Below are positions 1 to 64,000 of a stretch of DNA of 64,000 nucleotides, in pieces; the first letter of the stretch is position 1; each line of letters opens with the position of its first letter. A program made the position numbers and the translations under genes. The notes under the pieces were generated by a model. The model saw only the letters and a program-made list of their open reading frames with translations. It made no database searches and was not told the origin of the DNA. The stretch comes from Nocardia testacea NBRC 100365 (GTDB lineage: Bacteria > Actinomycetota > Actinomycetes > Mycobacteriales > Mycobacteriaceae): assembly GCF_000308775.1 (NCBI RefSeq), contig NZ_BAGJ01000272.1:62001-126000 (forward strand). The letters run 5' to 3'.

Positions 1-291
1 GACCCCCATCGACCATCCGGCCAGCGAGATTTGCTCCAGCCCCAGGTGTGTGATCAGGCCCTGCACATCCCGGGCGTACTGGGCAAGCGTATGCCCGTCG
101 TCGGTTTTACCCGAGGAACCGTGCCCGCGCAGATCGACCGTGATCACCCGGTGCTGCTCGGCAAGGGCGGGCACATTCTGCGCCCAGAAGGTGGAGTTCA
201 TGGTCCAGCCGTGGATGAGCACGACGGGTCGGCCGGAGCCGTGGTCCTCGTAGTACAGCGGCACTCCGTCGGGCAGTTCCAGGTACGGCAT
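1..291 (-). CDS. alpha/beta hydrolase, 3' end outside window
   Basis: The first 97 residues of an alpha/beta-fold hydrolase read leftwards off the window edge. The N-terminus MPYLELPDGVPLYYEDHGSG, the oxyanion-hole HGW segment, a conserved DLRGHGSS segment and the nucleophile elbow GWSMG at the edge are all typical of the family; the elbow Ser should be the catalytic nucleophile. The substrate cannot be told from this part, and related proteins include esterases, haloperoxidase-like and epoxide-hydrolase-like enzymes. ATG at 291 was chosen because homologous proteins start here. It is divergent from the GAF-domain regulator at 491 across a 199-bp gap, so it may be that regulator's target. Confidence 0.85.
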   Translation of the reverse strand, partial: MPYLELPDGVPLYYEDHGSGRPVVLIHGWTMNSTFWAQNVPALAEQHRVITVDLRGHGSSGKTDDGHTLAQYARDVQGLITHLGLEQISLAGWSMGV

Positions 292-364
292 CGATACCTC
301 CGGTTCGTGGGTTGGGCTCCCACAATGACCGGCCCCCGCCTGCCGGCCCAGCACCGGCCGCACG

Positions 365-383
365 GTTGCAGCAACGTTGCAAC
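365..383. promoter_or_regulatory. nested GTTGC palindromes in divergent promoter
   Basis: The 19 bp GTTGCAGCAACGTTGCAAC contain three overlapping perfect inverted repeats: GTTGC-A-GCAAC, GCAACGTTGC, and GTTGCA-N7-TGCAAC. They lie in the gap between the hydrolase (start 291) and the GAF regulator (start 491). This is the expected place for an operator of the GAF protein or its activation site; function is inferred only. Confidence 0.5.
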
Positions 384-490
384 GCCGTTCCGGGCGTTTG
401 TCCACCTTCCCGCTCCGTGCTATTCCTCATGGGACGCACCGGCAACGTGATCGCCGCCGGGCGCGGATCGCACTATTCCGAGGCAGGCGC

Positions 491-1780
491 ATGGTGGGGA
501 CAGGAAAGAGTCGGACGGTGCGCCCGGACGTGCGGGCTTCGTGGGACCGGGCCCGGCATCACGGTCTGCATCCGGATCGACATCTACCCGAAGTGCGGCT
601 CAGCACCGCCGAACTCCGATCCGGGCCGCGCGATCGGCGCCTGGTCGCGGCGTGGCCGGTAGTGTTCGCGAGCCTGGAGGCGGCGGCCACCGAACCGGGT
701 CATGTCCTGTTCGGCGGCGACGCGGAGGGGCATCTCCTCTGGGTCCACGGTGACCCCCCGGCCCGCCGGACCGCCGAACGCGCCAATCTCGTACCAGGTG
801 CGCGCTGGCACGAAACCGAGGCGGGCACCAACGGAGTAGGTACCGCACTGGCGCTCGGCCGGGCTTTCCAGGTACGCGGACCCGAGCACTATCTCTCGGT
901 CGCCGCCGATTTCACCTGTACGGCCGCACCGATTCGCGATCCGCGCAGCGGCGCGGTGATCGGTGTCGTCGATGTGACCTGCCGGACGAGCAATACGAAC
1001 AAATTGGCCATGCCGCTGGTGACCGCCGCCGCGCGGCTGGCCGAAGCCCATCTGCGTGAGCTGGCCGGACGCCGTGACGCCGAACTGCGGACCCGCTATC
1101 TCGATCGAGTACTACAGCGATCAGGTGATCTCGGGGCGCTGATATCACCGGACGGCCAGGTCCTCTACGCCGCTCCCCCCGGCTGGCTGCCGTCGGTGTG
1201 GCCCGGACCGGTCCGGGACGGTGAGATGGTGCTGCCCGGCGGTCGCCGGGTCGTGGTGGAACGGCTGGCGCCGGACGGACCGTACGCGGTCCACGCACTG
1301 TCCGAGGACGCCACCGAGCAGGTGCCGCAAGTGGTCGCGCTGGGCCGCAACCGGGTCGCGTTGTGGATGGACGGCGTAGTACATGAACTCAGTCCGCGGC
1401 ACAGCGAGTTGCTGGTGTTGATGCTGGCACGCCCGACGGGTTCGACCGCGGCGGACCTCGCCGAGGGTCTGTACGGCGACAACGGCAAGACGGTGACCGT
1501 ACGCGCCGAACTCGCGCGCCTGCGCCGCATTCTCGGCTACCGCCTGGCCTCCGATCCCTATCGGTTGAACCCGCGGATCTACTGCGAGCTCCTTGCTGCG
1601 GTGTGTGACAACGGTTCCGCCGAACCGTCCCGAGGCGGCACCGAAATGCTCGCGGGCTCCACCGCACCGGGCATCCAACGGCTACGGCAGCGTATCCACC
1701 TCCGGGCCCCGGGCCCCGACAGGACGCACCGACCGGCTGAGCCGAACAGCACTGCGCACCCCAGCGCGATTCCCCAGTGA
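491..1780 (+). CDS. GAF-domain transcriptional regulator with winged-helix C-terminus
   Basis: A 429-residue regulator. Residues about 60-190 resemble the GAF-type sensor of AcoR-like activators, including the ETEAGTNGVGTALALG segment common in that group. The central AAA+ sigma-54 domain of AcoR is absent. Residues about 300-370 (ELSPRHSELLVLML to LASDPYRL) look like an OmpR-type winged helix. It probably binds DNA in response to a small ligand or redox signal and may control the divergent hydrolase. ATG 491 was chosen because family similarity begins at RPDVRASWDRA; an open frame reaches back to 377 but reads as non-coding. The last 55 residues are Arg/Pro-rich and unlike the rest, so the 3' end may be frameshifted or eroded. 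Confidence 0.8.
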   Translation: MVGTGKSRTVRPDVRASWDRARHHGLHPDRHLPEVRLSTAELRSGPRDRRLVAAWPVVFASLEAAATEPGHVLFGGDAEGHLLWVHGDPPARRTAERANLVPGARWHETEAGTNGVGTALALGRAFQVRGPEHYLSVAADFTCTAAPIRDPRSGAVIGVVDVTCRTSNTNKLAMPLVTAAARLAEAHLRELAGRRDAELRTRYLDRVLQRSGDLGALISPDGQVLYAAPPGWLPSVWPGPVRDGEMVLPGGRRVVVERLAPDGPYAVHALSEDATEQVPQVVALGRNRVALWMDGVVHELSPRHSELLVLMLARPTGSTAADLAEGLYGDNGKTVTVRAELARLRRILGYRLASDPYRLNPRIYCELLAAVCDNGSAEPSRGGTEMLAGSTAPGIQRLRQRIHLRAPGPDRTHRPAEPNSTAHPSAIPQ

Positions 1781-2008
1781 ATACCCGTGTCGACCGCGAC
1801 GAATACGGCGTCCGCGACGGCGCGAGCGGCAAGCACGAGCAGACTCTCGGCATCGTGCACGAAACAACCGCCGATGTCCTTCTTCCTGCATCGCGTCGTC
1901 CTTTGACCACCTCGCCGGAGCAATAGACGCGGCCTGCGGAAGTACCCGATGACAGCCGCCTGCTCGGCGCGTCTGCATGCGGGCGTATCCGGCCGGTGTC
2001 TCGTGCGG

Positions 2009-2341
2009 TCAGCAGGGCGCCAGCGGGAAGCACGCCGGCGGTGGGGCAGCAGGCTTCGCGGGTACCACCGTCGAGGGCACGACAGGAGCGTCGGTGCGGG
2101 CATCCGGCGTGTCCATGTGAGTGAGGGTCAGCACGACCAGCACCAGGATCACACCGGCCAAGAGCGCGCCGAGAGCCCACAGGGTGGGCATGACCGAAGC
2201 ACTGCGGGAACCGGGATAGTACGGCGACCGCCCGCCACCCCGCCGCGGCGCGGGCCGGTCGGTGAAGCGGATGGACGACTTGACGTAGCTTCCACCCGGA
2301 CGTCCCCTGCGAGAATGCCCCCGCACAGTCTCGAACCCCAT
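2009..2341 (-). CDS. hypothetical single-pass membrane protein
   Basis: About 110 residues. A basic, Gly/Arg-rich N-terminal half of about 50 residues precedes one strong membrane helix (LGALLAGVILVLVVLTLT) and a short Pro/Ala-rich tail ending in Cys. This fits a cytoplasmic basic segment, one anchor and a short extracytoplasmic tail, a common layout for small actinobacterial envelope proteins. No family is recognised. A GTG at 2362 gives seven more residues, and neither start has a convincing ribosome site. The 228 bp between it and the GAF gene show no clear gene. Confidence 0.5.
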   Translation of the reverse strand: MGFETVRGHSRRGRPGGSYVKSSIRFTDRPAPRRGGGRSPYYPGSRSASVMPTLWALGALLAGVILVLVVLTLTHMDTPDARTDAPVVPSTVVPAKPAAPPPACFPLAPC

Positions 2342-2393
2342 GACCGAAGTATGACGCGCCACTCCGGCACACTGGCTCGGTTCGAGCAGACTG

Positions 2394-2729
2394 TTATGAG
2401 TCGGTGGGGCGGTGGCCGCCAGGTGGATCGTCGGCCCGCCCGGCGAGGCCGGTGACGGTCACTTGGTCACGGAACCTGCGTAGCTCGTCAGGTCGGCCCC
2501 GGCCGGCGCGGCGAGGTCTGTATCGGGCCAGGGGACGCAGATCTACCGGTATCCGGCCGAGCAGGCCGGTGCCGGGTGAATGCTCGGCCCACCAGTACTC
2601 CGGGCCCGTGTTCGGGTGGCCGTTGGATTCGGTGCCGTCGGTGTTGCATTCGGTATCGGTCCGCGGACGGCGGAGCTCTGGCAGGGTGTCCTGCCGTGGC
2701 CGATATCGAGAATCCTGCATTGACAGCAC
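2394..2729 (-). CDS. hypothetical protein, weakly supported
   Basis: A 111-residue frame. The middle part (DTECNTDGTESNGHPNTG, then EYWWAEHSPGTGLLG) has a protein-like composition of acidic, Asn and aromatic residues rather than the Arg/Pro-rich look of shadow frames here. The C-terminal third is Arg-rich and may be a basic tail. No family is recognised. The start is uncertain. A neighbouring frame from 2781 begins with a hydrophobic stretch (MFAFGYLIRAIVSGMSVGAV), so a single frameshift could join an N-terminal membrane segment to this frame. Confidence 0.3.
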   Translation of the reverse strand: MLSMQDSRYRPRQDTLPELRRPRTDTECNTDGTESNGHPNTGPEYWWAEHSPGTGLLGRIPVDLRPLARYRPRRAGRGRPDELRRFRDQVTVTGLAGRADDPPGGHRPTDS

Positions 2730-2836
2730 CCACCGACATGCCGGAGACGATGGCCCGTATCAGATAACCGAAGGCGAACACCGCCCGCTATTTGCCGGCA
2801 CGCCATGACATTCGCGGCCCGCGAACGGAGTGACGG

Positions 2837-3331
2837 TCAGGGTGAAGGTGCCCGCGCGGTCGCCGATGCCGTGCGCAGGCGGGCGTCGAGTGACCAGGCG
2901 CCGGCGCCGACGGACAGTAGGAAGACGCTGCCGCACAGCATGGCCAGGTCGGTACGGGATTCGTGGATGAAGTCCCACCACCCGGACCCGCTACTGAACA
3001 GCGGCGCGTCGCTCCACAGGATGGGTAGTTTGGTGATCAGTAGCGCCCCGGCCATGTTCACGATCATCGGAATCACCGCTACCCGGGTGAGCAGTCCGGC
3101 GAGGATCAGGGCACCACAGCCGATTTCGAAGACGGCGTCCAGGTGCGCGAAGAAGCCGGCAGCGGGGATCCGGGCCTTGTCGAAGCGTCCGGTGCCCAAC
3201 TGTTCGGGGTAGAGGAATTTCTGTATGCCTTCGCACACGAAGATCACGCCGAGGTAGAAGCGGATCAATACCACCGCTGCGGGCGCGGAGGTCGCGGTCA
3301 GGCGAGTGGTCCAGGAGCTGGTGTTGAGCAC
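2837..3331 (-). CDS. DoxX-family membrane protein
   Basis: About 164 residues with four predicted membrane helices. The family pattern is clear: RFYLGVIFVCEGIQKFLYPE early on, then FEIGCGALILAGLLTR. DoxX relatives act in thiosulfate:quinone oxidation in archaea and as membrane redox or detoxification partners in bacteria (in mycobacteria a DoxX protein pairs with superoxide dismutase), so the exact role here is open. GTG 3331 was chosen because GAGAGGGA lies 7 bp upstream; the frame continues to 3562 but loses similarity. It stands alone between unrelated genes. Confidence 0.85.
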   Translation of the reverse strand: MLNTSSWTTRLTATSAPAAVVLIRFYLGVIFVCEGIQKFLYPEQLGTGRFDKARIPAAGFFAHLDAVFEIGCGALILAGLLTRVAVIPMIVNMAGALLITKLPILWSDAPLFSSGSGWWDFIHESRTDLAMLCGSVFLLSVGAGAWSLDARLRTASATARAPSP

Positions 3332-3413
3332 GAGGGGTCCCTCTCTTCCGTGCGGTGGTGGGCGGTGTCGTAGGACCTCGATGTCGGAGCGTAGGTGAGG
3401 ATGCGACGCAAGT

Positions 3414-3652
3414 CGTGACGACGGCGCCGGGGCGCCTATCGGCAGGCCATCTCGGCGAGGTCGCCGCACCGCCGTAGTGATGCGGGCACGGCCACAGACC
3501 CCGACCACTGCTTCGACTCCCTGCTGGTGGCCCTGCGCGGTCGGGATATCGTCATCGAACACGATGACCAGGGCCGGATCGAGCGGCCCGCACCCATTTA
3601 TTGGATCGACTCCGATCCGGTGCTCCCGGATTCACCACCTCCCTGGCGCTGA
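3414..3652 (+). pseudogene. small hypothetical gene, apparently frameshifted
   Basis: From GTG 3414 the frame reads VTTAPGRLSAGHLGEVAAPP and stops at TAG (3474-3476). A second frame, open from 3417, continues with DPDHCFDSLLVALRGRDIV, then an HDDQGRIERPAPIYWIDSDP segment, and ends LPDSPPPWR at TGA 3652. That second part has strongly protein-like composition but no start codon of its own. The simplest reading is one gene of about 79 codons broken by a one-base change near 3470. The family is not recognised. A sequencing error cannot be excluded. Confidence 0.4.
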
Positions 3653-3812
3653 TCGCCCCTCCGGGACGTCTCTCCTAGCCGGGAGGCGGGCCACCCGGAT
3701 CTCGGTGACGAAACCGCATACGGGCGTGCGGTGTCACCTGTTCGACCGCGAGTAGATCGGCGCCGCAGGCAGGTCACGGCGCGTTGGCGATACCGAGCCG
3801 CCGCGCGCAGCC

Positions 3813-4448
3813 TCAGCGTTCGCGATCGGGACGGCCCGGCCACCGCGCATAGGGGATGCGGGCGATGTCCAGCACTTCACCGATCGTCGACCATTCGTTG
3901 CGACCCAGACGCGCCAGTGGGCGCAGCCGATCGATCGCGGGGAGACTGTTGCCACGGGCATCCGTGCGCACCACATCGGTATCGACCGCTGCATGCAGCA
4001 CCCGGCCGATCACCACGGTCGAGTCACCGAGCTCCAGGGAATGTTCGAGTCGGCACTCCAGTGCGACCGGCGACTCCGCGACCCGCGGTGGCGTCACGGT
4101 CACACTGGGCTCCGGTGTCAGCCCGATCTCGGTGAACTCCGACAGCTCGGCGGGAAAATCCGTGCCCGTGGCATTCACCTGTTCGAACATCGACTCGGTG
4201 GCCAGGCAGACGACGAACTCGCCGGTCTCGAGCACGTTGCGCAGCGAATCCTTTTTGCCCACCGAGGTGAACTGCACCATCGGCGGCGCGACACACGACA
4301 CCGTGAAGAAAGAGTGCGGGGCGAGGTTGTCGACTCCGGTGACCGACCGGGTGGACACCCAGGCAATCGGACGGGGAACGACAACACTGGTCAACACCTT
4401 GTAGAAGTCGCCGTATCCCACCACATCGGGATCGATACCGGTGCGCAT
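3813..4448 (-). CDS. flavin reductase family protein (FMN-binding split barrel)
   Basis: About 211 residues of the flavin reductase-like FMN-binding family. Typical landmarks are YKVLTSVVVPRPIAWVST near the N-terminus, NLAPHSFFTVSCVAPPMVQF, and the RNVLETGEFVVCLA segment. Members bind FMN and either supply reduced flavin to a monooxygenase or act as oxidoreductases; several flavin-dependent luciferase-like enzymes in this window would need reduced flavin, but no operon link is visible. ATG 4448 is preferred over ATG 4499 because GGAAGGAG lies 11 bp upstream and the family starts near this residue. Confidence 0.85.
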   Translation of the reverse strand: MRTGIDPDVVGYGDFYKVLTSVVVPRPIAWVSTRSVTGVDNLAPHSFFTVSCVAPPMVQFTSVGKKDSLRNVLETGEFVVCLATESMFEQVNATGTDFPAELSEFTEIGLTPEPSVTVTPPRVAESPVALECRLEHSLELGDSTVVIGRVLHAAVDTDVVRTDARGNSLPAIDRLRPLARLGRNEWSTIGEVLDIARIPYARWPGRPDRER

Positions 4449-4869
4449 ACGGCAACTCACTCCTTCCGGCGGGGTCTTCACCGCACGGCCGTCACGCATG
4501 CTTCACAACATACGGGCATATGGCAGGAAGTCCCGTTTGCACACAGGTCTCCCACAGTGACGGGCTGTATCCGCCTTCGCACATCACGACGAGTCCGAAC
4601 GCTATCATCCGACGCCGTCACAGCAAGTTCGGCCACCGGCCCCTGCGATACCACCGAAGGCGACCTGCCTTCCGGAACCACCAGCCGGTGGCGCACCGGA
4701 TCCTGTCCTGTCCTCTTCGATCTCCGCCTCACGGCAGTGTGCGGAGCCTGGGCCCCGGTCACGGCGCAGGCCGACGCACAGCCTCTCGACCCGAGTGACC
4801 CCGACCAGCGGTCCCTCGACCTATCTGCGCGCGATACCGGCAAGACGGGCGGCCGTCCGGGACGCGCGG
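4449..4869. other. intergenic stretch without supported gene
   Basis: About 420 bp between the flavin reductase start and the lipoprotein stop. All open frames are Arg/Ser/Pro-rich, lack ribosome sites and resemble no family. It should contain the flavin reductase promoter, but no clear -35/-10 pair could be picked out. Confidence 0.5.
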
Positions 4870-5364
4870 TCAGCCGCCGAGGACTTTCCAGCGCTCATTC
4901 TCCGCCGCCTGTGAGGGTTCCCCGTTCCACAGGTTCACCAAGTAGTTGGGGTCCACGAGCTCGGCCTCGGTGTTGAACTCCGGGCCCGTGTCGGACACGT
5001 ACAGCACGAAGGTGCGCTGACCGAGCGGGGTGGGCCCGAGGGCGCGGGCGATGTCGGACGCTATCGGGCGCAAAGCATCCGCGTCCGCCGAGCCGGGCAC
5101 GCAGAGATCGAACGCGACGCCGGTCTGGCCGGGGTAGTCGCTGCCGGTCGAGATCCGAGCGGTGACCACCGATACCCCCACGGGCAACCTCAGTCCGTCC
5201 GCGAACACCGCGAGCTCGGCGTCCGCGATCGGCGACGGCGGGAAGCACGCGGTGGCGGGCGTTGCCGTTTCGGCCGCGGGGGCGGTCTCGCTGCCGCATC
5301 CGGCGAGCAGCAACGCACCGCCGGTGAGTGCGGCGATGGCCCATACGGCCCAATTCCGAATCAT
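4870..5364 (-). CDS. secreted lipoprotein of unknown function
   Basis: 164 residues. A signal peptide of about 22 residues ends in the lipobox LLAGC, so the mature protein is predicted to be lipid-anchored outside the membrane. The mature part has two further Cys residues (in TACFPPSP and FDLCVPGS) that could form a disulfide, and a small alpha/beta-like domain. This looks like the DUF/LpqN-like small lipoproteins of mycolic actinomycetes, but no specific family is assigned. It is monocistronic, with the divergently read flavin-reductase side upstream. Confidence 0.75.
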   Translation of the reverse strand: MIRNWAVWAIAALTGGALLLAGCGSETAPAAETATPATACFPPSPIADAELAVFADGLRLPVGVSVVTARISTGSDYPGQTGVAFDLCVPGSADADALRPIASDIARALGPTPLGQRTFVLYVSDTGPEFNTEAELVDPNYLVNLWNGEPSQAAENERWKVLGG

Positions 5365-5507
5365 GATTTCCTCGCGTCCGAGCCGGGACGCACCTGGCCC
5401 CCGCTGATCCTGACAGTGGATCGGCGGGGGCGCTTCTCGCCTTTCAGGTCGGCCCGACGCACTGATCGCCGACGTCGTGCCCGTGCCCGGCCACTCGACG
5501 ATCCCGC

Positions 5508-6467
5508 TCAGTCCGGGACGACGACGGCCCGGGTCCGCCCCTGATGCCTCCAGGCGTCACCGACGCGGCCGAGCGGGTACACGGTGTAGGACGCGTCGAA
5601 GGTGCCATCGGCGAACCGGGCGAGGATATCGGGGAGCTCGGCGATCATCTGCTCTTTCGACACCGAGCCCTTACCACTGCCGCTGATCCGGATGCGCCGG
5701 CTGCGCAGAAGTGACGCGGGTAGCACCGCCTCGGCTCCGGCGAGCGAACCGATCTGCACATAGTCGACCGCCGCGCTGTCGTCCTGCGGGCCGGACTCCC
5801 CCAGTGCCGCGAAGGCGGCCTCGGCGACCGGACCCCACACATAGTCGAGGACGAGGCCGGGCCGTGTCTCGGCGACAGCCGCGGCGAGGACGGCCGCCCA
5901 GGCGTCGGGCGCGTCGGGCGCGAGCGCAACGGTGACCACGTCCGGCCGGTGCAGTCGTTCCAGCGCGTCGCGGTCGCGCCCGACCGCGACCACCTGCTTC
6001 GCACCGAGGGACAGCGCCGCCCGCACTGCCAGCCCGCCGGACATACCGGTTGCGCCGAGTACCAGCACGGTGCCGAGTTCGCCCGCGGCCTCGTGCCGGG
6101 CGATCAACGGCATCCAGCCCGAGAGGGCGGGATTCATACCGGCGGCGACCGCGAGCGGATCGGCCCCGGCGGGCAACTCGACCTCGAACGGCGTGACCAG
6201 CCATTCCGCCATGGTCCCCCAGGGCGATCGGGCGAAGCCCGTGTAGACCGGCCGCCCGTCCGCGGTCCGGGCCACCGCGTCGACGCCGGGCACGAGGGGA
6301 TATACCCGGTCGCTGCCGTAGTGGCGACCGGCGGCCATCCCCCGGACGACGTGGTGCAGGCCCGCGCCCAGAAGTTTCAGCGGCGACCGGCCGGGCCGCT
6401 GTTCCGGATCCGGGAAGTCCGCGCAGACGGGTGTGGTGCCGGGACTTTCGACGACTGCAGCGCGCAT
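5508..6467 (-). CDS. MDR-family quinone oxidoreductase-like protein
   Basis: 319 residues of the medium-chain dehydrogenase/reductase superfamily without zinc ligands. The Rossmann motif VLVLGATGMSGGLAVRAAL is clear in the centre, and the N-terminal GroES-like part holds PLVPGVDAVART. It probably reduces quinones or enones with NAD(P)H in the cytoplasm. ATG 6467 has GGAGAG 5 bp upstream; the frame runs on to 6779 but crosses the regulator. It is divergent from the TetR gene at 6538 with a pair of operator-like repeats between, so it is the likely target of that repressor. Confidence 0.85.
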   Translation of the reverse strand: MRAAVVESPGTTPVCADFPDPEQRPGRSPLKLLGAGLHHVVRGMAAGRHYGSDRVYPLVPGVDAVARTADGRPVYTGFARSPWGTMAEWLVTPFEVELPAGADPLAVAAGMNPALSGWMPLIARHEAAGELGTVLVLGATGMSGGLAVRAALSLGAKQVVAVGRDRDALERLHRPDVVTVALAPDAPDAWAAVLAAAVAETRPGLVLDYVWGPVAEAAFAALGESGPQDDSAAVDYVQIGSLAGAEAVLPASLLRSRRIRISGSGKGSVSKEQMIAELPDILARFADGTFDASYTVYPLGRVGDAWRHQGRTRAVVVPD

Positions 6468-6477
6468 GTCGCTCTCC

Positions 6478-6490
6478 TTAACAAAGTTAA
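6478..6490. promoter_or_regulatory. TetR operator candidate, copy 1
   Basis: TTAACAAAGTTAA is a perfect palindrome (TTAAC-AAA-GTTAA) located 11 bp upstream of the oxidoreductase start. The same motif recurs in inverted orientation at 6515-6527. Two copies flanking a divergent promoter is a classic TetR layout. Confidence 0.65.
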
Positions 6491-6514
6491 ATTCTGAATG
6501 CCGACCACTGTCCC

Positions 6515-6527
6515 TGAACTTTGTTAA
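6515..6527. promoter_or_regulatory. TetR operator candidate, copy 2
   Basis: TGAACTTTGTTAA, one mismatch from palindromic, is the reverse complement of copy 1 over CCTTAACAAAGTT. Copy 1 to copy 2 is 37 bp start to start. It lies 10 bp before the regulator GTG, so binding would also repress the regulator itself. Confidence 0.65.
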
Positions 6528-6537
6528 GGTGTCAACC

Positions 6538-7206
6538 GTGGCCAAGGGAATCACCCGGGAGCGGATCGTGGCGACGGCCCTCGAACTGCTCAACGAGCAC
6601 GGCATGGACGCCCTCACCGTCCGCGCGCTCGCGGCCCGGCTCGATGTGAAGGCCCCCGCCCTGTACTGGCACGTTCGCAACAAGCAGGAACTGCTCGATG
6701 AGATGAGCACCTTCGTCATGCGCCGCGTCACCGACGCCCTCGCGACGATCGCTCCCGGCGGCGACTGGCGAAACGACATCGCCGCCTACGCCCGCATCCT
6801 GCGGGCGGAGTATCTGCGCCACCGCGACGGTGCGCGCATCTTCAGCGGAACGCGCTTCTCCGACCCCGAAGTGGTGAGGGCGAAAGAATCCTGGCTGGCG
6901 CGCTTGACGGCGGCCGGGTTCGAACTGTCGGAGGCCGACGATGCCCTCGACCTGGCCACCGCGTTCGTGGTCGGCTTCGTCATCGAGGAACAGGAACGCA
7001 GCCGATCGGCGCACACCGACCCGGCGCGGTACTCGCTCGCCGGACGCGACGAGTGGCTGGGCGACGGCGCCGATCTGGTCAAGGCCGCCGGGCACCTGCG
7101 CGACGACGGCGACCGGAGGTTCGAACGGCAGCTCGGCATCGTTCTCGACGGCCTCGCGGCCCGGTTGTCCCGACGGCCCGGTCCGGGTCCGGCCACCACG
7201 CTATGA
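6538..7206 (+). CDS. TetR-family repressor (TetR_C-type)
   Basis: 222 residues. An N-terminal TetR helix-turn-helix (ITRERIVATALELL, then ALTVRALAARLDVKAPALYW) is followed by an all-helical ligand domain of the class found in TetR itself, with the characteristic RDGARIFSGT segment. GTG 6538 (start VAKGITRERI) fits the family; ORFs from 6433 run through the promoter. It is expected to repress the divergent oxidoreductase through the two TTAAC-N3-GTTAA sites and to regulate itself. The ligand is unknown. Confidence 0.88.
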   Translation: MAKGITRERIVATALELLNEHGMDALTVRALAARLDVKAPALYWHVRNKQELLDEMSTFVMRRVTDALATIAPGGDWRNDIAAYARILRAEYLRHRDGARIFSGTRFSDPEVVRAKESWLARLTAAGFELSEADDALDLATAFVVGFVIEEQERSRSAHTDPARYSLAGRDEWLGDGADLVKAAGHLRDDGDRRFERQLGIVLDGLAARLSRRPGPGPATTL

Positions 7207-7327
7207 CGTAAGGCAGGGATGTCGTCGGCCGAGGCGGAGCGGGCGCCGGATCACCACCTCCGTCCGACGCCCGCGGCCGGCGCGAAGCCTTCTGCCGAGG
7301 TCAGCGGTCGCTCCGACGCGCGACGCC

Positions 7328-7996
7328 TCAGCCCGAAACGAACAACGGGTCGGTCCAATACCGCGGGTCGCGGCCGTAGTGCGGTGTCGAATACGCGCGG
7401 TCCCAGGTCGCCCCGGGGGCGATGAGCTCGCGCCAGGGCGCGACCTCGACGTACATCACCCGCATGGAATTCAACGACCCGGCGTGCAGGACGGGGCCGT
7501 CGGTGGTGACCGCGTCCTCGGCGACGGCGACTTCGAAGTTCCGTTCCAGGGCGGCGCGGACCGTCGCCTCCACACAGACATTGGTCTGCAGCCCGCACAC
7601 GATCAGACGGTCGACGCCGAGTGTCCGCAGGACGGGTTCGAGTTCGGTGTAGGCGAAGAAACTGTGCCGGGTCTTGTCGAGCACCGGCTCACCCGGTTCC
7701 GGTGCGACGGCGTCCATGATCTGTGATCGCCAGAGCTTCTCTTCTTCGGACAGCGCGGGCAGCCGATCGGCGCGGATCGCGCGGTGCCGAGCCGATCGAG
7801 GCGTCGACGCCGACGGGGACACCTGGCGCGAATAGATCACCGGGACCCCCTGTGACCTCGCCTCGTGAATCAGCGACCCGCATTCGGCGACCACCTCGTC
7901 CCGCCGCCACAGGGGCGGCCATCCGTAGGCTTCCCGGACGTCCTGCACCAGATACGAGTTCTGCACGTCCACCACGAGCAACGCCAACGACCCCAT
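7328..7996 (-). CDS. isochorismatase-fold cysteine hydrolase
   Basis: 222 residues. The catalytic triad expected of the family is visible: Asp10 in LLVVDVQN, Lys108 in LDKTRHSFF and Cys141 in GLQTNVCVEAT, followed by the usual cis-peptide region. Members hydrolyse isochorismate, nicotinamide, N-carbamoyl compounds or related amides through a Cys thioester. The C-terminal 35 residues (HYGRDPRYWTDPLF) are an unusual tail. ATG 7996 has AAGGGG upstream. It lies divergent from a TetR gene (8287) over 290 bp, so the two may be linked. Confidence 0.85.
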   Translation of the reverse strand: MGSLALLVVDVQNSYLVQDVREAYGWPPLWRRDEVVAECGSLIHEARSQGVPVIYSRQVSPSASTPRSARHRAIRADRLPALSEEEKLWRSQIMDAVAPEPGEPVLDKTRHSFFAYTELEPVLRTLGVDRLIVCGLQTNVCVEATVRAALERNFEVAVAEDAVTTDGPVLHAGSLNSMRVMYVEVAPWRELIAPGATWDRAYSTPHYGRDPRYWTDPLFVSG

Positions 7997-8286
7997 GAGC
8001 ACCCCTTGTGTATCGAGAACTGCGGCGTCCCAACCCTTACCGCAGGCGAACACCCAGTATGCGTTGCCGATCGGATCGGCGAGGAGCTCCCGGCCCACCC
8101 TGCACCGGGTGTACCGGCTCTGCGAGCGCGTCCCGCGGCCGGTGCGTGGATCGGAGGTCGCTCCCGCCCGGCGGGGCTCGGTTTCCGACGCCTCCTTGCA
8201 CACCGCCCGGCAAGAGAGAGTGCAGGCAGTGCGGCCGGGGGACCCGGGTATCGGTAACGTCGTTGCCCGAGGAGGTGGTCGGGACG

Positions 8287-8910
8287 GTGAACACGGCAAT
8301 AGTCCGGGCGAGAGAGGAGCGGCGGCGCACGATCGTGGCCGCGGCGTCCGGGTTGTTCGCCGCCTGCGGTTACCGGGCGGCGAGTATGGACGAGATCGCC
8401 TGCCGGGCCGGGATCAGCAAACCGGTGCTGTACAAGTCGTTCTCGAGCAAGCTGGAACTCTATCTGGCGGTTCTGCACGAGGCGGTACAGGTACTGGGTG
8501 CCACGCTCACGGCGGCGTTGGCCTCCGCCCGGGATATGCGATCGATCGTGACGGCGACGGTGGCGGCGGTGTTCGACTTCGCCGCCGACAATGCGCGCTG
8601 CGCCGCCCTGCTGGCCGGCGCGGCCGACGCCGAGGAGCCGGCCGCGCAGCGTATGGCCCGCCAGGCCACCATGATCTGCACCGATGCCCTCTTGCGGGCG
8701 CTGGCACCCACTGCTTCGCTGCGGGCCGAGCGGGGATGGCTGATCGCGGCGGAGATCGTCGGGATCGCTCAGTCGTGCGCGCGGGATTGGGTGGTCACCG
8801 GCAAGCAATTGCCCCGGCACGAAGCCGTCGCCACGACCGCCGGTCTGTGCTGGACCGGTCTGGCCGGTGTGCAACTCGCACCGAACCGCCCGGTCCCCGC
8901 CGGCGACTGA
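8287..8910 (+). CDS. TetR-family transcriptional regulator
   Basis: 207 residues. The helix-turn-helix (TIVAAASGLFAACGYRAAS, then MDEIACRAGISKPVLYKSF) is unmistakable; the ligand domain is all helical and Ala-rich. GTG 8287 has GGAGG 11 bp upstream, and GTG 8275 is a less likely alternative. Divergent from the cysteine hydrolase at 7996. No strong operator palindrome was seen in the 290-bp gap, which otherwise holds no gene. Confidence 0.85.
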   Translation: MNTAIVRAREERRRTIVAAASGLFAACGYRAASMDEIACRAGISKPVLYKSFSSKLELYLAVLHEAVQVLGATLTAALASARDMRSIVTATVAAVFDFAADNARCAALLAGAADAEEPAAQRMARQATMICTDALLRALAPTASLRAERGWLIAAEIVGIAQSCARDWVVTGKQLPRHEAVATTAGLCWTGLAGVQLAPNRPVPAGD

Positions 8911-9010
8911 GCGCTGTTTCATCGAACGCGGTGCCACCGTGCACGACGACGGGCCGATACGACAGGCACTGACCTGCCCGCCTCCGAGGCGACCGGGCCC
9001 GGCGCGGTGG

Positions 9011-12000
9011 TCAACCCCGTCCGGCTTCGTCCACTATCCACGCCGCGATCTGGGCGCGGGAGGTGAAGCCCAGCTTGGTGAGTATGTTTTCGACGTGCCC
9101 CTGTGCGGTGCGGGGCGAAACGACCAGTTCGTTCGCGATCTGCCTGTTGCTCAGGCCCCGGGCGACCAATGCGGCGACCTCCCGTTCTCGCTTGGTCAAC
9201 GCGGTCTTCACGTCCGGGCCGGCGGCCGTGCCCGCCGGTGGTTCGCGCAGTGCGTATTCCCGCGCCGCGGTGGCGCTCATCGTGCGGCCGCGTTCGAAGG
9301 CCGCACCGAACCCGTTGTCGCCGAGCGCTTCACGCGCCGACTGTTCGCATTCCTCGTGGAAGTGCGACAGCGTGGCGAAGACGCGCTCACGACTGCCGCC
9401 GGCCGGCCAGAGGTGGCGAGCCGCTCCCATGAGAACCGCCGCTCGCTCGGCTTCCCGGCGCTGACACGCGATCCAGGACAACGCTTCCAGGCAGAAGGCC
9501 AACACCAGAACGCTGTTGAGCGGCCGGTCGATGCGCAATGCTTCCTCTATCAGTTCCTGCGCACGGTCGGTGTTGCCGCGGCGCCATTCGGCGACGCCCA
9601 GGCTTCGCATGGCCAGCGCGCGATAGAGGATGCCTCCGCGCGCTCCGGTGATGGTGATCAGCCGCTCCTGGAGCTCGATCGCCGCGGCCGTATCGCCGCG
9701 CAGTTCGTAGGCCAGGCCGAGCAGGGTCAATGCGTGGATGTAGAGATGGCTCGTGATATCCGACCGGTAGACCTCGAGGGCGGGATCCAGGAGTGCGGCA
9801 GCACGCGTGGGATCTCCGTTGAGCAGCGCCAGACCGGCGGCCGCATGGTTCATCTGCGCCTGCAACAACGGTGTCGGGTCGCGTTCGACCAGCGCCCGGC
9901 CCTCCTGCAGCAGGGTCGCCGCGGACCGGAAATCGCCCTGGGTCGTCGCCAGATCGATTGCGACCCGCAGCGCCTTCACCCGGTCGGGAATCGAGGTGGC
10001 GCAGGGATGGGCGAGAACCTGTTCGATCCAGGACCGTCCTTCGCCGTAGAAGCCGCGGTACACCCAGAACTCCCACAGCGCGGAAGCCGTCTGCAGGCCC
10101 GCTTCCGCCGCTTCCTCGGTGTCCTCGGTCAGTGCGGATTCGAGAGCCTCCCGGAGATTGGAGTACTCGCGCTCGAGCCGGGCGATCCAGCCGACCTGCG
10201 CCCGGCCGATCCAGCCGGCCTCCGCGTCCAGCGCCAGCTGTCTGTACCAGGCTCGATGCCGCCGGCGCAGTTCCCGGTACTCGCCGGAATCCCGCAGCTT
10301 GGAACGGCCGTAGTCCCGCAGGGTCTGCAGCATCCGGAACCGGACGACCGAGCCCGACTGTTCGCGGATCAGTACCGACTTGTCCACCAGACCGGCGAGC
10401 ACATCGACGGGCCCGGCCGGGGCCGAGTCGATATTGCACACTTGTTCCACGGCATCCAGTCCGCAACTACCGGCGAATACCGACATGCGCGTCCACGCCC
10501 GCTGTTCGGCCGCCGAACACAGGCCGTAGCTCCAGTCCAGGCACAGCTTCAGCGACTGCTGCCGGGACGGCGCGGTGCGGAACGCGCCGGTGAGCAGCTC
10601 GTAACGGTCGGTCAGCCGGTCCAGGATCTGCTGCGGCGACAGTGTGCGGATCCGGGCGGCGGCCAGCTCGATCGCCAGCGGTAGCCCGTCCAGCCGGGCA
10701 CAGATCCTGGTCACCGCGGCCATGTTGGCCTCGGTGAGTTCGAACCCCGGCACCACCGCCGCGGCGCGCTCGGCGAACAGCGTGACTCCGTCGAAACGGG
10801 GCAGCCCCTTCAACGACGGCTGGTGGTCCGGGTCGGGCACCGCCAAGGGCATCACCCGTTGGATCACTTCACCGGCGATATTCAGCGGCTCGCGGCTGGT
10901 GACCACGGTCCGTACTCCGGGGCAGGAGAGCAGCAGCGTCTCGGTCAGCCCGGCGACCGCCTCGACGATCTGTTCCACATTGTCCAGGACGAGCAGCGTT
11001 TCGCGGGAGCCGAGATAGTGCACCAGCGTCTCGAGCAGCGGCCTGGTCGAGTCGTCCCGTACGCCGACCGTGGCCGCCACGGTGTCGGCCAGCAGGCCGG
11101 CATCGGATACGGCGGCGAGGTCGACCAGCCACACGCCGTCGGCGAAATCACGCTGCACCTGCGACGCGGCCTTCAGCGCCAGCCGGGTCTTGCCCACGCC
11201 GCCGGTGCCGACGAGTGTGACCGAACGCGACCGCGACAGATGATTCTTGAGCTCGGTCAGTTCGGCGCGCCGATCGACGAGACCGGTCAACTCCAAGGGC
11301 AGATTGCCGGCGGTGTTCTCCCCGATCGTGCCCACGGGCCGACGGCCCTGGGCCGCGCCCTCGGAACGTCCCGGGCCGGGATGGGTCAGCAGCGCCGGCT
11401 CCCCCGCCGGGATCCCACGGCGGAGCTGAACCCGCCGGATGGCTTCGCCGAACTCCGCGGCGGACGGGCGTTCGTGGTGATCCCGCATCATCGCCGTTTC
11501 CACCAGGGCCGATACTTCGTCATCGATACCGCTCTGCCGGAGGTCGGGCAGGGCATGGGCGGTGATCCGCCGGAACTGCGCCACCATGTTCTCGCCGCTG
11601 CGCCGCTCGAAGGCGGCATGCCCGGTCAGCGCGCAGAACAGGGTCGCGCCCAGCCCGTAGACATCGGCCTCCGGCGTGGACGGCTGTCCCTCGAGCACTT
11701 CGGGTGCGGTGAACGCCGGAGAACCGGTCACTGTTCCAGCGGCCGTCTCGAACCCGCCACCGACATGCGCGATACCGAAATCGGTCAATGCCGGCTCACC
11801 GAAATCTGTGAGCAGAATATTTCCCGGTTTCACATCCCGGTGCACGATCCCGAGCCGGTGGGCTGCCGCGAGCGCACCGGCGATCTTCGACCCCATTCGC
11901 AGCGCATTCTCCGGGGATAGCGGGCCGTGCCGGTGGATCCACATGGCGAGAGAGCCCATCGGGTAAAAGGGCATCACCAGATAGGGGCAGCCGCCGGGAA

Positions 12001-12280
12001 GTGTGCCCGTCTCGAACACGGTGACAATATTCGGATGCCCGGTCGAGCGGCCCATCGCGCGCTGCTCCCGCAGAAATCTGGCGCGATTCTCCGCATCCAG
12101 ACCCGCGGTGAAGATTTTGACCGCCACGGTCCGGTCCAGCTCCGGTTGCCGGCAGCGATACACCACCCCGAACCCACCCCGGCCGATTTCCACACCATCC
12201 GGATAACCGGCCGCGGCCAGCTCCGCGCGAAACGATTTCGTGGTCTCGCGCTGTGTGCGCAGTAGGTCGTCACCGCTCAT
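9011..12280 (-). CDS. pknK: PknK-type Ser/Thr kinase with NB-ARC/TPR and LuxR DNA-binding domain
   Basis: 1089 residues, the length and layout of M. tuberculosis PknK. The kinase spans about 25-300: GRGGFGVVY loop, Lys55 in [14 protein letters not shown] with catalytic Asp149, DFG at 167-169. A STAND/NB-ARC ATPase follows with P-loop [11 protein letters not shown], then TPR-like helices, then a LuxR-type helix-turn-helix at the end ([20 protein letters not shown]). The protein is cytosolic and should couple ligand sensing and phosphorylation to transcription. ATG 12280 ([10 protein letters not shown]) matches the homologue better than the in-frame starts at 12304 and 12334. In M. tuberculosis pknK neighbours virS and mymA, counterparts of which lie at 18.9-21.5 kb here. 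Divergent from ctaD. Confidence 0.92.
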
Positions 12281-12566
12281 CGCCGAATGTGCCCCGATGA
12301 GCATTGTGGGAAGCGAAAGAAACCATCGGCTCACCTCTTGCCCGGTCCACTATATCTCCGGACGGAGAACTCCCCCGCTGTCCTGGTGGATATATGGGAA
12401 GAAAGCGGGTATGCACACACCCGCCTTCCCGTTGTCCCCGGGTGGCGGGGTGTCGCTGCCCGACTTTCCCGGGATCTTCGGGCAGGGTTTAGCCGGACAC
12501 GGCGTGGGTAACGGCGCTGGCACGAGTGGTTCGAACAGAAGCGGTGGCTCGGATGAAGGAGAGCAC

Positions 12567-14330
12567 ATGGCAGTGACACCGTCTCGACCCGCAGAGCTCA
12601 CCGCCACGCGTCCGTTCCCGGCCCGGGTCGGCCCGAAAGGCTCGGCCATCCGCAAACTGGTGACCACGACCGACCCGAAACTGCTGGGCATCATGTACCT
12701 GGCCTCGGCGACGGCGTTCTTCATGATCGGCGGATTGATGGCACTGCTGCTCCGCGGGGAGCTGGCCCGTCCGGGTCTGCAGTTCCTGTCGCCGGAACAG
12801 TACAACCAGCTGTTCACCCTGCACGGCACGATCATGCTGCTGTTCTACGCCACACCGGTGGTGTTCGGCTTCGCCAACGCCGTCCTGCCGCTGCAGATCG
12901 GCGCGCCGGATGTGGCGTTCCCCCGTCTCAATGCCCTGAGCTACTGGCTGTATCTGTTCGGGGCCACCATGGCGACCGCCGGATTCGTCACCCCGGGCGG
13001 TGCCGCCGATTTCGGTTGGACCGCCTACGTACCGCTCAGCGACATCATGCACTCACCGGGTGTCGGCGGCGATCTGTGGATCATGGGCCTGGCGGTATCC
13101 GGACTGGGCACGATCCTCGGCGCGGTCAATATGCTCACCACCGTGGTGTGCCTCCGCGCCCCCGGTATGACGATGTTCCGGATGCCCATTTTCACCTGGA
13201 ACATCGTGGTGACCAGCATCCTGGTCCTGCTGGCGTTCCCCATCCTCACCGCGGCGCTCATGGCACTGGCCTACGACCGGCATTTCGGTGGTCACATCTA
13301 TGATCCCGGCGTCGGCGGCGTCCTGCTGTGGCAGCACCTGTTCTGGTTCTTCGGCCATCCGGAGGTCTACATCATCGCACTGCCGTTCTTCGGCATCGTC
13401 TCCGAGATCTTCCCGGTCTTCAGCCGCAAACCCATCTTCGGCTACACCGCGCTGGTCTTCGCGACGATCGGCATCGGCGGCCTGTCCATGGCGGTCTGGG
13501 CGCACCATATGTACGCGACCGGCGCGGTGCTGCTGCCTTTCTTCTCGTTCATGACCTTCCTGATCGCCGTTCCGACCGGCGTGAAGTTCTTCAACTGGAT
13601 CGGCACCATGTGGAAGGGACAACTGACGTTCGAATCACCGATGTTGTTCTCGGTGGGCTTCCTCGTCACCTTCCTGTTCGGTGGTCTGTCCGGTGTCATC
13701 CTGGCCAGCCCGCCGCTGGACTGGCACGTGCACGACTCCTATTTCGTGGTGGCGCACTTCCACTACGTGCTCTTCGGCACGATCGTGTTCGCCACCTTCG
13801 CCGGTATCTACTTCTGGTTCCCGAAGATGACCGGCCGGCTCATGGACGAACGCATGGGGCGCCTGCACTTCTGGACCACCTTCCTCGGCTTCCACACCAC
13901 CTTCCTGGTGCAGCACTGGCTGGGCGCCGAAGGCATGCCCCGCCGCTACGCCGACTATCAGGCCGACGACGGCTTCACCGCACTGCACACCGTATCGACC
14001 ATCGGCTCGTTCGTGCTCGGCGTCTCGATGATCACTTTCGTATGGAACGTCTTCAAGAGCTACCGCTACGGCGAGGTGGTCACCGTGGACGATCCGTGGG
14101 GATACGGCAACTCCCTGGAATGGGCGACCACCTGTCCGCCGCCGCGGCACAACTTCTACGAACTGCCCCCGATCCGCTCCGAACGCCCCGCCTTCGAACT
14201 GCACTATCCGCACATGTCCGAACGCATCCGCCAGGAATCCCATATCGGCCGCCCCAGCAAGTACGGCGCCGGCGCGGAACTGTCCCAACCCCCCGGCCCC
14301 ACCGTCGGTGGCGCCTCCGACGGCCACTGA
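12567..14330 (+). CDS. ctaD: cytochrome c oxidase subunit I (aa3-type)
   Basis: 587 residues, full length for the actinobacterial CtaD. Twelve membrane helices are expected. The low-spin heme ligand lies in [13 protein letters not shown], the CuB/Tyr crosslink region is FGHPEVYII, further CuB ligands are in [10 protein letters not shown], and the heme a/a3 ligands are in [14 protein letters not shown]. It is the catalytic subunit of the terminal oxidase, reducing O2 and pumping protons. AAGGAGA lies 6 bp before ATG 12567; the frame back to 12240 crosses pknK. No other oxidase subunit gene is nearby, which is usual for this group. The 286-bp gap to pknK carries both promoters. Confidence 0.95.
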
Positions 14331-14511
14331 CACCGGCGCCCGGCGGGGGGCCACAGCAGCGCGTTCCCACCCGTCCGGCGGCGGCCCCTCATGAGTGGGC
14401 GCATTCCGGAAATACAGCTCCGGGGGCAACCACGGAGATCGCGAGCGCCGAGACACGGGTGGCGCTCGGTTTCCGGTAGCGAAAGACCAGGTGGTCGTGC
14501 ATATTGAGGGC

Positions 14512-14847
14512 ATGAAGTACGTCTTGCTGATCTGTGACGACGAGACGTCGTCGCCGAGCCCGGCGGAGATCGCGGCGGATCCGGCGCATCGGGCCTACGC
14601 GGCGGAACTGGAACGGCGGGGCGTCCGGCGGGGCGGAGCACGGTTGCGGCCGGTCGCGGACGCGACGACGGTTCGGGTGCGGGGCGGGGAAACGCTGGTG
14701 TCGGACGGGCCCTTCGCGGAGACCAAGGATTTCATCGGCGGTATCGACATCATCGAATGCGCGGATCTGGACGAAGCGATCGAACTCGCGGCGCGCCATC
14801 CCTACGCCCGGCACGGGTCGATCGAAGTCCGCCCCGTGTGGGAATGA
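14512..14847 (+). CDS. YCII/DGPF-domain protein, partner of ECF42 sigma factor
   Basis: 111 residues. The signature [10 protein letters not shown] is present at about 64-73, and the fold is ferredoxin-like as in YciI. DGPF proteins are the conserved genetic partners of ECF42 sigma factors, and here the stop overlaps the sigma start by 4 bp (ATGA at 14844), so translation is coupled. The biochemical role of DGPF proteins is not settled; a sensing or enzymatic function has been proposed. GAGGG lies 4 bp before ATG 14512. Its own promoter should be in the 180 bp after ctaD. Confidence 0.9.
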
Positions 14848-16061
14848 GCGCGCCGCCCGCGGTGCGAGCCGCGGTGGACCGGGCCTATCGCAGCGAGTGG
14901 GGTCAGGTGGTCGCCACCCTGATCGGGGCCACCGGGGATTGGGATCTGGCCGAGGACTGCGCGCAGGAGGCTTTCGCCGCGGCATTGTCCACCTGGGCTC
15001 GCGACGGTGTGCCCGACCGGCCGGGTGCCTGGCTCACCACCACGGCACGCAATCGCGCGACCGACCGGCTGCGTCGCGACACGGCCGCGACCGCGAAGCT
15101 GCGGCAACTGGCGCTCCTGGCCCGCGACCCCGTCGAACCGGCGGCGGAGGGGATTCCCGACGATCGCTTGCGGCTCATCTTCACGTGCTGCCATCCGGCA
15201 CTCCCGTTCCCGGCCCGGGTGGCACTCACCCTGCGCACCCTGGCGGGCCTGAGCACCGCCGAGATCGCCAAGGCCTTCCTCACCGCCGAGTCCACGATGG
15301 CGCAGCGCCTGGTGCGCGCCAAACGCAAGATCGTCGAGGCCGGGATCCCCTATCGGGTCCCACCGGCCGAGCTGCTGCCGGAACGCTTGTCCGCTGTCTC
15401 GGCGGTGCTCTATCTCATCTTCAACGAAGGCTACGGCGATACGGACGGGCAGCGCGGGCTGGCGGCCGAGGGTATCCACCTGGCCCGGGTGCTGGTCCGC
15501 TTGCTACCCGCCGAACCCGAGGCGCGAGGACTGCTCGCCCTGATGCTGCTGCTCGAGGCCCGCCGCGCGCACCGCACCGCGGACGGCGTCCTGGTCCCGC
15601 TGGAGGACCAGGACCGCGCCCGGTGGGATCGCACGCTGATCGCCGAGGGGGTGCGGATACTGGACGAGGCGCTGGCCGCACGGCGTCCCGGGCCGTATCA
15701 GGTGCAGGCCGCTATCGCGGCCTGCCACGCCACCGCGCCCGACGCGGCGGCCACCGACTGGCCACAGATCGCGGCGCTCTACCGCGAGCTCGCGCGACTG
15801 GCACCCTCCCCCGTCGTGGATCTCAACCACGCGGTGGCGGTCGCGCTGGCCGACGGCATTGCGGCCGGTCTCGCGCTCGTCGATGAACTCGCCGTGTCCG
15901 GTCGTCTGGAGGGCTACTATCTGCTGCCCGCCACCCGGGCCGACCTGCTGCGCCGGGCCGGCCGGGTCACCGAGGCCGCCGAGGCCTACTCGGCCGCGCT
16001 GGAACTCGCGCCGACGGAAGCCGAGCGCCGTTATCTGGCCGGGCGTCTGCGCGCCCTCTGA
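14844..16061 (+). CDS. ECF42-type RNA polymerase sigma factor with TPR extension
   Basis: 405 residues, about twice a normal ECF sigma factor. Sigma region 2 is at about 10-80 ([15 protein letters not shown]), region 4 at about 120-175 ([17 protein letters not shown]), followed by a helical C-terminal domain of about 220 residues with TPR-like repeats, as known for ECF42. There is no anti-sigma gene; in this class the C-terminal domain itself is needed for activity. The coupled DGPF gene upstream confirms the class. A promoter-like motif at 16113-16139 suggests that the SRPBCC gene downstream is a target. Confidence 0.92.
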
Positions 16062-16112
16062 CCCGCGCCGCGGCCGCCCCCGGCGGAATTCTCCGAAGTT
16101 TTTCCGCCTCGT

Positions 16113-16139
16113 TGTCGATTTCGCGGAGCCTGCTTCGTC
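16113..16139 (+). promoter_or_regulatory. possible ECF42-dependent promoter
   Basis: TGTCGA (16113-16118), 17 bp, then CGTC (16136-16139), 38 bp before the SRPBCC start codon. As I recall it, the reported ECF42 promoter has TGTCGA at -35 and CG[A/T]C at -10, and this matches both with normal spacing. The match is from memory and untested. Confidence 0.45.
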
Positions 16140-16176
16140 GGTGGGACGAAACCACCCGATGAAGAGAGGTATCACA

Positions 16177-16671
16177 ATGCCCAACACCGAGTACCTGACA
16201 GCCACCATGTCCGTGGACCGGACCCCGGAAGAGGTCTTCGCGGCCGTCACCGATGTGCGCGGATGGTGGAGCGAGAACATCATCGGCGCGACCGCCGCCG
16301 TACACGACGAGTTCGTCTTCACCGACGACAGCGGATACGCGGGCGAAACGGCCGCGGGGAAGCCGGGCATCCGCTTCGCCCGGTTCCGGCTCACCGATGT
16401 GGTGCCGGGCGCGCGCATGGTGTGGCAGGTCGTGGATTCCGACCTCACTTTCGTCGACGACCGTGCCGAATGGACCGGCACCACGGTCGTCTTCGACCTC
16501 ATCGCGACCGCGGAAGGTACGACGCTGCACTTCACGCACGAGGGGCTGAGCGCCGCCGGCTCCGAATGTTTCGCGGCGTGCTCGCGCGGCTGGACCTTCT
16601 ACATCACCGAAAGCCTGCCGCGGCTGATCACCACCGGCACCGGCGATCCCATCCCGGACTACAACGCCTGA
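16177..16671 (+). CDS. SRPBCC (AHSA1-like) family protein
   Basis: 164 residues of the START/Bet v1-like SRPBCC fold, Activator-of-Hsp90 C-terminal type: MSVDRTPEEVFAAVTDVRGW at the N-terminus and a C-terminal helix (AACSRGWTFYITESLPRLI). Such proteins have a hydrophobic cavity and often pair with ECF sigma or ArsR regulators. GAGAGG lies 7 bp before ATG 16177. It follows the ECF42 gene by 115 bp with its own promoter-like motif, so it is a likely member of that regulon. Ligand unknown. Confidence 0.85.
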   Translation: MPNTEYLTATMSVDRTPEEVFAAVTDVRGWWSENIIGATAAVHDEFVFTDDSGYAGETAAGKPGIRFARFRLTDVVPGARMVWQVVDSDLTFVDDRAEWTGTTVVFDLIATAEGTTLHFTHEGLSAAGSECFAACSRGWTFYITESLPRLITTGTGDPIPDYNA

Positions 16672-16839
16672 GGCGTCGCGCGCCGGAAGCCGGCCACGTG
16701 TTCGCCGGCCACCGGGCCCGGGGCCGCGTGCGCCGATCGTCCGCGGCCGTCCGGCGGTGCGGGCGCGGGGCGGCGGTCTGTTTCCGGCGCCAGGTGAGGG
16801 GTAAGCCGGGCATCGACCTTGCCGGAGAGAGGAGACGAC

Positions 16840-18063
16840 GTGAAGGCAGTTGTATGGCACGGCGTCGGTGATATCCGCCTGGACGACGTGACCGATCCGA
16901 AGATCGAGGAACCGACCGATGCGATCGTGCGCATCACCACTTCCGCCATCTGCGGCACCGACCTGCACCTGGTGCGCGGCACCATGCCCGGCATGCTGCC
17001 CGGGACCGTGCTCGGGCACGAAGCGGTCGGGGTGGTCGAGGAGACCGGATCGGCGGTGCGGGGCTTCGCGACCGGTGACCGGGTGGTGGTGTGTTCCACC
17101 GTGGCCTGCGGTCACTGTTGCTACTGCCGGGCGGGCTATTTCGCGCAGTGCGATGTCGCCAATCCCAACGGCCCGCAGGCCGGTACCAGTTTTTTCGGCG
17201 GGCCGGAGAGTACCGGCCCGGTCGATGGACTACAGGCCGAGTACGCGCGCATCCCGTATGCCGCGACGACGCTGGTGAAAGTGCCGGACGAGGTGACCGA
17301 CGAACAGGCCGTCATGGTGTCCGATGTGCTGCCCACCGGCTGGTTCGGCGCGAAGCTGGCCCAGGTGTCCCAGGGTGACACCGTCCTGGTGCTGGGGGCG
17401 GGCGTGGTCGGTCAGTGCGCGATCGCGGCGGCGAAACGACAGGGTGCGTCACGGGTGCTGGTGGTCGACGATCATGCCGATCGGCTCGCGGTCGCCCGCG
17501 CGCAGAACGCCGAGCCGATCGATTTCGGGGCCGAGGATCCGGTGGCCGCGGTGCGTGAACTCACCGGCGGTATCGGGGTGGACCGGGTGGTCGAGGCGGT
17601 CGGTGTGGACGCCCAGCGCCCGCACTCCGGACCGGCCGCCGAGGAACTGCCGGCCGACACCGCGGCGTTCGAATCCGAACGCGGCGCCGCCGCACCCGAG
17701 GGCAATATCGGCGATGGCCAGTGGCTGGTCGGCGATGCCCCGAGCCTGGCGTTGCGCTGGGCGGTGAACGCGGTGGCGAAGGCGGGCAGCGTCGGCATCA
17801 TCGGGGTGTATCCACCGAGCTTCGACGCCTTCCCGATCGGTGCGGTCACCAACCGCAATCTCACCGTGCAGGGCGGTAACTGCAACCATCGCCGCTATGT
17901 CCCGGGTCTGTTGGGCCGGGTCGCCCGCGGCGATCTGGACCCCACCCGGTTCATCACCCAGCACACCGAACCGGTGGCGGCAGTCGACGCCTACAAGCAG
18001 TTCGACCTGCGCCGCGAGGGATGGCTCAAAACCGTGGTCACCATGACGGCGGGCGCGCGGTGA
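16840..18063 (+). CDS. zinc-dependent alcohol dehydrogenase
   Basis: 407 residues. Catalytic zinc ligands Cys38 (ICGTD) and His60-Glu61 (GHE) and the structural zinc set Cys90, 93, 96, 104 are all present; the NAD-binding motif GAGVVGQC follows. The 28-residue insert around AEELPADTAAFESERG and the ending WLKTVVTM resemble the glutathione-independent formaldehyde dehydrogenase-like subgroup. It likely oxidises short alcohols or aldehydes with NAD(P). GTG 16840 has AGAGGAG upstream. Transcription may continue from the SRPBCC gene, but the 168-bp gap allows a separate promoter. Confidence 0.88.
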   Translation: MKAVVWHGVGDIRLDDVTDPKIEEPTDAIVRITTSAICGTDLHLVRGTMPGMLPGTVLGHEAVGVVEETGSAVRGFATGDRVVVCSTVACGHCCYCRAGYFAQCDVANPNGPQAGTSFFGGPESTGPVDGLQAEYARIPYAATTLVKVPDEVTDEQAVMVSDVLPTGWFGAKLAQVSQGDTVLVLGAGVVGQCAIAAAKRQGASRVLVVDDHADRLAVARAQNAEPIDFGAEDPVAAVRELTGGIGVDRVVEAVGVDAQRPHSGPAAEELPADTAAFESERGAAAPEGNIGDGQWLVGDAPSLALRWAVNAVAKAGSVGIIGVYPPSFDAFPIGAVTNRNLTVQGGNCNHRRYVPGLLGRVARGDLDPTRFITQHTEPVAAVDAYKQFDLRREGWLKTVVTMTAGAR

Positions 18064-18090
18064 TCACGCGCCCACCCACGCCCGGCCGGA

Positions 18091-18795
18091 TCAACCGTCT
18101 CCCCGGCCACTCCGCCCGTTCGCGGCCGATTGCCCGAAGAAGAAACCGAGGATCAGCAGGATCATATTCATCACGATCTCTGGGACCTTCGTATCCGTGA
18201 ACATCGCGACCACCATCACGACACTGAACCCGACCAGCAGGACCGCGCCGATGAGTACCGCGATGGGTTCCCGCTGGAACAGCGACCACCGCATCCGCGA
18301 GCGGCGCGCTTCCAGATCCCGGACCACATTCTGCAACTCGGTCTCCAATGCCGCATCCCGCGCGTCCTCGGTCACCGAGGATTTCGCCACCACGTCCTGT
18401 GCCCGCTGGATCTGGGCCGCGACCATCTGCCTCGCCACCGGGTCGTGGATCGCGGATTCGGCTACGTGCTGAATCTGGTCGAGTTCCCGTCGCGCCGTGG
18501 TGTTGCGCAACCCGGCCTGGAGTTCTTTGCGCACGTCGGCGAGCCGGCGGAGCATGTAGCCCTCCCCCACCACGTCGGTCACCCCGTTGCTGTCGGTGAT
18601 GTCGAACGGTTGCCGATTCTGCCGGGGGACGGTTTCCATCATGTTCTCGACGCGGGTCAGCCACGCCGCGACCTCGTCGGGTGAGGCGCCCTCCAAGGTG
18701 CGCGGGATGCCGAGTTCCTCCTTGATGTTGTTGCGGACGGCTTCGCGGTTCTCCGGCGAAACATCTCGTTCTTCCCGCGACTCTCTGCGACCCAA
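18091..18795 (-). CDS. hypothetical membrane protein with coiled-coil-like stalk
   Basis: About 234 residues. A long hydrophilic, helix-forming part (about 1-170, ending DLEARRSRMRWSLFQRE) is followed by two close membrane helices (VLIGAVLLVGFSVVMVVAMF and MNMILLILGFFFG) and a short Gly/Arg tail. This predicts a cytoplasmic helical domain on a C-terminal hairpin anchor. No family is recognised. TTG 18795 is proposed because GGGAGGA lies 6 bp upstream; ATG 18819 is an alternative with no ribosome site. It is convergent with the alcohol dehydrogenase, 27 bp away. Confidence 0.7.
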   Translation of the reverse strand: MGRRESREERDVSPENREAVRNNIKEELGIPRTLEGASPDEVAAWLTRVENMMETVPRQNRQPFDITDSNGVTDVVGEGYMLRRLADVRKELQAGLRNTTARRELDQIQHVAESAIHDPVARQMVAAQIQRAQDVVAKSSVTEDARDAALETELQNVVRDLEARRSRMRWSLFQREPIAVLIGAVLLVGFSVVMVVAMFTDTKVPEIVMNMILLILGFFFGQSAANGRSGRGDG

Positions 18796-18912
18796 CGCAT
18801 TCCTCCCACACTGACCCATGTTTGCCGGACCAGCGTACGGGCTCCGCGCCGGCGCAGGAACGGGATGCACCCTCGCGCAACGAATCCGAGGTCGGTACGA
18901 GCCGTATAAGGG

Positions 18913-20415
18913 TCACACCCGCTGAGCCGTTCGCGCCCGAACCGGGCGAAGCGTCTTGCCGAGGTCGGTGCGCAGGACCGCGGCCGAGTCGAGAATGTAG
19001 TTCTGCCGCATCTTCCACGGGTGGCGGTCGCCCTGGCGGGGGAAGTCGCCTATCGAACGCCGGATGTATCCGGATGCCAGGTCCAGCAGCGGTTCGTCCC
19101 CCACCTCACCACGGGGTTGCGGCACCACCGCGACGTAGTTCTGCTCGTCCATGAAATTCAGTACCTTGCAGACCAGGCGAGAGGTGAGATCGGCACGCAG
19201 AGTCCATGAGGCATTGGTATAGCCGATGCACACGGCGAAGTTGGGGACGCCGGTGAGCATGGCACCCTGCCATACGAGCTGTTCCGGCAACCGGACCTCG
19301 GTCCCGTCGACCGACGGAGCGATACCCCCGAAGGCCAGCAGTTCGAGACCGGTCGCGGTGACGATGATATCGGCGGCTAGCACCCGGCCGGATCGCAGCC
19401 GGATACCCTCCGGCACGAATCGGTCGATCCGATCGGTGACGACCTCGGCTCTGCCCTTCTTCATGGCGCGGAAGAAGTCGGCGTTCGGTACCGCGCACAG
19501 GCGCTGGTCCCACGGGTCGTAGCTGGGGGTGAAGTGTTCGGCCACCAGTTTCTCGTCACCGAGGATACGGGTGGTGAGGCCGGTCAGCAGTTTGCGCGCG
19601 GCCTGCGGACGGCGGCGGCAGTACTGATAGAACCCGACCGAGAACAGGATGTTCTTGGTGCGGATCAGCCGATGCGCCAGGCGCGCCGGCAGCAGGGCGC
19701 GCAACCTGTCGGCCACCTTGTCACGGCCGGGTACCGCACTGATCCAGGTGGGGCTGCGCTGCACCATGGTGACCAGCTCGGCGTTCTCGGCCATCGCGGG
19801 AACCAGGGTCACGGCGGTGGCGCCACTCCCGATCACCACGACCCGTTTGCCCGTGTAATCGAGGTCTTCGGGCCAGAATTGCGGGTGCACCACCTGCCCG
19901 GTGAAGTCCCGCGCCCCGGCGAATTCCGGCGAATGGCCGCGGTCGTAGTTGTAGTAACCGGCGCAGCTGTAGAGGAAACCGCACGTCAGCGTCGAGTGAG
20001 TACGGACCCCGGCCGGATCGCGCTGTTCCAGGGTGAGCGTCCAGCGCTGCGTCCGCGAGGACCAGTCGGCACCCACCAGCTTGGTCCGGTACCGGATGTG
20101 CCGGTCGATACCGTGCGCACGAGCGGTCTCGGTGATGTAGCGCAGGATCGACGGGCCGTCGGCGATGGACTTCGCGTCGCGCCACGGGGCGAACGGATAT
20201 CCGAGGGTGAACATATCCGAATCGGACCGGATCCCGGGGTAGCGGAACAGATCCCAGGTGCCGCCGAGCGTATCCCGGGCCTCCAGGATCACGTAGCTCT
20301 TACCGGGGCACTGGGTCTGCAAGCGGTACGCGCCGCCGATGCCGGAGAGCCCGGCGCCGACGAGGACGACATCGACGTGCTCCGGTACTGGACCGTCATG
20401 CTGGTCATCGCTCAT
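18913..20415 (-). CDS. EthA/MymA-type Baeyer-Villiger flavin monooxygenase
   Basis: 500 residues. The FAD motif GAGLSGIG, the Baeyer-Villiger fingerprint FTGQVVHPQFW (FxGxxxHxxxW), and the NADP motif GSGATAVT are all present in order. The sequence closely resembles M. tuberculosis EthA and MymA, including GGTWDLFRYPGIRSDSDMFT. EthA oxidises ketones and activates thioamide prodrugs; MymA acts on lipid-related substrates. It would insert oxygen using NADPH, FAD and O2. ATG 20415 (or 20424) fits the family start. The divergent AraC gene at 20486 resembles the virS-mymA arrangement, which favours MymA over EthA (whose regulator is a TetR). Confidence 0.9.
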   Translation of the reverse strand: MSDDQHDGPVPEHVDVVLVGAGLSGIGGAYRLQTQCPGKSYVILEARDTLGGTWDLFRYPGIRSDSDMFTLGYPFAPWRDAKSIADGPSILRYITETARAHGIDRHIRYRTKLVGADWSSRTQRWTLTLEQRDPAGVRTHSTLTCGFLYSCAGYYNYDRGHSPEFAGARDFTGQVVHPQFWPEDLDYTGKRVVVIGSGATAVTLVPAMAENAELVTMVQRSPTWISAVPGRDKVADRLRALLPARLAHRLIRTKNILFSVGFYQYCRRRPQAARKLLTGLTTRILGDEKLVAEHFTPSYDPWDQRLCAVPNADFFRAMKKGRAEVVTDRIDRFVPEGIRLRSGRVLAADIIVTATGLELLAFGGIAPSVDGTEVRLPEQLVWQGAMLTGVPNFAVCIGYTNASWTLRADLTSRLVCKVLNFMDEQNYVAVVPQPRGEVGDEPLLDLASGYIRRSIGDFPRQGDRHPWKMRQNYILDSAAVLRTDLGKTLRPVRARTAQRV

Positions 20416-20462
20416 AGCGCCCATTCTGCGGGGCGTACCGGCCGTGCTCTTGCTTTTCCGCG

Positions 20463-20480
20463 ACAGAAATTTGATTCTGT
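20463..20480. promoter_or_regulatory. inverted repeat at AraC start
   Basis: ACAGAA-N6-TTCTGT, a perfect 6-bp-arm inverted repeat ending 5 bp before the AraC start codon in the 70-bp monooxygenase/AraC gap. The position suggests autoregulation, but AraC sites are usually direct repeats, so its role is uncertain. Confidence 0.4.
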
Positions 20481-20485
20481 ACGAC

Positions 20486-21541
20486 ATGTCGGTGATTCGT
20501 TCCGCGGGACTGCGTGGTTTCCGGGCCACCGTGGCCGAGCTCGGTGGGGACGCCGAGCGGATAGCGGCTTCCGTCGGGCTGTCCGCTGCCGCTCTCGACA
20601 CCGACGACATGCTGGTGCCGGACCAGGCCGTCGCCGCGGTGCTGGAGCTGGCCGCCCAACAACTCGACTGCCCCGACCTCGGACTGCGCGTCTCGGCACG
20701 GCAGGACCTGGATATGCTCGGCCCCCTCGCGCTCGCCATCCGCAACTCGCCCACTTTGGCAGAGGTGATGGAGTGCACGGCGCGTTATCTCTTCGTCCAC
20801 GCGCCCGCGCTGACCATCGGCCTCGGTCCGGACCCCTACGGCGACGACAACGTCATCGCGATGCGCTACGGGTTCCGCTCCGGCGGCCGGCCGGTCCCCC
20901 TGCAGGGCACGGACCTCGGGCTCGGGTTCGTCCATCGGGCGATCCAGCGGCTGGTGGACGAGCGGTACGGGCTGCGCTCGGTGGAGTTGCCGTACCTCCC
21001 GACCGCGGCCACGGCGGTCTACGAGCGATTCTTCGGGGCTCCGGTGCGGGTCGGGCGCCCGGCCGCGCTGCTGCGCGTGCCGCGCGAGCTGGTGACCCGC
21101 TCGGTGGCCGGGGGCGACGAGAAACTCCACCGGCTGGCACTGGCCTTCCTCGCCGCGCAGACCGCGTCCGACGGCACCGCGGCGACCCCGCGGGTCCGCA
21201 CCACGGTGCGCCAGTTACTGGGCACCGTCGCGCCCGATATCGCGGCCGTGGCCGAGTTGCTCACCATCCATCCGCGCACTCTGCAACGCCGGCTGGCCGC
21301 CGAGCACACGAGTTTCGCGGCGATCCTCGACGAGATCCGGCGCGAGCGGGCACGGTACTACCTCACCGCCACCAGCATGCCGATGACACAGATCACCGCC
21401 CTGCTCGGCTTGGCCGAGCAGGCCACACTCACCCGCTGCTGCCGGCGTTGGTGGGGCGCCACTCCGACGGCTATACGCCGGTCGGGCACCGAAGCCGAGA
21501 ACAGATCTCCTTCCGGCCGACGATCCGAGCTCACGAAGTGA
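20486..21541 (+). CDS. AraC-family regulator of VirS type
   Basis: 351 residues. The N-terminal about 190 residues match the arabinose-binding-like domain of the OruR/VirS group (MSVIRSAGLRGFRATVAELG start, LGLRVSARQDLDMLG). The C-terminus holds the double AraC helix-turn-helix (LLTIHPRTLQRRLAAEHTSF, then ITALLGLAEQATLTRC). It is divergent from the monooxygenase with only 70 bp between, so it most likely activates it, as VirS activates mymA. In M. tuberculosis VirS is a substrate of PknK; a PknK homologue lies 8 kb away here. A hairpin follows the stop. Confidence 0.88.
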   Translation: MSVIRSAGLRGFRATVAELGGDAERIAASVGLSAAALDTDDMLVPDQAVAAVLELAAQQLDCPDLGLRVSARQDLDMLGPLALAIRNSPTLAEVMECTARYLFVHAPALTIGLGPDPYGDDNVIAMRYGFRSGGRPVPLQGTDLGLGFVHRAIQRLVDERYGLRSVELPYLPTAATAVYERFFGAPVRVGRPAALLRVPRELVTRSVAGGDEKLHRLALAFLAAQTASDGTAATPRVRTTVRQLLGTVAPDIAAVAELLTIHPRTLQRRLAAEHTSFAAILDEIRRERARYYLTATSMPMTQITALLGLAEQATLTRCCRRWWGATPTAIRRSGTEAENRSPSGRRSELTK

Positions 21542-21558
21542 ATCCGAGGCCGGCTCGG

Positions 21559-21582
21559 GCGGCTTCGGCGTCACGAAGCCGC
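21559..21582 (+). terminator. hairpin terminator after AraC gene
   Basis: GCGGCTTC-N8-GAAGCCGC forms a perfect 8-bp stem 18 bp after the AraC stop. There is no T-run, as is common for actinobacterial terminators. Confidence 0.5.
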
Positions 21583-21722
21583 GCCCCGCAGGGCATCGTG
21601 TGGTCCGGGCGGCCACGGCACACCGGAAGCGACCGAATCCCCCGGCGTCCCGTGGATTGACCTCGAACACAGCGGGTAGCACGACGGCCGACATCCGCTC
21701 GGCGAGTCAGCGAGGAGAAGCC

Positions 21723-23504
21723 ATGGCCCAGCAAGTCTCCGACCATGTTTTGCAGCGCCTCCGCGAATGGGGGGTCGACCAGGTCTTCGGCTACCCTGGC
21801 GACGGGATCAACGGACTGGTGGCCGCGTTCGGCCGCGCCGGCAATTCCCCCCGGTTCGTCCAGGCCCGGCACGAGGAGATGGCGGCCTTCCAGGCGACCG
21901 GCTACGCCAAGTTCAGCGGCAAGGTCGGTGTGTGCACCGCGACCTCGGGACCCGGCGCGATCCATCTGCTCAACGGGCTCTACGACGCCAAACTCGACCA
22001 TGTTCCGGTCGTGGCCGTGGTGGGGCAGACCGCGCGGAGCGCGATGGGCGGCAGCTATCAGCAGGAGGTCGATCTCCAATCGCTGTACAAGGATGTCGCC
22101 GCGGACTATCTGGTCGAGGTGAACGTCTCCAGCCAGCTGCCGAATGCGCTCGACCGGGCCTTCCGCACCGCGATCGCCCGGCGCTCCCCCACCGCGGTCA
22201 TCATCCCGGCGGATCTCCAGGAGGAGCCCTACGAACCGCCGCAGCACGAGTTCAAACAGGTACCGTCCAGTCCACCCGCGGCGCTGGTGACAAGTGCGGA
22301 TCCGGCCGAGGACGAGATCCGGCACGCGGCCGATGTACTCAACGCCGGGTCGAAGGTCGCCGTGCTGATCGGGCAGGGCGCTCGGGCGGCGGCGGCGGAG
22401 GTGCTCGAGGTCGCCGATCTGACCGGCGCGGGTATCGCCAAGGCTCTCCTGGGCAAGGACGTCCTACCCGATGACCTGCCGTTCGTCACCGGGTCGATCG
22501 GGTTGCTGGGTACCCGGCCCAGCTACGAACTCATGCGTGATTGCGACACCCTGCTGATCGTCGGCTCGAATTTTCCGTACAGCCAGTTCCTGCCCGAGCT
22601 CGACCAGGCCCGGGCGGTGCAGATCGACCTCGACGGCGCAATGATCGGGATGCGCTATCCCACCGAGGTCAACCTGGTCGGCGACGCGCGGACCACCCTG
22701 CGCCACCTGATCCCGCTGCTGCGCCGCAAACAGGACCGCTCCTGGCGCGAGGAGATCGAGAAGAACGTGGACCGCTGGTGGACCACTGTGGAACGGCAGA
22801 GCATGCTCGACGCCCACCCGATCAACCCCATGCGAGTGGTGTGGGAGCTGTCCGAGCGGGTTCCCGGCAACGCCATCGTGACCGCGGACTCCGGTTCCTC
22901 CACCAACTGGTACGCCCGCTGCCTGCGCTTCCGTGATCAGATGCGCGGATCGCTGTCGGGCACTCTCGCCACGATGGGGCCCGGAGTCCCCTATGCCATC
23001 GGCGCGAAGTTCGCCCATCCCGACCGCCCCGCGATCGCCCTGGTCGGCGACGGCGCCATGCAGATGAACGGGCTGGCCGAGCTCATGACCGTCGCGCGGT
23101 ATCAGCATCTGTGGGAGGACCGCCGGCTGATCGTCTGCGTCTTCCACAACAACGATCTCAATCAGGTCACCTGGGAGCTGCGTGCCATGGGCGGCGCCCC
23201 GAAATTCGAGGAATCGCAGAGCCTTCCCGATGTCTCCTATGCCGAGATGGCACGGGCGATGGGAATCGAGGCGGTCGCGGTCGAGAGGCCGGACGCGATC
23301 GGTGCCGCCTGGGATTACGCCCTCGCCGCGGACGGCCCGGTGCTACTCGACGTCCGATGCGACCCCGAGGTACCGCCGATTCCGCCACACGCCAGCTACG
23401 AGCAGATGAAGGAGATGGCCGCCTCGGTGCTGCGCGGCGACCCGGACGCCTGGCATCTGATGGTGCAGGGCGCCAAGGCCAAGGCGCAGGAATTCCGGCC
23501 CTGA
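21723..23504 (+). CDS. thiamine-diphosphate enzyme, pyruvate oxidase/acetolactate synthase-like
   Basis: 593 residues with the three-domain ThDP layout: pyrimidine-binding domain with catalytic Glu in ARHEEMAAFQATGYAK, central domain, and ThDP/Mg motif GDGAMQMNG ... NN (FHNNDLN). It is closest to the PoxB/ThDP-requiring group that acts on pyruvate or other 2-oxo acids in the cytoplasm. The central domain is plausible for FAD, but binding residues were not checked. GAGGAGAA lies just upstream of ATG 21723. It stands alone behind the AraC terminator. Confidence 0.9.
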   Translation: MAQQVSDHVLQRLREWGVDQVFGYPGDGINGLVAAFGRAGNSPRFVQARHEEMAAFQATGYAKFSGKVGVCTATSGPGAIHLLNGLYDAKLDHVPVVAVVGQTARSAMGGSYQQEVDLQSLYKDVAADYLVEVNVSSQLPNALDRAFRTAIARRSPTAVIIPADLQEEPYEPPQHEFKQVPSSPPAALVTSADPAEDEIRHAADVLNAGSKVAVLIGQGARAAAAEVLEVADLTGAGIAKALLGKDVLPDDLPFVTGSIGLLGTRPSYELMRDCDTLLIVGSNFPYSQFLPELDQARAVQIDLDGAMIGMRYPTEVNLVGDARTTLRHLIPLLRRKQDRSWREEIEKNVDRWWTTVERQSMLDAHPINPMRVVWELSERVPGNAIVTADSGSSTNWYARCLRFRDQMRGSLSGTLATMGPGVPYAIGAKFAHPDRPAIALVGDGAMQMNGLAELMTVARYQHLWEDRRLIVCVFHNNDLNQVTWELRAMGGAPKFEESQSLPDVSYAEMARAMGIEAVAVERPDAIGAAWDYALAADGPVLLDVRCDPEVPPIPPHASYEQMKEMAASVLRGDPDAWHLMVQGAKAKAQEFRP

Positions 23505-23568
23505 CCGGCGGGCCGCGCCGGCGCCGACCACCGGCCCCGCCGATACGGCCGCAAGGCCGGCACGGCCC

Positions 23569-23958
23569 TCACGCCCAGGCGTGAGCTTCCGGGCCGGAGG
23601 TCAGCGGCGACATGAGCCGTCCCCAGAATTCGTGCCGGATGGCATCCCAGAGCCCGGCCAGTTCCGGGTGGAGTTCTCTCGCGCGCGCGAGATCCGGATA
23701 CCCGCCGGAGGGAAAGCGGACCACCGGGGAGGCATCGGCGAGTTTCTCGACGCCGACGATGGCGATGGCGTGATCTCGCAGCAGGCGCCAGGTGGCGCGG
23801 AGCCCGTCGACTTCCGTCCGGCACATGCACTTCGTGGTCGACAGGCCGTCGGGGTATCCGATCTGCTCGACGGTCGCCGCCGGGCCGATGGGCGATTCCG
23901 CACCGCGATGACGCTGCCGGTGCGGATCCTCGGCACAGCGAGTCGGGTATTCGTGCAT
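23569..23958 (-). CDS. hypothetical protein
   Basis: 129 residues. The N-terminal 40 residues are His/Arg-rich and probably disordered; the remainder (TKCMCRTEVDGLRATWRLLR to HEFWGRLMSPLTSG) looks folded and helical. Two close Cys residues (CMC) might bind metal or form a disulfide. No family is recognised. ATG 23958 was chosen over 23982 because GAGAGGG lies 6 bp upstream. It is convergent with the ThDP enzyme and divergent from the GntR gene, sharing the repeat-bearing gap 23959-24174. Confidence 0.65.
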   Translation of the reverse strand: MHEYPTRCAEDPHRQRHRGAESPIGPAATVEQIGYPDGLSTTKCMCRTEVDGLRATWRLLRDHAIAIVGVEKLADASPVVRFPSGGYPDLARARELHPELAGLWDAIRHEFWGRLMSPLTSGPEAHAWA

Positions 23959-24036
23959 GTCGTTCCCTCTCCCGATCGTCACTAGCAGTGGTGGGCGCCC
24001 GAGGCGGCGTCGTCGGCCAATCTAATACCTATGAAA

Positions 24037-24117
24037 CCATAGTTCAAGTGCTAGGCGATCCGGAGCGCCGGGCTGTCCCCGAAGGCCGGATGGCGACTCC
24101 CTTGACTCCATAGTTCA
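24037..24117. repeat. direct repeat CCATAGTTCA upstream of GntR gene
   Basis: CCATAGTTCA occurs at 24037-24046 and 24108-24117, 71 bp apart, in an AT-richer patch. The first copy sits in a larger imperfect palindrome TGAAACCATAGTTCA. The pair lies 58-130 bp before the GntR start and could be its binding sites. Confidence 0.5.
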
Positions 24118-24174
24118 TATTTCAAGTTCCCGGTCCTAGAATCGAGGGACATACCGCGCACCGGAGGAGTCGCG

Positions 24175-24927
24175 TTGTCCCAGCAGGAACGCGCGGGCCT
24201 GACCGCGCTCAGCGCTGTTCTCTCGCCACTCGAGGGCAGTGGACCGAAAACCGAGGCCGTGGTCCAGCGGCTGTCCGCGGCGATCAGCCTCGGGGTGATG
24301 GTGGACGGCCAACAGCTGCCGAGCGAGTTGACCCTCGCCGACCAGCTGGGTGTCTCGACGATGACGCTGCGTGAGGCCTTGGCCGTACTCCGGCAGCAGG
24401 GCATCGTCCGCACCAAGCGCGGACGCGGGGGCGGAAGTTTCATCTGCGCGTCCGCGGAGGCCCTGGAACACACCGCGGCGGCGCGATTGCAGCAGATGAG
24501 TCTCGCGGAATTACGCGACCTCGGCGACGCGCAGTTCGCCATCGCCGGCGCGGCCGCGGTGTTCGCCGCCCGCCGCGGCGGCCGGGCCGATGTGGCCCGG
24601 CTGCACACCCTGACCGACCGGTTGCGGACCAGCACCGAACCGGTCGCGGCCCGGCGGGCCGACAGCCGCTTCCACATCGAGATGGCCGTATGCGCGCAAT
24701 CCACCAGACTGACCCGGGCCCAGGTCGACCTCCAGGCCGAGCTCTCCGCACTGGTGTGGCTGCCACGACTGGAGCTGGATCCGGAAGCCGAGGCCGCCGT
24801 CCACGCCGATCTGGTACGCGCCATCGAACGCGAGGATGATGCCGAGGCCCGGCAGCTGGCAGAATCGCATAGTGAATCCCGCATCCGTCGGCTCGTCGCA
24901 CTACGTATGGAGCTCAGTGATCGATGA
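24175..24927 (+). CDS. GntR-family (FadR-type) transcriptional regulator
   Basis: 250 residues. The winged helix is at about 25-95 (LPSELTLADQLGVSTMTLRE, RQQGIVRTKRGRGGGSFI). The C-terminal helical domain is FadR/FCD-like, with an HIEMAVCAQSTRL segment holding a metal-ligand-type His. TTG 24175 is the start: GGAGGAG lies 5 bp upstream. Its stop overlaps the Cache-domain gene by 4 bp (ATGA at 24924), so the two are translated together and probably act together. CCATAGTTCA repeats upstream are candidate operators. Confidence 0.88.
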   Translation: MSQQERAGLTALSAVLSPLEGSGPKTEAVVQRLSAAISLGVMVDGQQLPSELTLADQLGVSTMTLREALAVLRQQGIVRTKRGRGGGSFICASAEALEHTAAARLQQMSLAELRDLGDAQFAIAGAAAVFAARRGGRADVARLHTLTDRLRTSTEPVAARRADSRFHIEMAVCAQSTRLTRAQVDLQAELSALVWLPRLELDPEAEAAVHADLVRAIEREDDAEARQLAESHSESRIRRLVALRMELSDR

Positions 24928-25655
24928 CGGACAATCCGAGACCGCCGACCGTCGAATCGCTCGCTTCCGTGGTGGCAGAGCTGGCCGAGCAGATCTATTC
25001 GTCCCTGGCGACGATCGGGGCCGCGCTGACCGGCGTGTGGGAGGAGGCCACCGGGAGACGGCGAGCGGCCCCGCGGTCCACCGATCTGGCCGCGCTACGC
25101 GAGCCCATCGTCGATGAGCTGGAGCAGGTCGGTGACTTGTTCGACGGGGCGGGCGTGGTCATCGCCGACGGCGTACTCGCCGATCGGCCCCGGTTCCTGG
25201 AGTGGTGGCAGATGCATCCCGAACACCGACCACACCGGCTGGACCCCGAGCTGAACCCGCAGAGCGAGTACTTCTACGACTACACCCAGATGGACTGGTA
25301 CGTGGTCCCACGGGACGAGCGGCACCGCTGGGTGCACGGGCCCTATATCGATTTCGCGTGCACCGACCAATACGTGTGCACTTTCGCGGTTCCGGTCACC
25401 GCCGGGGGGCAGTTCCTCGGCATCGCGGGCGCCGATGTACCGGTCGGCGCCATGCAGGAGATCCTGCTGCCCCGTTTCCGCACCTCGGTGTCCCCCCTTG
25501 TGCTCGTCAACGACGAAGGCCGGGTCATTCTCGCCACCGATCCCGGGCTCCCCCCGGGATCCAAGACCCGCGGCGCCGGCCGGATCGGTGGCGGGGTGCC
25601 GATCGACACGCTCCCCTGGTCGCTGTGCCGGCTCGAGGACACCGCACCGCACTGA
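24924..25655 (+). CDS. soluble Cache-domain sensor protein
   Basis: 243 residues. The centre (EWWQMHPEHR, FYDYTQMDWYVVPRDERH, then VHGPYIDFACTDQYVCTFAV and AGGQFLGIAGADVPV) reads as a PAS-like Cache/PDC small-molecule-binding domain. Cache domains usually sit outside the membrane on receptors; this protein has no signal peptide and no membrane helix, so it should be cytosolic. It overlaps the GntR gene by 4 bp. I infer that it binds a metabolite and modulates the regulator or buffers its ligand. No enzyme motif is seen. Confidence 0.75.
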   Translation: MTDNPRPPTVESLASVVAELAEQIYSSLATIGAALTGVWEEATGRRRAAPRSTDLAALREPIVDELEQVGDLFDGAGVVIADGVLADRPRFLEWWQMHPEHRPHRLDPELNPQSEYFYDYTQMDWYVVPRDERHRWVHGPYIDFACTDQYVCTFAVPVTAGGQFLGIAGADVPVGAMQEILLPRFRTSVSPLVLVNDEGRVILATDPGLPPGSKTRGAGRIGGGVPIDTLPWSLCRLEDTAPH

Positions 25656-25696
25656 AACCGGCGCCGCCGTGGTGACCGGCGATCCACGGGCCGTCT

Positions 25697-26494
25697 TCAA
25701 CGCTCGTTCAAATACTCCAGCAACTCTTCGTGCAGCAAACCGTTCGACGCGGCCGCGCTCCCGCCCAGCGGGCTCGGGCTACCGTCGAGGCCGGTGAAGG
25801 CCCCACCGGCCTCGGTGACTATGACAGCGCCGGCGGCCATATCGCCCGGGGAGAGTGCCGGGTCGGCGCAGATGTCCACCACCCCCTCGGCGACCATCAT
25901 GTAGGGCCAGAAGTCGCCGTAGGCGCGCGTGCGCCAGACCGTACGGGCCAGCCGCAGCAAGCTGTCGAGCCGGCCCTGCTCCTCCCAGCCGGTGAGGGTG
26001 GAATACGCGAAGGACGCGTCCGCCAGTTTCGGCACCCGGGACACCCGCAGGCGCGATGCCGAGGAGAGACTGCGTCCGGTGAAGGCGCCGTGGTCCCGTA
26101 CAGCCCACCAGCGGCGGCCCAGCGCGGGCGCGGAGACGACGCCGACGACGGGCCGGTAGTCGCCCCCCGAGACCTCCAGCAAGGAGATCTGGGTCGCCCA
26201 CACCGGGACACCGCGCGCATAGTTCTCGAGACCGTCGATCGCATCGACCACCCAGCAGCGGGGACCGGTGCCGTCCAGGCCCTGCCCGGCACCGAGGACC
26301 GCGTCGCGGGGGCGGGCCCGCTGGAGCTGACCACGCACGAGTTTCTCCACCTCGACCTGGGCATCGCTCCACCGGGACATATCCGGCGTGGTCTCGATGT
26401 CGAGGTCGACGGCCTTGAAGCGGGCCGTACTCGCCGCGTCGGCGGTGTCCACGAGCACATGGGCGAAGCGGAGGTCGTCGAGGTGGTCCTGCAT
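25697..26494 (-). CDS. HisN-like inositol-monophosphatase-family protein, altered active site
   Basis: 265 residues, strongly like actinobacterial histidinol-phosphatase HisN across its whole length (NYARGVPVWATQISLLE, VVSAPALGRRWWAVRDHGAF, SNGLLHEELLEYLNE). However, the metal-binding GEE motif is changed to G-A-G (68-70), DPIDGT is DAIDGL (84-89), and the WD pair of the third motif is G-D. Asp84 and Asp87 are kept. With the catalytic Glu missing, phosphatase activity is doubtful. It may be a regulatory or dead paralogue. It is convergent with the Cache gene, 41 bp away. Confidence 0.82.
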   Translation of the reverse strand: MQDHLDDLRFAHVLVDTADAASTARFKAVDLDIETTPDMSRWSDAQVEVEKLVRGQLQRARPRDAVLGAGQGLDGTGPRCWVVDAIDGLENYARGVPVWATQISLLEVSGGDYRPVVGVVSAPALGRRWWAVRDHGAFTGRSLSSASRLRVSRVPKLADASFAYSTLTGWEEQGRLDSLLRLARTVWRTRAYGDFWPYMMVAEGVVDICADPALSPGDMAAGAVIVTEAGGAFTGLDGSPSPLGGSAAASNGLLHEELLEYLNER

Positions 26495-26601
26495 GGAACG
26501 AAGCTATCCGCAGTAAACGGACAGTGCCACCGGGCCTCGCCCGCCGCGGGCGGCACACCGGACCGCGCGTTACCTCAGTCGTGGCGCCGACCTCGAACTA
26601 T

Positions 26602-27379
26602 TCAGCGGCCCAGACGCTTCGAGCACTGCGCCATCTCCTCGATCACCAGATCCATGGATGTGGCGCGCCGTGAGGCAGACAGCACGATCCGATCGGCGCC
26701 CAGTCCGCGTGCCCGGTCGAGCTCCGCCTCGTCCACGCGGCGCAGCGTGGCTCCGAGTACCAGCGAGACAGCCGCGGGATCACGGCCGGCCGCGGTGGCG
26801 GCGGCACGCATCACGCCGATCGCGGCATCGAGTTCTTCGCCGGCGAGCCCCAGCGGCTGGAACCCGTCGCCCAGCCGGCCGGCCCGCCGCGCGGCCGCGG
26901 CACTGTGGCCGCCGATGTAGAGCGGAACACCGTAGTGCCGCGCCGGTTTGGGCCAGCTGTGCGCACCGGTGAACGAGAAGTACTCGCCAGCGAAATCCAC
27001 ACCGTCACGCCCGGACCACAGCGCTCGCATCACCGCGATGGCCTCGTCGGCGATTCTGCCGCGACGATCGAACCGTCCACCGCACGCCTCGACCTCCTCT
27101 CGCATCCAGCCCAGTCCGAGGCAGACGCGCAGCCGCCCACCGGAGAGCCGATCGAGTGTCGCCAGCCGTTTGGCCAGCACCACCGGATTGTGGTTGGGGA
27201 GCACCAGAACACCGGTGGACAGGCCGAGTGTCGTGGTCGCACCGGCGACGAACGACAGCAGTTCCAGTGGGTCCGGGATATCGCAGTCGTCCGGCAACGG
27301 GGACCTGCCCGACGGCGAGTAGGGGTACACACTGCCGGTGTCCGCGACGACCACCGAATGTTCCACCGCCGAGCTTCAT
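26602..27379 (-). pseudogene. LLM-class F420-dependent oxidoreductase, 5' deletion and frameshift
   Basis: From GTG 27366 the frame gives 254 residues of a luciferase-like F420-dependent oxidoreductase (VLPNHNPVVLAKRLATLDRL, GLGWMREEV, GVPLYIGGHS). Family members have about 40 residues more at the N-terminus, covering the first strand and helix of the barrel. A strong ribosome site (GAAGGAGG) and ATG AAG CTC GGC at 27379 lie just upstream in another frame, exactly what the lost N-terminus would begin with. A deletion of about 100 bp therefore fused the start to the body out of frame. Any product from GTG 27366 would lack part of the cofactor site. Confidence 0.7.
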
Positions 27380-27440
27380 CCCCTGCCTCCTTCGCATACA
27401 CCGGCGCGCGCACCGCGCCGAGGGCTTTCCGGGAAGCGCG

Positions 27441-29120
27441 TCATCGACCGGCGACTCCCGGCTCCGGTAGGAATCTCGCGCGGCCGTGGGTGTGGAATTC
27501 GCGTTCGAGCGCCTGCTCGTCCGCTGCGGTCAGCCGCACATACTCCGGTGCCCCGCGGCCCACCCGATGGAACACCGGTTCGTCCCCGCGCCACAACCGC
27601 GCCTGTAGTTCCCGCTTGAGCACCTTGTTCGACCCGGTGACCGGCAACCTCGCCGATACACGGACGAACCGGGGCGCCGACTTGGTGCCGAGATCGTCCT
27701 GATCGGCCAGGAACGCCGCGAACTCGGCGGGGTCGAAGCCGGAGACGTCGGCGACCTCGATCGCGGCCATCACCTGGTCCCCCGAACGCGGGTCGGGCAC
27801 CGCGTACACACCGGTCGCGATGATTTCCGGGTGCCGCCGCAGAATCCGCTCGATCAGCAATGCCGAGATGTTCTCCCCGTCCACGCGGATCCAGTCGCCC
27901 CGCCGACCGGCGAAGTAGAGGAACCCGGCGTCGTCGATATAGCCGAGATCGCCGGTCCAGTACCAGCCGTGCCGAATCCGCTCGGCCACCGCGGACTCGT
28001 TCTTGTAGTAGCCCTCGAAGCGTTTCGCGCCGCCCTTGTCGACCATCTCGCCGATGGCCTGGTCCGGATTGAGGACCCGGCCGTGCCGGTCGAGTTCCGC
28101 CCGGGCGCATTCGGCCAGGGTCTCCGGATGCACGACGGCGATGTCGTCGTGGGCCGGCCGGCCCAGCGCGCCCGCCGGTGTGTCCGGGTCGGGCTTCACC
28201 GATCCGGCGCCTTCGGACGAACCGTAGCCCTCCAGCAGCTCGGCCCCGAATCGGCGCGCGAACTCCACCCTGTCCTCCGGGGAGGCCTCCGTACCGAACC
28301 CGCGGACGAGAGTGTTGTCGATATCGTCGGGCCGCTCCGGGGTGGCCATCAGGTAGCTCAGCGCCTTGCCCACGTAGGTGAAGAAGGTGGCGCCGAAGAA
28401 CCGCACATCCGGCAGGAATCCGGAGGCGGAGAATTTCGGTGCCAGGCAGACGGTCGCGCCGTTGGCCAGGGCGGGCGCCCACAGCGCCATGAGCGCGTTG
28501 CCGTGGAACAGCGGCATACAGCAGTAGTCGACGTCGGACCGCACATGGCCGTATTTCTCCGTGTTCGCGTACGCGAGTCGCGCCAACCGGCCCTGGCTGC
28601 ACCGCACCGCCTTAGACGTACCGGTGGTGCCGGAGGTGAACAACAGCAAAAACAGCGCCGATTCGTCCACCACCGGGGCCGCGACAGGCTGCTCGACCCG
28701 GTGCGCGGCCACCCGGTCGAGGTAGGAGGGTGCGTCGACGAGGACGAAACGGTCCTCGCTCAGCCCGAGGTCGAGCTCACCGATCAGCGCCATGCCCGCC
28801 GAATCGGTGACGATCAATTGGCAGTCGACAAGGCGGATCTCGGCCTCGAGTTCGGCGCCGCGCCGGGTCGGGTTGATACCGGCGATCACCGCCCCGGTCA
28901 GTGCCGCGCCGCCGAGCCAGAACAAGAACTCGGGGGTGTTCTCGAGCAGCACTCCGATATGGAACGGACCGTCGACACGCAGTGAGGTGGCCAGGGCGCC
29001 GCGGGCCGCGCTCTCACGTACCGTCTCGTCCCAGGTCCAGTCCTGTTCCCGGGTGCGCACGCCCGGGTGGGTGTCGCCGAGACGATCGAGCAGCATCTCC
29101 GCTATGGTCGCGCGTTCCAA
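27441..29120 (-). CDS. acyl-CoA synthetase (FadD1/FadD17-like)
   Basis: About 559 residues of the ANL superfamily. The ATP motif FTSGTTGTSKAVR, the YGSSEG motif (A5), the WYWTGDLGYIDDAG motif (A7/A8) and a C-terminal Lys in NKVLKRELQ are all present, so it should be active. Similarity to mycobacterial FadD17 (GLNPVRRGAAL-like segment INPTRRGAEL) suggests fatty acid or sterol side-chain activation to acyl-CoA in the cytoplasm. TTG 29120 is preferred because AGGAG lies 5 bp upstream and the family starts here; ATG 29177 adds 19 residues. Divergent from a SnoaL-like gene. Confidence 0.88.
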   Translation of the reverse strand: MERATIAEMLLDRLGDTHPGVRTREQDWTWDETVRESAARGALATSLRVDGPFHIGVLLENTPEFLFWLGGAALTGAVIAGINPTRRGAELEAEIRLVDCQLIVTDSAGMALIGELDLGLSEDRFVLVDAPSYLDRVAAHRVEQPVAAPVVDESALFLLLFTSGTTGTSKAVRCSQGRLARLAYANTEKYGHVRSDVDYCCMPLFHGNALMALWAPALANGATVCLAPKFSASGFLPDVRFFGATFFTYVGKALSYLMATPERPDDIDNTLVRGFGTEASPEDRVEFARRFGAELLEGYGSSEGAGSVKPDPDTPAGALGRPAHDDIAVVHPETLAECARAELDRHGRVLNPDQAIGEMVDKGGAKRFEGYYKNESAVAERIRHGWYWTGDLGYIDDAGFLYFAGRRGDWIRVDGENISALLIERILRRHPEIIATGVYAVPDPRSGDQVMAAIEVADVSGFDPAEFAAFLADQDDLGTKSAPRFVRVSARLPVTGSNKVLKRELQARLWRGDEPVFHRVGRGAPEYVRLTAADEQALEREFHTHGRARFLPEPGVAGR

Positions 29121-29278
29121 CTCGGCTCCTGTCCTCGTATCGAATGCCGCCGCGTCCGGACGACCACTCGCCGGCATCTCCGTCCGACGCTAACCATCGC
29201 GGCGCCAGGATCGTCGGTACGGTCTCGGCCAGTGGAAAGGTGCCGCGCGCTCGCGGTGATCCGTGAGATCTTCTCCGC

Positions 29279-29764
29279 ATGGACCTCGAGCACACGATCA
29301 CCCGCCTGGCCGCGATCGAGGCGATCAGAGACCTGATCTTCGCCTATTCACATCTGATCGACCGGGGCGCGCTCGACGAGGTGGCGGAGCTGTTCGCGGA
29401 CGCGGCGTACGGCAGGTGCGACGGCGCGGGCGTCCCTATCGGCGAGCCGATCGTCGCGGACGCGCGGGCCGTCCTGGAGGCCAACCGCCGATTCATCAAG
29501 ATGCACGGCGACCCGGGGTCGCCGCGGACGAAACACCTCACCACGAACGTCCGGGTCCGGGTCGCGGACACCAACACCGAGGCGACCGCGCTGTCGTATG
29601 TGACCGTCGTACAGGCGGCCGGTGAGCTACCGCTGCAACCCATCCTCACCGGCCGCTACTTCGACGAGTTCGCCCGCGATGCCGGGGGCTGGCGGTTCAC
29701 CCGGCGCCTGTTCTGCATCGATCACACCGGCGATCTCGGTGAGCACGCGCGACGCGCACCGTGA
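29279..29764 (+). CDS. SnoaL-like (NTF2-fold) protein
   Basis: 161 residues of the NTF2 superfamily: helix-rich start AAIEAIRDLIFAYSHLIDRG, EVAELFADAAYG, and a beta-sheet with TKHLTTNVRV and a C-terminal RFTRRLFCIDHTG. Members include ring-hydroxylating small subunits, dehydratases and steroid isomerases. A proton-shuttling Asp/His pair could be Asp28 and His90, but this is not secure. It is divergent from the acyl-CoA synthetase and near a second NTF2-fold gene (30646), so both may serve one lipid-related pathway. Confidence 0.8.
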   Translation: MDLEHTITRLAAIEAIRDLIFAYSHLIDRGALDEVAELFADAAYGRCDGAGVPIGEPIVADARAVLEANRRFIKMHGDPGSPRTKHLTTNVRVRVADTNTEATALSYVTVVQAAGELPLQPILTGRYFDEFARDAGGWRFTRRLFCIDHTGDLGEHARRAP

Positions 29765-29847
29765 CCGGTCTGCCGGCGCGCATCCCGTGATCGACGGTCA
29801 CGGGTCGGGACCGGTCGGTTCCGGTATCCGGTCCGGACCGCCCGGCA

Positions 29848-30504
29848 CTAGCGCGGCCGGGCGACCGTCTTGTCGATGAACAGGCCTTCCACGGAGACGC
29901 AGAGCGTCCCGTCGGCGGTGCGGATCTCGCCGACCGAGTTGATCTTCACGCCCTCCCGCGAAACCATCCGGCCGCTCACCGTGAGTGGCACGAACAAGGG
30001 GGTCGGCCGGTGATACCGCACATTGAGCTGGGCGGTGGGCCCGTTGCATCCGGCCCACGTATTGGCCACTCCGAGAGTGTGATCGAGCAGTTGCGCGGCC
30101 ACTCCCCCGTGCACATGTCCCGGCGGGCCCTGGTAGGGGATGGTCAAGGTGACCACCCCGTCCACCGTTCCCTCCGCGCGGCCGGTGAGCACGAGCGGCG
30201 GCGCGAGAGCGTTCTCCGGGCCGGTGACCGGGTCGTGGCGGGTGACCCCCTCGCCGTGCCACATATCGACCAGCCGTTCGGCGACCGCCGGGGCGTGTTG
30301 CTCGAGATGGTCGGCGATACTGTCGAGTTCTTCGGCCACCCGATCGAGGTTCGCGTTCGCGCGGTCGGTACGCAGTAACGCGTCGACCACCCGCCGCGCC
30401 GCGGCGGTCGCGCGGTCGACGGGCGTATCCCCCGGCGCCGAGGTCAATACCGTGCCATCCGGGGAATCGCCCACCCTCGGACGAGCTTTCGGATCGTGGC
30501 TCAT
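29848..30504 (-). CDS. PaaI-family hotdog thioesterase
   Basis: 218 residues. An N-terminal helical part of about 90 residues precedes the hotdog domain with the PaaI motif PPGHVHGGVAAQLLDHTLG; the HGG with following Asp is the usual active site. Such enzymes hydrolyse aryl- or acyl-CoA thioesters. ATG 30504 has AGGGAGA 5 bp upstream; ORF starts further out reach into the divergent gene. Neighbours include an acyl-CoA synthetase, consistent with CoA-thioester metabolism. Confidence 0.85.
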   Translation of the reverse strand: MSHDPKARPRVGDSPDGTVLTSAPGDTPVDRATAAARRVVDALLRTDRANANLDRVAEELDSIADHLEQHAPAVAERLVDMWHGEGVTRHDPVTGPENALAPPLVLTGRAEGTVDGVVTLTIPYQGPPGHVHGGVAAQLLDHTLGVANTWAGCNGPTAQLNVRYHRPTPLFVPLTVSGRMVSREGVKINSVGEIRTADGTLCVSVEGLFIDKTVARPR

Positions 30505-30645
30505 CGAATCTCCCTGGCGGCGTCGGCGGGCGCCGGTCGATGTCTCGCGGCGTGGCCCGGAGGTTAGCGCTGCGTACCGCCGATGAGTGTGCCGGAGTCC
30601 CACCCACCGAGAGGAGCCTCCGATTCAGCAGTGACGCGCGCTGAG

Positions 30646-31122
30646 ATGGCAGGTATGGAACCTACCGACCGTCTTGCCGTGATCACGCTCGCGGCGCGCT
30701 ACGCGCAGGCCGTCGACCGCCGGGATCCCCCCGCGCTGATGGCACTGTTCGCGCCGGAGATGGTGCTGGTGTTGCCGGCCGAGATGAAGCGGACGGACGC
30801 GCCGCGCGAGTTGCGCGGCCGGGCACCGGTGGCCCGGGCGGTGGTGGAATCGGTATCGCACCTGGTGGCCACTCGGCACGTCGTCGAACAGCAGGTGCTC
30901 GATACCGCCACCGACCACGACGCACACGGTGAGACCTATTGCACGGCACACCACATCTACCCGCGCGGGGACGGCCACCGGGACCATCGCTTCGCCCTCC
31001 GATATCAGGACACCTTCCTCCGTACCGGGGGCGCCTGGTTGTTCTCCCGGCGGGAAATCGTGGTCGATTTCGCCGAGGACGTGCCGGTGCCCCGGTCGGC
31101 GCCGCGCGACACCACGAAGTGA
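30646..31122 (+). CDS. SnoaL-like (NTF2-fold) protein, probable
   Basis: About 158 residues: LAVITLAARYAQAVDRRD, LMALFAPEMVLVLP, HVVEQQVLDT, and GGAWLFSRREIVVDF are standard for SnoaL_4-type proteins. Function is unknown; the family includes hydroxylase small subunits and isomerases. The start is uncertain: ATG 30646 or 30655 fit the family, GTG 30631 and ATG 30583 are possible. It is divergent from the thioesterase. Confidence 0.75.
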   Translation: MAGMEPTDRLAVITLAARYAQAVDRRDPPALMALFAPEMVLVLPAEMKRTDAPRELRGRAPVARAVVESVSHLVATRHVVEQQVLDTATDHDAHGETYCTAHHIYPRGDGHRDHRFALRYQDTFLRTGGAWLFSRREIVVDFAEDVPVPRSAPRDTTK

Positions 31123-31141
31123 TCGTGGTGGAGCAGTGTCC

Positions 31142-31426
31142 TCAGGTGCCGAGCTGGGACAGGCCGAAGGCCGTCAGGAACCCGGCCACGGTGATCAACC
31201 CGATCCAGATATGAGCGTGTTCGAACGCTTCCGGGATCATGGTATCGGCGATCATCGCCAGGATCGCACCGGCGGCCAATGCGGTGATCGCGGCCAGCAC
31301 GGTGGCCGACGCACCACCGAGCAGACCGTAACCGGCCATCGCCGCCACGCCGCTGACCACCGCGATACCGGCCCACAGGGTGAATACGTACCCGGGGCCG
31401 CGGCCGGCGCGGCGCATTCCCGACAC
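31142..31426 (-). pseudogene. ZIP-family metal transporter, C-terminal remnant
   Basis: 94 codons equal to the C-terminal third of actinobacterial ZIP transporters: SGMRRAGRGPGYVFTLWAGI, then AGAILAMIADTMIPEAFEHA and FLTAFGLSQL. A whole protein has about 240 residues, and the first five helices with the metal-site His residues are gone. The upstream bases (31427-31590) do not encode the missing part in any frame. This is a 5'-truncated gene, unlikely to transport anything. Confidence 0.75.
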
Positions 31427-31591
31427 GCGCGAACCGTCTCCTCACACCCGGCGCCCGGGGCACCGGTCATCGAAACCCGGGCTACCCGCGACGGCCGCGG
31501 CGAAACGGGCAGCGGCCGGCGACCACTGCACGAGCGCACGAAACACCGTTTCCGGGAACGGTTTCGGCAGAACAGGCTCGGCCGGAGCAGT

Positions 31592-32110
31592 CTAGGCGGG
31601 GGCGACGGTGCGGCGCGGCCGGAAGACGGCCGGGGTCTCCACGTGCACCCAGCAGCCGCTCGCGCCGTCGCCCAGGGTGGTCAACGGCGGGGGCAGGAAC
31701 GACGGCGGAGCGAATCGCACATCGGTACGCCGCGTCGCCGTGCCGACCACGGCGGCCTGTTCGGGCCCGCTCCACTCGCTGACCCACAACCCGCCCACGA
31801 TCCGCACCGGGGGTGTCGTGCCGTCGGCGAGTGTGACCGTCACCCGGTCGCCCACGTACTCACCCCACACCACCCACCACCGACCCGGCGCATGGGCACT
31901 GATCGGCCCGGACACACCGACGGCCATATCCGCACGCCCCGACCACGGCCGCCACAGCAGTTCATCCGCTCCGGCCTCGGTCACGATCTCCCCGCCCGGC
32001 TGCGGCTGCGTCACCCGGAAACAGCGGTCGGTGCCGCGCCACTGTAATCGCGTCCCCGACAGCGGTAACACTTCCGATTCGAAGTCCGGCTCCTGATATC
32101 CGTTCGCCAT
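31592..32110 (-). CDS. hypothetical protein
   Basis: 172 residues. Rich in Trp and Gly (RLQWRGTDRCFRVTQ, GRWWVVWGEYVGDRVTV), with several short beta-strand-like stretches, no signal peptide and no membrane helix; it should be a soluble beta-rich protein. No family is recognised. ATG 32110 has AGGAG 5 bp upstream and is directly preceded by an in-frame GTG. It lies between two gene remnants. Confidence 0.65.
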   Translation of the reverse strand: MANGYQEPDFESEVLPLSGTRLQWRGTDRCFRVTQPQPGGEIVTEAGADELLWRPWSGRADMAVGVSGPISAHAPGRWWVVWGEYVGDRVTVTLADGTTPPVRIVGGLWVSEWSGPEQAAVVGTATRRTDVRFAPPSFLPPPLTTLGDGASGCWVHVETPAVFRPRRTVAPA

Positions 32111-32310
32111 CACGGCTCCTCACCATTGCGCTGCTCCGCTCCGGTACTGCGTCGGAGCGCCGACATCGGCCGTGCTACCCGCCGCACCTGTTACTAAACC
32201 GTGATCACGAAAAGCCCGGCCTCCGGCGCCGCGACCATCGGCAGCGGGGTCGCCGACGCGGTCACCGGACGGCAACAACGCCGGCGGCACAGGGGGCCGC
32301 ACCGCGGTGC

Positions 32311-32526
32311 TCAGTGTGGCCCGGCCCGCACCGCGAGCTCCACCGCGGTCGCCACACCCTCGGTCCAGGGCTCGCCGTGGCCCGGGAGCACCGACCGCGC
32401 TCCCGTATCGGCCAGCACGGCCAAGGCCATGGGACTGTCGGCGGTGGCCGCGCCCGCCACGATCTGCGGCCCTCTCCCGCCGGTATACGGATCCAGCATG
32501 ACCAGCGCGTCGCCGGAAAGGACCAC
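32311..32526 (-). pseudogene. metallo-beta-lactamase-fold hydrolase, C-terminal remnant
   Basis: 71 codons that match the end of MBL-fold hydrolases: VLSGDALVMLDPYTGG carries the Asp metal ligand, and SVLPGHGEPW the last His. The N-terminal half with the HxHxDH motif is absent. The fragment abuts the hemerythrin gene and is in frame with its stop (32587), with only about 20 unrelated codons between. It is a 5'-truncated remnant and cannot form a binuclear site. Confidence 0.7.
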
Positions 32527-32586
32527 CTCGCGGTAGCAGCGAACCAGCCCGTCGGCCGCCCGCGGAAGCCGGCGGCCGACGGGACT

Positions 32587-33174
32587 TCACGGAGTGGGCG
32601 GGTCGGCCGGTTCGTGCGCTTTCCGCCCGGTCGCCATATCGCGGAGTTTGTCCGTGGCGGCCGCCGCCTGCCCGGCGATCTTCTGGGCTCCGGGGCCGGA
32701 CGGGGTGTTCGGGTGGGGGCGGGTCGGTGCGTTCTTCTTGGCCGCCGCCATCCGCTCACCGAGATCGGCCATATCCTCGGGTGGCTCGATCGCGGCGAAC
32801 CGCGGCCACACCTGATTCTGCTCGTAGTCGATGTGCTCGCGCATCGCGACGAGGAAATCGGTCAGCGCCTGCTCGAATTCCGGGCTCCCGGCTTCGGAGT
32901 CCTCGATCTGCTGGAGCAGTTGTTTACCCGCTTCTTCCTGGTCGAGGCCGTGATCGGCGAGTTCGTCGCCCTCGGGCAGTGTTTTGCGGACCGCCGGCCA
33001 GAAGAACTGTTCCTCGACCGCTTCGTGCTGCGAGGCGGCGATCACCAGACTGGTGGCCAGTTGTTCGCGGTTGCGCACCTCGGTTTCGCTGGTGCCGCGG
33101 CCGCGTTCGAGTGATTCGATCATGCCGAGCACGCTTTCGTGGTCGGCACGCAGAAAAGTCAATGCGTCCATCAT
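32587..33174 (-). CDS. hemerythrin-domain protein
   Basis: 195 residues. The HHE-type four-helix bundle spans about 1-135 with iron ligands in RADHESV, ASQHEAVEEQFFWP, DHGLDQEE and REHIDYEQNQVWP. The last 50 residues are a Pro/Lys/Ala-rich tail. Such proteins bind di-iron and sense or scavenge O2, NO or peroxide in the cytoplasm. It lies 27 bp downstream of the Mn-catalase gene on the same strand, so the pair probably forms an oxidative-stress operon. Confidence 0.88.
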   Translation of the reverse strand: MMDALTFLRADHESVLGMIESLERGRGTSETEVRNREQLATSLVIAASQHEAVEEQFFWPAVRKTLPEGDELADHGLDQEEAGKQLLQQIEDSEAGSPEFEQALTDFLVAMREHIDYEQNQVWPRFAAIEPPEDMADLGERMAAAKKNAPTRPHPNTPSGPGAQKIAGQAAAATDKLRDMATGRKAHEPADPPTP

Positions 33175-33201
33175 CTGCTCCCTGGCCCCGCCGGAGTCGG
33201 T

Positions 33202-34092
33202 TCAGGCGGGCCCGTGTTGTTCGTGGGTGAACGGTTTGCTGCCCGCTACCGCGGGACTGCCCTCGGGGTTGGTCGCCGGGCCCTGGTTCTCCCGGTGCCC
33301 GGTGCCCAGCCAGTCACGCACCGGATCGGCGACGTATTCCCACTCCACGCCCGCCGGCCACGGTCCCTGCCCTTCGTTCCACGGTCCGCGGGCGCTTCCG
33401 TCGCCGTTGGACATGTTGAACGCCATGTTCTGGAAACGGTCGTCACCGGGCAGCGCGCCGGGCGGGAAATTGACCGGCAGTTCGTTGAGGGCGGCGGTGA
33501 ACTGCTGGAAGTGCGCCACCTCCCGGGACATCAGGAACGAGAGAGTGTCCTGGACGCCGGGGTCGTCGGTGAACTGCTTCAGGTATTCGTAGACGATCTT
33601 GGCGCGCGATTCCGCCGCGAGATTGCTGCGCAGATCCACCGACGGCTCACCGTTGGAGTTGACATAGGCCCCGGTCCAGGGCACTCCGGCGGAGTTGCCG
33701 ACATCGGGACCGCCACCGCGCAGCGCCAGGAACAGCGGATCCGTCGCCACCTGGTGGATCGCGTGTTCTTTCCCGTCGGCCGAGGCGACCACCGGCATCC
33801 AGTCGCAATGCTCGTTGGCCTGCTTGAGGTCGTCGTTGAGGCCGTCCAGGAGCATCGTGATCATATTGCCGACGATCTCGAGGTGGCTGAACTCCTCGGT
33901 CGCGATATCCATGAACAGGTCGTACATCTTCGGATGTTTGCGACGCAGTACGAAAGCCTGGCTGAAATACTGCATCGCGGCTTTGAGCTCACCGTTGGCA
34001 CCGCCGAACTGCTCCTGCAGCAGGGTGGCGAACCGCGGGTCCGGGCGCTCCACCCGCACCTCGAACTGCAGATCCTTGTTGTGGATGAACAC
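33202..34092 (-). CDS. manganese catalase
   Basis: 296 residues, the usual length. The dimanganese ligands lie in NGELKAAMQYFSQAF, ATEEFSHLEIVG and SREVAHFQQFT; the glycine-rich C-terminal part wraps the next subunit of the hexamer. It disproportionates H2O2 in the cytoplasm without heme. It is the first gene of the catalase-hemerythrin pair. ATG 34092 has GAGG upstream. Divergent from a small gene at 34408. Confidence 0.92.
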   Translation of the reverse strand: MFIHNKDLQFEVRVERPDPRFATLLQEQFGGANGELKAAMQYFSQAFVLRRKHPKMYDLFMDIATEEFSHLEIVGNMITMLLDGLNDDLKQANEHCDWMPVVASADGKEHAIHQVATDPLFLALRGGGPDVGNSAGVPWTGAYVNSNGEPSVDLRSNLAAESRAKIVYEYLKQFTDDPGVQDTLSFLMSREVAHFQQFTAALNELPVNFPPGALPGDDRFQNMAFNMSNGDGSARGPWNEGQGPWPAGVEWEYVADPVRDWLGTGHRENQGPATNPEGSPAVAGSKPFTHEQHGPA

Positions 34093-34407
34093 TCGCGCTC
34101 CTCATGGTCGGCGCCGTAGTCCGTGACGTCTACCCGGGACCGCGGCGGGGAAACAGCAAGGAAAAGCCGGAGAAATGGGCGGGGGCTCACTCGGCTGATC
34201 GACACACGGCATCCGCGATCCGAGTCGCCCGGCCGCCGGACCGGTGCGCACCCTCGAACTCGGCCGCATCGCATCCCTGAGCGCGATGCCCACCGTAGGC
34301 GAACTCGCACCACCGGGCGGGGAGATCGCGGGCGCGTGTTCGGCTCCGCCGCCGCGTTTCGGGTGGTCGGCACGGGTATCGCGACCGGACGGACGGAGGT
34401 GGCAACC
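34093..34407. other. intergenic promoter region, no gene seen
   Basis: 315 bp between the divergent Mn-catalase and the small gene at 34408. The open frames here are Arg/Pro-rich and not convincing. It should hold both promoters. No inverted repeat of more than 6-bp arms was noticed. Confidence 0.4.
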
Positions 34408-34563
34408 GTGGTGGACGAGTTCGGACCTCGGCGGACGGTGCCCGATGATCACGAGGAAGCGGTCGAGTGGCCGGATCCGAGCCGGTTGGACCCGTGGTGG
34501 CGGCGCAACATGGCCGGGCCCTTCGCGCGCCTCGGGCGGCTTCACCGGAGGCGGCGCGAGTAG
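34408..34563 (+). CDS. small hypothetical protein
   Basis: 51 residues: an acidic first half (DEFGPRRTVPDDHEEAVEWP), a Trp pair in RLDPWWRRN, and a basic end LGRLHRRRRE. GTG 34408 has GGAGGTG 7 bp upstream, a strong site for so short a frame. No family is recognised. It is divergent from the Mn-catalase operon. Confidence 0.5.
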   Translation: MVDEFGPRRTVPDDHEEAVEWPDPSRLDPWWRRNMAGPFARLGRLHRRRRE

Positions 34564-34623
34564 CAGTGGGCGAACCTGCCCTCTGGTGACAAGCGAGCGG
34601 AGACGGTCAGGCAATCGCCCGGT

Positions 34624-35574
34624 TCACCGGGCGCGGCACGAATACCGCGCGGGCGGGCGGTTCCCTGGATTCGGTGGGCGGATCGGCCGGGTCCGGGGCG
34701 GGAAGTCGGCCAGCCCATGATCATGCATGATCGGTATGCCGTAGCGGTGCTCGAAGGCGGTCCGCAGTTCCGGGCCGGTGTGCGCACGACTGCAGATGGC
34801 GATTCGCACCGACGAACCGCGCGACCGATTCCCCGCGGACAGCTCGGACAGTTGCCGGAACACGGGCGGGTTCGCCGCGAAACAGGTGGCGCGGGCGGCC
34901 TCGATCCGGTCGAAGAAGGTCGCGGGATCGAACGGGCCGGCGATGGTGGTGCAACCACCGGCCAGCAGCGGCGCCAGAACTCCCAGGGCGATGCCGTCGA
35001 CATGGCACAGCGGCTGGATCGTCAGACTATGGTCGGCGCCGGTGAACGCGAAGATCTCGATGGCCAAACGGCACAGCGCGTTGAGGTTCATATGGTCGAG
35101 GACCGCGATCTCGGCATCGGCACCGCCTCGCTCGACATGGAGCAGCAGTGCCGGTGCGTCGTCGCCGACCCGCGCCGGTTCGGCAGTGTCGGGTTCGGCC
35201 GCGGTGAGCCTGTCGGCGGCGACAACGGCTCGGCCCGGATGGGCACGGGCGAATTCGGGCGCGGCGACCAGCACCCGGGTGTTCGCCCGGTCCATGCGGC
35301 GGCCGGCTTCGTCGGCGGGTAGCGCCGGGTCGAGGGGGACGACAGCGGCACCGACGCGCCACGCGGCGAAGAGCGTGACGACGAAGGCGGCGGTGTCGGG
35401 TAGTACGACCGCGAGCACGTCGCCGGTCGATACACCGGCGGCGCGCAGTGAAGTAGTGGCCCGCCGCACGGCATCCACGAATGCGGCGTTGTCCAGTTCG
35501 ATGTTGTCATCGGTGACTGCCGCGGCACCGGGAGCGATGACCGCACGGCAGTCCGGGAGTACTGCAAGGTTCAT
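34624..35574 (-). pseudogene. AMP-dependent ligase-like gene, truncated and degenerate
   Basis: 316 codons that follow the N-terminal domain of acyl-CoA synthetases (GDVLAVVLPDTAAFVVTLFA, GAAVVPLDPALPADEAGRRM, LAGGCTTIAGPFDPATFFDR). The essential ATP motif TSGTTGxPK is replaced by an unrelated ERGGADAE stretch at about 148-155, and the frame stops soon after the A5 region (MHDHGLAD), so the rest of the N-terminal domain and the whole C-terminal lid are missing. It cannot be a functional ligase. The start (ATG 35574) still looks normal. It is divergent from the PucR regulator. Confidence 0.75.
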
Positions 35575-35740
35575 TCACGATCCTCGGGGCAGTGGTCCAG
35601 GTGTCGTGCGTCCACGGTAGGAATACCTGGTCGCCGGGTCGCCGTCGTGCGCCGATGAAGTCCGGGCCGGTCTTTGTCCCCGGAGAACAAGCGGATGGAC
35701 ACCTCGGGTGGGGAGACGGACCGGAGGTACGGTTGACGAT

Positions 35741-37027
35741 GTGACGACCGCACGTCACGACACCACCTACGCAGACCGCGTCATCGCGGCGACAGCCGCC
35801 CGGATGAACGAACGGGTGAGCCGGATCAGCGCGGCCATCCGCACCTACATCGAAGACGATATCGCCGATCTGCGACGTGATCCGCACACCGGTGACCTGC
35901 TCTTCGAGAGCGTTGAAGCGAATATCGCCACCGTCCTGCACGCCCTGCGCTACGACCTCTCCGTCGCCGATATCCAGGCCGCGCCCGCCGTCGTGGACTA
36001 CGCCAGACGACTGGCCCAGCAGGGCGTACCGGCGAACGCCCTGGCCCGCGCCTATCGGATAGGACAGCGCCGGCTGACCGAGATGGTGTTCGCCGAGCTG
36101 CACACGATGGAGATTCCGCTCGCCGAACGGATCAACGTGGTCGAACGCATGACCCCCACGCTCTTCGAATACATCGACCACATCACCGAACAGGTGCTCG
36201 AGATCTACGACGACGAGCGCGAACAATGGCTGGAAAGCCAGAACAACATCCGCGCCGTACGCGCGCGGGAGGTGCTGGGCAGTCGTCAGGCCATCGATGT
36301 CGACGCGGTCACCGAGGCGATCCGCTATCCGCTGCGCTGGTACCACCTGGCCCTCGTGCTGTGGTGCCCCGACGGTGAGATCGACAGCGACGCGGTCCCG
36401 AACCTGCAGCGGTTCGTCCGGGAACTGGCCGACGCCCTCGACGTCGCGGCGAACCCGCTGGTCATCGCCGCCGACCGGATCAGCGTCTGGGCGTGGCTCC
36501 CCTACCGGTCCGAACGAGCGGATCTGGTGGCCGCGGTGCGGAAATACGTGTCCACCCGCCGCGACGCCCCGGATATCGCGGTCGGCACCCTCGCCGCCGG
36601 GGTGGACGGCTTCCGCCGCTCCCACCGCGGCGCGCAACGCGCCTGCTCGGTCGCCTCGGCATACGGGCAACCCCCGCCGAGCGTGGTCGCCGCCGACGAT
36701 CCCGGACTGACGACCGCGGCACTGCTCGGCAGCGTCGTGGACGAGGCCCGCGGCTGGGTGCGCGAAGTTCTCGGCGACCTGGCCGGCGACACCGACAACG
36801 ACGCGCGCCTGCGCGAGACGTTGCGGGTGTTCCTGCGCACCGGATCCAGTTACAAGGCCGCCGCCGCCGAGCTGAACCTGCATTCCAACTCCGTCAAATA
36901 CCGGGTCGGACGCGCCATCGCGCGCCGGGGCCGGTCGATCGGCGCCGACCGGCTCGACGTCGAGCTGGCCCTGCTGGTGTGCCACTGGTACGGCCCGCCG
37001 GTCCTCCGTCCGGAGCCGGGCCGATAG
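35741..37027 (+). CDS. PucR-family helix-turn-helix regulator
   Basis: 428 residues. A helical N-terminal domain (AARMNERVSRISAAIRTYIE), a central GGDEF-like domain and a C-terminal PucR helix-turn-helix (LRVFLRTGSSYKAAAAELNL, HSNSVKYRVGRAI) are in the usual order. Such regulators control catabolic genes in actinobacteria, including fatty-acid and alcohol oxidation. GTG 35741 is preferred; an in-frame GTG at 35708 is possible. The neighbours are the degenerate ligase (divergent) and the alkane operon (convergent, 13 bp away), so alkane-related control is possible but unproven. Confidence 0.85.
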   Translation: MTTARHDTTYADRVIAATAARMNERVSRISAAIRTYIEDDIADLRRDPHTGDLLFESVEANIATVLHALRYDLSVADIQAAPAVVDYARRLAQQGVPANALARAYRIGQRRLTEMVFAELHTMEIPLAERINVVERMTPTLFEYIDHITEQVLEIYDDEREQWLESQNNIRAVRAREVLGSRQAIDVDAVTEAIRYPLRWYHLALVLWCPDGEIDSDAVPNLQRFVRELADALDVAANPLVIAADRISVWAWLPYRSERADLVAAVRKYVSTRRDAPDIAVGTLAAGVDGFRRSHRGAQRACSVASAYGQPPPSVVAADDPGLTTAALLGSVVDEARGWVREVLGDLAGDTDNDARLRETLRVFLRTGSSYKAAAAELNLHSNSVKYRVGRAIARRGRSIGADRLDVELALLVCHWYGPPVLRPEPGR

Positions 37028-37040
37028 GCCCCGAATCGGC

Positions 37041-37226
37041 TCAGGTGCGGTCGACCTCGACCATGAAGAAATCGGCTTTCGCCGCGCCGCAGTCGGGGCA
37101 CGACCAGTCGTCGGGAATATCGTCCCACCGGGTGCCGGGCGCGATACCGTCCTCGGGCCAGCCGAGCGCTTCGTCGTATTCGAAACCGCATTGCACGCAC
37201 TGGAACACTTTGTAGCCGGTGGTCAT
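37041..37226 (-). CDS. rubB: rubredoxin, AlkG2-type
   Basis: 61 residues. The iron-binding pairs are CVQC (10-13) and CPDC (43-46) with the typical [19 protein letters not shown] between. No Arg follows the second CxxCG, so it belongs to the AlkG2-like type that can pass electrons to alkane hydroxylases. It is the last gene of the alkB operon, starting 1 bp after the first rubredoxin's stop. No rubredoxin reductase gene is in the window. Confidence 0.92.
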
Positions 37227-37227
37227 C

Positions 37228-37407
37228 TCACTGTCCTCTCGTCGGGCCGGCCGGTTCGAAATCGATCTTTTCCCGCACGCCGCAGTCCGGGCAGCACCAG
37301 TCGTCGGGAACCGCCGACCACGGAGTACCCGCGGGGAAGCCTTCGCGTGGCGCGCCGGTGGTCTCGTCGTAGCGGTAGTCGCACACCGGGCAACGGAAGA
37401 CGGCCAT
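37228..37407 (-). CDS. rubA: rubredoxin, AlkG1-type
   Basis: 59 residues, easily missed because of its length. Iron ligands are CPVC (6-9) and CPDC (39-42), with [18 protein letters not shown] between. The second motif continues GVREK; an Arg close behind the second CxxCG marks the AlkG1 type, which as I recall does not support AlkB turnover by itself. Its ATG overlaps the alkB stop (ATGA), so it is translationally coupled to alkB. Together with the next gene it gives the actinobacterial order alkB-rubA-rubB. Confidence 0.92.
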
Positions 37408-38630
37408 CAGCCCGCGACCCCGTACCGGGCGAGCACGCGGTCCCGCTTGCTCGGCTGGATGTTCACCCGGGTGATATCACCCCGGTAGTGGGCCAGAACG
37501 CGATGATCCATCACTTTCCGCCACAGCGGCGGGACATAGGCCAGAGTGATCATGCTCGCGTAACCGGCGGGCAGTTCGGGTGCGCCGTCCATACTGCGCA
37601 GGGTCTGGTAGCGCCGGGTGGGCGCGGCGTGATGGTCGCTGTGCCGCTGCAGGTGGAAAAGGAAGATATTGGTGACGAGGTGATCGGAGTTCCAGCTGTG
37701 TTCCGGCGTGCACCGGACGTATCGGCCGGATTCGGTGCGCTGCCGGAGCAGGCCGTAGTGCTCGAGGTAGTTCACCGTTTCCAGTAGCGAGAATCCGTAC
37801 ACGGCCTGCAGCAGCAGGAATGGCAGCACACCCGGACCGAACAGCGCGACCAGGGCGCCCCACAGCACCACGGACATCGCCCAGGCATTGAGCACATCGT
37901 TGCGAACTGTCCACGGGCTTTTGCCCATACGCCGCAACCGTGTGCGCTCCAGCGCCCACGCCGACCGCAGACCGCCCGCGACGCTGCGCGGCAGGAAGGT
38001 CCAGAAGGATTCGGCGAACCGGGCGCTGGCCGGGTCTTCCGGTGTGGCGACGCGGACGTGATGTCCGCGGTTGTGCTCGATGTAGAAATGCCCGTAACCG
38101 GTCTGCGCCAGCGTGATCTTGGACAGCCACCGTTCGAGATCGTCCTTCTTGTGGCCGAGTTCGTGGGCGGTGTTGATACCCACACCACCCATGACCCCTA
38201 CGGTGAACGCCACCCCGATCTTCGACCACAGCCCGAGCCCGCCCTCGATGCCCAGCCAGGACAGGTCCGGCGCGGTCCACAGGTAGGCGGCGAACACGAG
38301 GCTCGCCAGCTGGAACGGGATGAAGGCGTAGACGCACCAGCGGTAGTAGCGATCGCGCTCCAGGTGCTCCATCACCTCCTCGGGCGGGTTCTGACCGTCC
38401 GGCCCGAAGAACCGGTCCAGGACCGGTAGCAGCACATAGACCAGCAGCGGGCCGATCCACCACCACACCGCCGCCGCCGGCTCCCACCCCAGCCGGTGGC
38501 ACGCCCACACCAGCACCGCGGCCAGGCCGAGCGAGGTGGGTGCCACCAGCCCGAACAACCACAGGTACCGCTTCCGGTCACGCCACTGCGGCGCGACCGC
38601 GCCGCGCGACCTCTGCTCGGACGTCGTCAT
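37407..38630 (-). CDS. alkB: alkane 1-monooxygenase
   Basis: 407 residues, an integral membrane di-iron hydroxylase. The His boxes HELGH, EHNRGHH and RHSDHH and the NYLEHYGL motif are intact. It hydroxylates n-alkanes at the terminal carbon using O2 and electrons from rubredoxin. ATG 38630 has GAGGAGG 6 bp upstream, better than the ORF start at 38645. The operon continues with two rubredoxin genes. A promoter with an overlapping palindrome lies at 38733-38770, and the regulator is read divergently from 38809. Confidence 0.95.
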   Translation of the reverse strand: MTTSEQRSRGAVAPQWRDRKRYLWLFGLVAPTSLGLAAVLVWACHRLGWEPAAAVWWWIGPLLVYVLLPVLDRFFGPDGQNPPEEVMEHLERDRYYRWCVYAFIPFQLASLVFAAYLWTAPDLSWLGIEGGLGLWSKIGVAFTVGVMGGVGINTAHELGHKKDDLERWLSKITLAQTGYGHFYIEHNRGHHVRVATPEDPASARFAESFWTFLPRSVAGGLRSAWALERTRLRRMGKSPWTVRNDVLNAWAMSVVLWGALVALFGPGVLPFLLLQAVYGFSLLETVNYLEHYGLLRQRTESGRYVRCTPEHSWNSDHLVTNIFLFHLQRHSDHHAAPTRRYQTLRSMDGAPELPAGYASMITLAYVPPLWRKVMDHRVLAHYRGDITRVNIQPSKRDRVLARYGVAG

Positions 38631-38732
38631 CGTCGCCCTCCTCACTTCCGTGCGGCCGCCGCTGGGCGACGGGCGCTGTGGTCGGTGCCGGGGCGCATCC
38701 CACCGGCGCCGACCTTTTACACTTTTTCAATT

Positions 38733-38753
38733 TGTGTATTAATTACATACACA
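38733..38753. promoter_or_regulatory. TetR operator candidate over alkB -10 element
   Basis: TGTGTAT-N7-ATACACA, a perfect inverted repeat with 7-bp arms in an AT-rich patch. It covers the -10 hexamer of the alkB promoter, so binding of the divergent TetR protein would block RNA polymerase. Confidence 0.7.
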
Positions 38754-38770
38754 TGGTCTGCAACTGTCAA
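38742..38770 (-). promoter_or_regulatory. alkB promoter, sigma-70 type
   Basis: On the minus strand TTGACA (38770-38765), 17 bp, then TGTAAT (38747-38742): a perfect -35 and a one-mismatch -10 with ideal spacing. This is unusually close to consensus for such a GC-rich genome. Transcription should begin near 38735 and read into alkB. Confidence 0.7.
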
Positions 38771-38808
38771 TAGAGGAGCAGACGCGCAGATAATGTAAGG
38801 TGATTGCC

Positions 38809-39414
38809 GTGGCTGACGCGCCGAACTTCCAGAACGAGATGCGCCGAATACTGCGGGAGCGGGTGATCGCCACCGCACGCGAGCTGGTCTGCACCGAGGG
38901 GTGGGGCGCGGTCAACATGTCCCGGGTGGCCAAGGAGGTCGGCGTGAGCCGCCCCGTGCTCTACAAGGAGATCGGCTCCAAACAGGATCTGGCCGAGGTC
39001 GTGATCGCGGCCGAACTCGACTCCTTCCTCGCCGGCGTCACCGAGACCGTCACCGCCGAATCCGGCGACCTCCTCGCCGGAATCACCGCCGCCGCCGAGT
39101 ACACCCTGCGCACCGCGGCCGACAACACCCTGCTCAAGGCCGTACTGGCCGGCCGTTCCGGAGCCGACACCACCCTGCTCCCCACCTTGATGACCGAACC
39201 CGAACCCGTACTGGGCCGGGCCACCGCCGCATTCACCGCCATCCTGCGCGCCCGGTACCGCCTCGACGCGTTCAGCGAGGCCGAGATCGGCACCCGGGTC
39301 GAAGCGGTGGTACGCCTCGCGCTGAGTCACCTTTTCCAGCCCGCGGGCACCATCGACCACGCCGTCGCCCAGATAGCCCTGGTCGCGGGGCCGCTGTTCC
39401 ACCGCGAATCCTAG
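38809..39414 (+). CDS. TetR-family regulator of alkane operon
   Basis: 201 residues. Helix-turn-helix at about 15-60 (ARELVCTEGWGAVNMSRVAK, EVGVSRPVLYKEIG). The length and look resemble the TetR proteins linked to actinobacterial alkB operons (AlkU/AlkX type). In Rhodococcus the gene commonly follows rubB; here it is divergent from alkB. GTG 38809 has AAGGTGA upstream; GTG 38800 is possible. It probably binds TGTGTAT-N7-ATACACA and responds to an alkane product such as a fatty acid. Confidence 0.85.
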   Translation: MADAPNFQNEMRRILRERVIATARELVCTEGWGAVNMSRVAKEVGVSRPVLYKEIGSKQDLAEVVIAAELDSFLAGVTETVTAESGDLLAGITAAAEYTLRTAADNTLLKAVLAGRSGADTTLLPTLMTEPEPVLGRATAAFTAILRARYRLDAFSEAEIGTRVEAVVRLALSHLFQPAGTIDHAVAQIALVAGPLFHRES

Positions 39415-39608
39415 AAGCGGAGCCGACCGTACCCGTTGTCCCGACCCGGGGATCGCGTCGGCGACTACGGCCACCGGGGTGCACCGGAGGGCGGGCTTCA
39501 CGTCACAAACAGGTATACCCCGGGTCATTCGACCGTGATGGAGACCACCCCCCGCCGAGCACGCTGGAGAAATCCGTCGACCCCCTCCGCGAAGGTTCAG
39601 GTCTCTCC

Positions 39609-40064
39609 ATGTACCCCTCTGCTCCGAAACACACCGGCACCGGCGGTGACGCGGGTGCTCCGCTCCTGGAAGACACATTGCTGATCCGCAGATGCGCACG
39701 GTGCGACAGGCTGTACGCACCGCTGACCGTCGACTGCGCGTCGTGCGCGGCCGACAGCCTGGAGTGGGTCCCATCCAGCGGCGCCGGGTCGATTCTGTCG
39801 TGGCGGGTGGTGGACCGGGGCGTCATCGGCGGGCGCGGGGAGACCATGCCCCTGACGGTCGCCGTGGTCGAACTCGACGAAGGCCCGTGGGTCTACACCT
39901 CGATCGAAGGCAATATTCCGCTGGTCGCCGCGGGTCCGGTGCGGGTGCGCTTCCGGCCGCGGCCCCGCGACGGCAGGTTCCCGGTCTTCACGGTCGACAC
40001 CGAGACCGGCACCCCCGGCCCCCGCGCCGCCGACCGCTCCGGAGGCGAACATGCCCGCACCTGA
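39609..40064 (+). CDS. DUF35 zinc-ribbon/OB-fold protein
   Basis: 151 residues. An N-terminal rubredoxin-like zinc ribbon with two CxxC pairs (RRCARCDRLY and VDCASCAAD) is followed by an OB-fold (SILSWRVVDRG to RVRFRPRPRDGRFPVF). DUF35 proteins normally form complexes with thiolases or HMG-CoA synthase and channel acyl-CoA. No thiolase gene is in the window, so its partner is elsewhere. ATG 39609 has only a weak ribosome site. The next gene overlaps it by 14 bp. Confidence 0.85.
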   Translation: MYPSAPKHTGTGGDAGAPLLEDTLLIRRCARCDRLYAPLTVDCASCAADSLEWVPSSGAGSILSWRVVDRGVIGGRGETMPLTVAVVELDEGPWVYTSIEGNIPLVAAGPVRVRFRPRPRDGRFPVFTVDTETGTPGPRAADRSGGEHART

Positions 40065-40428
40065 CCGGCCGCACCCCGACTTCTCCGGCGCCACCACATG
40101 GGTCCGGACCGCACTACGGCAGTGCGCGGCCCTGGATGCCGCGAAGTCCTTGCTTCCGGGGACGAAGCCGATGCTCGTCTTCGCGATCCGCTGGGCTCCG
40201 TTCGGCGGCGCCACCGCCGAGGAACTCTTCCTGAATTTCGGAGTCACCCGGCAGCAGTTCCTGCGTATGACCTGTGCGGCGCTGGCTCCGCGACGGTCCG
40301 ACGATCCGCGAACGTCTCAGCTGAAACAGCACCTGCTGATGTTGCTGACCCAGGCCTGGCGACCGGACCGCGACACGGATTCGACTCCGGTGCCCGCCAG
40401 GCCGCACGGAAGCGATCACGCGTCGTGA
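40051..40428 (+). CDS. hypothetical protein, possible DNA-binding
   Basis: 125 residues. The centre FGGATAEELFLNFGVTRQQF has the look of a helix-turn-helix, preceded by MLVFAIRWAPFG. GGAGG lies 5 bp before ATG 40051. It overlaps the DUF35 gene by 14 bp and is therefore probably co-translated with it. No family is recognised; a small sigma-4-like or transcription-factor-like role is a guess from the motif only. Confidence 0.65.
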   Translation: MPAPDRPHPDFSGATTWVRTALRQCAALDAAKSLLPGTKPMLVFAIRWAPFGGATAEELFLNFGVTRQQFLRMTCAALAPRRSDDPRTSQLKQHLLMLLTQAWRPDRDTDSTPVPARPHGSDHAS

Positions 40429-40469
40429 ACCCGGCCCCCGTCCCGCGACGCAGCGGGCACATCGGGGGA

Positions 40470-41324
40470 TCACTCGCCGGACCGGGACGGCGTGTGGGCC
40501 GCGAAGAACGCGTCCGCGACACCGCGCAGGACGGTGACCGGGTCGTCGCCGAGCGGGTACACGCCCACCTGGTTCGCCCCGGCCTCCAAATGCGCGGTGA
40601 GGCGCGCCGCGACGGTGGCGGCGTCTCCGTGCGCGGTCAGCGCGTCGATCAGCGCGTCACTGCCGGAGCCGGCCAGGTCCTGGTCGGTGTAGCCGAGCCG
40701 GCGCAGGTTGGCGGCGTAGTTGGCGACCCGCAGCGCCTGTCCCGGCGGCCCGGATCGCGCGGTCGCCCGGGCCCGCTCGATATCGTCGTCCAGCACCGCG
40801 AAATGTCCGGGTAGCAGCATACGGCCGGCACCGAGGATCGCCCGGGCACCACGTGTATGAACCGGCGGAACCAGGCAGGGGACGGTGCCCGCGGTGCGAT
40901 CGCGGGCCAGTCGCAGCATTCGGGGGCCCAGCGCGGCCAGGACGATCCGATCGGCGGGTACCCCCGTACTGTTCAATACGTCCAGGTAGGACACGAGTGT
41001 GTCGTAGGGCGCGGTGTAGCCGGTGTCGACCTCGCGGTGGCCGATGCCCACGCCGAGCAGAAATCTGCCCGGGTGCGCCGCTTCGATACGGTGATAGGAG
41101 GCGGCGACCGTCACCGGGTCGGCGGTCCACACGTTCACCACGCTCGTCGCGACCCGCAGCCGAGTGGTGGCGTCGAGCAGTCGCTGAACCGGCAGCAGGT
41201 CCGCGGGCGGTGACGCGTCCAGCCACAGGGTGCCGTAGCCGGCCTCCTCCACCACCCGGGCAGCCTCCGGACTCACCTCGTGTTCCCGTAGATGCGCGCC
41301 GAGGAGCCCCATTTCGATTGTCAT
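40470..41324 (-). CDS. LLM-class F420-dependent oxidoreductase
   Basis: 284 residues of the luciferase-like fold, TIGR03620-like: MGLLGAHLREHEVSPEAARV start, TRLRVATSVVNVWTADPVTV, GRFLLGVGIGHREV. These enzymes use F420 (or FMN) to reduce or oxidise unknown substrates in mycolic actinomycetes. ATG 41324 matches the family start. It is divergent from a LysR gene with a clear inverted repeat between, so that regulator very likely controls it. Confidence 0.87.
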   Translation of the reverse strand: MTIEMGLLGAHLREHEVSPEAARVVEEAGYGTLWLDASPPADLLPVQRLLDATTRLRVATSVVNVWTADPVTVAASYHRIEAAHPGRFLLGVGIGHREVDTGYTAPYDTLVSYLDVLNSTGVPADRIVLAALGPRMLRLARDRTAGTVPCLVPPVHTRGARAILGAGRMLLPGHFAVLDDDIERARATARSGPPGQALRVANYAANLRRLGYTDQDLAGSGSDALIDALTAHGDAATVAARLTAHLEAGANQVGVYPLGDDPVTVLRGVADAFFAAHTPSRSGE

Positions 41325-41380
41325 ACGACGACTTCAGCAGCCGGGCGGGGTCCGCGGCCAGACCGGGATCGCACGCGCAG

Positions 41381-41399
41381 CGATAAGCTTTGCTTATCG
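41381..41399. promoter_or_regulatory. LysR operator candidate
   Basis: CGATAAGC-TTT-GCTTATCG, a perfect 8-bp-arm inverted repeat 37 bp before the LysR start and 57 bp before the LLM start. It contains the T-N11-A pattern typical of LysR recognition sites and lies in the only AT-rich patch of the gap. Confidence 0.7.
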
Positions 41400-41436
41400 T
41401 TGCGCGCGGACGACGCGATTCCGGCGGGAGGATGGC

Positions 41437-42339
41437 ATGGAACTGCGAGCGTTGCGGTATTTCGTGACCGTGGCCGAGGAACTGCACTTCGGCCGGGCGG
41501 CCGAGCGGCTGCACATCGCCCAGCCCGCGGTCAGCCAGCAGATCGCCGGTTTGGAGCGGGAACTGGGGGTCCGGTTACTCGATCGTTCCTCGCGCCGGGT
41601 CCGGCTCACCGCGGCGGGCGCGCGCGTACTCGACGCCGCACGGACAGCGCTCGCGGCCGCCGAACACGTCCGTCTCGCCGCCGAACCGCCCGCCGGTACC
41701 CTCCGCATGGGTGCGGCCGCCGGGCTCACCGCCCGGCTGGAACACGGAATCGACGCGTTGCGCGGTAACGGTTCACCGTTCGATGTGGTCCTGGTCGACC
41801 TGCCCCTCACCGCCCGCCTCAATGCCCTGCGCCGCGGCGAACTGGATCTGGTGCTGACCCGTGGTGAACCCGCCGAACCCGGGATCGAGGCGATCCCGAC
41901 CTGGACCGAACCACTCCTGGCGATCGTGTCCGCCCGGCACCCACTCGCCGGCCGCGCCACCCTCGGCCCGTCCGACCTGATCGGCACCGCATTGCGAATG
42001 CCCTCGCGACGGCACGATCGGCACCTGCACGACGCGGTCGCGGCCGCGATGCGCGGCACGGGAATCCGGTTCGAGCCGGGACGTCCGGCGGGCGCGGCGC
42101 GCGACACCGTGGTCGAGATCGGCTCGGATCCACACAGCTGGACGGTGCTGCCCGCCGATCAGATCACCGAGATCGGCGCCACCCGGGTGGCGGCGATACC
42201 GTTCGATCCGCCCCTGACGATCACCGGGACCGTCCTCGTGCCCGAGCACGGTCCCGGGCATGCCGCGCGGTGTGCCGCGTTCGCGTTCGCGGGCGCGCCG
42301 GCCGATGCGGCACCCGCGGAACACGCACGCCCCCATTGA
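41437..42339 (+). CDS. LysR-family transcriptional regulator
   Basis: 300 residues. The N-terminal helix-turn-helix (MELRALRYFVTVAEELHFGR, AERLHIAQPAVSQQIAGLER) is classic; the effector domain follows from about 90 with the usual two subdomains. The sequence between (AAEPPAGTLRMGAAAG) starts the effector region. It is divergent from the LLM oxidoreductase over 112 bp that carry a strong inverted repeat, and is expected to activate that gene and repress itself. Confidence 0.9.
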   Translation: MELRALRYFVTVAEELHFGRAAERLHIAQPAVSQQIAGLERELGVRLLDRSSRRVRLTAAGARVLDAARTALAAAEHVRLAAEPPAGTLRMGAAAGLTARLEHGIDALRGNGSPFDVVLVDLPLTARLNALRRGELDLVLTRGEPAEPGIEAIPTWTEPLLAIVSARHPLAGRATLGPSDLIGTALRMPSRRHDRHLHDAVAAAMRGTGIRFEPGRPAGAARDTVVEIGSDPHSWTVLPADQITEIGATRVAAIPFDPPLTITGTVLVPEHGPGHAARCAAFAFAGAPADAAPAEHARPH

Positions 42340-42513
42340 ATTCAGCGACAACGTAATCCCCGGTGAGCGCACAAGCGGCGGACGGATCGCAACGACATCG
42401 GAGGCCGGAAGTCGGTGGCGCTGACGTATCCGGCCGGCTCGCTGGGCTAGGTTGGGCTGCGGCCACCGGACTCCGCTCGGACGGCCGTCGACCAACGCTC
42501 ACGAGGAGTTCTC

Positions 42514-44040
42514 ATGGGTTCTGCTCGGTCAGTGCGTAACTCGCTGTCCGCGGTGATCGCGGTACTGATGGCGGCGACCGGGGGCGTTTCGGTGGTGTCC
42601 GCCGCCCCGCAGTCCGGGGACCAGCGGCCGAACGTCGTCGTGATCCTCGCCGACGACCTGGATTCGGCGACCACACCGGTATGGCAGGCGATGCCACGTA
42701 CCGCCGCGCTCATCCGCGACCGCGGGGTGGAGTTCGGCGAGGCGTTCGCGCCGATGCCGATCTGCTGCGCGGCCCGCGCCTCCATCCTGACCGGCGAGTA
42801 CGGCCACAACACCGGTGTCCTCACCAATGCCGGCGAGGTCGGCGGCTTCGAGACCTTCCGCGCCCGGGGCAACGAATCCCATACCATCGCCACCGCGCTG
42901 GACAACGCCGGCTACCGAACGGGCATGGCCGGCAAATACCTCAACGGGCTGGAGGACGACCCCGGTCACATTCCACCCGGCTGGGACGAGTGGTACGCCG
43001 GAGTCGACAATTTCCTGTACTCCGGCTACAACTACACCCTCAACGAGAACGGCACATTCGTGAAATACGGTGTAGCGCCCCAGGATTACGAAACCGACGT
43101 GATACGCGCCAAATCCGAACGGTTCATCACCGACGCCGCCGCCACGGGACAGCCGTTCTTCTGGTACGCCGCCTCCACCGCACCGCATTTCCCGATTCCG
43201 CCCGCGCCCCGGCATCTGGCGGAAACCCGGCCGACGGCCGCACCGCGCTCACCGAACTATCAGGAGCCGGACGTCTCGGACAAGCCGTCGTGGCTGATCG
43301 ATACCGCGGCCCCGCGTGCGGCCACCATCACCGTGACCAACGATCCCGATTACACCAATCGGCTCGGGGCGCTGAAATCACTCGACGAGATGGTCGCGGG
43401 GATCGTCGGAATCCTCGATCGAACCGGCGAACTCGACAACACCTATCTGATCTTCACCTCCGACAACGGGTACAGCCTCGGCGCGCACCGGCTGACCCAG
43501 AAGATGGCACCCTACGAGGAATCCATGCGGGTGCCGCTGGCCATCGCCGGGCCGGGGATCCACCCCGGTCGCAGCGACGCCATGGCCCTGTCCACAGATC
43601 TCGCCCCGACCATCTTCGACTGGGCCGGCCTGCCCGTCCCCGAGCGGGTCGACGGCCGCTCGCTGACACCGGTGCTGGCCGGCGATACCGCGGGGTGGCG
43701 TGCCGATTTCGTCGCCGAGTACGGGGGTCCGGGCAGCGAGGGACGCGACGGCATCGCCCAGGAACAGATTCCGGGCACCGACACCCCGCTCATCTACACA
43801 CTCGATATGCCGTCCTGGAGCGCCGTCCGCACCGACAGATACCTGTACACGCGCTGGTACGAACGGGAGCGGCCACTCGACCAGCGCGAATACGAGCTGT
43901 ACGACCTGCACGCGGACCCGTACCAGCTGACCAACCTCATCAAGACCCCCGAAGGACGCGCCGCGCACGCCGACCTGGTCGCCGTCCTCGATCGGCGCCT
44001 TGCCGTCCTGACCGCCTGCGCCGGAGCGACCTGTCGCTGA
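42514..44040 (+). CDS. secreted type I sulfatase
   Basis: 508 residues. A signal peptide of about 30 residues ends VVSAAPQ, so the enzyme is exported. The formylglycine motif is C84-C-A-A-R (C-x-[P/A]-x-R) in PICCAARASILTG; metal ligands Asp47-Asp48 are in ILADDLD and TSDNGYS. It releases sulfate from a sulfate ester outside the cell and needs a formylglycine-generating enzyme encoded elsewhere. No ribosome site stronger than GAGGAG (about 10 bp before ATG 42514) is needed. This fits the sulfur-scavenging genes at 52-64 kb. Confidence 0.9.
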   Translation: MGSARSVRNSLSAVIAVLMAATGGVSVVSAAPQSGDQRPNVVVILADDLDSATTPVWQAMPRTAALIRDRGVEFGEAFAPMPICCAARASILTGEYGHNTGVLTNAGEVGGFETFRARGNESHTIATALDNAGYRTGMAGKYLNGLEDDPGHIPPGWDEWYAGVDNFLYSGYNYTLNENGTFVKYGVAPQDYETDVIRAKSERFITDAAATGQPFFWYAASTAPHFPIPPAPRHLAETRPTAAPRSPNYQEPDVSDKPSWLIDTAAPRAATITVTNDPDYTNRLGALKSLDEMVAGIVGILDRTGELDNTYLIFTSDNGYSLGAHRLTQKMAPYEESMRVPLAIAGPGIHPGRSDAMALSTDLAPTIFDWAGLPVPERVDGRSLTPVLAGDTAGWRADFVAEYGGPGSEGRDGIAQEQIPGTDTPLIYTLDMPSWSAVRTDRYLYTRWYERERPLDQREYELYDLHADPYQLTNLIKTPEGRAAHADLVAVLDRRLAVLTACAGATCR

Positions 44041-44148
44041 CGGTCGGATCGCGAGCACCGTCATCGGACCGCTCGACTCCGCACCGGTGCGACCGCACCG
44101 AAGGGTTCGGTCCCCGGCGGCGGCGCGACCTCCGCCGTTCCAGACCTC

Positions 44149-44406
44149 TCAGGTCGGCCATTTCCCGGTCATCCGGTGGTACGCGACCACCCCGGCACGG
44201 TCGACCGATGCTTTGACCAGTCCGAACACCGCGCCTTGCAGAGCCGCCGCGAACAGGACCTCACGCCAGCCGTACTCGGGAGAGGTCGCCGCCGGAGCTT
44301 CGTCCTGTCCGGCGGTCCGGCGCCAGAGCTGACGGAACACAGCGTTCGCCGCGATCCCGCCGATCACCCCGGCCACGGTGCCTATCGGCTTGTACAGCAG
44401 GTTCAT
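44149..44406 (-). CDS. DUF4235 membrane protein
   Basis: 85 residues: MNLLYKPIGTVAGVIGGIAA with a first membrane helix, then EYGWREVLFAAALQGAVFGL and VDRAGVVAYHRMTGKWP. This is the pattern of DUF4235, a family of small two-helix membrane proteins in actinobacteria. ATG 44406 overlaps the preceding gene's stop by 4 bp. It is the last gene of a three-gene envelope cluster. Confidence 0.85.
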   Translation of the reverse strand: MNLLYKPIGTVAGVIGGIAANAVFRQLWRRTAGQDEAPAATSPEYGWREVLFAAALQGAVFGLVKASVDRAGVVAYHRMTGKWPT

Positions 44407-44795
44407 GGTTTCCTGCCTCGTACGATCAGCCACGCCACCAGTGCGGCGGCGAGGGCCGCCGTCACCGCGGGCACCGGATAGCCGCGCAGCAGTTCCGTCG
44501 TCTTCCGGCCACCCGCCGCCACGGGCTCGGGGGTGCCCGCTTCGGCCCGTTCGAGGAGATGATGGGCCCGGTTCTGCACCTGACCGGCGCGATCGCGGAC
44601 AGTACGCTCGACCTCACCGGCCCGATACCGCACCTCCTCGGCGGCGTGGTGCGCGGTTTTCTCCGCCCGCGCCCGCACGTCGAACTTCCCGGCCAGTTCG
44701 TCCACCGTCTCCCGCAGTTCCTCACGGACCTGATCGCGGTCGCGCCGCAACGCCTCGCGGTCGTCGTCGACGGAGCGTCCTCCGTTCTCGGTCAT
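44403..44795 (-). CDS. DUF3618 membrane-anchored protein
   Basis: 130 residues. A charged helical part (DREALRRDRDQVREELRETV, DELAGKFDVRARAEK) typical of DUF3618 is followed by amphipathic repeats and one C-terminal membrane helix (VTAALAAALVAWLIVRG). The helical region resembles apolipoprotein/LEA-like stress helices. ATG 44795 lies 2 bp after the holin-like gene's stop, so it is part of one operon. Confidence 0.87.
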   Translation of the reverse strand: MTENGGRSVDDDREALRRDRDQVREELRETVDELAGKFDVRARAEKTAHHAAEEVRYRAGEVERTVRDRAGQVQNRAHHLLERAEAGTPEPVAAGGRKTTELLRGYPVPAVTAALAAALVAWLIVRGRKP

Positions 44796-44797
44796 CG

Positions 44798-45214
44798 CTA
44801 CCTCCGATGGGTGACGGTCTCGAAATCGGCGCGCGCGCCCGCCAGAGCGTCCGTGGGCACCGGCGGCGCGCTCGCCGCGATACTCCGCTTGCCGAGCCAA
44901 GTGAGCAGGGCCCCACCGGCGAGCAGTACGGCGCCGACGATCAACGCCGCGGCCCATCCCGGCAGCGCCAGCGCCAGCGCCGCCACCACGGCCGCGATCA
45001 AGGCCGCGCCGCCGTAGAACATCAGCAGCCCGCCCGCGCCCGCGAGCCCGGCGCCTTTGGCCGCGGCGCTCGTCTTCTCCTGCATCTCCAGCCGGGCCAA
45101 GCGCATCTCGTCACGCACCAGCCTGCTCACCTGGATGGTGGCCACATCGACGAGTTCGCCGACCGACCGGTCGTCCCCTGATTGCCGCGTAGGCGGCTGT
45201 GCCGTCCGTGTCAT
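44798..45214 (-). CDS. phage-holin superfamily membrane protein (Actinobacterial_Holin-X type)
   Basis: 138 residues. The N-terminal helix (SVGELVDVATIQVSRLVRDE, MRLARLEMQEK) leads into two close membrane helices of the PF07332 type. Despite its name this family is not tied to phage and is found with DUF3618 in actinobacterial envelope-stress operons. It is the first gene of the three-gene cluster. ATG 45214 has AGGAGGT upstream. Confidence 0.87.
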   Translation of the reverse strand: MTRTAQPPTRQSGDDRSVGELVDVATIQVSRLVRDEMRLARLEMQEKTSAAAKGAGLAGAGGLLMFYGGAALIAAVVAALALALPGWAAALIVGAVLLAGGALLTWLGKRSIAASAPPVPTDALAGARADFETVTHRR

Positions 45215-45719
45215 GTGCTACCTCCTGTCCGGCGGGCGGATACCCGCCCGACTCCAGGCCAAACGACGCCGTCACCGGGCGGGACCCATCCGGCCCCGGC
45301 GCGCGCTGACCGCGGGCCGCGTGCTGCACAGGGGTGGAGGCCACGTGCGGTGACGCGAGGCCGTCGAGACCCACACCCAGCCGTTCCACCGCCGGATCTT
45401 CGCGGCCTCGGCGCGAGAGACCGGCCGATGGGCGTGGGGTCGATGACGCGAGTGCGTTCGTCACGCGGGCCGCGAGTGTCGAAGACCTCTGTGCAGCGAA
45501 TCCGCTATATCCGTGGCAGTGCCCCACCGGGCCCGCCGACGCACTGGGTGCTCGGAGTTCTCAGCGGCCTCGGAGCAGGCCGAGGTAATCACCGCACTTC
45601 GTGGTGCCGATGACTGTGCGCCCGCGGCGTCGTAGACCACGAACGCACCCACCTGCCGGCCGCACATGATGGTGTGCACGGCCCCCGCCGGGCGCGGAAA
45701 TACCTACCGGGCACCGGAT
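45215..45719. other. intergenic stretch without supported gene
   Basis: About 505 bp. Small frames exist (for example 45461-45679 on the minus strand) but lack ribosome sites and family resemblance. It lies beside the MFS remnant and may contain further decayed sequence. It must also hold the promoter of the holin-like operon. Confidence 0.4.
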
Positions 45720-46200
45720 TCAGCAGGTGCGCTGTGAACTCAGCGGAGCGGCGAGCTCTTCCAGTGACCGCTGCTCGGCGCTCACCCCGAAGAACAGCTC
45801 CACGATTCCGCCGACCATCATCATGACCGCACCGATGGTGAAGGCCAGCGCGGTGCGACCGGCATCGCCGTCACCGGTGAGTTCCGCGAAAACCAGCGGT
45901 CCCGCGATACCGCCCGCCGCGGTGCCCAGGGTGTAGAAGAACGCGATGGCCATCGCCCGGGTCTCCATCGGGAAGATCTCGCTCACCGTCAGATACGCGG
46001 AGCTCGCGCCGCAGGAGGCCACGAACAGCACGGCGGTCCAGCAGGCGGTGAGCGTGACGGCGGTGAGGTCGCCGCGTACCAGTTACCTCGAAGCCATCGA
46101 TGATCCACACCGAGCCGAGCCCGACCACGATCATCCAGTGCCAGCGCGCCCAGGGCAGCCGATCGAGGCGGGCCGGGATCCGGGTACACACCGTCGTCAT
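45720..46200 (-). pseudogene. MFS transporter with large internal deletion
   Basis: From ATG 46200 the frame begins as a normal MFS sugar/organic-acid transporter: [20 protein letters not shown], then [10 protein letters not shown]. At about 46080 it jumps, in another frame, to the end of the same family: [34 protein letters not shown] and EQRSLEELAAPLS, stopping at 45720. Members have about 450 residues; roughly 300 from helix 1 to helix 10 are gone, and the junction shifts the frame. The remnant cannot be a transporter. Confidence 0.75.
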
Positions 46201-46300
46201 GCGGCATGTCTTCCCGATCGCGGGACCGGCAAACCCACCGGGCGCGCCCGGGTCGGCGAAACCACTGGTGAGAGCGGTGTGCCGCGGGTATACGGGCGCT

Positions 46301-47644
46301 ATGGCGACGACTTTGCGGCGCACCGTGCCCACCCATCTGCTGTACTTCTTCGTGCTCGGTGACATTTTGGGCGCCGGGGTGTATGTACTGATCGGCGAGA
46401 TCGCCGCGCAGTCGGGTGGGGCGATATGGGTGCCGCTGCTCACCGCGCTGGTCCTGGCGTGTCTCACCGCGGGCTCCTATGCGGAACTGGCCACCCGGTT
46501 TCCACGGGCGGGCGGTTCGGCGCACTACGCGACCCGGGCCCTCGGCCCGGCCGCGGGCGCCTTCATCGGTTTCTGCATGCTCGCGGCGGGCGTGGTCTCG
46601 GTCGGTGCGCTGGCGCGCGGTTTCGCCTCGGATTATCTGGCCGAACTGATCACCCTGCCCACCGCGGCCGTCGTCGTCCTGTTCCTGGGCGCACTCGCAC
46701 TGCTCAATATTCGCGGTATCCGGGAGTCGCTCGGCGCGAATGTGGTCGCCACGGCGGTCGAGGTCGGCGGTCTGCTCCTGGTCATCGGTCTCGGTGCCTG
46801 GGTTCTCGTCCGCGGCGACGGCGAGCCGGGACGGCTGGTCGAATTGGGCACCGCCGAGCACGGCGCGGTCGGAGCCACCCTCGCGGGCGCGGTCCTGGCC
46901 TACTACTCGTTCGTCGGGTTCGAGACGTCGGTGAACCTGGCCGAGGAGGTGCGGGATCCGCGCCGGGCCTACCCGCGGGCACTGTTCGGCGCACTACTGA
47001 CCGCGGGCCTGGTGTACATGCTGCTCGGACTGGTGGCCGGGGCAGTCGTTCCCACCGAGGTCCTGGCGGAGTCGAGCGGTCCGTTGCTGGAGGTGGTCCG
47101 GGTGGCCGGCGGGGTACCCGAACGCCTGTTCGCGGTGATCGCGCTGGTGGCGGTCGCCAACGGCGCACTGCTGACCGGCATCATGGCCTCCCGCCTCGCC
47201 TACGGGATGGCCCGCGACGGTCTGCTGCCCGGAGTCCTGGCCCGGCTGCTCCCGGGCCGCCGGACCCCCTGGGTGGCCGTACTCGCGACCACGGCGGTCT
47301 CGCTGCTGCTGGCGCTGACCGGCGAAATCGCCGCGCTCGCCGAAACACTGGTCCTGCTCCTGCTGGTCGTGTTCACGGCAGTCAACGCGGCCGTACTCCT
47401 GCTGCGCCGGGAACCCGAGGGAGCCGATGGTTTCCGGGTCCCGACCGTGGTGCCCTGGCTCGGGCTGGCGTCCTGTCTCTTCCTGTTCACGCGGATCGAC
47501 GGTGCGGTGTGGCTACGCGGACTGGTCCTGCTCGGACTCGGTCTGCTGGTGGGCGCCGCCCAGCTCGTGCGCACGCGCCGGACCCGCGAATCCGAGCCGG
47601 TGCGCTCCGAAGTCCACACCGCCCCGGAACGGCGGGAGGGCTAA
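46301..47644 (+). CDS. APC-family amino acid permease
   Basis: 447 residues, about 12 membrane helices. The N-terminal [17 protein letters not shown] is the unwound helix-1 substrate site (GAGVY), and [20 protein letters not shown] is the typical helix-6 region. It imports or exchanges amino acids or polyamines. ATG 46301 follows the divergent MFS remnant by 100 bp. Its stop overlaps the end of the convergent glycosyltransferase gene by 4 bp. Confidence 0.88.
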
Positions 47645-49074
47645 CCCAGCTGCCGCTGCGCGGGCCACAGCTGCGTCCAGGGCGCGCGGACGGTACGGCA
47701 CACATACAACGCCGCTCCTTGCTCGTCGTTGTCGATTCCGAGCCCGTTGTCGAACCGGCCCGCCGCCTCGGGCGCGGAATCGGCACAGAAACGCGCGACT
47801 TCCGCGCGGGTGAGGCCGACGGTGAGGATCGGGCGGGAATCGGCCGGTGGCCCCCACCACCAATAGGCATTGTGGCCACTGTGCGGGACCGGGAGGCCGT
47901 ACGGAGCGCCGAAACGCTCGATGGCCGCGGCTTCGCCGTAGTTGGCCGTGAGTATTTCCGCGTCCGGTGCCAGCCGGGCTCTGGCCTCCGCGATCCGGTC
48001 GGTGAACCGCGGCCAGCCGACCGTTTCGCCGGCGTCGTAGTTCAGGGCGAGGACCGGCGAATCGCGCAGTGCGGTCACGGGAAGAACCGGCAGGAACAAG
48101 ACCGCCGATACGACCGCGTTCAGCGCAACAACCGCCGCCGTCGCGGCGCGGCGCGAACGGGTGCGGGTCAGCACGGTTGCCAGTGCGGTGGCGCCCGCGG
48201 CCAGCAGTACCGGGTACATCCCGCCCAGGTAGTAGGCCTTGCCGCCGGCGGCCGGATAGGCCACGAACAGCAGGGCGTAGGCGAGCGCGAAGGCGCGGTA
48301 CCGATTCCGGGCCAGCCACCACAGACCCGCGCCCCACAGCACCACCATCAGCGGTCCCATCAGGCCGAACTGCAGCAAGACGAAGGCGGCCGGGCCGTCC
48401 GAGGTGCCCGACGAACCGCCCGCGATGGCCCGGCTCAATTCGACCTGCGGCAGCCCGTTGCGCGCCTGCCACCACAGATTCGGCGCCCAGATCACCGCGG
48501 CGAGCACGAGCGCGGCCGGAAAATATTTGGTGCGGAAAACCTCTCGGGGGCCCAGCAGCAGAAGTGCGCAGGCGAGAACCAGTAGCGGTAACGCCAGCAG
48601 TGTCTTGTTCTGCAAGCCGATCCCCGCCAGCGCACCGACGAGCAACCACCAGCGCCGATCCGATTCCGGCCGCAGCAGCCGCAGTACCGTCACCACCAGC
48701 GCCGACCACACCGCCAGATCGAAGATCACGGTGCCGAGCTGATGACCGCCGCCGAGCAGGAGCGCGGAGGAGGCCGCCGCCGCGGCGGCCAGGGTCTGCG
48801 CTGCCCGGTCGCCGCCCAGTTCACGAGCCGCCCAGCCGGTGCACACGACCACCGCGGTGGCCGCCACGATCGCCGGGAGTCGCAGGACCACCAGCGAATC
48901 CGCGTCGATCAAGGCCATCGCCCGGGCCAGCAACGGCACCAGCGGCGGCTGGTCGGCATATCCCCAGTCGAGCCGCCGGCCCGCGGCCAGGAAGTACATC
49001 TCGTCCCGGTGATACCCGTACCGGTCGGCACACCCGGCCAGCAGGATCGCGAAAACACCCGCCACCCAGTACAT
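47641..49074 (-). CDS. family 39 glycosyltransferase (PMT/ArnT-like)
   Basis: 477 residues with about 11 membrane helices. The N-terminal extracytoplasmic loop carries the ADRYGYHRDEMYFLAAGRRL motif with the catalytic Asp/Glu, and the YADQPPLVPLLARAM segment follows, as in PMT_2 proteins. It transfers a sugar from a polyprenyl-phosphate carrier to a cell-envelope acceptor on the outer face of the membrane. Acceptor unknown. It is convergent with the APC permease. Confidence 0.87.
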   Translation of the reverse strand: MYWVAGVFAILLAGCADRYGYHRDEMYFLAAGRRLDWGYADQPPLVPLLARAMALIDADSLVVLRLPAIVAATAVVVCTGWAARELGGDRAAQTLAAAAAASSALLLGGGHQLGTVIFDLAVWSALVVTVLRLLRPESDRRWWLLVGALAGIGLQNKTLLALPLLVLACALLLLGPREVFRTKYFPAALVLAAVIWAPNLWWQARNGLPQVELSRAIAGGSSGTSDGPAAFVLLQFGLMGPLMVVLWGAGLWWLARNRYRAFALAYALLFVAYPAAGGKAYYLGGMYPVLLAAGATALATVLTRTRSRRAATAAVVALNAVVSAVLFLPVLPVTALRDSPVLALNYDAGETVGWPRFTDRIAEARARLAPDAEILTANYGEAAAIERFGAPYGLPVPHSGHNAYWWWGPPADSRPILTVGLTRAEVARFCADSAPEAAGRFDNGLGIDNDEQGAALYVCRTVRAPWTQLWPAQRQLG

Positions 49075-49225
49075 ACGGTCGTCCTACCCACTCGCGGCGG
49101 CGGACCGGGATACCGCTGCGCCCGTATCGATCCTCGCACGGGCACCCCGGCCGGTCACCCGGTATCGGCCACGCGACGATGGGCCGGTTCCGCCACCGCC
49201 GTTCTCCGCCTGCCAACCGGCGACA

Positions 49226-50179
49226 TCAGGTGGCACGGCGGGCGCGGGCCCGCCGTTTGCCCTCGTGCATCGCCTGGACCCGGGGAATCGGGATGGTATG
49301 GCCCTCGGCGATGAGATCGGCCGGAATCACCTGCGGTCCGGGCATGGCGGCGGCCCACGGGTCGGAATCGGCAAGCAGGTCCGGCACCGTCCGCATCGTG
49401 AAGTCCGCCGGCGTCACCGCGTCGAGTTCGGACCAGGCGAGCGGGAACGATACGGGAACACCGGGACGGATACGCGGACTGTAGGCCGCGACGACGGTCG
49501 CGCCGCCGGTACGCGTCGGGTCGAGGAAGACCTTGCCTCCGCGGTCCTCCTTGATGAACGCGGTGGTGGCGAACCCGGGGTCCAGGCGCTCGGCCCTCGC
49601 GGCGATCGCCCGCGTCGCCGCGGCCGCGTCCTCGTGCCGGGTACCCGGCACGATCGGCACGAACACATGCGCCCCCTTGGCTCCGCTGGTTTTCACCACA
49701 CCGGTCAAGCCGGCCTCCGTCAACGCCACCCGGATCAGCTGTGCCGCCTCCGCCGCGTGCCGGAAGGTCTGCCCCGGTGCGGGGTCGAGGTCGAGGACGA
49801 GATGCGTCGGCCCCGGCCCGGGATCGGAGGTGACCAGCGTGGGATGGAATTCGACGGCGCGCTGGTTACCGAACCAGAGCAGGGTCGGCATATCGTCGCA
49901 CAGCGCATAGGAGATCTCGCGCCGCGAACTCTCCGCCCAGACCGTCGTCCGCCGGACCCATTCGGGCGTGTACTTCGGCAGGTTCTTCTGCATGAACGGC
50001 TCCTGCCCCGGCCGGACGCGCACGACCGACAGCGGGCGGTCGCGCAATACCCGCACCAGACGCTCGCCGACCGCCTCCAGATAGTCCAGCAGGTCTCGTT
50101 TGGTCGCCTCGGCGCCGTCGAACAGCGGCTGATCAGGATTCGTCACCGGAACCCCGCGGCGGACCTCGTCACTGGCCAT
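49226..50179 (-). CDS. LigD-type polymerase domain protein (stand-alone PrimPol)
   Basis: 317 residues. It matches the archaeo-eukaryotic primase-like polymerase of NHEJ LigD: the catalytic acids are in LVLDLDPAPG, with TSGAKGAHVFVP and the TVWAESSRREISYALCDD region. There is no ligase or nuclease domain, as in the stand-alone polymerase paralogues of mycobacteria (PolD1/PolD2). It can add nucleotides at breaks and gaps. ATG 50179 follows GGTGAGG; the ORF start at 50275 is too far out. Confidence 0.9.
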   Translation of the reverse strand: MASDEVRRGVPVTNPDQPLFDGAEATKRDLLDYLEAVGERLVRVLRDRPLSVVRVRPGQEPFMQKNLPKYTPEWVRRTTVWAESSRREISYALCDDMPTLLWFGNQRAVEFHPTLVTSDPGPGPTHLVLDLDPAPGQTFRHAAEAAQLIRVALTEAGLTGVVKTSGAKGAHVFVPIVPGTRHEDAAAATRAIAARAERLDPGFATTAFIKEDRGGKVFLDPTRTGGATVVAAYSPRIRPGVPVSFPLAWSELDAVTPADFTMRTVPDLLADSDPWAAAMPGPQVIPADLIAEGHTIPIPRVQAMHEGKRRARARRAT

Positions 50180-50637
50180 CGCCTCACCATGCCCGCCGGC
50201 ACCCCCGGGGTCAACCACCGTGGGACCGCGCTCGCGGTTCCGCATCCGCCACGCTCCCGGTTCCGGCCACACCACGCTCGCGGTCCCGACCGTCCTGCCG
50301 CCACGGCGGCAGGACGATATTTCGGTTGCGCGCCACGCGAACGATCCGGATGGTTACCCTGTGCCACCACGAACCCCGACCCCACCCGACTCCCGAACGC
50401 CCGGGGAACGCCCGGATCTGACCGGCTGGCGACGCCGGCACGCCCGGCGCACGTCGAACGCCGCGCGGCCGATCCCCTCGGGTAAGCAGTACCGCCGCAA
50501 GCCGAAGCATTCGAAACAAGGGGATCCCGACCTCCGCGGGTGACGGTGCCGCCCGGCCGACCGGTTCGCGAAACATCCGGTACCGCAACAGCGATGTCCG
50601 GACAACGCGCTTTCCCATTCGGCACACCGGAGCAGCC
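50180..50637. other. intergenic stretch with strong hairpin
   Basis: 458 bp between ligD-like and the small gene at 50638. An open frame at 50220-50543 is Arg/Pro-rich and not accepted as a gene. The region contains the promoter for the LigD-type gene and a 26-bp hairpin annotated separately. Confidence 0.4.
50291..50316. repeat. perfect 12-bp-arm inverted repeat
   Basis: CGTCCTGCCGCC-AC-GGCGGCAGGACG, a perfect inverted repeat with a two-base centre. It is 112 bp upstream of the LigD-type start. It could be a terminator, a protein-binding site or a cruciform; no T-run follows on either strand. Confidence 0.65.
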
Positions 50638-50823
50638 ATGAGCGACACCACCCAGCGCGACACCCTGTGGATGCGCGAGGACCTGCGGCACGCCTGCCGC
50701 CTCCTCGGCCTCGACGACCGGCACAGCGCCTGGATCGCCCGCGAATTCGCCCCGTGGGCGGCCGGATATCTCGTCCGCCGGGTAACCCTGGAACTCCGTA
50801 ACCGGGATGCCGACGCGGCCTGA
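50638..50823 (+). CDS. small hypothetical protein
   Basis: 61 residues, helical: LWMREDLRHACRLLGLDDRH, then IAREFAPWAAGYLVRRVTLE. GGAG lies 6 bp before ATG 50638. No family is recognised, and there is no signal or membrane helix. It precedes the PhoD gene by 49 bp and may be cotranscribed. Confidence 0.6.
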   Translation: MSDTTQRDTLWMREDLRHACRLLGLDDRHSAWIAREFAPWAAGYLVRRVTLELRNRDADAA

Positions 50824-50872
50824 AGCCTTCTCGATTTGCCGATTCCCGCTCCATCGGCTGTGATCGGAGAAC

Positions 50873-52519
50873 GTGAGCGGAAACGGCAGTGTTTCGAACC
50901 TCGGGAGCCCGGTAGCGTTCGGCCGCCGGGCCGTACTGCGTGCGGGGGCGGTGACCGCCGCGGCGGCCGCCCTACCCGCACCTCCCGCCGCCGCGGCGAG
51001 CCCGGTGTTCGGACACGGCGTCGCCTCCGGTGACCCGCTGCCCGACGGCGTCGTCCTCTGGACCCGGGTGACCGTCGGTCCACACGCACTGCCCGGGTCG
51101 GGAGGCGGTGCCCCGGCCACCGTCCGATGGGAGGTCGCCGAGGACGCCCTGTTCACCACGGTGGTCGCCGCCGGGTCGCGCACCGCGGACGCGGAATCCG
51201 ATCACACGGTGAAGGTGGACGTGCGCGGTCTGCGCCCCGCCCACGATTACCACTACCGGTTCCACGCTCTCGGTGCGATATCGCCGGTCGGCCGCACCCG
51301 TACCGCCCCGGCCGATGCGGACTCCCCGGCCCGCCTGCGTTTCGGTGTGGTCTCGTGCGCCAACTGGGAGGCGGGCTACTTCGCCGCCTACCGCCACCTC
51401 GCCGCTCGCGACGACCTCGACGCCGTCGTCCATCTGGGCGATTACCTCTACGAGTACCGCTCCGGATCCTTCGACGGCCGCACCGGGGCGGTCCGGCAGC
51501 ACGAGCCGGTGCACGAGATCGTCTCGCTCGCCGATTACCGGATCCGGCACGCCCAGTACAAAACCGACCCCGACCTCATGGCCCTGCACGCGCGGGTGCC
51601 GTTCATCTGCACCTGGGACGACCACGAATCCGCGAACAACGCCTGGTCCGGCGGCGCGGAGAACCACGACCCCGCGACCGAGGGCAGCTGGGTGGAGCGG
51701 CGCGCCGCTTCGATCCGCGCGTACGCGGAATGGATGCCGGTCCGGCTGGAGACCACGGCCGGGGAGACCCGGATCTATCGGCGGCTGCGGTTCGGTACCC
51801 TCGCCGAACTGTCCATGCTGGATCTACGCAGCTACCGGGACAGGCAACCCGAGCTCGGCACCCGGGAAGGTGACGACCCGGCCCGTACGATGACCGGCTC
51901 CCGCCAGATGGAATGGCTCACCGCCGGACTGGTTTCCGGCTCCGCGCGCTGGCAGGTGGTCGGCAATTCGGTCATGATCGCGCCGCTGGCGTTCCCGCCG
52001 CTGGACCCCGAGACCACCGCGGCGGTCACCGAAGTGTTCGGTATCCCCCGCGAGGGTGTGGTGCTCAACACCGACCAGTGGGACGGGTACCCCGCCGACC
52101 GCCGCCGCCTCCTCCGGGCCCTGACCGACCGCGGCGTCGGCGACGTCGTCTTCCTCACCGGCGATATCCACAGCTCCTGGGCCGCCGACGTCCCGCTCGA
52201 CGCCGCGCGCTACCCCGGCGGCCCCACTGCCGGAGCCGAATTCGTGGTCCCGTCGGTGACCTCCACCGGAATCGGGGATATGCTTCCGACCCCGCCGCGC
52301 ACGGGTTCGGTCGCGCTCGAGGAGTCGGTGCGGGCACTCAACCGGCACATCCACTACACCGAGCTCGATTCCCACGGCTACGGCGTGGTCGAACTCGTAA
52401 CCGATCGAGTGCGGATGGAGTGGTATTACGTCGGTGATGTCACCGACGCACACACCGGCGCCCGGTTAGCGGCCGCCTGGGAACTGCCCCACGGCGGCCG
52501 ACTGCGGCCGGGCAGGTAA
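50873..52519 (+). CDS. phoD: PhoD-type alkaline phosphatase/phosphodiesterase
   Basis: 548 residues. The twin-arginine signal GRRAVLRAGAVTAAAA with an AAAAS cleavage region directs export of a folded protein. The PhoD domain shows the metal motifs VVSCANWEAGYFAAYRHL, VVHLGDYLYEY, TWDDHESANN and FLTGDIHSSWA. PhoD enzymes use Ca and Fe to release phosphate from mono- and diesters outside the cell. GTG 50873 has GGAGAAC upstream. It provides phosphate much as the sulfatase provides sulfate. Confidence 0.92.
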   Translation: MSGNGSVSNLGSPVAFGRRAVLRAGAVTAAAAALPAPPAAAASPVFGHGVASGDPLPDGVVLWTRVTVGPHALPGSGGGAPATVRWEVAEDALFTTVVAAGSRTADAESDHTVKVDVRGLRPAHDYHYRFHALGAISPVGRTRTAPADADSPARLRFGVVSCANWEAGYFAAYRHLAARDDLDAVVHLGDYLYEYRSGSFDGRTGAVRQHEPVHEIVSLADYRIRHAQYKTDPDLMALHARVPFICTWDDHESANNAWSGGAENHDPATEGSWVERRAASIRAYAEWMPVRLETTAGETRIYRRLRFGTLAELSMLDLRSYRDRQPELGTREGDDPARTMTGSRQMEWLTAGLVSGSARWQVVGNSVMIAPLAFPPLDPETTAAVTEVFGIPREGVVLNTDQWDGYPADRRRLLRALTDRGVGDVVFLTGDIHSSWAADVPLDAARYPGGPTAGAEFVVPSVTSTGIGDMLPTPPRTGSVALEESVRALNRHIHYTELDSHGYGVVELVTDRVRMEWYYVGDVTDAHTGARLAAAWELPHGGRLRPGR

Positions 52520-52629
52520 TCCATCGGCTGGGTCAAGGGTCGCTTCGACCGTTCGGCCGGACGGACACAGTTCGGATCACGGTCTTATTAATCATTCCCT
52601 CGTGACCGCGGCGTTGTTTCAATGCCGCT

Positions 52630-53718
52630 ATGCACCAGTCTCGTTCTCTTGCCGCGCGTTTCCGACTCCGGTCGGCCGCGATACTTCTCGCCGTCGCCGC
52701 TGCCGGGATGGCGCTGACCGGGTGCAACAGCAGTGACGGCCCCGGTGGCGCGGCGCTCGATACACCGCTGCCCACCGAGGTTCCACCCGGCACCACCCTG
52801 GTGGTCGCCGACCAGCAGGAGCGTTTCCAGACCGCGCTGCGCGCCTCCGGTGAACTGGAGAAATTGCCGTTCAAGGTGGAGTTCGCGAATTTCATCGGCG
52901 GCCCGGAGATTCTGGAGGCGTTCCGGGCGGGGGCTGCCGATGTGGCGCCGGTGGGCGACGTGCCGCCGATCCACGCCCTCGCCGCCGGCCAGGATGTACC
53001 GATCATCGCCGCCTATCAGACCGATCCGGCGGGGATCAAACTGGCGGTCGCACCAGGTGTCACGGCGACCCGGCTGGCCGACCTGAAGGGTAAGAAGATC
53101 GCCTACGCCGAGGGGACCGCCCAGCAGGCGGCGGTCTTGCGGGCGCTGGCCAAGGCCGGCCTGACCACCTCCGATGTCGAGCTGGTGCGGCTGCAGCTGG
53201 CCGATTTCAATGACGCGGTCCGCACCGGACAGGTCGATATCGCGCCGTTGAACGAGCCGCGGCTGACCCGGTTCCTGCGGACTCCCGGCGCGACCGTGAT
53301 CGCCGATTCGGAAACGACCGGTATCTATTACGGCCTGGGCTATCTGTACTCCCGGCGGGAAGCGACCCAGGATCCGGCGAAATCCGCCGCGCTGCGCGCC
53401 CTCGTCGGCGCGTTCGTCCGGTCGTTCCACTGGACCAATACACACCAGGACGAATGGGCCCGGACCTACTACATCGAGAATCAGAAGCTCAGTGCCGACG
53501 ATGCCGGCCGGATCGTCGATTCACTCGGGGAGTTCACCTTCCCGCATCTGGACCAGAAGCTGATCGACGCGCAGCAGGCCACCATCGATGTCATCGACTC
53601 GGCCGGTCAGTTGCCGCGCAAGGTCGAGGCCGCGGACGGTTTCGACACCCGATTCGACCAGGTGATCAGCGAGACCGTGCCCGCGGTGGGCGCACGATTC
53701 GAACGGGAGGCACAGTAG
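52630..53718 (+). CDS. ssuA: ABC transporter substrate-binding lipoprotein, aliphatic-sulfonate (SsuA-like)
   Basis: 362 residues. The signal peptide ends in the lipobox LTGC, giving an anchored binding protein. The fold follows SsuA/NrtA/TauA: FIGGPEILEAFRAGAADVAP, LKGKKIAYAEGTAQQAAVL, and DVELVRLQLADFNDAV. The ligand is probably an organic sulfonate, supported by the coupled monooxygenase at the end of the operon. The stop overlaps the permease start (TAGTG). AT-rich sequence at about 52588-52600 is the likely promoter area. Confidence 0.9.
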   Translation: MHQSRSLAARFRLRSAAILLAVAAAGMALTGCNSSDGPGGAALDTPLPTEVPPGTTLVVADQQERFQTALRASGELEKLPFKVEFANFIGGPEILEAFRAGAADVAPVGDVPPIHALAAGQDVPIIAAYQTDPAGIKLAVAPGVTATRLADLKGKKIAYAEGTAQQAAVLRALAKAGLTTSDVELVRLQLADFNDAVRTGQVDIAPLNEPRLTRFLRTPGATVIADSETTGIYYGLGYLYSRREATQDPAKSAALRALVGAFVRSFHWTNTHQDEWARTYYIENQKLSADDAGRIVDSLGEFTFPHLDQKLIDAQQATIDVIDSAGQLPRKVEAADGFDTRFDQVISETVPAVGARFEREAQ

Positions 53719-54578
53719 TGGCCACCTTGGACATCTCCGCGGGCGCACGGGCCGGGTCCGCCCCGCTCGCCTCGCCGGCCCGGTCCGCCCGGACGGGGCG
53801 CCGGGTCCGCCTCGGGCCCGGGCGGCCGATCCCGTTCGGTTTCGCCCTGGGGCCTGTCCTGCTGCTGGCCGCCTGGGTGATCGGTTCGCTGTCGGGCGCC
53901 CTCGATGCCGAGACTCTACCCGCGCCATGGGATGTGGCCCGGACCGCCGGTGATCTGATCGCCGAGGGCACTCTGCAATCCAATTTGCTCACCTCATTGC
54001 AGCGGGCCGCGATCGGTCTCGTGCTCGGGGTGTCGATCGGTGTGGTCCTCGCGCTGGTCTCCGGCCTGAGCCGGATCGGCGAGGCCCTGGTGGACGGCCC
54101 GGTGCAGATCAAACGCTCCATTCCGACCCTCGCGCTGATCCCGTTGTTCATCGTGTGGTTCGGGATCGGCGAGGAGATGAAGCTCGTCGTCATCACCGCC
54201 AGCGTGCTGGTGCCGGTGTACATCAACACGCATGCCTCCCTGCGCGGTGTCGACGCACGCTACGTGGAGCTGGCGCAGACGGTCGGCCTGTCCCGGTGGG
54301 GTTTCATCCGCCGGGTCGCGCTGCCCGGTTCCCTGCCGGGTTTCTTCACCGGGCTGCGGCTCGCGGTCACCATCTCGTGGCTGGCCCTGGTGGTGGTGGA
54401 GCAGGTGAACGCCACCAGCGGTATCGGCTACCTGATGACCCAGGCACGCACCTACGGGCAGATCGATGTGATCGTGGTCGGACTGGTGATCTACGGCCTG
54501 CTGGGCCTGTTCGGTGACCTGGCCGTCCGCGCGCTGGAGAGGAGGGCGCTGGCATGGCGACAGACACTGTCGGACTGA
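53718..54578 (+). CDS. ssuC: ABC transporter permease, aliphatic-sulfonate (SsuC-like)
   Basis: 286 residues, about six membrane helices. The EAA-type coupling loop is YVELAQTVGLSRWGFIRRVA, then LPGSLPGFFTGLRLAVTISW. It forms the channel of the importer with the ATPase that follows. GTG 53718 overlaps the binding-protein stop by one base. The first 45 residues are Arg/Gly/Ala-rich and cytoplasmic. It overlaps ssuB by 25 bp. Confidence 0.9.
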   Translation: MATLDISAGARAGSAPLASPARSARTGRRVRLGPGRPIPFGFALGPVLLLAAWVIGSLSGALDAETLPAPWDVARTAGDLIAEGTLQSNLLTSLQRAAIGLVLGVSIGVVLALVSGLSRIGEALVDGPVQIKRSIPTLALIPLFIVWFGIGEEMKLVVITASVLVPVYINTHASLRGVDARYVELAQTVGLSRWGFIRRVALPGSLPGFFTGLRLAVTISWLALVVVEQVNATSGIGYLMTQARTYGQIDVIVVGLVIYGLLGLFGDLAVRALERRALAWRQTLSD

Positions 54579-55300
54579 CCGTCCGGGTGCGCGCGCTGCG
54601 GCGCGGTTTCGGCGACCGGATCGTACTGCGCGGAGTGGATCTGGATATCGCGCGAGGCGAGTTCGTGGCGCTGCTGGGCCGTAGTGGTTCCGGTAAGAGC
54701 ACCCTGCTGCGCGCACTCGGCGAACTGGACCACGATGTCGCCGGCGACGGGGAACTCACGGTCCCCCGGGAGCGATCGGTGGTGTTCCAGGATTCCCGGT
54801 TGCTGCCGTGGATCAGGGTGCTCGACAATGTCACGCTCGGCCTGAGCGGTCCGGGCGCCGCGCAGCGCGGCCGGGACGCACTGGCGGAGGTCGGTCTGGC
54901 CGGCCGGGAGAAGGCGTGGCCCCGCGAACTGTCCGGCGGTGAACAGCAGCGGGTGGCGCTGGCCCGGTCCCTGGTCCGCGAACCGGCCCTGCTGCTCGCC
55001 GACGAACCGTTCGGCGCGCTGGACGCGCTCACCCGGATCCGGATGCACGGACTGCTACAGGATCTCTGCGCCCGGCACCGCCCGGCGGTGCTACTGGTCA
55101 CGCACGATGTGGACGAGGCGGTGCTGCTCGCCGATCGAGTGCTCGTCCTCGACGAGGGCCGCATCGCCGTCGACCTGTCCATCGAGCAGGCCCGCCCGCG
55201 CCGGCACGGTGATCCCGCCGTCGCGCACTACCGCGAACGACTTCTGGCCGCGCTCGGTGTCTCCACCGAACCCACTCAGTACGAGGACGATGCACGATGA
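54554..55300 (+). CDS. ssuB: ABC transporter ATPase, aliphatic-sulfonate (SsuB-like)
   Basis: 248 residues with Walker A GRSGSGKST, Q-loop VVFQDSRLLPW, signature ELSGGEQQRVALARSL, Walker B LLLADEPFGALDAL and switch His in VTHDVDEA. It energises the import of sulfonates. ATG 54554 lies inside the permease gene, and its stop overlaps the monooxygenase start by 4 bp (ATGA at 55297), so the operon is fully coupled. Confidence 0.93.
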   Translation: MATDTVGLTVRVRALRRGFGDRIVLRGVDLDIARGEFVALLGRSGSGKSTLLRALGELDHDVAGDGELTVPRERSVVFQDSRLLPWIRVLDNVTLGLSGPGAAQRGRDALAEVGLAGREKAWPRELSGGEQQRVALARSLVREPALLLADEPFGALDALTRIRMHGLLQDLCARHRPAVLLVTHDVDEAVLLADRVLVLDEGRIAVDLSIEQARPRRHGDPAVAHYRERLLAALGVSTEPTQYEDDAR

Positions 55301-56643
55301 CCGAACCACGCCGGCTGAGTCTCAACGCGTTCATCTACCCCGCCGGGCACCACGAGGCGGCCTGGCGCCATCCGGCCAGCCGCCCCGACCGGATCTACGA
55401 TGTCCGCTACTACCAGGAGATCGCCCGGACCGCCGAGGCCGCGACCTTCGACGCGGTGTTCTTCGCCGACGGCCCGGCGCTGCGCACCAATGTGGCCTAC
55501 AACGCCGCGCCCGGCCTGGAACCCATCACGCTGCTGACCGCGATCGCCGCGGCGACCACGCATCTGGGTCTGATCGCCACGGCGTCCACCACCTACTACG
55601 AGCCCTACAATCTGGCCCGGCTGTTCTCCTCGCTGGACCATATCTCCGGCGGCCGGGCGGGCTGGAATATCGTCACCACCGGCACCGATCTGGCCGCGGC
55701 CAATTTCGGGCTGGACCGCCATCCCGATCACACCGAGCGCTACGCGCGGGCCCGGGAATTCGTCGACGCCGTCACCGCACTGTGGGACAGCTGGGAGGAC
55801 GACGCGATCCTGCTGGATCGGGCCGGCGGCCGGTACGCGGACCCGGACAAGATCCATCCCATCGATTTCGCCGGCGAACACCTACGGGTCCGCGGGCCGT
55901 TCAACTCGGCCCGCACGCCCCAGGGATATCCGGTCCTCGTGCAGGCGGGAGCGTCCAACGACGGTCGTGCCTTCGCCGGGCGGTACGCCGAGGCGATCTT
56001 CACCGCGCATCAGCGGCTCGGCGACGCGCAGGCGTTCTACCGGGACATCAAGCAACGGGCGGCCGATTTCGGCCGCGAACCCGACCACGTGAAGATCCTG
56101 CCCGGGATCAGCCCGTTCATCGCGGGCACCGAGTCGGAGGCCGAACAGCTGGAACGGGAATTCAACGAGCTCACCGTGCCCGAGTACGGCATAAAGCAGC
56201 TGGAATCGCTGGCCCACGAATCACTGCGGCATCTCGAACTCGACGAACCGGTACCGGTCGAATTGTTCGCCGACGCCGGCGATGTCACCGACAATTCGGC
56301 GAGCCGGCGGCAGGTGGTGGCCGGGATCGTGCAGCGGGAACGGCCGACCCTGCGCAGGCTGCTGCACCGGCTGGCGGGTGCGCGCGGGCACCGGGTCTTC
56401 GCGGGCACCCCGGAGCAGGTGGCCGACACCATCGAGGAGTGGTTCCGCTCCGGCGCCGCGGACGGTTTCAATGTGATGCCGCCCTACTACCCCGGCGGCC
56501 TGGAAATCTTCGCCGAAACAGTGGTCCCGATCCTGCGGCAGCGCGGGCTGTTCCGGACCGAGTACAGCGGCACCACCCTGCGCGACCATTTCGGACTGCC
56601 CAAACCGGCGAGCCGTTACGCGCGGCAACCGGTGGCCGGGTAG
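55297..56643 (+). CDS. FMN-dependent LLM monooxygenase, NtaA/SnaA/DszA family
   Basis: 448 residues of the bacterial luciferase superfamily: FADGPALRTNVAYNAAPGLE, ISGGRAGWNIVTTGTD, and DSWEDDAILLDRAGGRYAD are typical of the NtaA/SnaA/DszA subgroup. Such enzymes use FMNH2 and O2 to cleave sulfones, sulfonates or aminopolycarboxylates. Coupling to the Ssu-like transporter means the substrate is probably an imported organosulfur compound. It needs a separate flavin reductase, and none is in the operon. Confidence 0.9.
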   Translation: MTEPRRLSLNAFIYPAGHHEAAWRHPASRPDRIYDVRYYQEIARTAEAATFDAVFFADGPALRTNVAYNAAPGLEPITLLTAIAAATTHLGLIATASTTYYEPYNLARLFSSLDHISGGRAGWNIVTTGTDLAAANFGLDRHPDHTERYARAREFVDAVTALWDSWEDDAILLDRAGGRYADPDKIHPIDFAGEHLRVRGPFNSARTPQGYPVLVQAGASNDGRAFAGRYAEAIFTAHQRLGDAQAFYRDIKQRAADFGREPDHVKILPGISPFIAGTESEAEQLEREFNELTVPEYGIKQLESLAHESLRHLELDEPVPVELFADAGDVTDNSASRRQVVAGIVQRERPTLRRLLHRLAGARGHRVFAGTPEQVADTIEEWFRSGAADGFNVMPPYYPGGLEIFAETVVPILRQRGLFRTEYSGTTLRDHFGLPKPASRYARQPVAG

Positions 56644-57007
56644 CGGCGCCGGCTGTAGTTGCCCCGTGCGGTCGCCGACGTCTGGAACGATCCGTCACTG
56701 GTGACACCGACTCGGCGGCGGCACACCTGAAAGTTTCCGCGGCACGGGAGCGACCCCCTGGGTTGCTGCCCGACCGCGTAGGAGTCATCGCCGAGACCGA
56801 TCCGGCGACCACGGCCTACAACACCTATCTCGCCGCCTTGAACGACCACGAACTGCAACAACAGCTGCGCGTTGCCGGACTCGACCGTCCCCGGAAAGGC
56901 CCGTGAAGAGCCTCCTCCAGAACGCGCGGGGCCGTTGCTTTCCGGCTCGGCGGCCGACCGGCACTGCCGGGGTCCGCGGTGATGAGCGAATTGTGTTGGT
57001 AGCGCGA
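56644..57007. other. intergenic stretch with a short coding-like fragment
   Basis: 364 bp. On the plus strand, in the frame ending at 56906, the residues VIAETDPATTAYNTYLAALN, then DHELQQQLRVAGL, look like a real protein end, but no start codon or ribosome site fits. It may be the 3' tail of a deleted gene. The rest is non-coding and separates two convergent units. Confidence 0.35.
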
Positions 57008-57868
57008 TCAGTCGATGACCGCGTCGGAGAACACCGGAGGGTCACCGAGGAACGGGCGGTGCGACGGTGGGCGCTGTCCCCGCGTGTCCTCGACGCCGAG
57101 TTCCCGCGCGATCTCCGCACCGATGAGTACCCGACCGGTACGGTTCATCAATTCCGGATCGCGCGCGAGGGCGTCGATGACGCGGCCGGTGAACTCCGGC
57201 GACTCGGCGGTCGCGGCGAGCCCGTCGTATGCGCCCGGATTCGCGGTGAATCCGGCGAGCGTACGTTCGGTCATGAGCAGACCCATCCAGATCGAGACCA
57301 CCGCTACATTCCACGGACGGAAATCGACGGCCATATCGTGCGCCATCTTGTCCACCGCCGCCTTGCCCGCACCGTAGGCGGGCCCGTGCATGTAGCAGGT
57401 GCCGCCGAACGACGAAGTGTTCACGACCAGCCCCCCACCATCGGCCACCAGCAACGGTGCGGCGTAGTAGCTCGCGACGTAGCTCGAGCGCATACCGACG
57501 TCCAACAGGTCGAGCAGCGTCAGCGGCTTCTCCCAGAACGGCCCCTTGTCGGTCAGGCCGTCGGGCACCGCCAAGGCGTTGTTGACCAGGATGTCGAGGC
57601 GGCCGTGTTCGTCACGAAGGCCTTCGAAAAAGGTCTCTACCTGCGCATCGTCACCATGGTCGAGCACGACCGGCACGCCTTGGCCGCCGCGGCGGGTGAT
57701 CTCCTCGGCGGTCGCGAACACTGTGCCCGGCAGCGGTGCGTCCCCTTCATTCCGCGTCCGCCCGGTGACGTAGACTTTTGCCCCGGTTTCCCCCAGGGCC
57801 AGAGCGATTCCCTTGCCCGCGCCGCGACTGGCACCGGTGACCACCACGATTCGTTCCGGACCCACCAT
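57008..57868 (-). CDS. short-chain dehydrogenase/reductase (DHRS1-like)
   Basis: 286 residues. NAD(P) motif TGASRGAGKGIA, the NNALAVPD segment in the NNA position, catalytic Ser in VVNTSSFGG and the Tyr/Lys pair in AYGAGKAAVDK are present. Length and C-terminal extension resemble the DHRS1-like group. It reduces a carbonyl or oxidises an alcohol, substrate unknown. It faces the sulfonate operon and stands alone on its strand. Confidence 0.87.
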   Translation of the reverse strand: MVGPERIVVVTGASRGAGKGIALALGETGAKVYVTGRTRNEGDAPLPGTVFATAEEITRRGGQGVPVVLDHGDDAQVETFFEGLRDEHGRLDILVNNALAVPDGLTDKGPFWEKPLTLLDLLDVGMRSSYVASYYAAPLLVADGGGLVVNTSSFGGTCYMHGPAYGAGKAAVDKMAHDMAVDFRPWNVAVVSIWMGLLMTERTLAGFTANPGAYDGLAATAESPEFTGRVIDALARDPELMNRTGRVLIGAEIARELGVEDTRGQRPPSHRPFLGDPPVFSDAVID

Positions 57869-58071
57869 CGACTCCCTCCACTGCCCGAACGATCACACAG
57901 CGCATCGTGTGACATGTTCCACTACTGAACCGGACCGGCCAGGAGTCCTTCAGGGTCCTTCCCGGTAGCCGGGAAGGTGACGGCCGGCACCGGCGCTGCT
58001 CCGGGTGCACGGCGATAACTCCTCGAGTCGCTGTCCAGGATTCGCCGGGCCCGTCGAGAGGGGAAGCGACG

Positions 58072-58545
58072 TCAGGCGGTGAGTTCGAGGGTGATGGCGG
58101 TAAAACCCGTTTCCGCTTCGGGGTGACGGTCTATTTCGCGGAAACCCAGGCGGGCGTAGAAGGCGCGAGCTGCGGTGTTGAGTTCGAAAACGTCGAGGGT
58201 CACTGTGCCGTGCAGACGGAGAGCGTGCGCGACCAGCTGCCGTCCGATGCCCGATTTCTGCGCCGCCGGGTCGACGAACAGGCCGCCGATCTCGGCACCG
58301 AGCAGTCCCAACAGCCCGACCACGTCACCGGTGGGGGTCTCGGCGACCCAGTTGTCGGCTTGGACGAGGTAGATCTCCCGAAGCTTGCGCTCGCGCGTCC
58401 CGGCACCTTCGTCCGGGATGAATGGATAGGCGATGCGGGCGGCGCGGCTCCAGAGCCCGACCACAGCCTCCTCGTCCTCGGGGCGGTAGGGACGGATACT
58501 CGGCGCGGCCGGTTCGGACAGGCGGGGAGCGGCAGGAGTAGTCAC
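58072..58545 (-). CDS. GNAT-family N-acetyltransferase
   Basis: 157 residues. RPYRPEDEEAVVGLWSRAAR starts the fold; the acetyl-CoA loop is PAAQKSGIGRQLVAHAL, followed by VFELNTAARAFYARLGF. It acetylates an amine or a protein N-terminus, substrate unknown. GTG 58545 has GAAGG 10 bp upstream; TTG 58554 is possible. It is followed by no cotranscribed gene. Confidence 0.85.
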   Translation of the reverse strand: MTTPAAPRLSEPAAPSIRPYRPEDEEAVVGLWSRAARIAYPFIPDEGAGTRERKLREIYLVQADNWVAETPTGDVVGLLGLLGAEIGGLFVDPAAQKSGIGRQLVAHALRLHGTVTLDVFELNTAARAFYARLGFREIDRHPEAETGFTAITLELTA

Positions 58546-58703
58546 AGTGAACAACCTTCGCGGCAGAAAGCGTTCTATACAAATGCTTTTGCCGGACCGG
58601 TGACAGCGAAGGTCACTCAGGTTCTACACATTCCCGGGCCGGTCGCCGGCGCGGCTCGAGCTTCGGAACCGCTCACGGCACCCGGCCACGACCGCCCGGG
58701 CGA

Positions 58704-59138
58704 CTACACCTGGCGCGATCCGCCGCGGTCGGCCAGGGCGGTGACCAGATCGGTTGCGGCGGTGGCGAGTTCGATCCGCGCGACATGCGGGAGGGTGGCG
58801 GCGAGTTTTCCGGCGATGGCCGCCTGGATATCCGCGCCGATCGCCACGCCCGCGGCGGTCGGCGCCACGCGGCTGATCCGGCGGTCGGCCGGATCCGGTT
58901 GCCGCGCCACGTAACCGCGGCGTTCCAGCCGGTCCACCATGCCGGTGATATTGGTCTTGTCGCAGCCGAGGGCCGCGGCGAGTTCGCCGAACGTCGGGTG
59001 CTGGGCCTGGACCAGGCAGAGCAGGGCGATCTGCTGTGCGGTGAGCCCGAATTCGCGGGCTATCGCCCCGTAGAACGCGTTGACCTCACGATAGAGCCCG
59101 CCGAGGGCGGCAACCAGGTCGTGATCGTTCACTGCCAC
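58704..59138 (-). CDS. MarR-family transcriptional regulator
   Basis: 144 residues. The winged helix is at about 45-105 (PTFGELAAALGCDKTNITGM, VDRLERRGYVARQPDPADRR). It is divergent from the SDR gene at 59230 over 91 bp, with a perfect inverted repeat between, so it probably represses that dehydrogenase and itself until a phenolic or oxidant ligand binds. GTG 59138 or 59132 is the start. Confidence 0.87.
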   Translation of the reverse strand: MAVNDHDLVAALGGLYREVNAFYGAIAREFGLTAQQIALLCLVQAQHPTFGELAAALGCDKTNITGMVDRLERRGYVARQPDPADRRISRVAPTAAGVAIGADIQAAIAGKLAATLPHVARIELATAATDLVTALADRGGSRQV

Positions 59139-59181
59139 GTCCAGCAGTTTAGATGATCAACAGTTGACGCGGCACGATAGT

Positions 59182-59200
59182 TAGTCGAGCATATCGACTA
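59182..59200. promoter_or_regulatory. MarR operator candidate
   Basis: TAGTCGA-GCATA-TCGACTA, a perfect 7-bp-arm inverted repeat in the 91-bp MarR/SDR gap, 29 bp before the SDR start. Size and spacing fit a MarR dimer site. Confidence 0.7.
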
Positions 59201-59229
59201 TCCATATCCAATACTTTTGGAGGCGAATC

Positions 59230-59952
59230 GTGCTCGTCGCAGTGGTCACCGGAGGTTCCCGGGGTATCGGCCGGGCAATAGCCCAGCGGCTCGGTGGTAC
59301 CGGCACCGCGGTCGTGGTCAACTATCGAACCGACGATGCGGCCGCCGCGGAGGTGGTCACCGCGATCGAAACCGGCGGGGGCCGTGCGTTGTCCGTCCGG
59401 TCGGATGTCGCCGATTCCGGACAGGTCCGCACCCTGTTCGACACCGCCGAGCAGACATTCGGCGGAATCGATATCGTGGTGAGCAACGCCGGCATCGCCC
59501 GCTTCGCCCCCCTCGCCGAGGCCACCGACGAGGATTTCGATCAGCAGTTCGCGATCAATACGAAAGCCACCTTCTACGTCTTGCGCGAGGCCGCGAACCG
59601 GTTGCGCGACGGCGGACGGGTTGTACTGGTGTCCTCCGGCGCGACCCTCACCCACCGGCCCGGCTCCGGGCTCTACGCGGCCGGCAAAGCCGCCTCCGAA
59701 CAGTTGGTGCGGGTACTCGCCCGGGAACTCGCCCCCCGCGCGATCACGGTCAACAGCGTGCTCCCCGGCGCCGTTCGCACCGACGCGCTGGCCGCCGCGG
59801 GGGTCGGGCAGCTCGACCGGATCGCCGCGTCCATCCCGCTGGGCAGGGTCGGCGAACCCACCGATATCGCCGATATCGTGGCCTTCCTCGTCTCCCAGGA
59901 GGCCCGGTGGATCACCGGCGCGTCGATACCCGCCTCGGGCGGCGCGTTCTGA
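59230..59952 (+). CDS. short-chain dehydrogenase/reductase (FabG-like)
   Basis: 240 residues of the classical SDR family: TGGSRGIGRAIA, NAGIARFAPL, Ser in LVSSGATL and YAAGKAASEQL. The C-terminal SQEARWITGASIPASGGAF is usual. It is an NAD(P)-dependent reductase or dehydrogenase of unknown substrate. GTG 59230 has TTTGGAGG upstream, a clear ribosome site. Control by the divergent MarR is likely. Confidence 0.9.
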   Translation: MLVAVVTGGSRGIGRAIAQRLGGTGTAVVVNYRTDDAAAAEVVTAIETGGGRALSVRSDVADSGQVRTLFDTAEQTFGGIDIVVSNAGIARFAPLAEATDEDFDQQFAINTKATFYVLREAANRLRDGGRVVLVSSGATLTHRPGSGLYAAGKAASEQLVRVLARELAPRAITVNSVLPGAVRTDALAAAGVGQLDRIAASIPLGRVGEPTDIADIVAFLVSQEARWITGASIPASGGAF

Positions 59953-60056
59953 CCGGTGCTTCTTGCCGTTCAGAGACTCCCGGATCTCCTACCGGGCCGG
60001 TCCGTTGTCTTTCCGCCGACGGCCGGGTGAGTTCTCCGGCTCGCTCGCCGGCACTG

Positions 60057-61190
60057 CTACGCGGCGCGAGCGCGGCTCAGGCCCCACTCCTCGGCCAGGA
60101 GGCGGTGGGAGGTCAGACGATCCTCGTGCCGGTGGGTGACGCTGGTGACGACCAGTTCGTCGGCGTCGGTGAGATCGCGTAGCGCGGACAGGCGGGCGGC
60201 GACCGAGGCGGGGGCTCCGACGAATTGGGTCTTCACCCGATCGTCGACCAGCCGCCGCTGGTCGTCGCTCAGCGGCGGCGCGGAGGCGGGGTCGAGGTAT
60301 TCCGCGGCGCCCGCGCCACTGCGGATACTGGCCACCCAATGCCCGTAGGTGGAGGCCAGGTGCCGGGCGGTGGACTCCTGCGCGGCCACGACGACATCGG
60401 CCGAAACCACAAGGTACGGTTCGGGATAGCGCGGCGAGGGACGGAACGCCTTCCGGTAGGCCTCGACGGTTTCCAGCACGGTTCCCGGGGAGACGTGGTA
60501 GTTCGCCACGAACGGCAGTCCCAGCGCACCGGCCAGCTGCGCGCTCTCGCCGCCGCTGCTGCCGAACAACCAGAGTTCGACCCCGGCGCCCTCGCCGGGT
60601 ACGGCGTGCAGGTCGACGCCGTCCGCGGTCGAATAGGTGCCGGCGAGCAAGGCGCGGATCTCCTCGACCTGCCGGGTGTAGTCGAGCGGTTCGGCGCCCG
60701 GTAGCCGCAGCGCGTCCAGCGAGGCCACCAGCCGGGTGGTGTCGCGTATCTGGTCGGGCGCGAACGGTGGTGGGAGCACCACTCCGTCGCGGACCTCGGT
60801 CGGGCGGTGCGGGCCGGGCGCGGCCGGGGCGGACGGGGACCGGAGCTGTCCGATCCGATGCGCCGACCGACCCAGCCCCAGATCGAGCCGGCCGGGGTGC
60901 AGGGCATCGATGGTGCCGAACGCTTCGACGATGGACGCCGAGGTCCGGTATCCGGCCTGGACCGCGGCCGAACCGACCCGGATGGTCTCGGTGGCACCGG
61001 CGATGAGGGCGATCAGTTCGATCGGCGCCGAGGAGGCGACCGCGACGAAGTGGTGTTCGGCCACCCAGAATCGCCGGTAACCCCATGCCTCGGCGTGCCG
61101 GGCGAGGTCGATGGTGTTGCGGATCGCCTGCCGGGCGGTGGATCCGGTGCTGATCGGCGACAGGTCCAGAACGGACAGGGGTACCGTCAT
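60057..61190 (-). CDS. LLM-class flavin-dependent oxidoreductase, MsnO8/LuxA-like
   Basis: 377 residues: MTVPLSVLDLSPISTGSTAR start, WGYRRFWVAEHHFVAVASSA, then PGRLDLGLGRSAHRI. This is the LuxA-like (MsnO8) type of luciferase-fold monooxygenase. Its ATG overlaps the upstream gene's stop by 4 bp, so it is the last gene of the coupled set 63641-60057. Together these look like sulfur-acquisition enzymes. Confidence 0.88.
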   Translation of the reverse strand: MTVPLSVLDLSPISTGSTARQAIRNTIDLARHAEAWGYRRFWVAEHHFVAVASSAPIELIALIAGATETIRVGSAAVQAGYRTSASIVEAFGTIDALHPGRLDLGLGRSAHRIGQLRSPSAPAAPGPHRPTEVRDGVVLPPPFAPDQIRDTTRLVASLDALRLPGAEPLDYTRQVEEIRALLAGTYSTADGVDLHAVPGEGAGVELWLFGSSGGESAQLAGALGLPFVANYHVSPGTVLETVEAYRKAFRPSPRYPEPYLVVSADVVVAAQESTARHLASTYGHWVASIRSGAGAAEYLDPASAPPLSDDQRRLVDDRVKTQFVGAPASVAARLSALRDLTDADELVVTSVTHRHEDRLTSHRLLAEEWGLSRARAA

Positions 61191-62551
61191 GATGCGCGTA
61201 CTTTCTCGTCGGCTCGATGGGGATGACGCAGGCCCAGATGATCGCGCAGGGTCGTCCCGGTGTACTCGGTGCGATAGGTGCCGCGGTCCTGCAGTTCCGG
61301 GATCACCGTGTCGACGAATTCGTCCAGCCCGGCGGGGGTGAGGTGAGGAACCAGGATGAATCCGTCGGCAGCGTCCTCTTGGACGTAGCGGTCGATTTCG
61401 GCGGCGACCTCCGCCGGTGATCCGACGAACTGCTGACGCGCGGTGACCTCGATGATCAGTTCGCGGATCGTCAGGTTCTCCGCCTCGGCCCGGGCCCGCC
61501 ACTGCTCGGCGACGTCGCGCGGATCCCGGGCGTGACGCACCCGGCCCCGCGTGATGGTCACATCGTCGAGCGGTTCGATCTCGGGCAGGGGGCCGTCGGG
61601 ATCATAGGCGGACAGGTCACGGCCCCAGACCTGTTCCAGGAAGGCGATGGCGGTCTGCGGGCCGACCTGCCGACTCCGGATGTGCCTCGCGCGTTCCTCG
61701 GCATCGGCCCGGTTGTCGCCGAGCACGAAGGTGGCCGCCGGCAGGATCAGCAGGTCGTCACGGTGGCGGCCGTACTTGGCGAGCCGGCCTTTCATATCGG
61801 TGTAGAACTGCTGTCCCGCTTCGAGTTCGCCGTGCCGGCTGAAGATCGCGTCCGCGGTGGCGGCGCCGAATTCCCGGCCCTCCTCGGAATCCCCGGCCTG
61901 CAACTGCACCGGATATCCCTGCGGGCTGCGCGGGAGTACGAATGTGCCTTCGATATCGAACTGACTGCTGCGGTAACGAAACTCGGGTATCGGTGTGGTG
62001 AATACGCCCTGTTCCCGGTCGACGACGAGCGCGTCGGTCGGCCAGCTGTCCCACAGCGTTCGGGTGGCAGCGACCACTTCCGCCGCCCGTGTGTACCGCT
62101 GGGAGTGTTCGAGGTATCCGCCGCGGCGGAAGTTCTCGCCGGTGAACGCGTCGGAGGAGGTGACCGCGTTCCAGGCGGCCCGCCCACCGGACAGGTGATC
62201 GAGGGTGGCGAACTGTTTCGCCAGCTCGAACGGTTCGTTGAAGGTGGTGTTGATGGTGCCCGCGAGGCCCAGCCGGTCGGTGACCCCGGCGAGGGCGTTG
62301 AGCACCGTGAAGGTATCGGGACGGCCGACCACATCCAGGTCGTGGATCCGGCCGCGGTGTTCGCGTAGCCGCAGCCCTTCGGCGAGGAAGAAGAAATCGA
62401 ACAGTCCACGTTCGGCCGTCCGGGCCAGGTGGGCGAAGGATCCGAAGTCGATCTGGCTGCCGGATTCGGGATCGGTCCAGACGGTGGTGTTGTTGACGCC
62501 CGGGAAGTGGGCGGCGAGATGGATCTGCTTACCCGACGGCGTCTTCGGCAT
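61187..62551 (-). CDS. FMN-dependent LLM monooxygenase, NtaA/SnaA/DszA family
   Basis: 454 residues: IHLAAHFPGVNNTTVWTDPE, FFFLAEGLRLREHRGRIHDL, HLSGGRAAWNAVTSSDAF. Typical of the NtaA/DmoA/DszA subgroup that cleaves organosulfur or aminopolycarboxylate compounds with FMNH2. ATG 62551 has AGGGGG upstream; the ORF start at 62743 lies in the previous gene. It overlaps the upstream LLM gene by 23 bp and the downstream one by 4 bp. Confidence 0.9.
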   Translation of the reverse strand: MPKTPSGKQIHLAAHFPGVNNTTVWTDPESGSQIDFGSFAHLARTAERGLFDFFFLAEGLRLREHRGRIHDLDVVGRPDTFTVLNALAGVTDRLGLAGTINTTFNEPFELAKQFATLDHLSGGRAAWNAVTSSDAFTGENFRRGGYLEHSQRYTRAAEVVAATRTLWDSWPTDALVVDREQGVFTTPIPEFRYRSSQFDIEGTFVLPRSPQGYPVQLQAGDSEEGREFGAATADAIFSRHGELEAGQQFYTDMKGRLAKYGRHRDDLLILPAATFVLGDNRADAEERARHIRSRQVGPQTAIAFLEQVWGRDLSAYDPDGPLPEIEPLDDVTITRGRVRHARDPRDVAEQWRARAEAENLTIRELIIEVTARQQFVGSPAEVAAEIDRYVQEDAADGFILVPHLTPAGLDEFVDTVIPELQDRGTYRTEYTGTTLRDHLGLRHPHRADEKVRAS

Positions 62552-63641
62552 ATCGGCCCCCTTCGGTCGCGTAGCGGTTGCGCGGACGCGGCAGGCCGAG
62601 CCTGCCGCGCAGGGTGGTGAGCGGAGCCGGGATCCGGCCCAGGAAGGCCGCCAGCGCCAGCGGCCGCAGCACGATCCCGTCCGCGGCGCATTCCCGGTGT
62701 ATTTCCTCGGCCAGCTCCCGCAGCGTGTCCGTGGTCCCCACATGGCGAAGACCGTCCGGACCGGCGGTAGCGGTCCAGCTCTCCAGTTCGTCCACCTCCC
62801 GCGCGGCCTGCGCCGCGGTCGGCGCGAGATGGACCTCGAGATCGAGCAGTACCCGAACCTGCCGGGGATCGCGGCCGGCCGCGGCCACCGCGGACCGCAG
62901 GACCGACCTGCTCTCCGCGGCGGTGGCGGTATCCGGCGCGGTGATCCGGATGAGATCGGCGTACCGCACCGCCGTCCGGGTCGCGTGCGGACCGGAGGCC
63001 CGCACCGCGATCAGCGGCTGCCCCTGCGGTGGGCGCGGTGTGATCGACGGACCCTTCACCGAGAAGTTGTCCCCGGCGAAATCGATGTAGTGCAGTTTGT
63101 CGCGATCGATGAACCGGCCCGAGGAGCTGTCCCGGATCTCCGCGTCGTCCTCCCAGCTGTCCCACAGCCGGGTGACCACCTCGATCGCCTCACCGGCCTC
63201 GTGCCACAGCGAGTCCTCGGATTGCTCGGCTTTGCGGCCGAACAACCGGGCCTGCGCGGCGCCCGGCGAGACCGTCACCTCCCAGCCCGCACGGCCGAAG
63301 GTCGCGTAGTCGAGGCTCGCGATCGCCTTGGACAGATGGAAGGGTTCGGTATGGGTGACCGGGGCCTGCGGGATCACGCCGAGCCGCGTGGTCGTCGTCG
63401 CGATCCGGGCGGCGATACCGACCGCTTCGAGGCGGCCGCGCGCGCCGGCGGATTGCAGGGCGAAGGAATCCGGCAGGAAGACCAGATCCAGGCCCGCCCG
63501 ATCCAGGGCGGCCGCCGCGTCGACCCAGTACCCGGCGGTGAAGAGGTCTTCGGCCCGCGAGTCCGCGCGCCGCCAGGAGGCGGGATGCACTCCGGTACCG
63601 GCCACTTCGACGGCGAACAGCAGGGGTGGCACCTGTGTCAT
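62529..63641 (-). CDS. LLM-class flavin-dependent oxidoreductase, NtaA-like
   Basis: 370 residues, shorter than most NtaA/DszA members: AALDRAGLDLVFLPDSFALQ, LGVIPQAPVTHTEPFHLSKA, FGRAGWEVTVSPGAAQARLF, DSWEDDAEIRDSSSGRFIDR. It is probably a flavin-dependent monooxygenase of the same pathway. Its ATG overlaps the ABC ATPase stop (ATGA) and its 3' end overlaps the next gene, so all are cotranscribed with the transporter. Confidence 0.87.
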   Translation of the reverse strand: MTQVPPLLFAVEVAGTGVHPASWRRADSRAEDLFTAGYWVDAAAALDRAGLDLVFLPDSFALQSAGARGRLEAVGIAARIATTTTRLGVIPQAPVTHTEPFHLSKAIASLDYATFGRAGWEVTVSPGAAQARLFGRKAEQSEDSLWHEAGEAIEVVTRLWDSWEDDAEIRDSSSGRFIDRDKLHYIDFAGDNFSVKGPSITPRPPQGQPLIAVRASGPHATRTAVRYADLIRITAPDTATAAESRSVLRSAVAAAGRDPRQVRVLLDLEVHLAPTAAQAAREVDELESWTATAGPDGLRHVGTTDTLRELAEEIHRECAADGIVLRPLALAAFLGRIPAPLTTLRGRLGLPRPRNRYATEGGRYAEDAVG

Positions 63642-64000
63642 CAGGCGGTCCTTTCTCTCGGCCGGTAGCGGCGCGCGGCCCCCGGCACCGCCAGCAACAG
63701 TTCCCGGGTGAACTCGTGCCGCGGCGCTTCGAAGATCTCCGCGGTCCGGCCCGTCTCCACGATGCGCCCCGCCCGCATGACCGCGACCCGGTCGCTCATC
63801 CCGCGGACCACCGCGAGATCGTGGGAGACGAACAGATAGCTCAGCGACAGTTCGGCCTGCAGAGCGTCGAGCAGCGTCAGGATCTGCTCCTGCACCGAGA
63901 CATCCAGCGCGGACACCGGTTCGTCGAGGATCACCAGGTCCGGGCGCAGGGCCAGCGCGCGGGCGATGGCCACCCGCTGGCGCTGGCCGCCCGACAGTTC
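63641..64000 (-). CDS. peptide/opine-type ABC transporter ATPase, 5' end outside window
   Basis: The last 119 codons of a DppD/DppF-type ATPase: signature [15 protein letters not shown] at the window edge, Walker [15 protein letters not shown], switch His FVSHDLAVV and a C-terminal [16 protein letters not shown]. This class imports oligopeptides, nickel or, in sulfur clusters, organosulfur compounds. Coupling to three luciferase-like monooxygenases favours a sulfur or xenobiotic substrate. The other subunits must lie beyond 64000. Confidence 0.92.

Follow-up and report, generated by a model that had tools for sequence, protein, structure and literature searches.

What controls alkB in Nocardia, where a TetR-family regulator gene can lie divergent from it? 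The question is raised by a locus in Nocardia testacea NBRC 100365, within a stretch of 64,000 nucleotides (hereafter the window). Here alkB on the minus strand and the TetR gene on the plus strand point away from each other, and the space between them holds an AT-rich island, which a preliminary description had pointed out and which at 38716-38771 has 28.6% G+C against 69% for the window. That description read in the island an alkB promoter with a 21-base palindromic operator over its -10 box, and predicted repression by steric block.

In the available parts of the published reports, AlkX of Mycobacterium tuberculosis (Rv3249c) represses the alkB operon and binds its upstream region (PMC9430723), AlkX of Dietzia has an unusually long operator and fatty acids as its ligand (PMC8784404), and AlkU of RHA1 is a TetR repressor of alkB which binds the alkB promoter region (PMC6921075). 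For the divergent TetR-alkB pair in Nocardia no paper was found, as judged by titles and abstract openings, and a literature search with the operator string gave nothing related; a four-part operator of Dietzia AlkX may already be described.

The divergent alkB/tetR locus

The alkB gene (37407-38630, minus strand) encodes an alkane 1-monooxygenase-like membrane hydroxylase with a match to Pfam FA_desaturase. Its name comes from gene context and relatives rather than from a curated model, and an NCBIfam search of its product gave no match at 0.001. It is followed on the same strand by the rubredoxin genes rubA1 (37228-37407) and rubA2 (37041-37226), both with Pfam Rubredoxin matches. The next gene after rubA2 is a convergent PucR-type regulator gene, and the gene order of the window has no rubredoxin reductase gene after rubA2.

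The regulator gene (38809-39414, plus strand) encodes a protein with TetR_N and TetR_C_35 domains (PF00440 at E 6.9e-9 and PF18556 at E 7.5e-20, both above the gathering score), which places it in the TetR family. Its predicted model is all-helical (pLDDT 88.5), and the fold matches agree with this family. The closest named records are from N. sienata (95% identity), N. fusca, N. grenadensis and N. rhamnosiphila. We prefer the GTG at 38809 as its start codon, as 71 of the 79 rows have GTG in that alignment column and 7 have ATG; a start at 38800 is unlikely, since the relatives align at 38809.

Four alkB paralogs are found in this genome, the window copy included. The other three lie on contigs C135 and C15 (L002, L012, L013, L014). 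Contig C135 carries an ordinary alkB-rubA1-rubA2-tetR operon with a further alkB after it, and the divergent locus exists besides it.

From a palindrome to a four-element array

The palindrome TGTGTAT-N7-ATACACA can be read directly in the plus strand at 38733-38753 (TGTGTAT TAATTAC ATACACA) as a perfect 7+7 inverted repeat, and on the minus strand TTGACA (38770-38765) is followed after 17 bases by TGTAAT (38747-38742), a hexamer inside the palindrome; in both respects the letters are as the preliminary description gave them. Allowing up to three mismatches, the palindrome pattern occurs once in the window, against a mean of 0.23 in shuffles and at least one occurrence in 20 of 100 shuffles. 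The window has 138 perfect 7+7 inverted repeats whose spacer is 3-10 bases long, 17 of them with a spacer of 7, and of 2000 dinucleotide shuffles of the surrounding 100 bases, 70 yield one or more (8 of 2000 with spacer 7). The palindrome is thus unremarkable on its own, and it is the comparison with relatives that decides.

For this comparison we searched 150 Nocardia genomes with the TetR at E 1e-30. It was found in 79, and its best hit is divergent from an alkB gene in every one of them, which makes a divergent arrangement the norm for this TetR in Nocardia. When the 79 alkB/tetR intergenic regions are aligned, just 7 of the 77 rows that can be scored have perfect palindrome arms (a gap excludes L074 and L083 from the palindrome and hexamer counts), and the exact letters occur only in the genome of the window. 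The alignment that had been proposed as a check therefore speaks against conservation of the palindrome, while the TGT and ACA cores within it are present in 79 of 79 rows. Given arms so rarely perfect, and repeats that also arise by chance (70 of 2000 shuffles), we reject the palindrome as the regulatory unit. It corresponds to elements 2 and 3, with their flanks, of a larger array, and this 55-base array of four elements is the conserved unit.

The array has the form TTTACA-N13-TGT-N11-ACA-N13-TGTCAA and occupies 38716-38770, as defined by column conservation in the 79 aligned regions and by blind genome scans. Element 1 (TTTACA, 38716-38721, plus strand) has T38718 and the following A, C and A in 78 of the 78 rows that reach it; the remaining row (L071) ends short by its annotated start, and its genome (G066) has the whole array. 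Element 2 (TGT, 38735-38737) and element 3 (ACA, 38749-38751), both given for the plus strand, are the invariant cores named above. Element 4 (38765-38770) is TGTCAA on the plus strand and TTGACA, the alkB -35, on the minus strand, where it is exact in 76 of 79 rows. The conservation of element 4 has two possible causes, because it is also a consensus -35. The cores of the four elements form a mirror-symmetric arrangement centred on 38743, with distances of 16, 14 and 16 bases between neighbours, and the array reaches from the alkB -35 to about +19 of the predicted alkB transcription start.

The near-invariant blocks in the 79 aligned regions are these four elements plus a TG-TAnnnT motif (38794-38801). 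Of the 79 regions, 72 have the complete set of four elements, a count for which letters were read in alignment columns, so that a row gapped elsewhere may count as complete, and L074 and L083 lie outside the 72. The array is almost certainly a conserved, functional regulatory element, larger than and different from the 21-base palindrome.

Promoters of alkB and tetR

The preliminary description had called the alkB promoter readable, and its -35 is borne out as a sigma-70-type element by the 76 exact matches to TTGACA. Its -10 is doubtful. The candidate TGTAAT (38742-38747, minus strand), 17 bases from TTGACA, is found in 15 of 77 scorable rows, in which the hexamer at this distance is TTCAAT in 17 and TCTAAT in 12. 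T, A and T are common at positions 1, 4 and 6, and A at position 2 occurs in none of the 79 rows, so the A2 and T6 of a sigma-70-type -10 are not found together. A promoter scan of the window lists no promoter in the region upstream of alkB, because the scan requires an A as the second base of the -10. Locus L037 has 13 bases between element 1 and the alkB start codon, with a Shine-Dalgarno-like AGGAG among them, and alkB transcription there must therefore begin inside or before the array. This arrangement favours the TTGACA promoter for alkB despite its odd -10.

The tetR gene has a -10 of its own, TG followed by TAAGGT (38794-38801, plus strand), which represents the TG-TAnnnT block; TAnnnT is present in 79 of 79 rows and the TG before it in 77. 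From TGTCAA to this -10 there are 23-24 bases in the 74 of 79 rows in which a script located it, a near-fixed distance that fits back-to-back alkB and tetR promoters being tied to each other. Since only 6-7 bases separate the -10 and the start codon (72 of 74 rows), the tetR message is probably leaderless, starting at 38809.

Association of the array with the TetR in Nocardia

In a blind scan at exact spacing with one mismatch, the array pattern matches in 77 of 148 Nocardia genomes, and the reversed control in none. Matches were tallied by genome rather than placed individually at the alkB/tetR locus, and on this count 75 of 78 TetR-positive genomes have the array (G078, G079 and G147 are the misses) against 2 of 70 TetR-negative ones (G103 and G145). 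An alkB orthologue (at least 76% identity, the next group having at most 72%) is present in 78 of the 148 genomes, all of them TetR-positive when the lists are compared by eye. Three more distant TetR hits (L097, L098 and L099) are without alkB in the fetched stretch. The pattern has one occurrence in the genome of the window; pattern searches show no array at the three remaining alkB genes there, including that of the ordinary C135 operon.

Arrays and TetRs beyond Nocardia

At E 1e-20 the TetR is found in 101 of 401 genomes of the family, and 40 TetR loci were fetched (L130-L169). A divergent alkB is kept at three of these (L130, L131 and L132). At 11 of the 40 (L133, L135-L138, L141-L145 and L147) the gene opposite the TetR gene encodes a flavin oxidoreductase instead. 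The oxidoreductase of L137 matches the NCBIfam cholesterol oxidase model at E 5.8e-173, yet below the curated cut-off, and those of the other ten loci are 78-81% identical to it. The TetRs beside these cholesterol-oxidase-like (GMC) genes of other genera fall on the same side of the tree described below as that of the window and have the same array layout, but by their position they would control the flavin oxidoreductase and not alkB.

The array is retained at these oxidase-facing loci, slightly altered in some of them: the centre of L138 is one base shorter, the alkB locus L130 likewise lacks one base, and one core base is changed in L136, L141, L143 and L147. The strict four-core pattern is present in 17 of the 40 TetR loci, counting L141, where it is wrongly placed, and L151-L153 and L155, which may have another layout, and it is mostly absent in the more distant ones. 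As the array is kept where the TetR faces a cholesterol-oxidase-like gene, the sequences suggest that it goes with the regulator and not with alkB.

Scanned blind, 93 of the 401 family genomes have the array, against 5 of 401 for a control that was counted by eye. By our own count the scan list holds 66 distinct sites outside Nocardia. Among 45 of these, chosen by hand rather than at random, 27 have alkB immediately downstream, 7 adjoin the oxidase and TetR genes, and 11 have neither alkB nor the oxidase as a neighbour, several of the 11 being near P450, AurF-type or PF10118 genes.

In other genera, arrays from the blind scan are seen not at alkB but beside a P450 gene with a ferredoxin (L246), P450-reductase fusions (L252, and L253 by its matching start), further P450 genes (L265 and L268), an AurF-type gene (L247) and a PF10118 gene (L266). 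By their position the P450, AurF-type and PF10118 neighbours may also be controlled by a repressor of this kind.

Relation to AlkX and AlkU

The preliminary description had set the divergent TetR gene against the order of many Rhodococcus operons, and this holds: the ordinary loci that were fetched have the TetR gene after the rubredoxins, as does contig C135. Sixteen further loci were fetched, nine of which have alkB and rubredoxins before the TetR gene. TTTACA-N12/13-TGT-N11-AC[AG] is found before alkB in eight of these nine (L227 is the miss), and also in L164 and L165. The consensus of 21 ordinary-operon sites is TTTACAAA...TGTCTAGAC...GACAAA...TATAGTCAA, from which it follows that in ordinary operons the fourth element is fused with a -10-like TATAGT. 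A matching operator layout upstream of alkB is thus shared with ordinary operons of other genera, and is absent at C135 and L227.

The regulators themselves differ. The ordinary-operon TetR of L164 matches Rv3249c at E 1.7e-87, against E 2.7e-16 for the TetR of the window. In a tree of 55 TetRs, for which the program warned of long branches and which has neither Rv3249c nor Dietzia AlkX among its sequences, 16 ordinary-operon TetRs split from the rest with 100/100 support, and the TetR of the window stands on the other side, outside the AlkX/AlkU clade. Nor does it share the AlkX/AlkU gene order (alkB, rubredoxins and tetR on one strand), being divergent here and in all 79 Nocardia genomes. 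Because of the weaker match to Rv3249c and the opposite side of the tree, we do not class it as AlkX; by sequence it is a lineage separate from the AlkX-type TetRs.

By analogy, however, it would work like AlkX. AlkX of M. tuberculosis (Rv3249c) and of Dietzia sp. DQ12-45-1b has the TetR fold in common with it, although the AlkX gene follows the rubredoxin genes and the Nocardia TetR gene is divergent. A Foldseek search with the TetR model has Rv3249c as its best match and Dietzia AlkX as the fourth, and the VIA-align matches span no more than about two Z units, singling out no nearest family. In Rhodococcus jostii RHA1, AlkU is the last gene of alkB-rubA1-rubA2-rubB-alkU, whereas the Nocardia TetR gene is divergent and the locus is without rubB; the comparison between the two concerns family, gene order and operator. 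As far as the available part of the RHA1 report goes, the AlkU-bound alkB promoter region contains the repeat IR2 (ACAAATcTtcAtATTTGT), itself of the ACA...TGT form, two AlkU-DNA complexes were seen, and the inverted repeat ACAAAT...ATTTGT upstream of alkB has ACA and TGT as outer cores, as in the Nocardia array (PMC6921075). The control of alkB in Nocardia is most likely a variant of the AlkX/AlkU kind of regulation with a simple spacing rule.

Pairing of the putative half-sites

Which elements pair with each other can be approached through covariation. Within the genus this was calculated on MAFFT columns for 75 rows, with relatedness kept in and L051, L071, L074 and L083 dropped for gaps; when elements are placed by script, these four rows and L056 have them at unusual distances, some being misplaced. 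Position 5 of the dyad formed by elements 1 and 2 ranks 3 of 646 column pairs, and that of the dyad of elements 3 and 4 ranks 34. In 22 thinned rows the two rank 13 and 14 of 681. The inner pairs of the centre are below expectation (mean -0.071 in the 75 rows and -0.062 in the 22), and across the dyad of the whole site covariation is seen between the flanks on the outer side of elements 1 and 4 (ranks 8 and 12 of 646).

A divergent set of 18 arrays, mostly from other genera, omits L130, L138 and L141 for deviant spacing or cores, as well as loci without the pattern. Here the first rank of 1002 goes to position 5 of dyad 3+4, dyad 1+2 gives no signal (position 5 at rank 236 of 1002), and the inner centre pairs covary with a mean of 0.172, against 0.212 for dyad 3+4. 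Among 21 ordinary-operon arrays no dyad pairs are clearly above chance. As a whole the sequences lean towards a pairing of 1 with 2 and 3 with 4 without settling it.

Proposed mechanism and alternatives

On its observed conservation, geometry, coupling to the TetR and recurrence, we infer, with a probability of about 0.7, that the array at 38716-38770 is the operator of the divergent TetR, most likely bound by two dimers and occluding the alkB promoter. Each ACA or TGT core would be the half-site of one TetR subunit, with one dimer occupying elements 1+2 and a second, next to it, elements 3+4, and the site would be symmetric as a whole. The bound repressor would span the alkB -35, the region of the -10 and the initially transcribed sequence. 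Because the cover would extend from the -35 (element 4) onward, RNA polymerase would be excluded from the whole promoter and not from the -10 alone. Transcription of tetR should also drop under the same complex, because its promoter is back to back with that of alkB and its -10 lies 23-24 bases past element 4. The repressor would probably be released by a product of the alkane, either a long-chain fatty acid or an acyl-CoA. Of the original proposal, an operator over the alkB promoter that acts by steric block, the likely TetR operator and its consistency with steric repression stand, and the palindrome as its unit does not.

That proposal in its own form, with one TetR dimer on the palindrome over the -10, TTGACA merely the -35 and TTTACA something else, we regard as unlikely. 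TTTACA is as invariant as the centre, and it is no alkB promoter element, because it lies downstream of the predicted alkB start. A single dimer at the centre could draw on the perfect palindrome of the window, the universal TGT and ACA cores, the covarying inner pairs of the divergent set and the presence of TGTATTTGACAAATACA in L131, but in Nocardia the inner pairs do not covary, the arms are seldom perfect, and the spacing of the outer elements is preserved across genera and targets. Much less probable is that a regulator other than the divergent TetR reads the array. The genome G145, without a TetR hit at E 1e-30, does have a perfect array, and some arrays lie beside P450 or diiron-oxygenase genes with no such TetR in the fetched stretch; the association of array and TetR (75 of 78 against 2 of 70) speaks against this reading, as does the retention of the array when the TetR faces another gene.

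Slightly more improbable still is an array that is no operator and consists of two face-to-face promoters, with TTTACA and TTGACA as mirror -35s and the -10s overlapping at the centre. Both outer elements are indeed -35-like and each is 17 bases from a central hexamer. However, position 2 is A in 0 of 79 rows in the minus-strand hexamer and in 6 of 79 in the plus-strand one (38740), tetR owns the conserved TG-TAnnnT beside its start, and in ordinary alkB operons the array is placed differently relative to the -10-like TATAGT.

The reading we prefer, a TetR operator with two dimers, can be carried further, if only tentatively. The 16/14/16 operator of four half-sites might be a grammar common to two deeply separated TetR lineages, marking a regulon of hydrocarbon and lipid oxidation (alkB, the cholesterol-oxidase-like flavoenzyme, P450s with ferredoxin and diiron oxygenases) and in Nocardia coupling back-to-back promoters, so that one array would set the levels of both alkB and its repressor. 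If so, a short spacing rule would find the operators of alkane-oxidation repressors blind from actinobacterial DNA, regulons would become predictable in unannotated genomes, and the array would offer a target for biosensor design. One operator layout in two TetR lineages, kept while targets and gene order shifted, would also be a case of regulator-operator coevolution. Probes with the 21-base palindrome alone would miss the outer half of the site.

Further observations

Two of the distant TetR copies mentioned above (L097 and L098), in two Nocardia genomes, have slightly degenerate arrays. In G145 the array (L203, at about 3988-4041) is perfect on both strands, the genome giving no TetR hit at E 1e-30, and no clear target gene is seen among its neighbours. 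Genome G174 has a second, strongly symmetric array (L256) besides that of its divergent alkB/tetR locus, and one neighbour of this second array encodes a DUF6226 protein.

Sites resembling the palindrome are found elsewhere in the genome of the window on contigs C24, C188 and C248. The C24 copy (1442-1462, L016) has one mismatch and lies about 70 bases before a dehydrogenase-like reading frame, which we take to be a glutamate-type dehydrogenase; the array pattern has no match there. In the window itself, a frame at 34627-35574 on the minus strand encodes a short AMP-binding enzyme of 316 residues, which matches acyl-CoA ligase models in its N-terminal part only, and downstream of the TetR gene, at 39609-40061 on the plus strand, a small ChsH2-type OB-fold domain protein is encoded.
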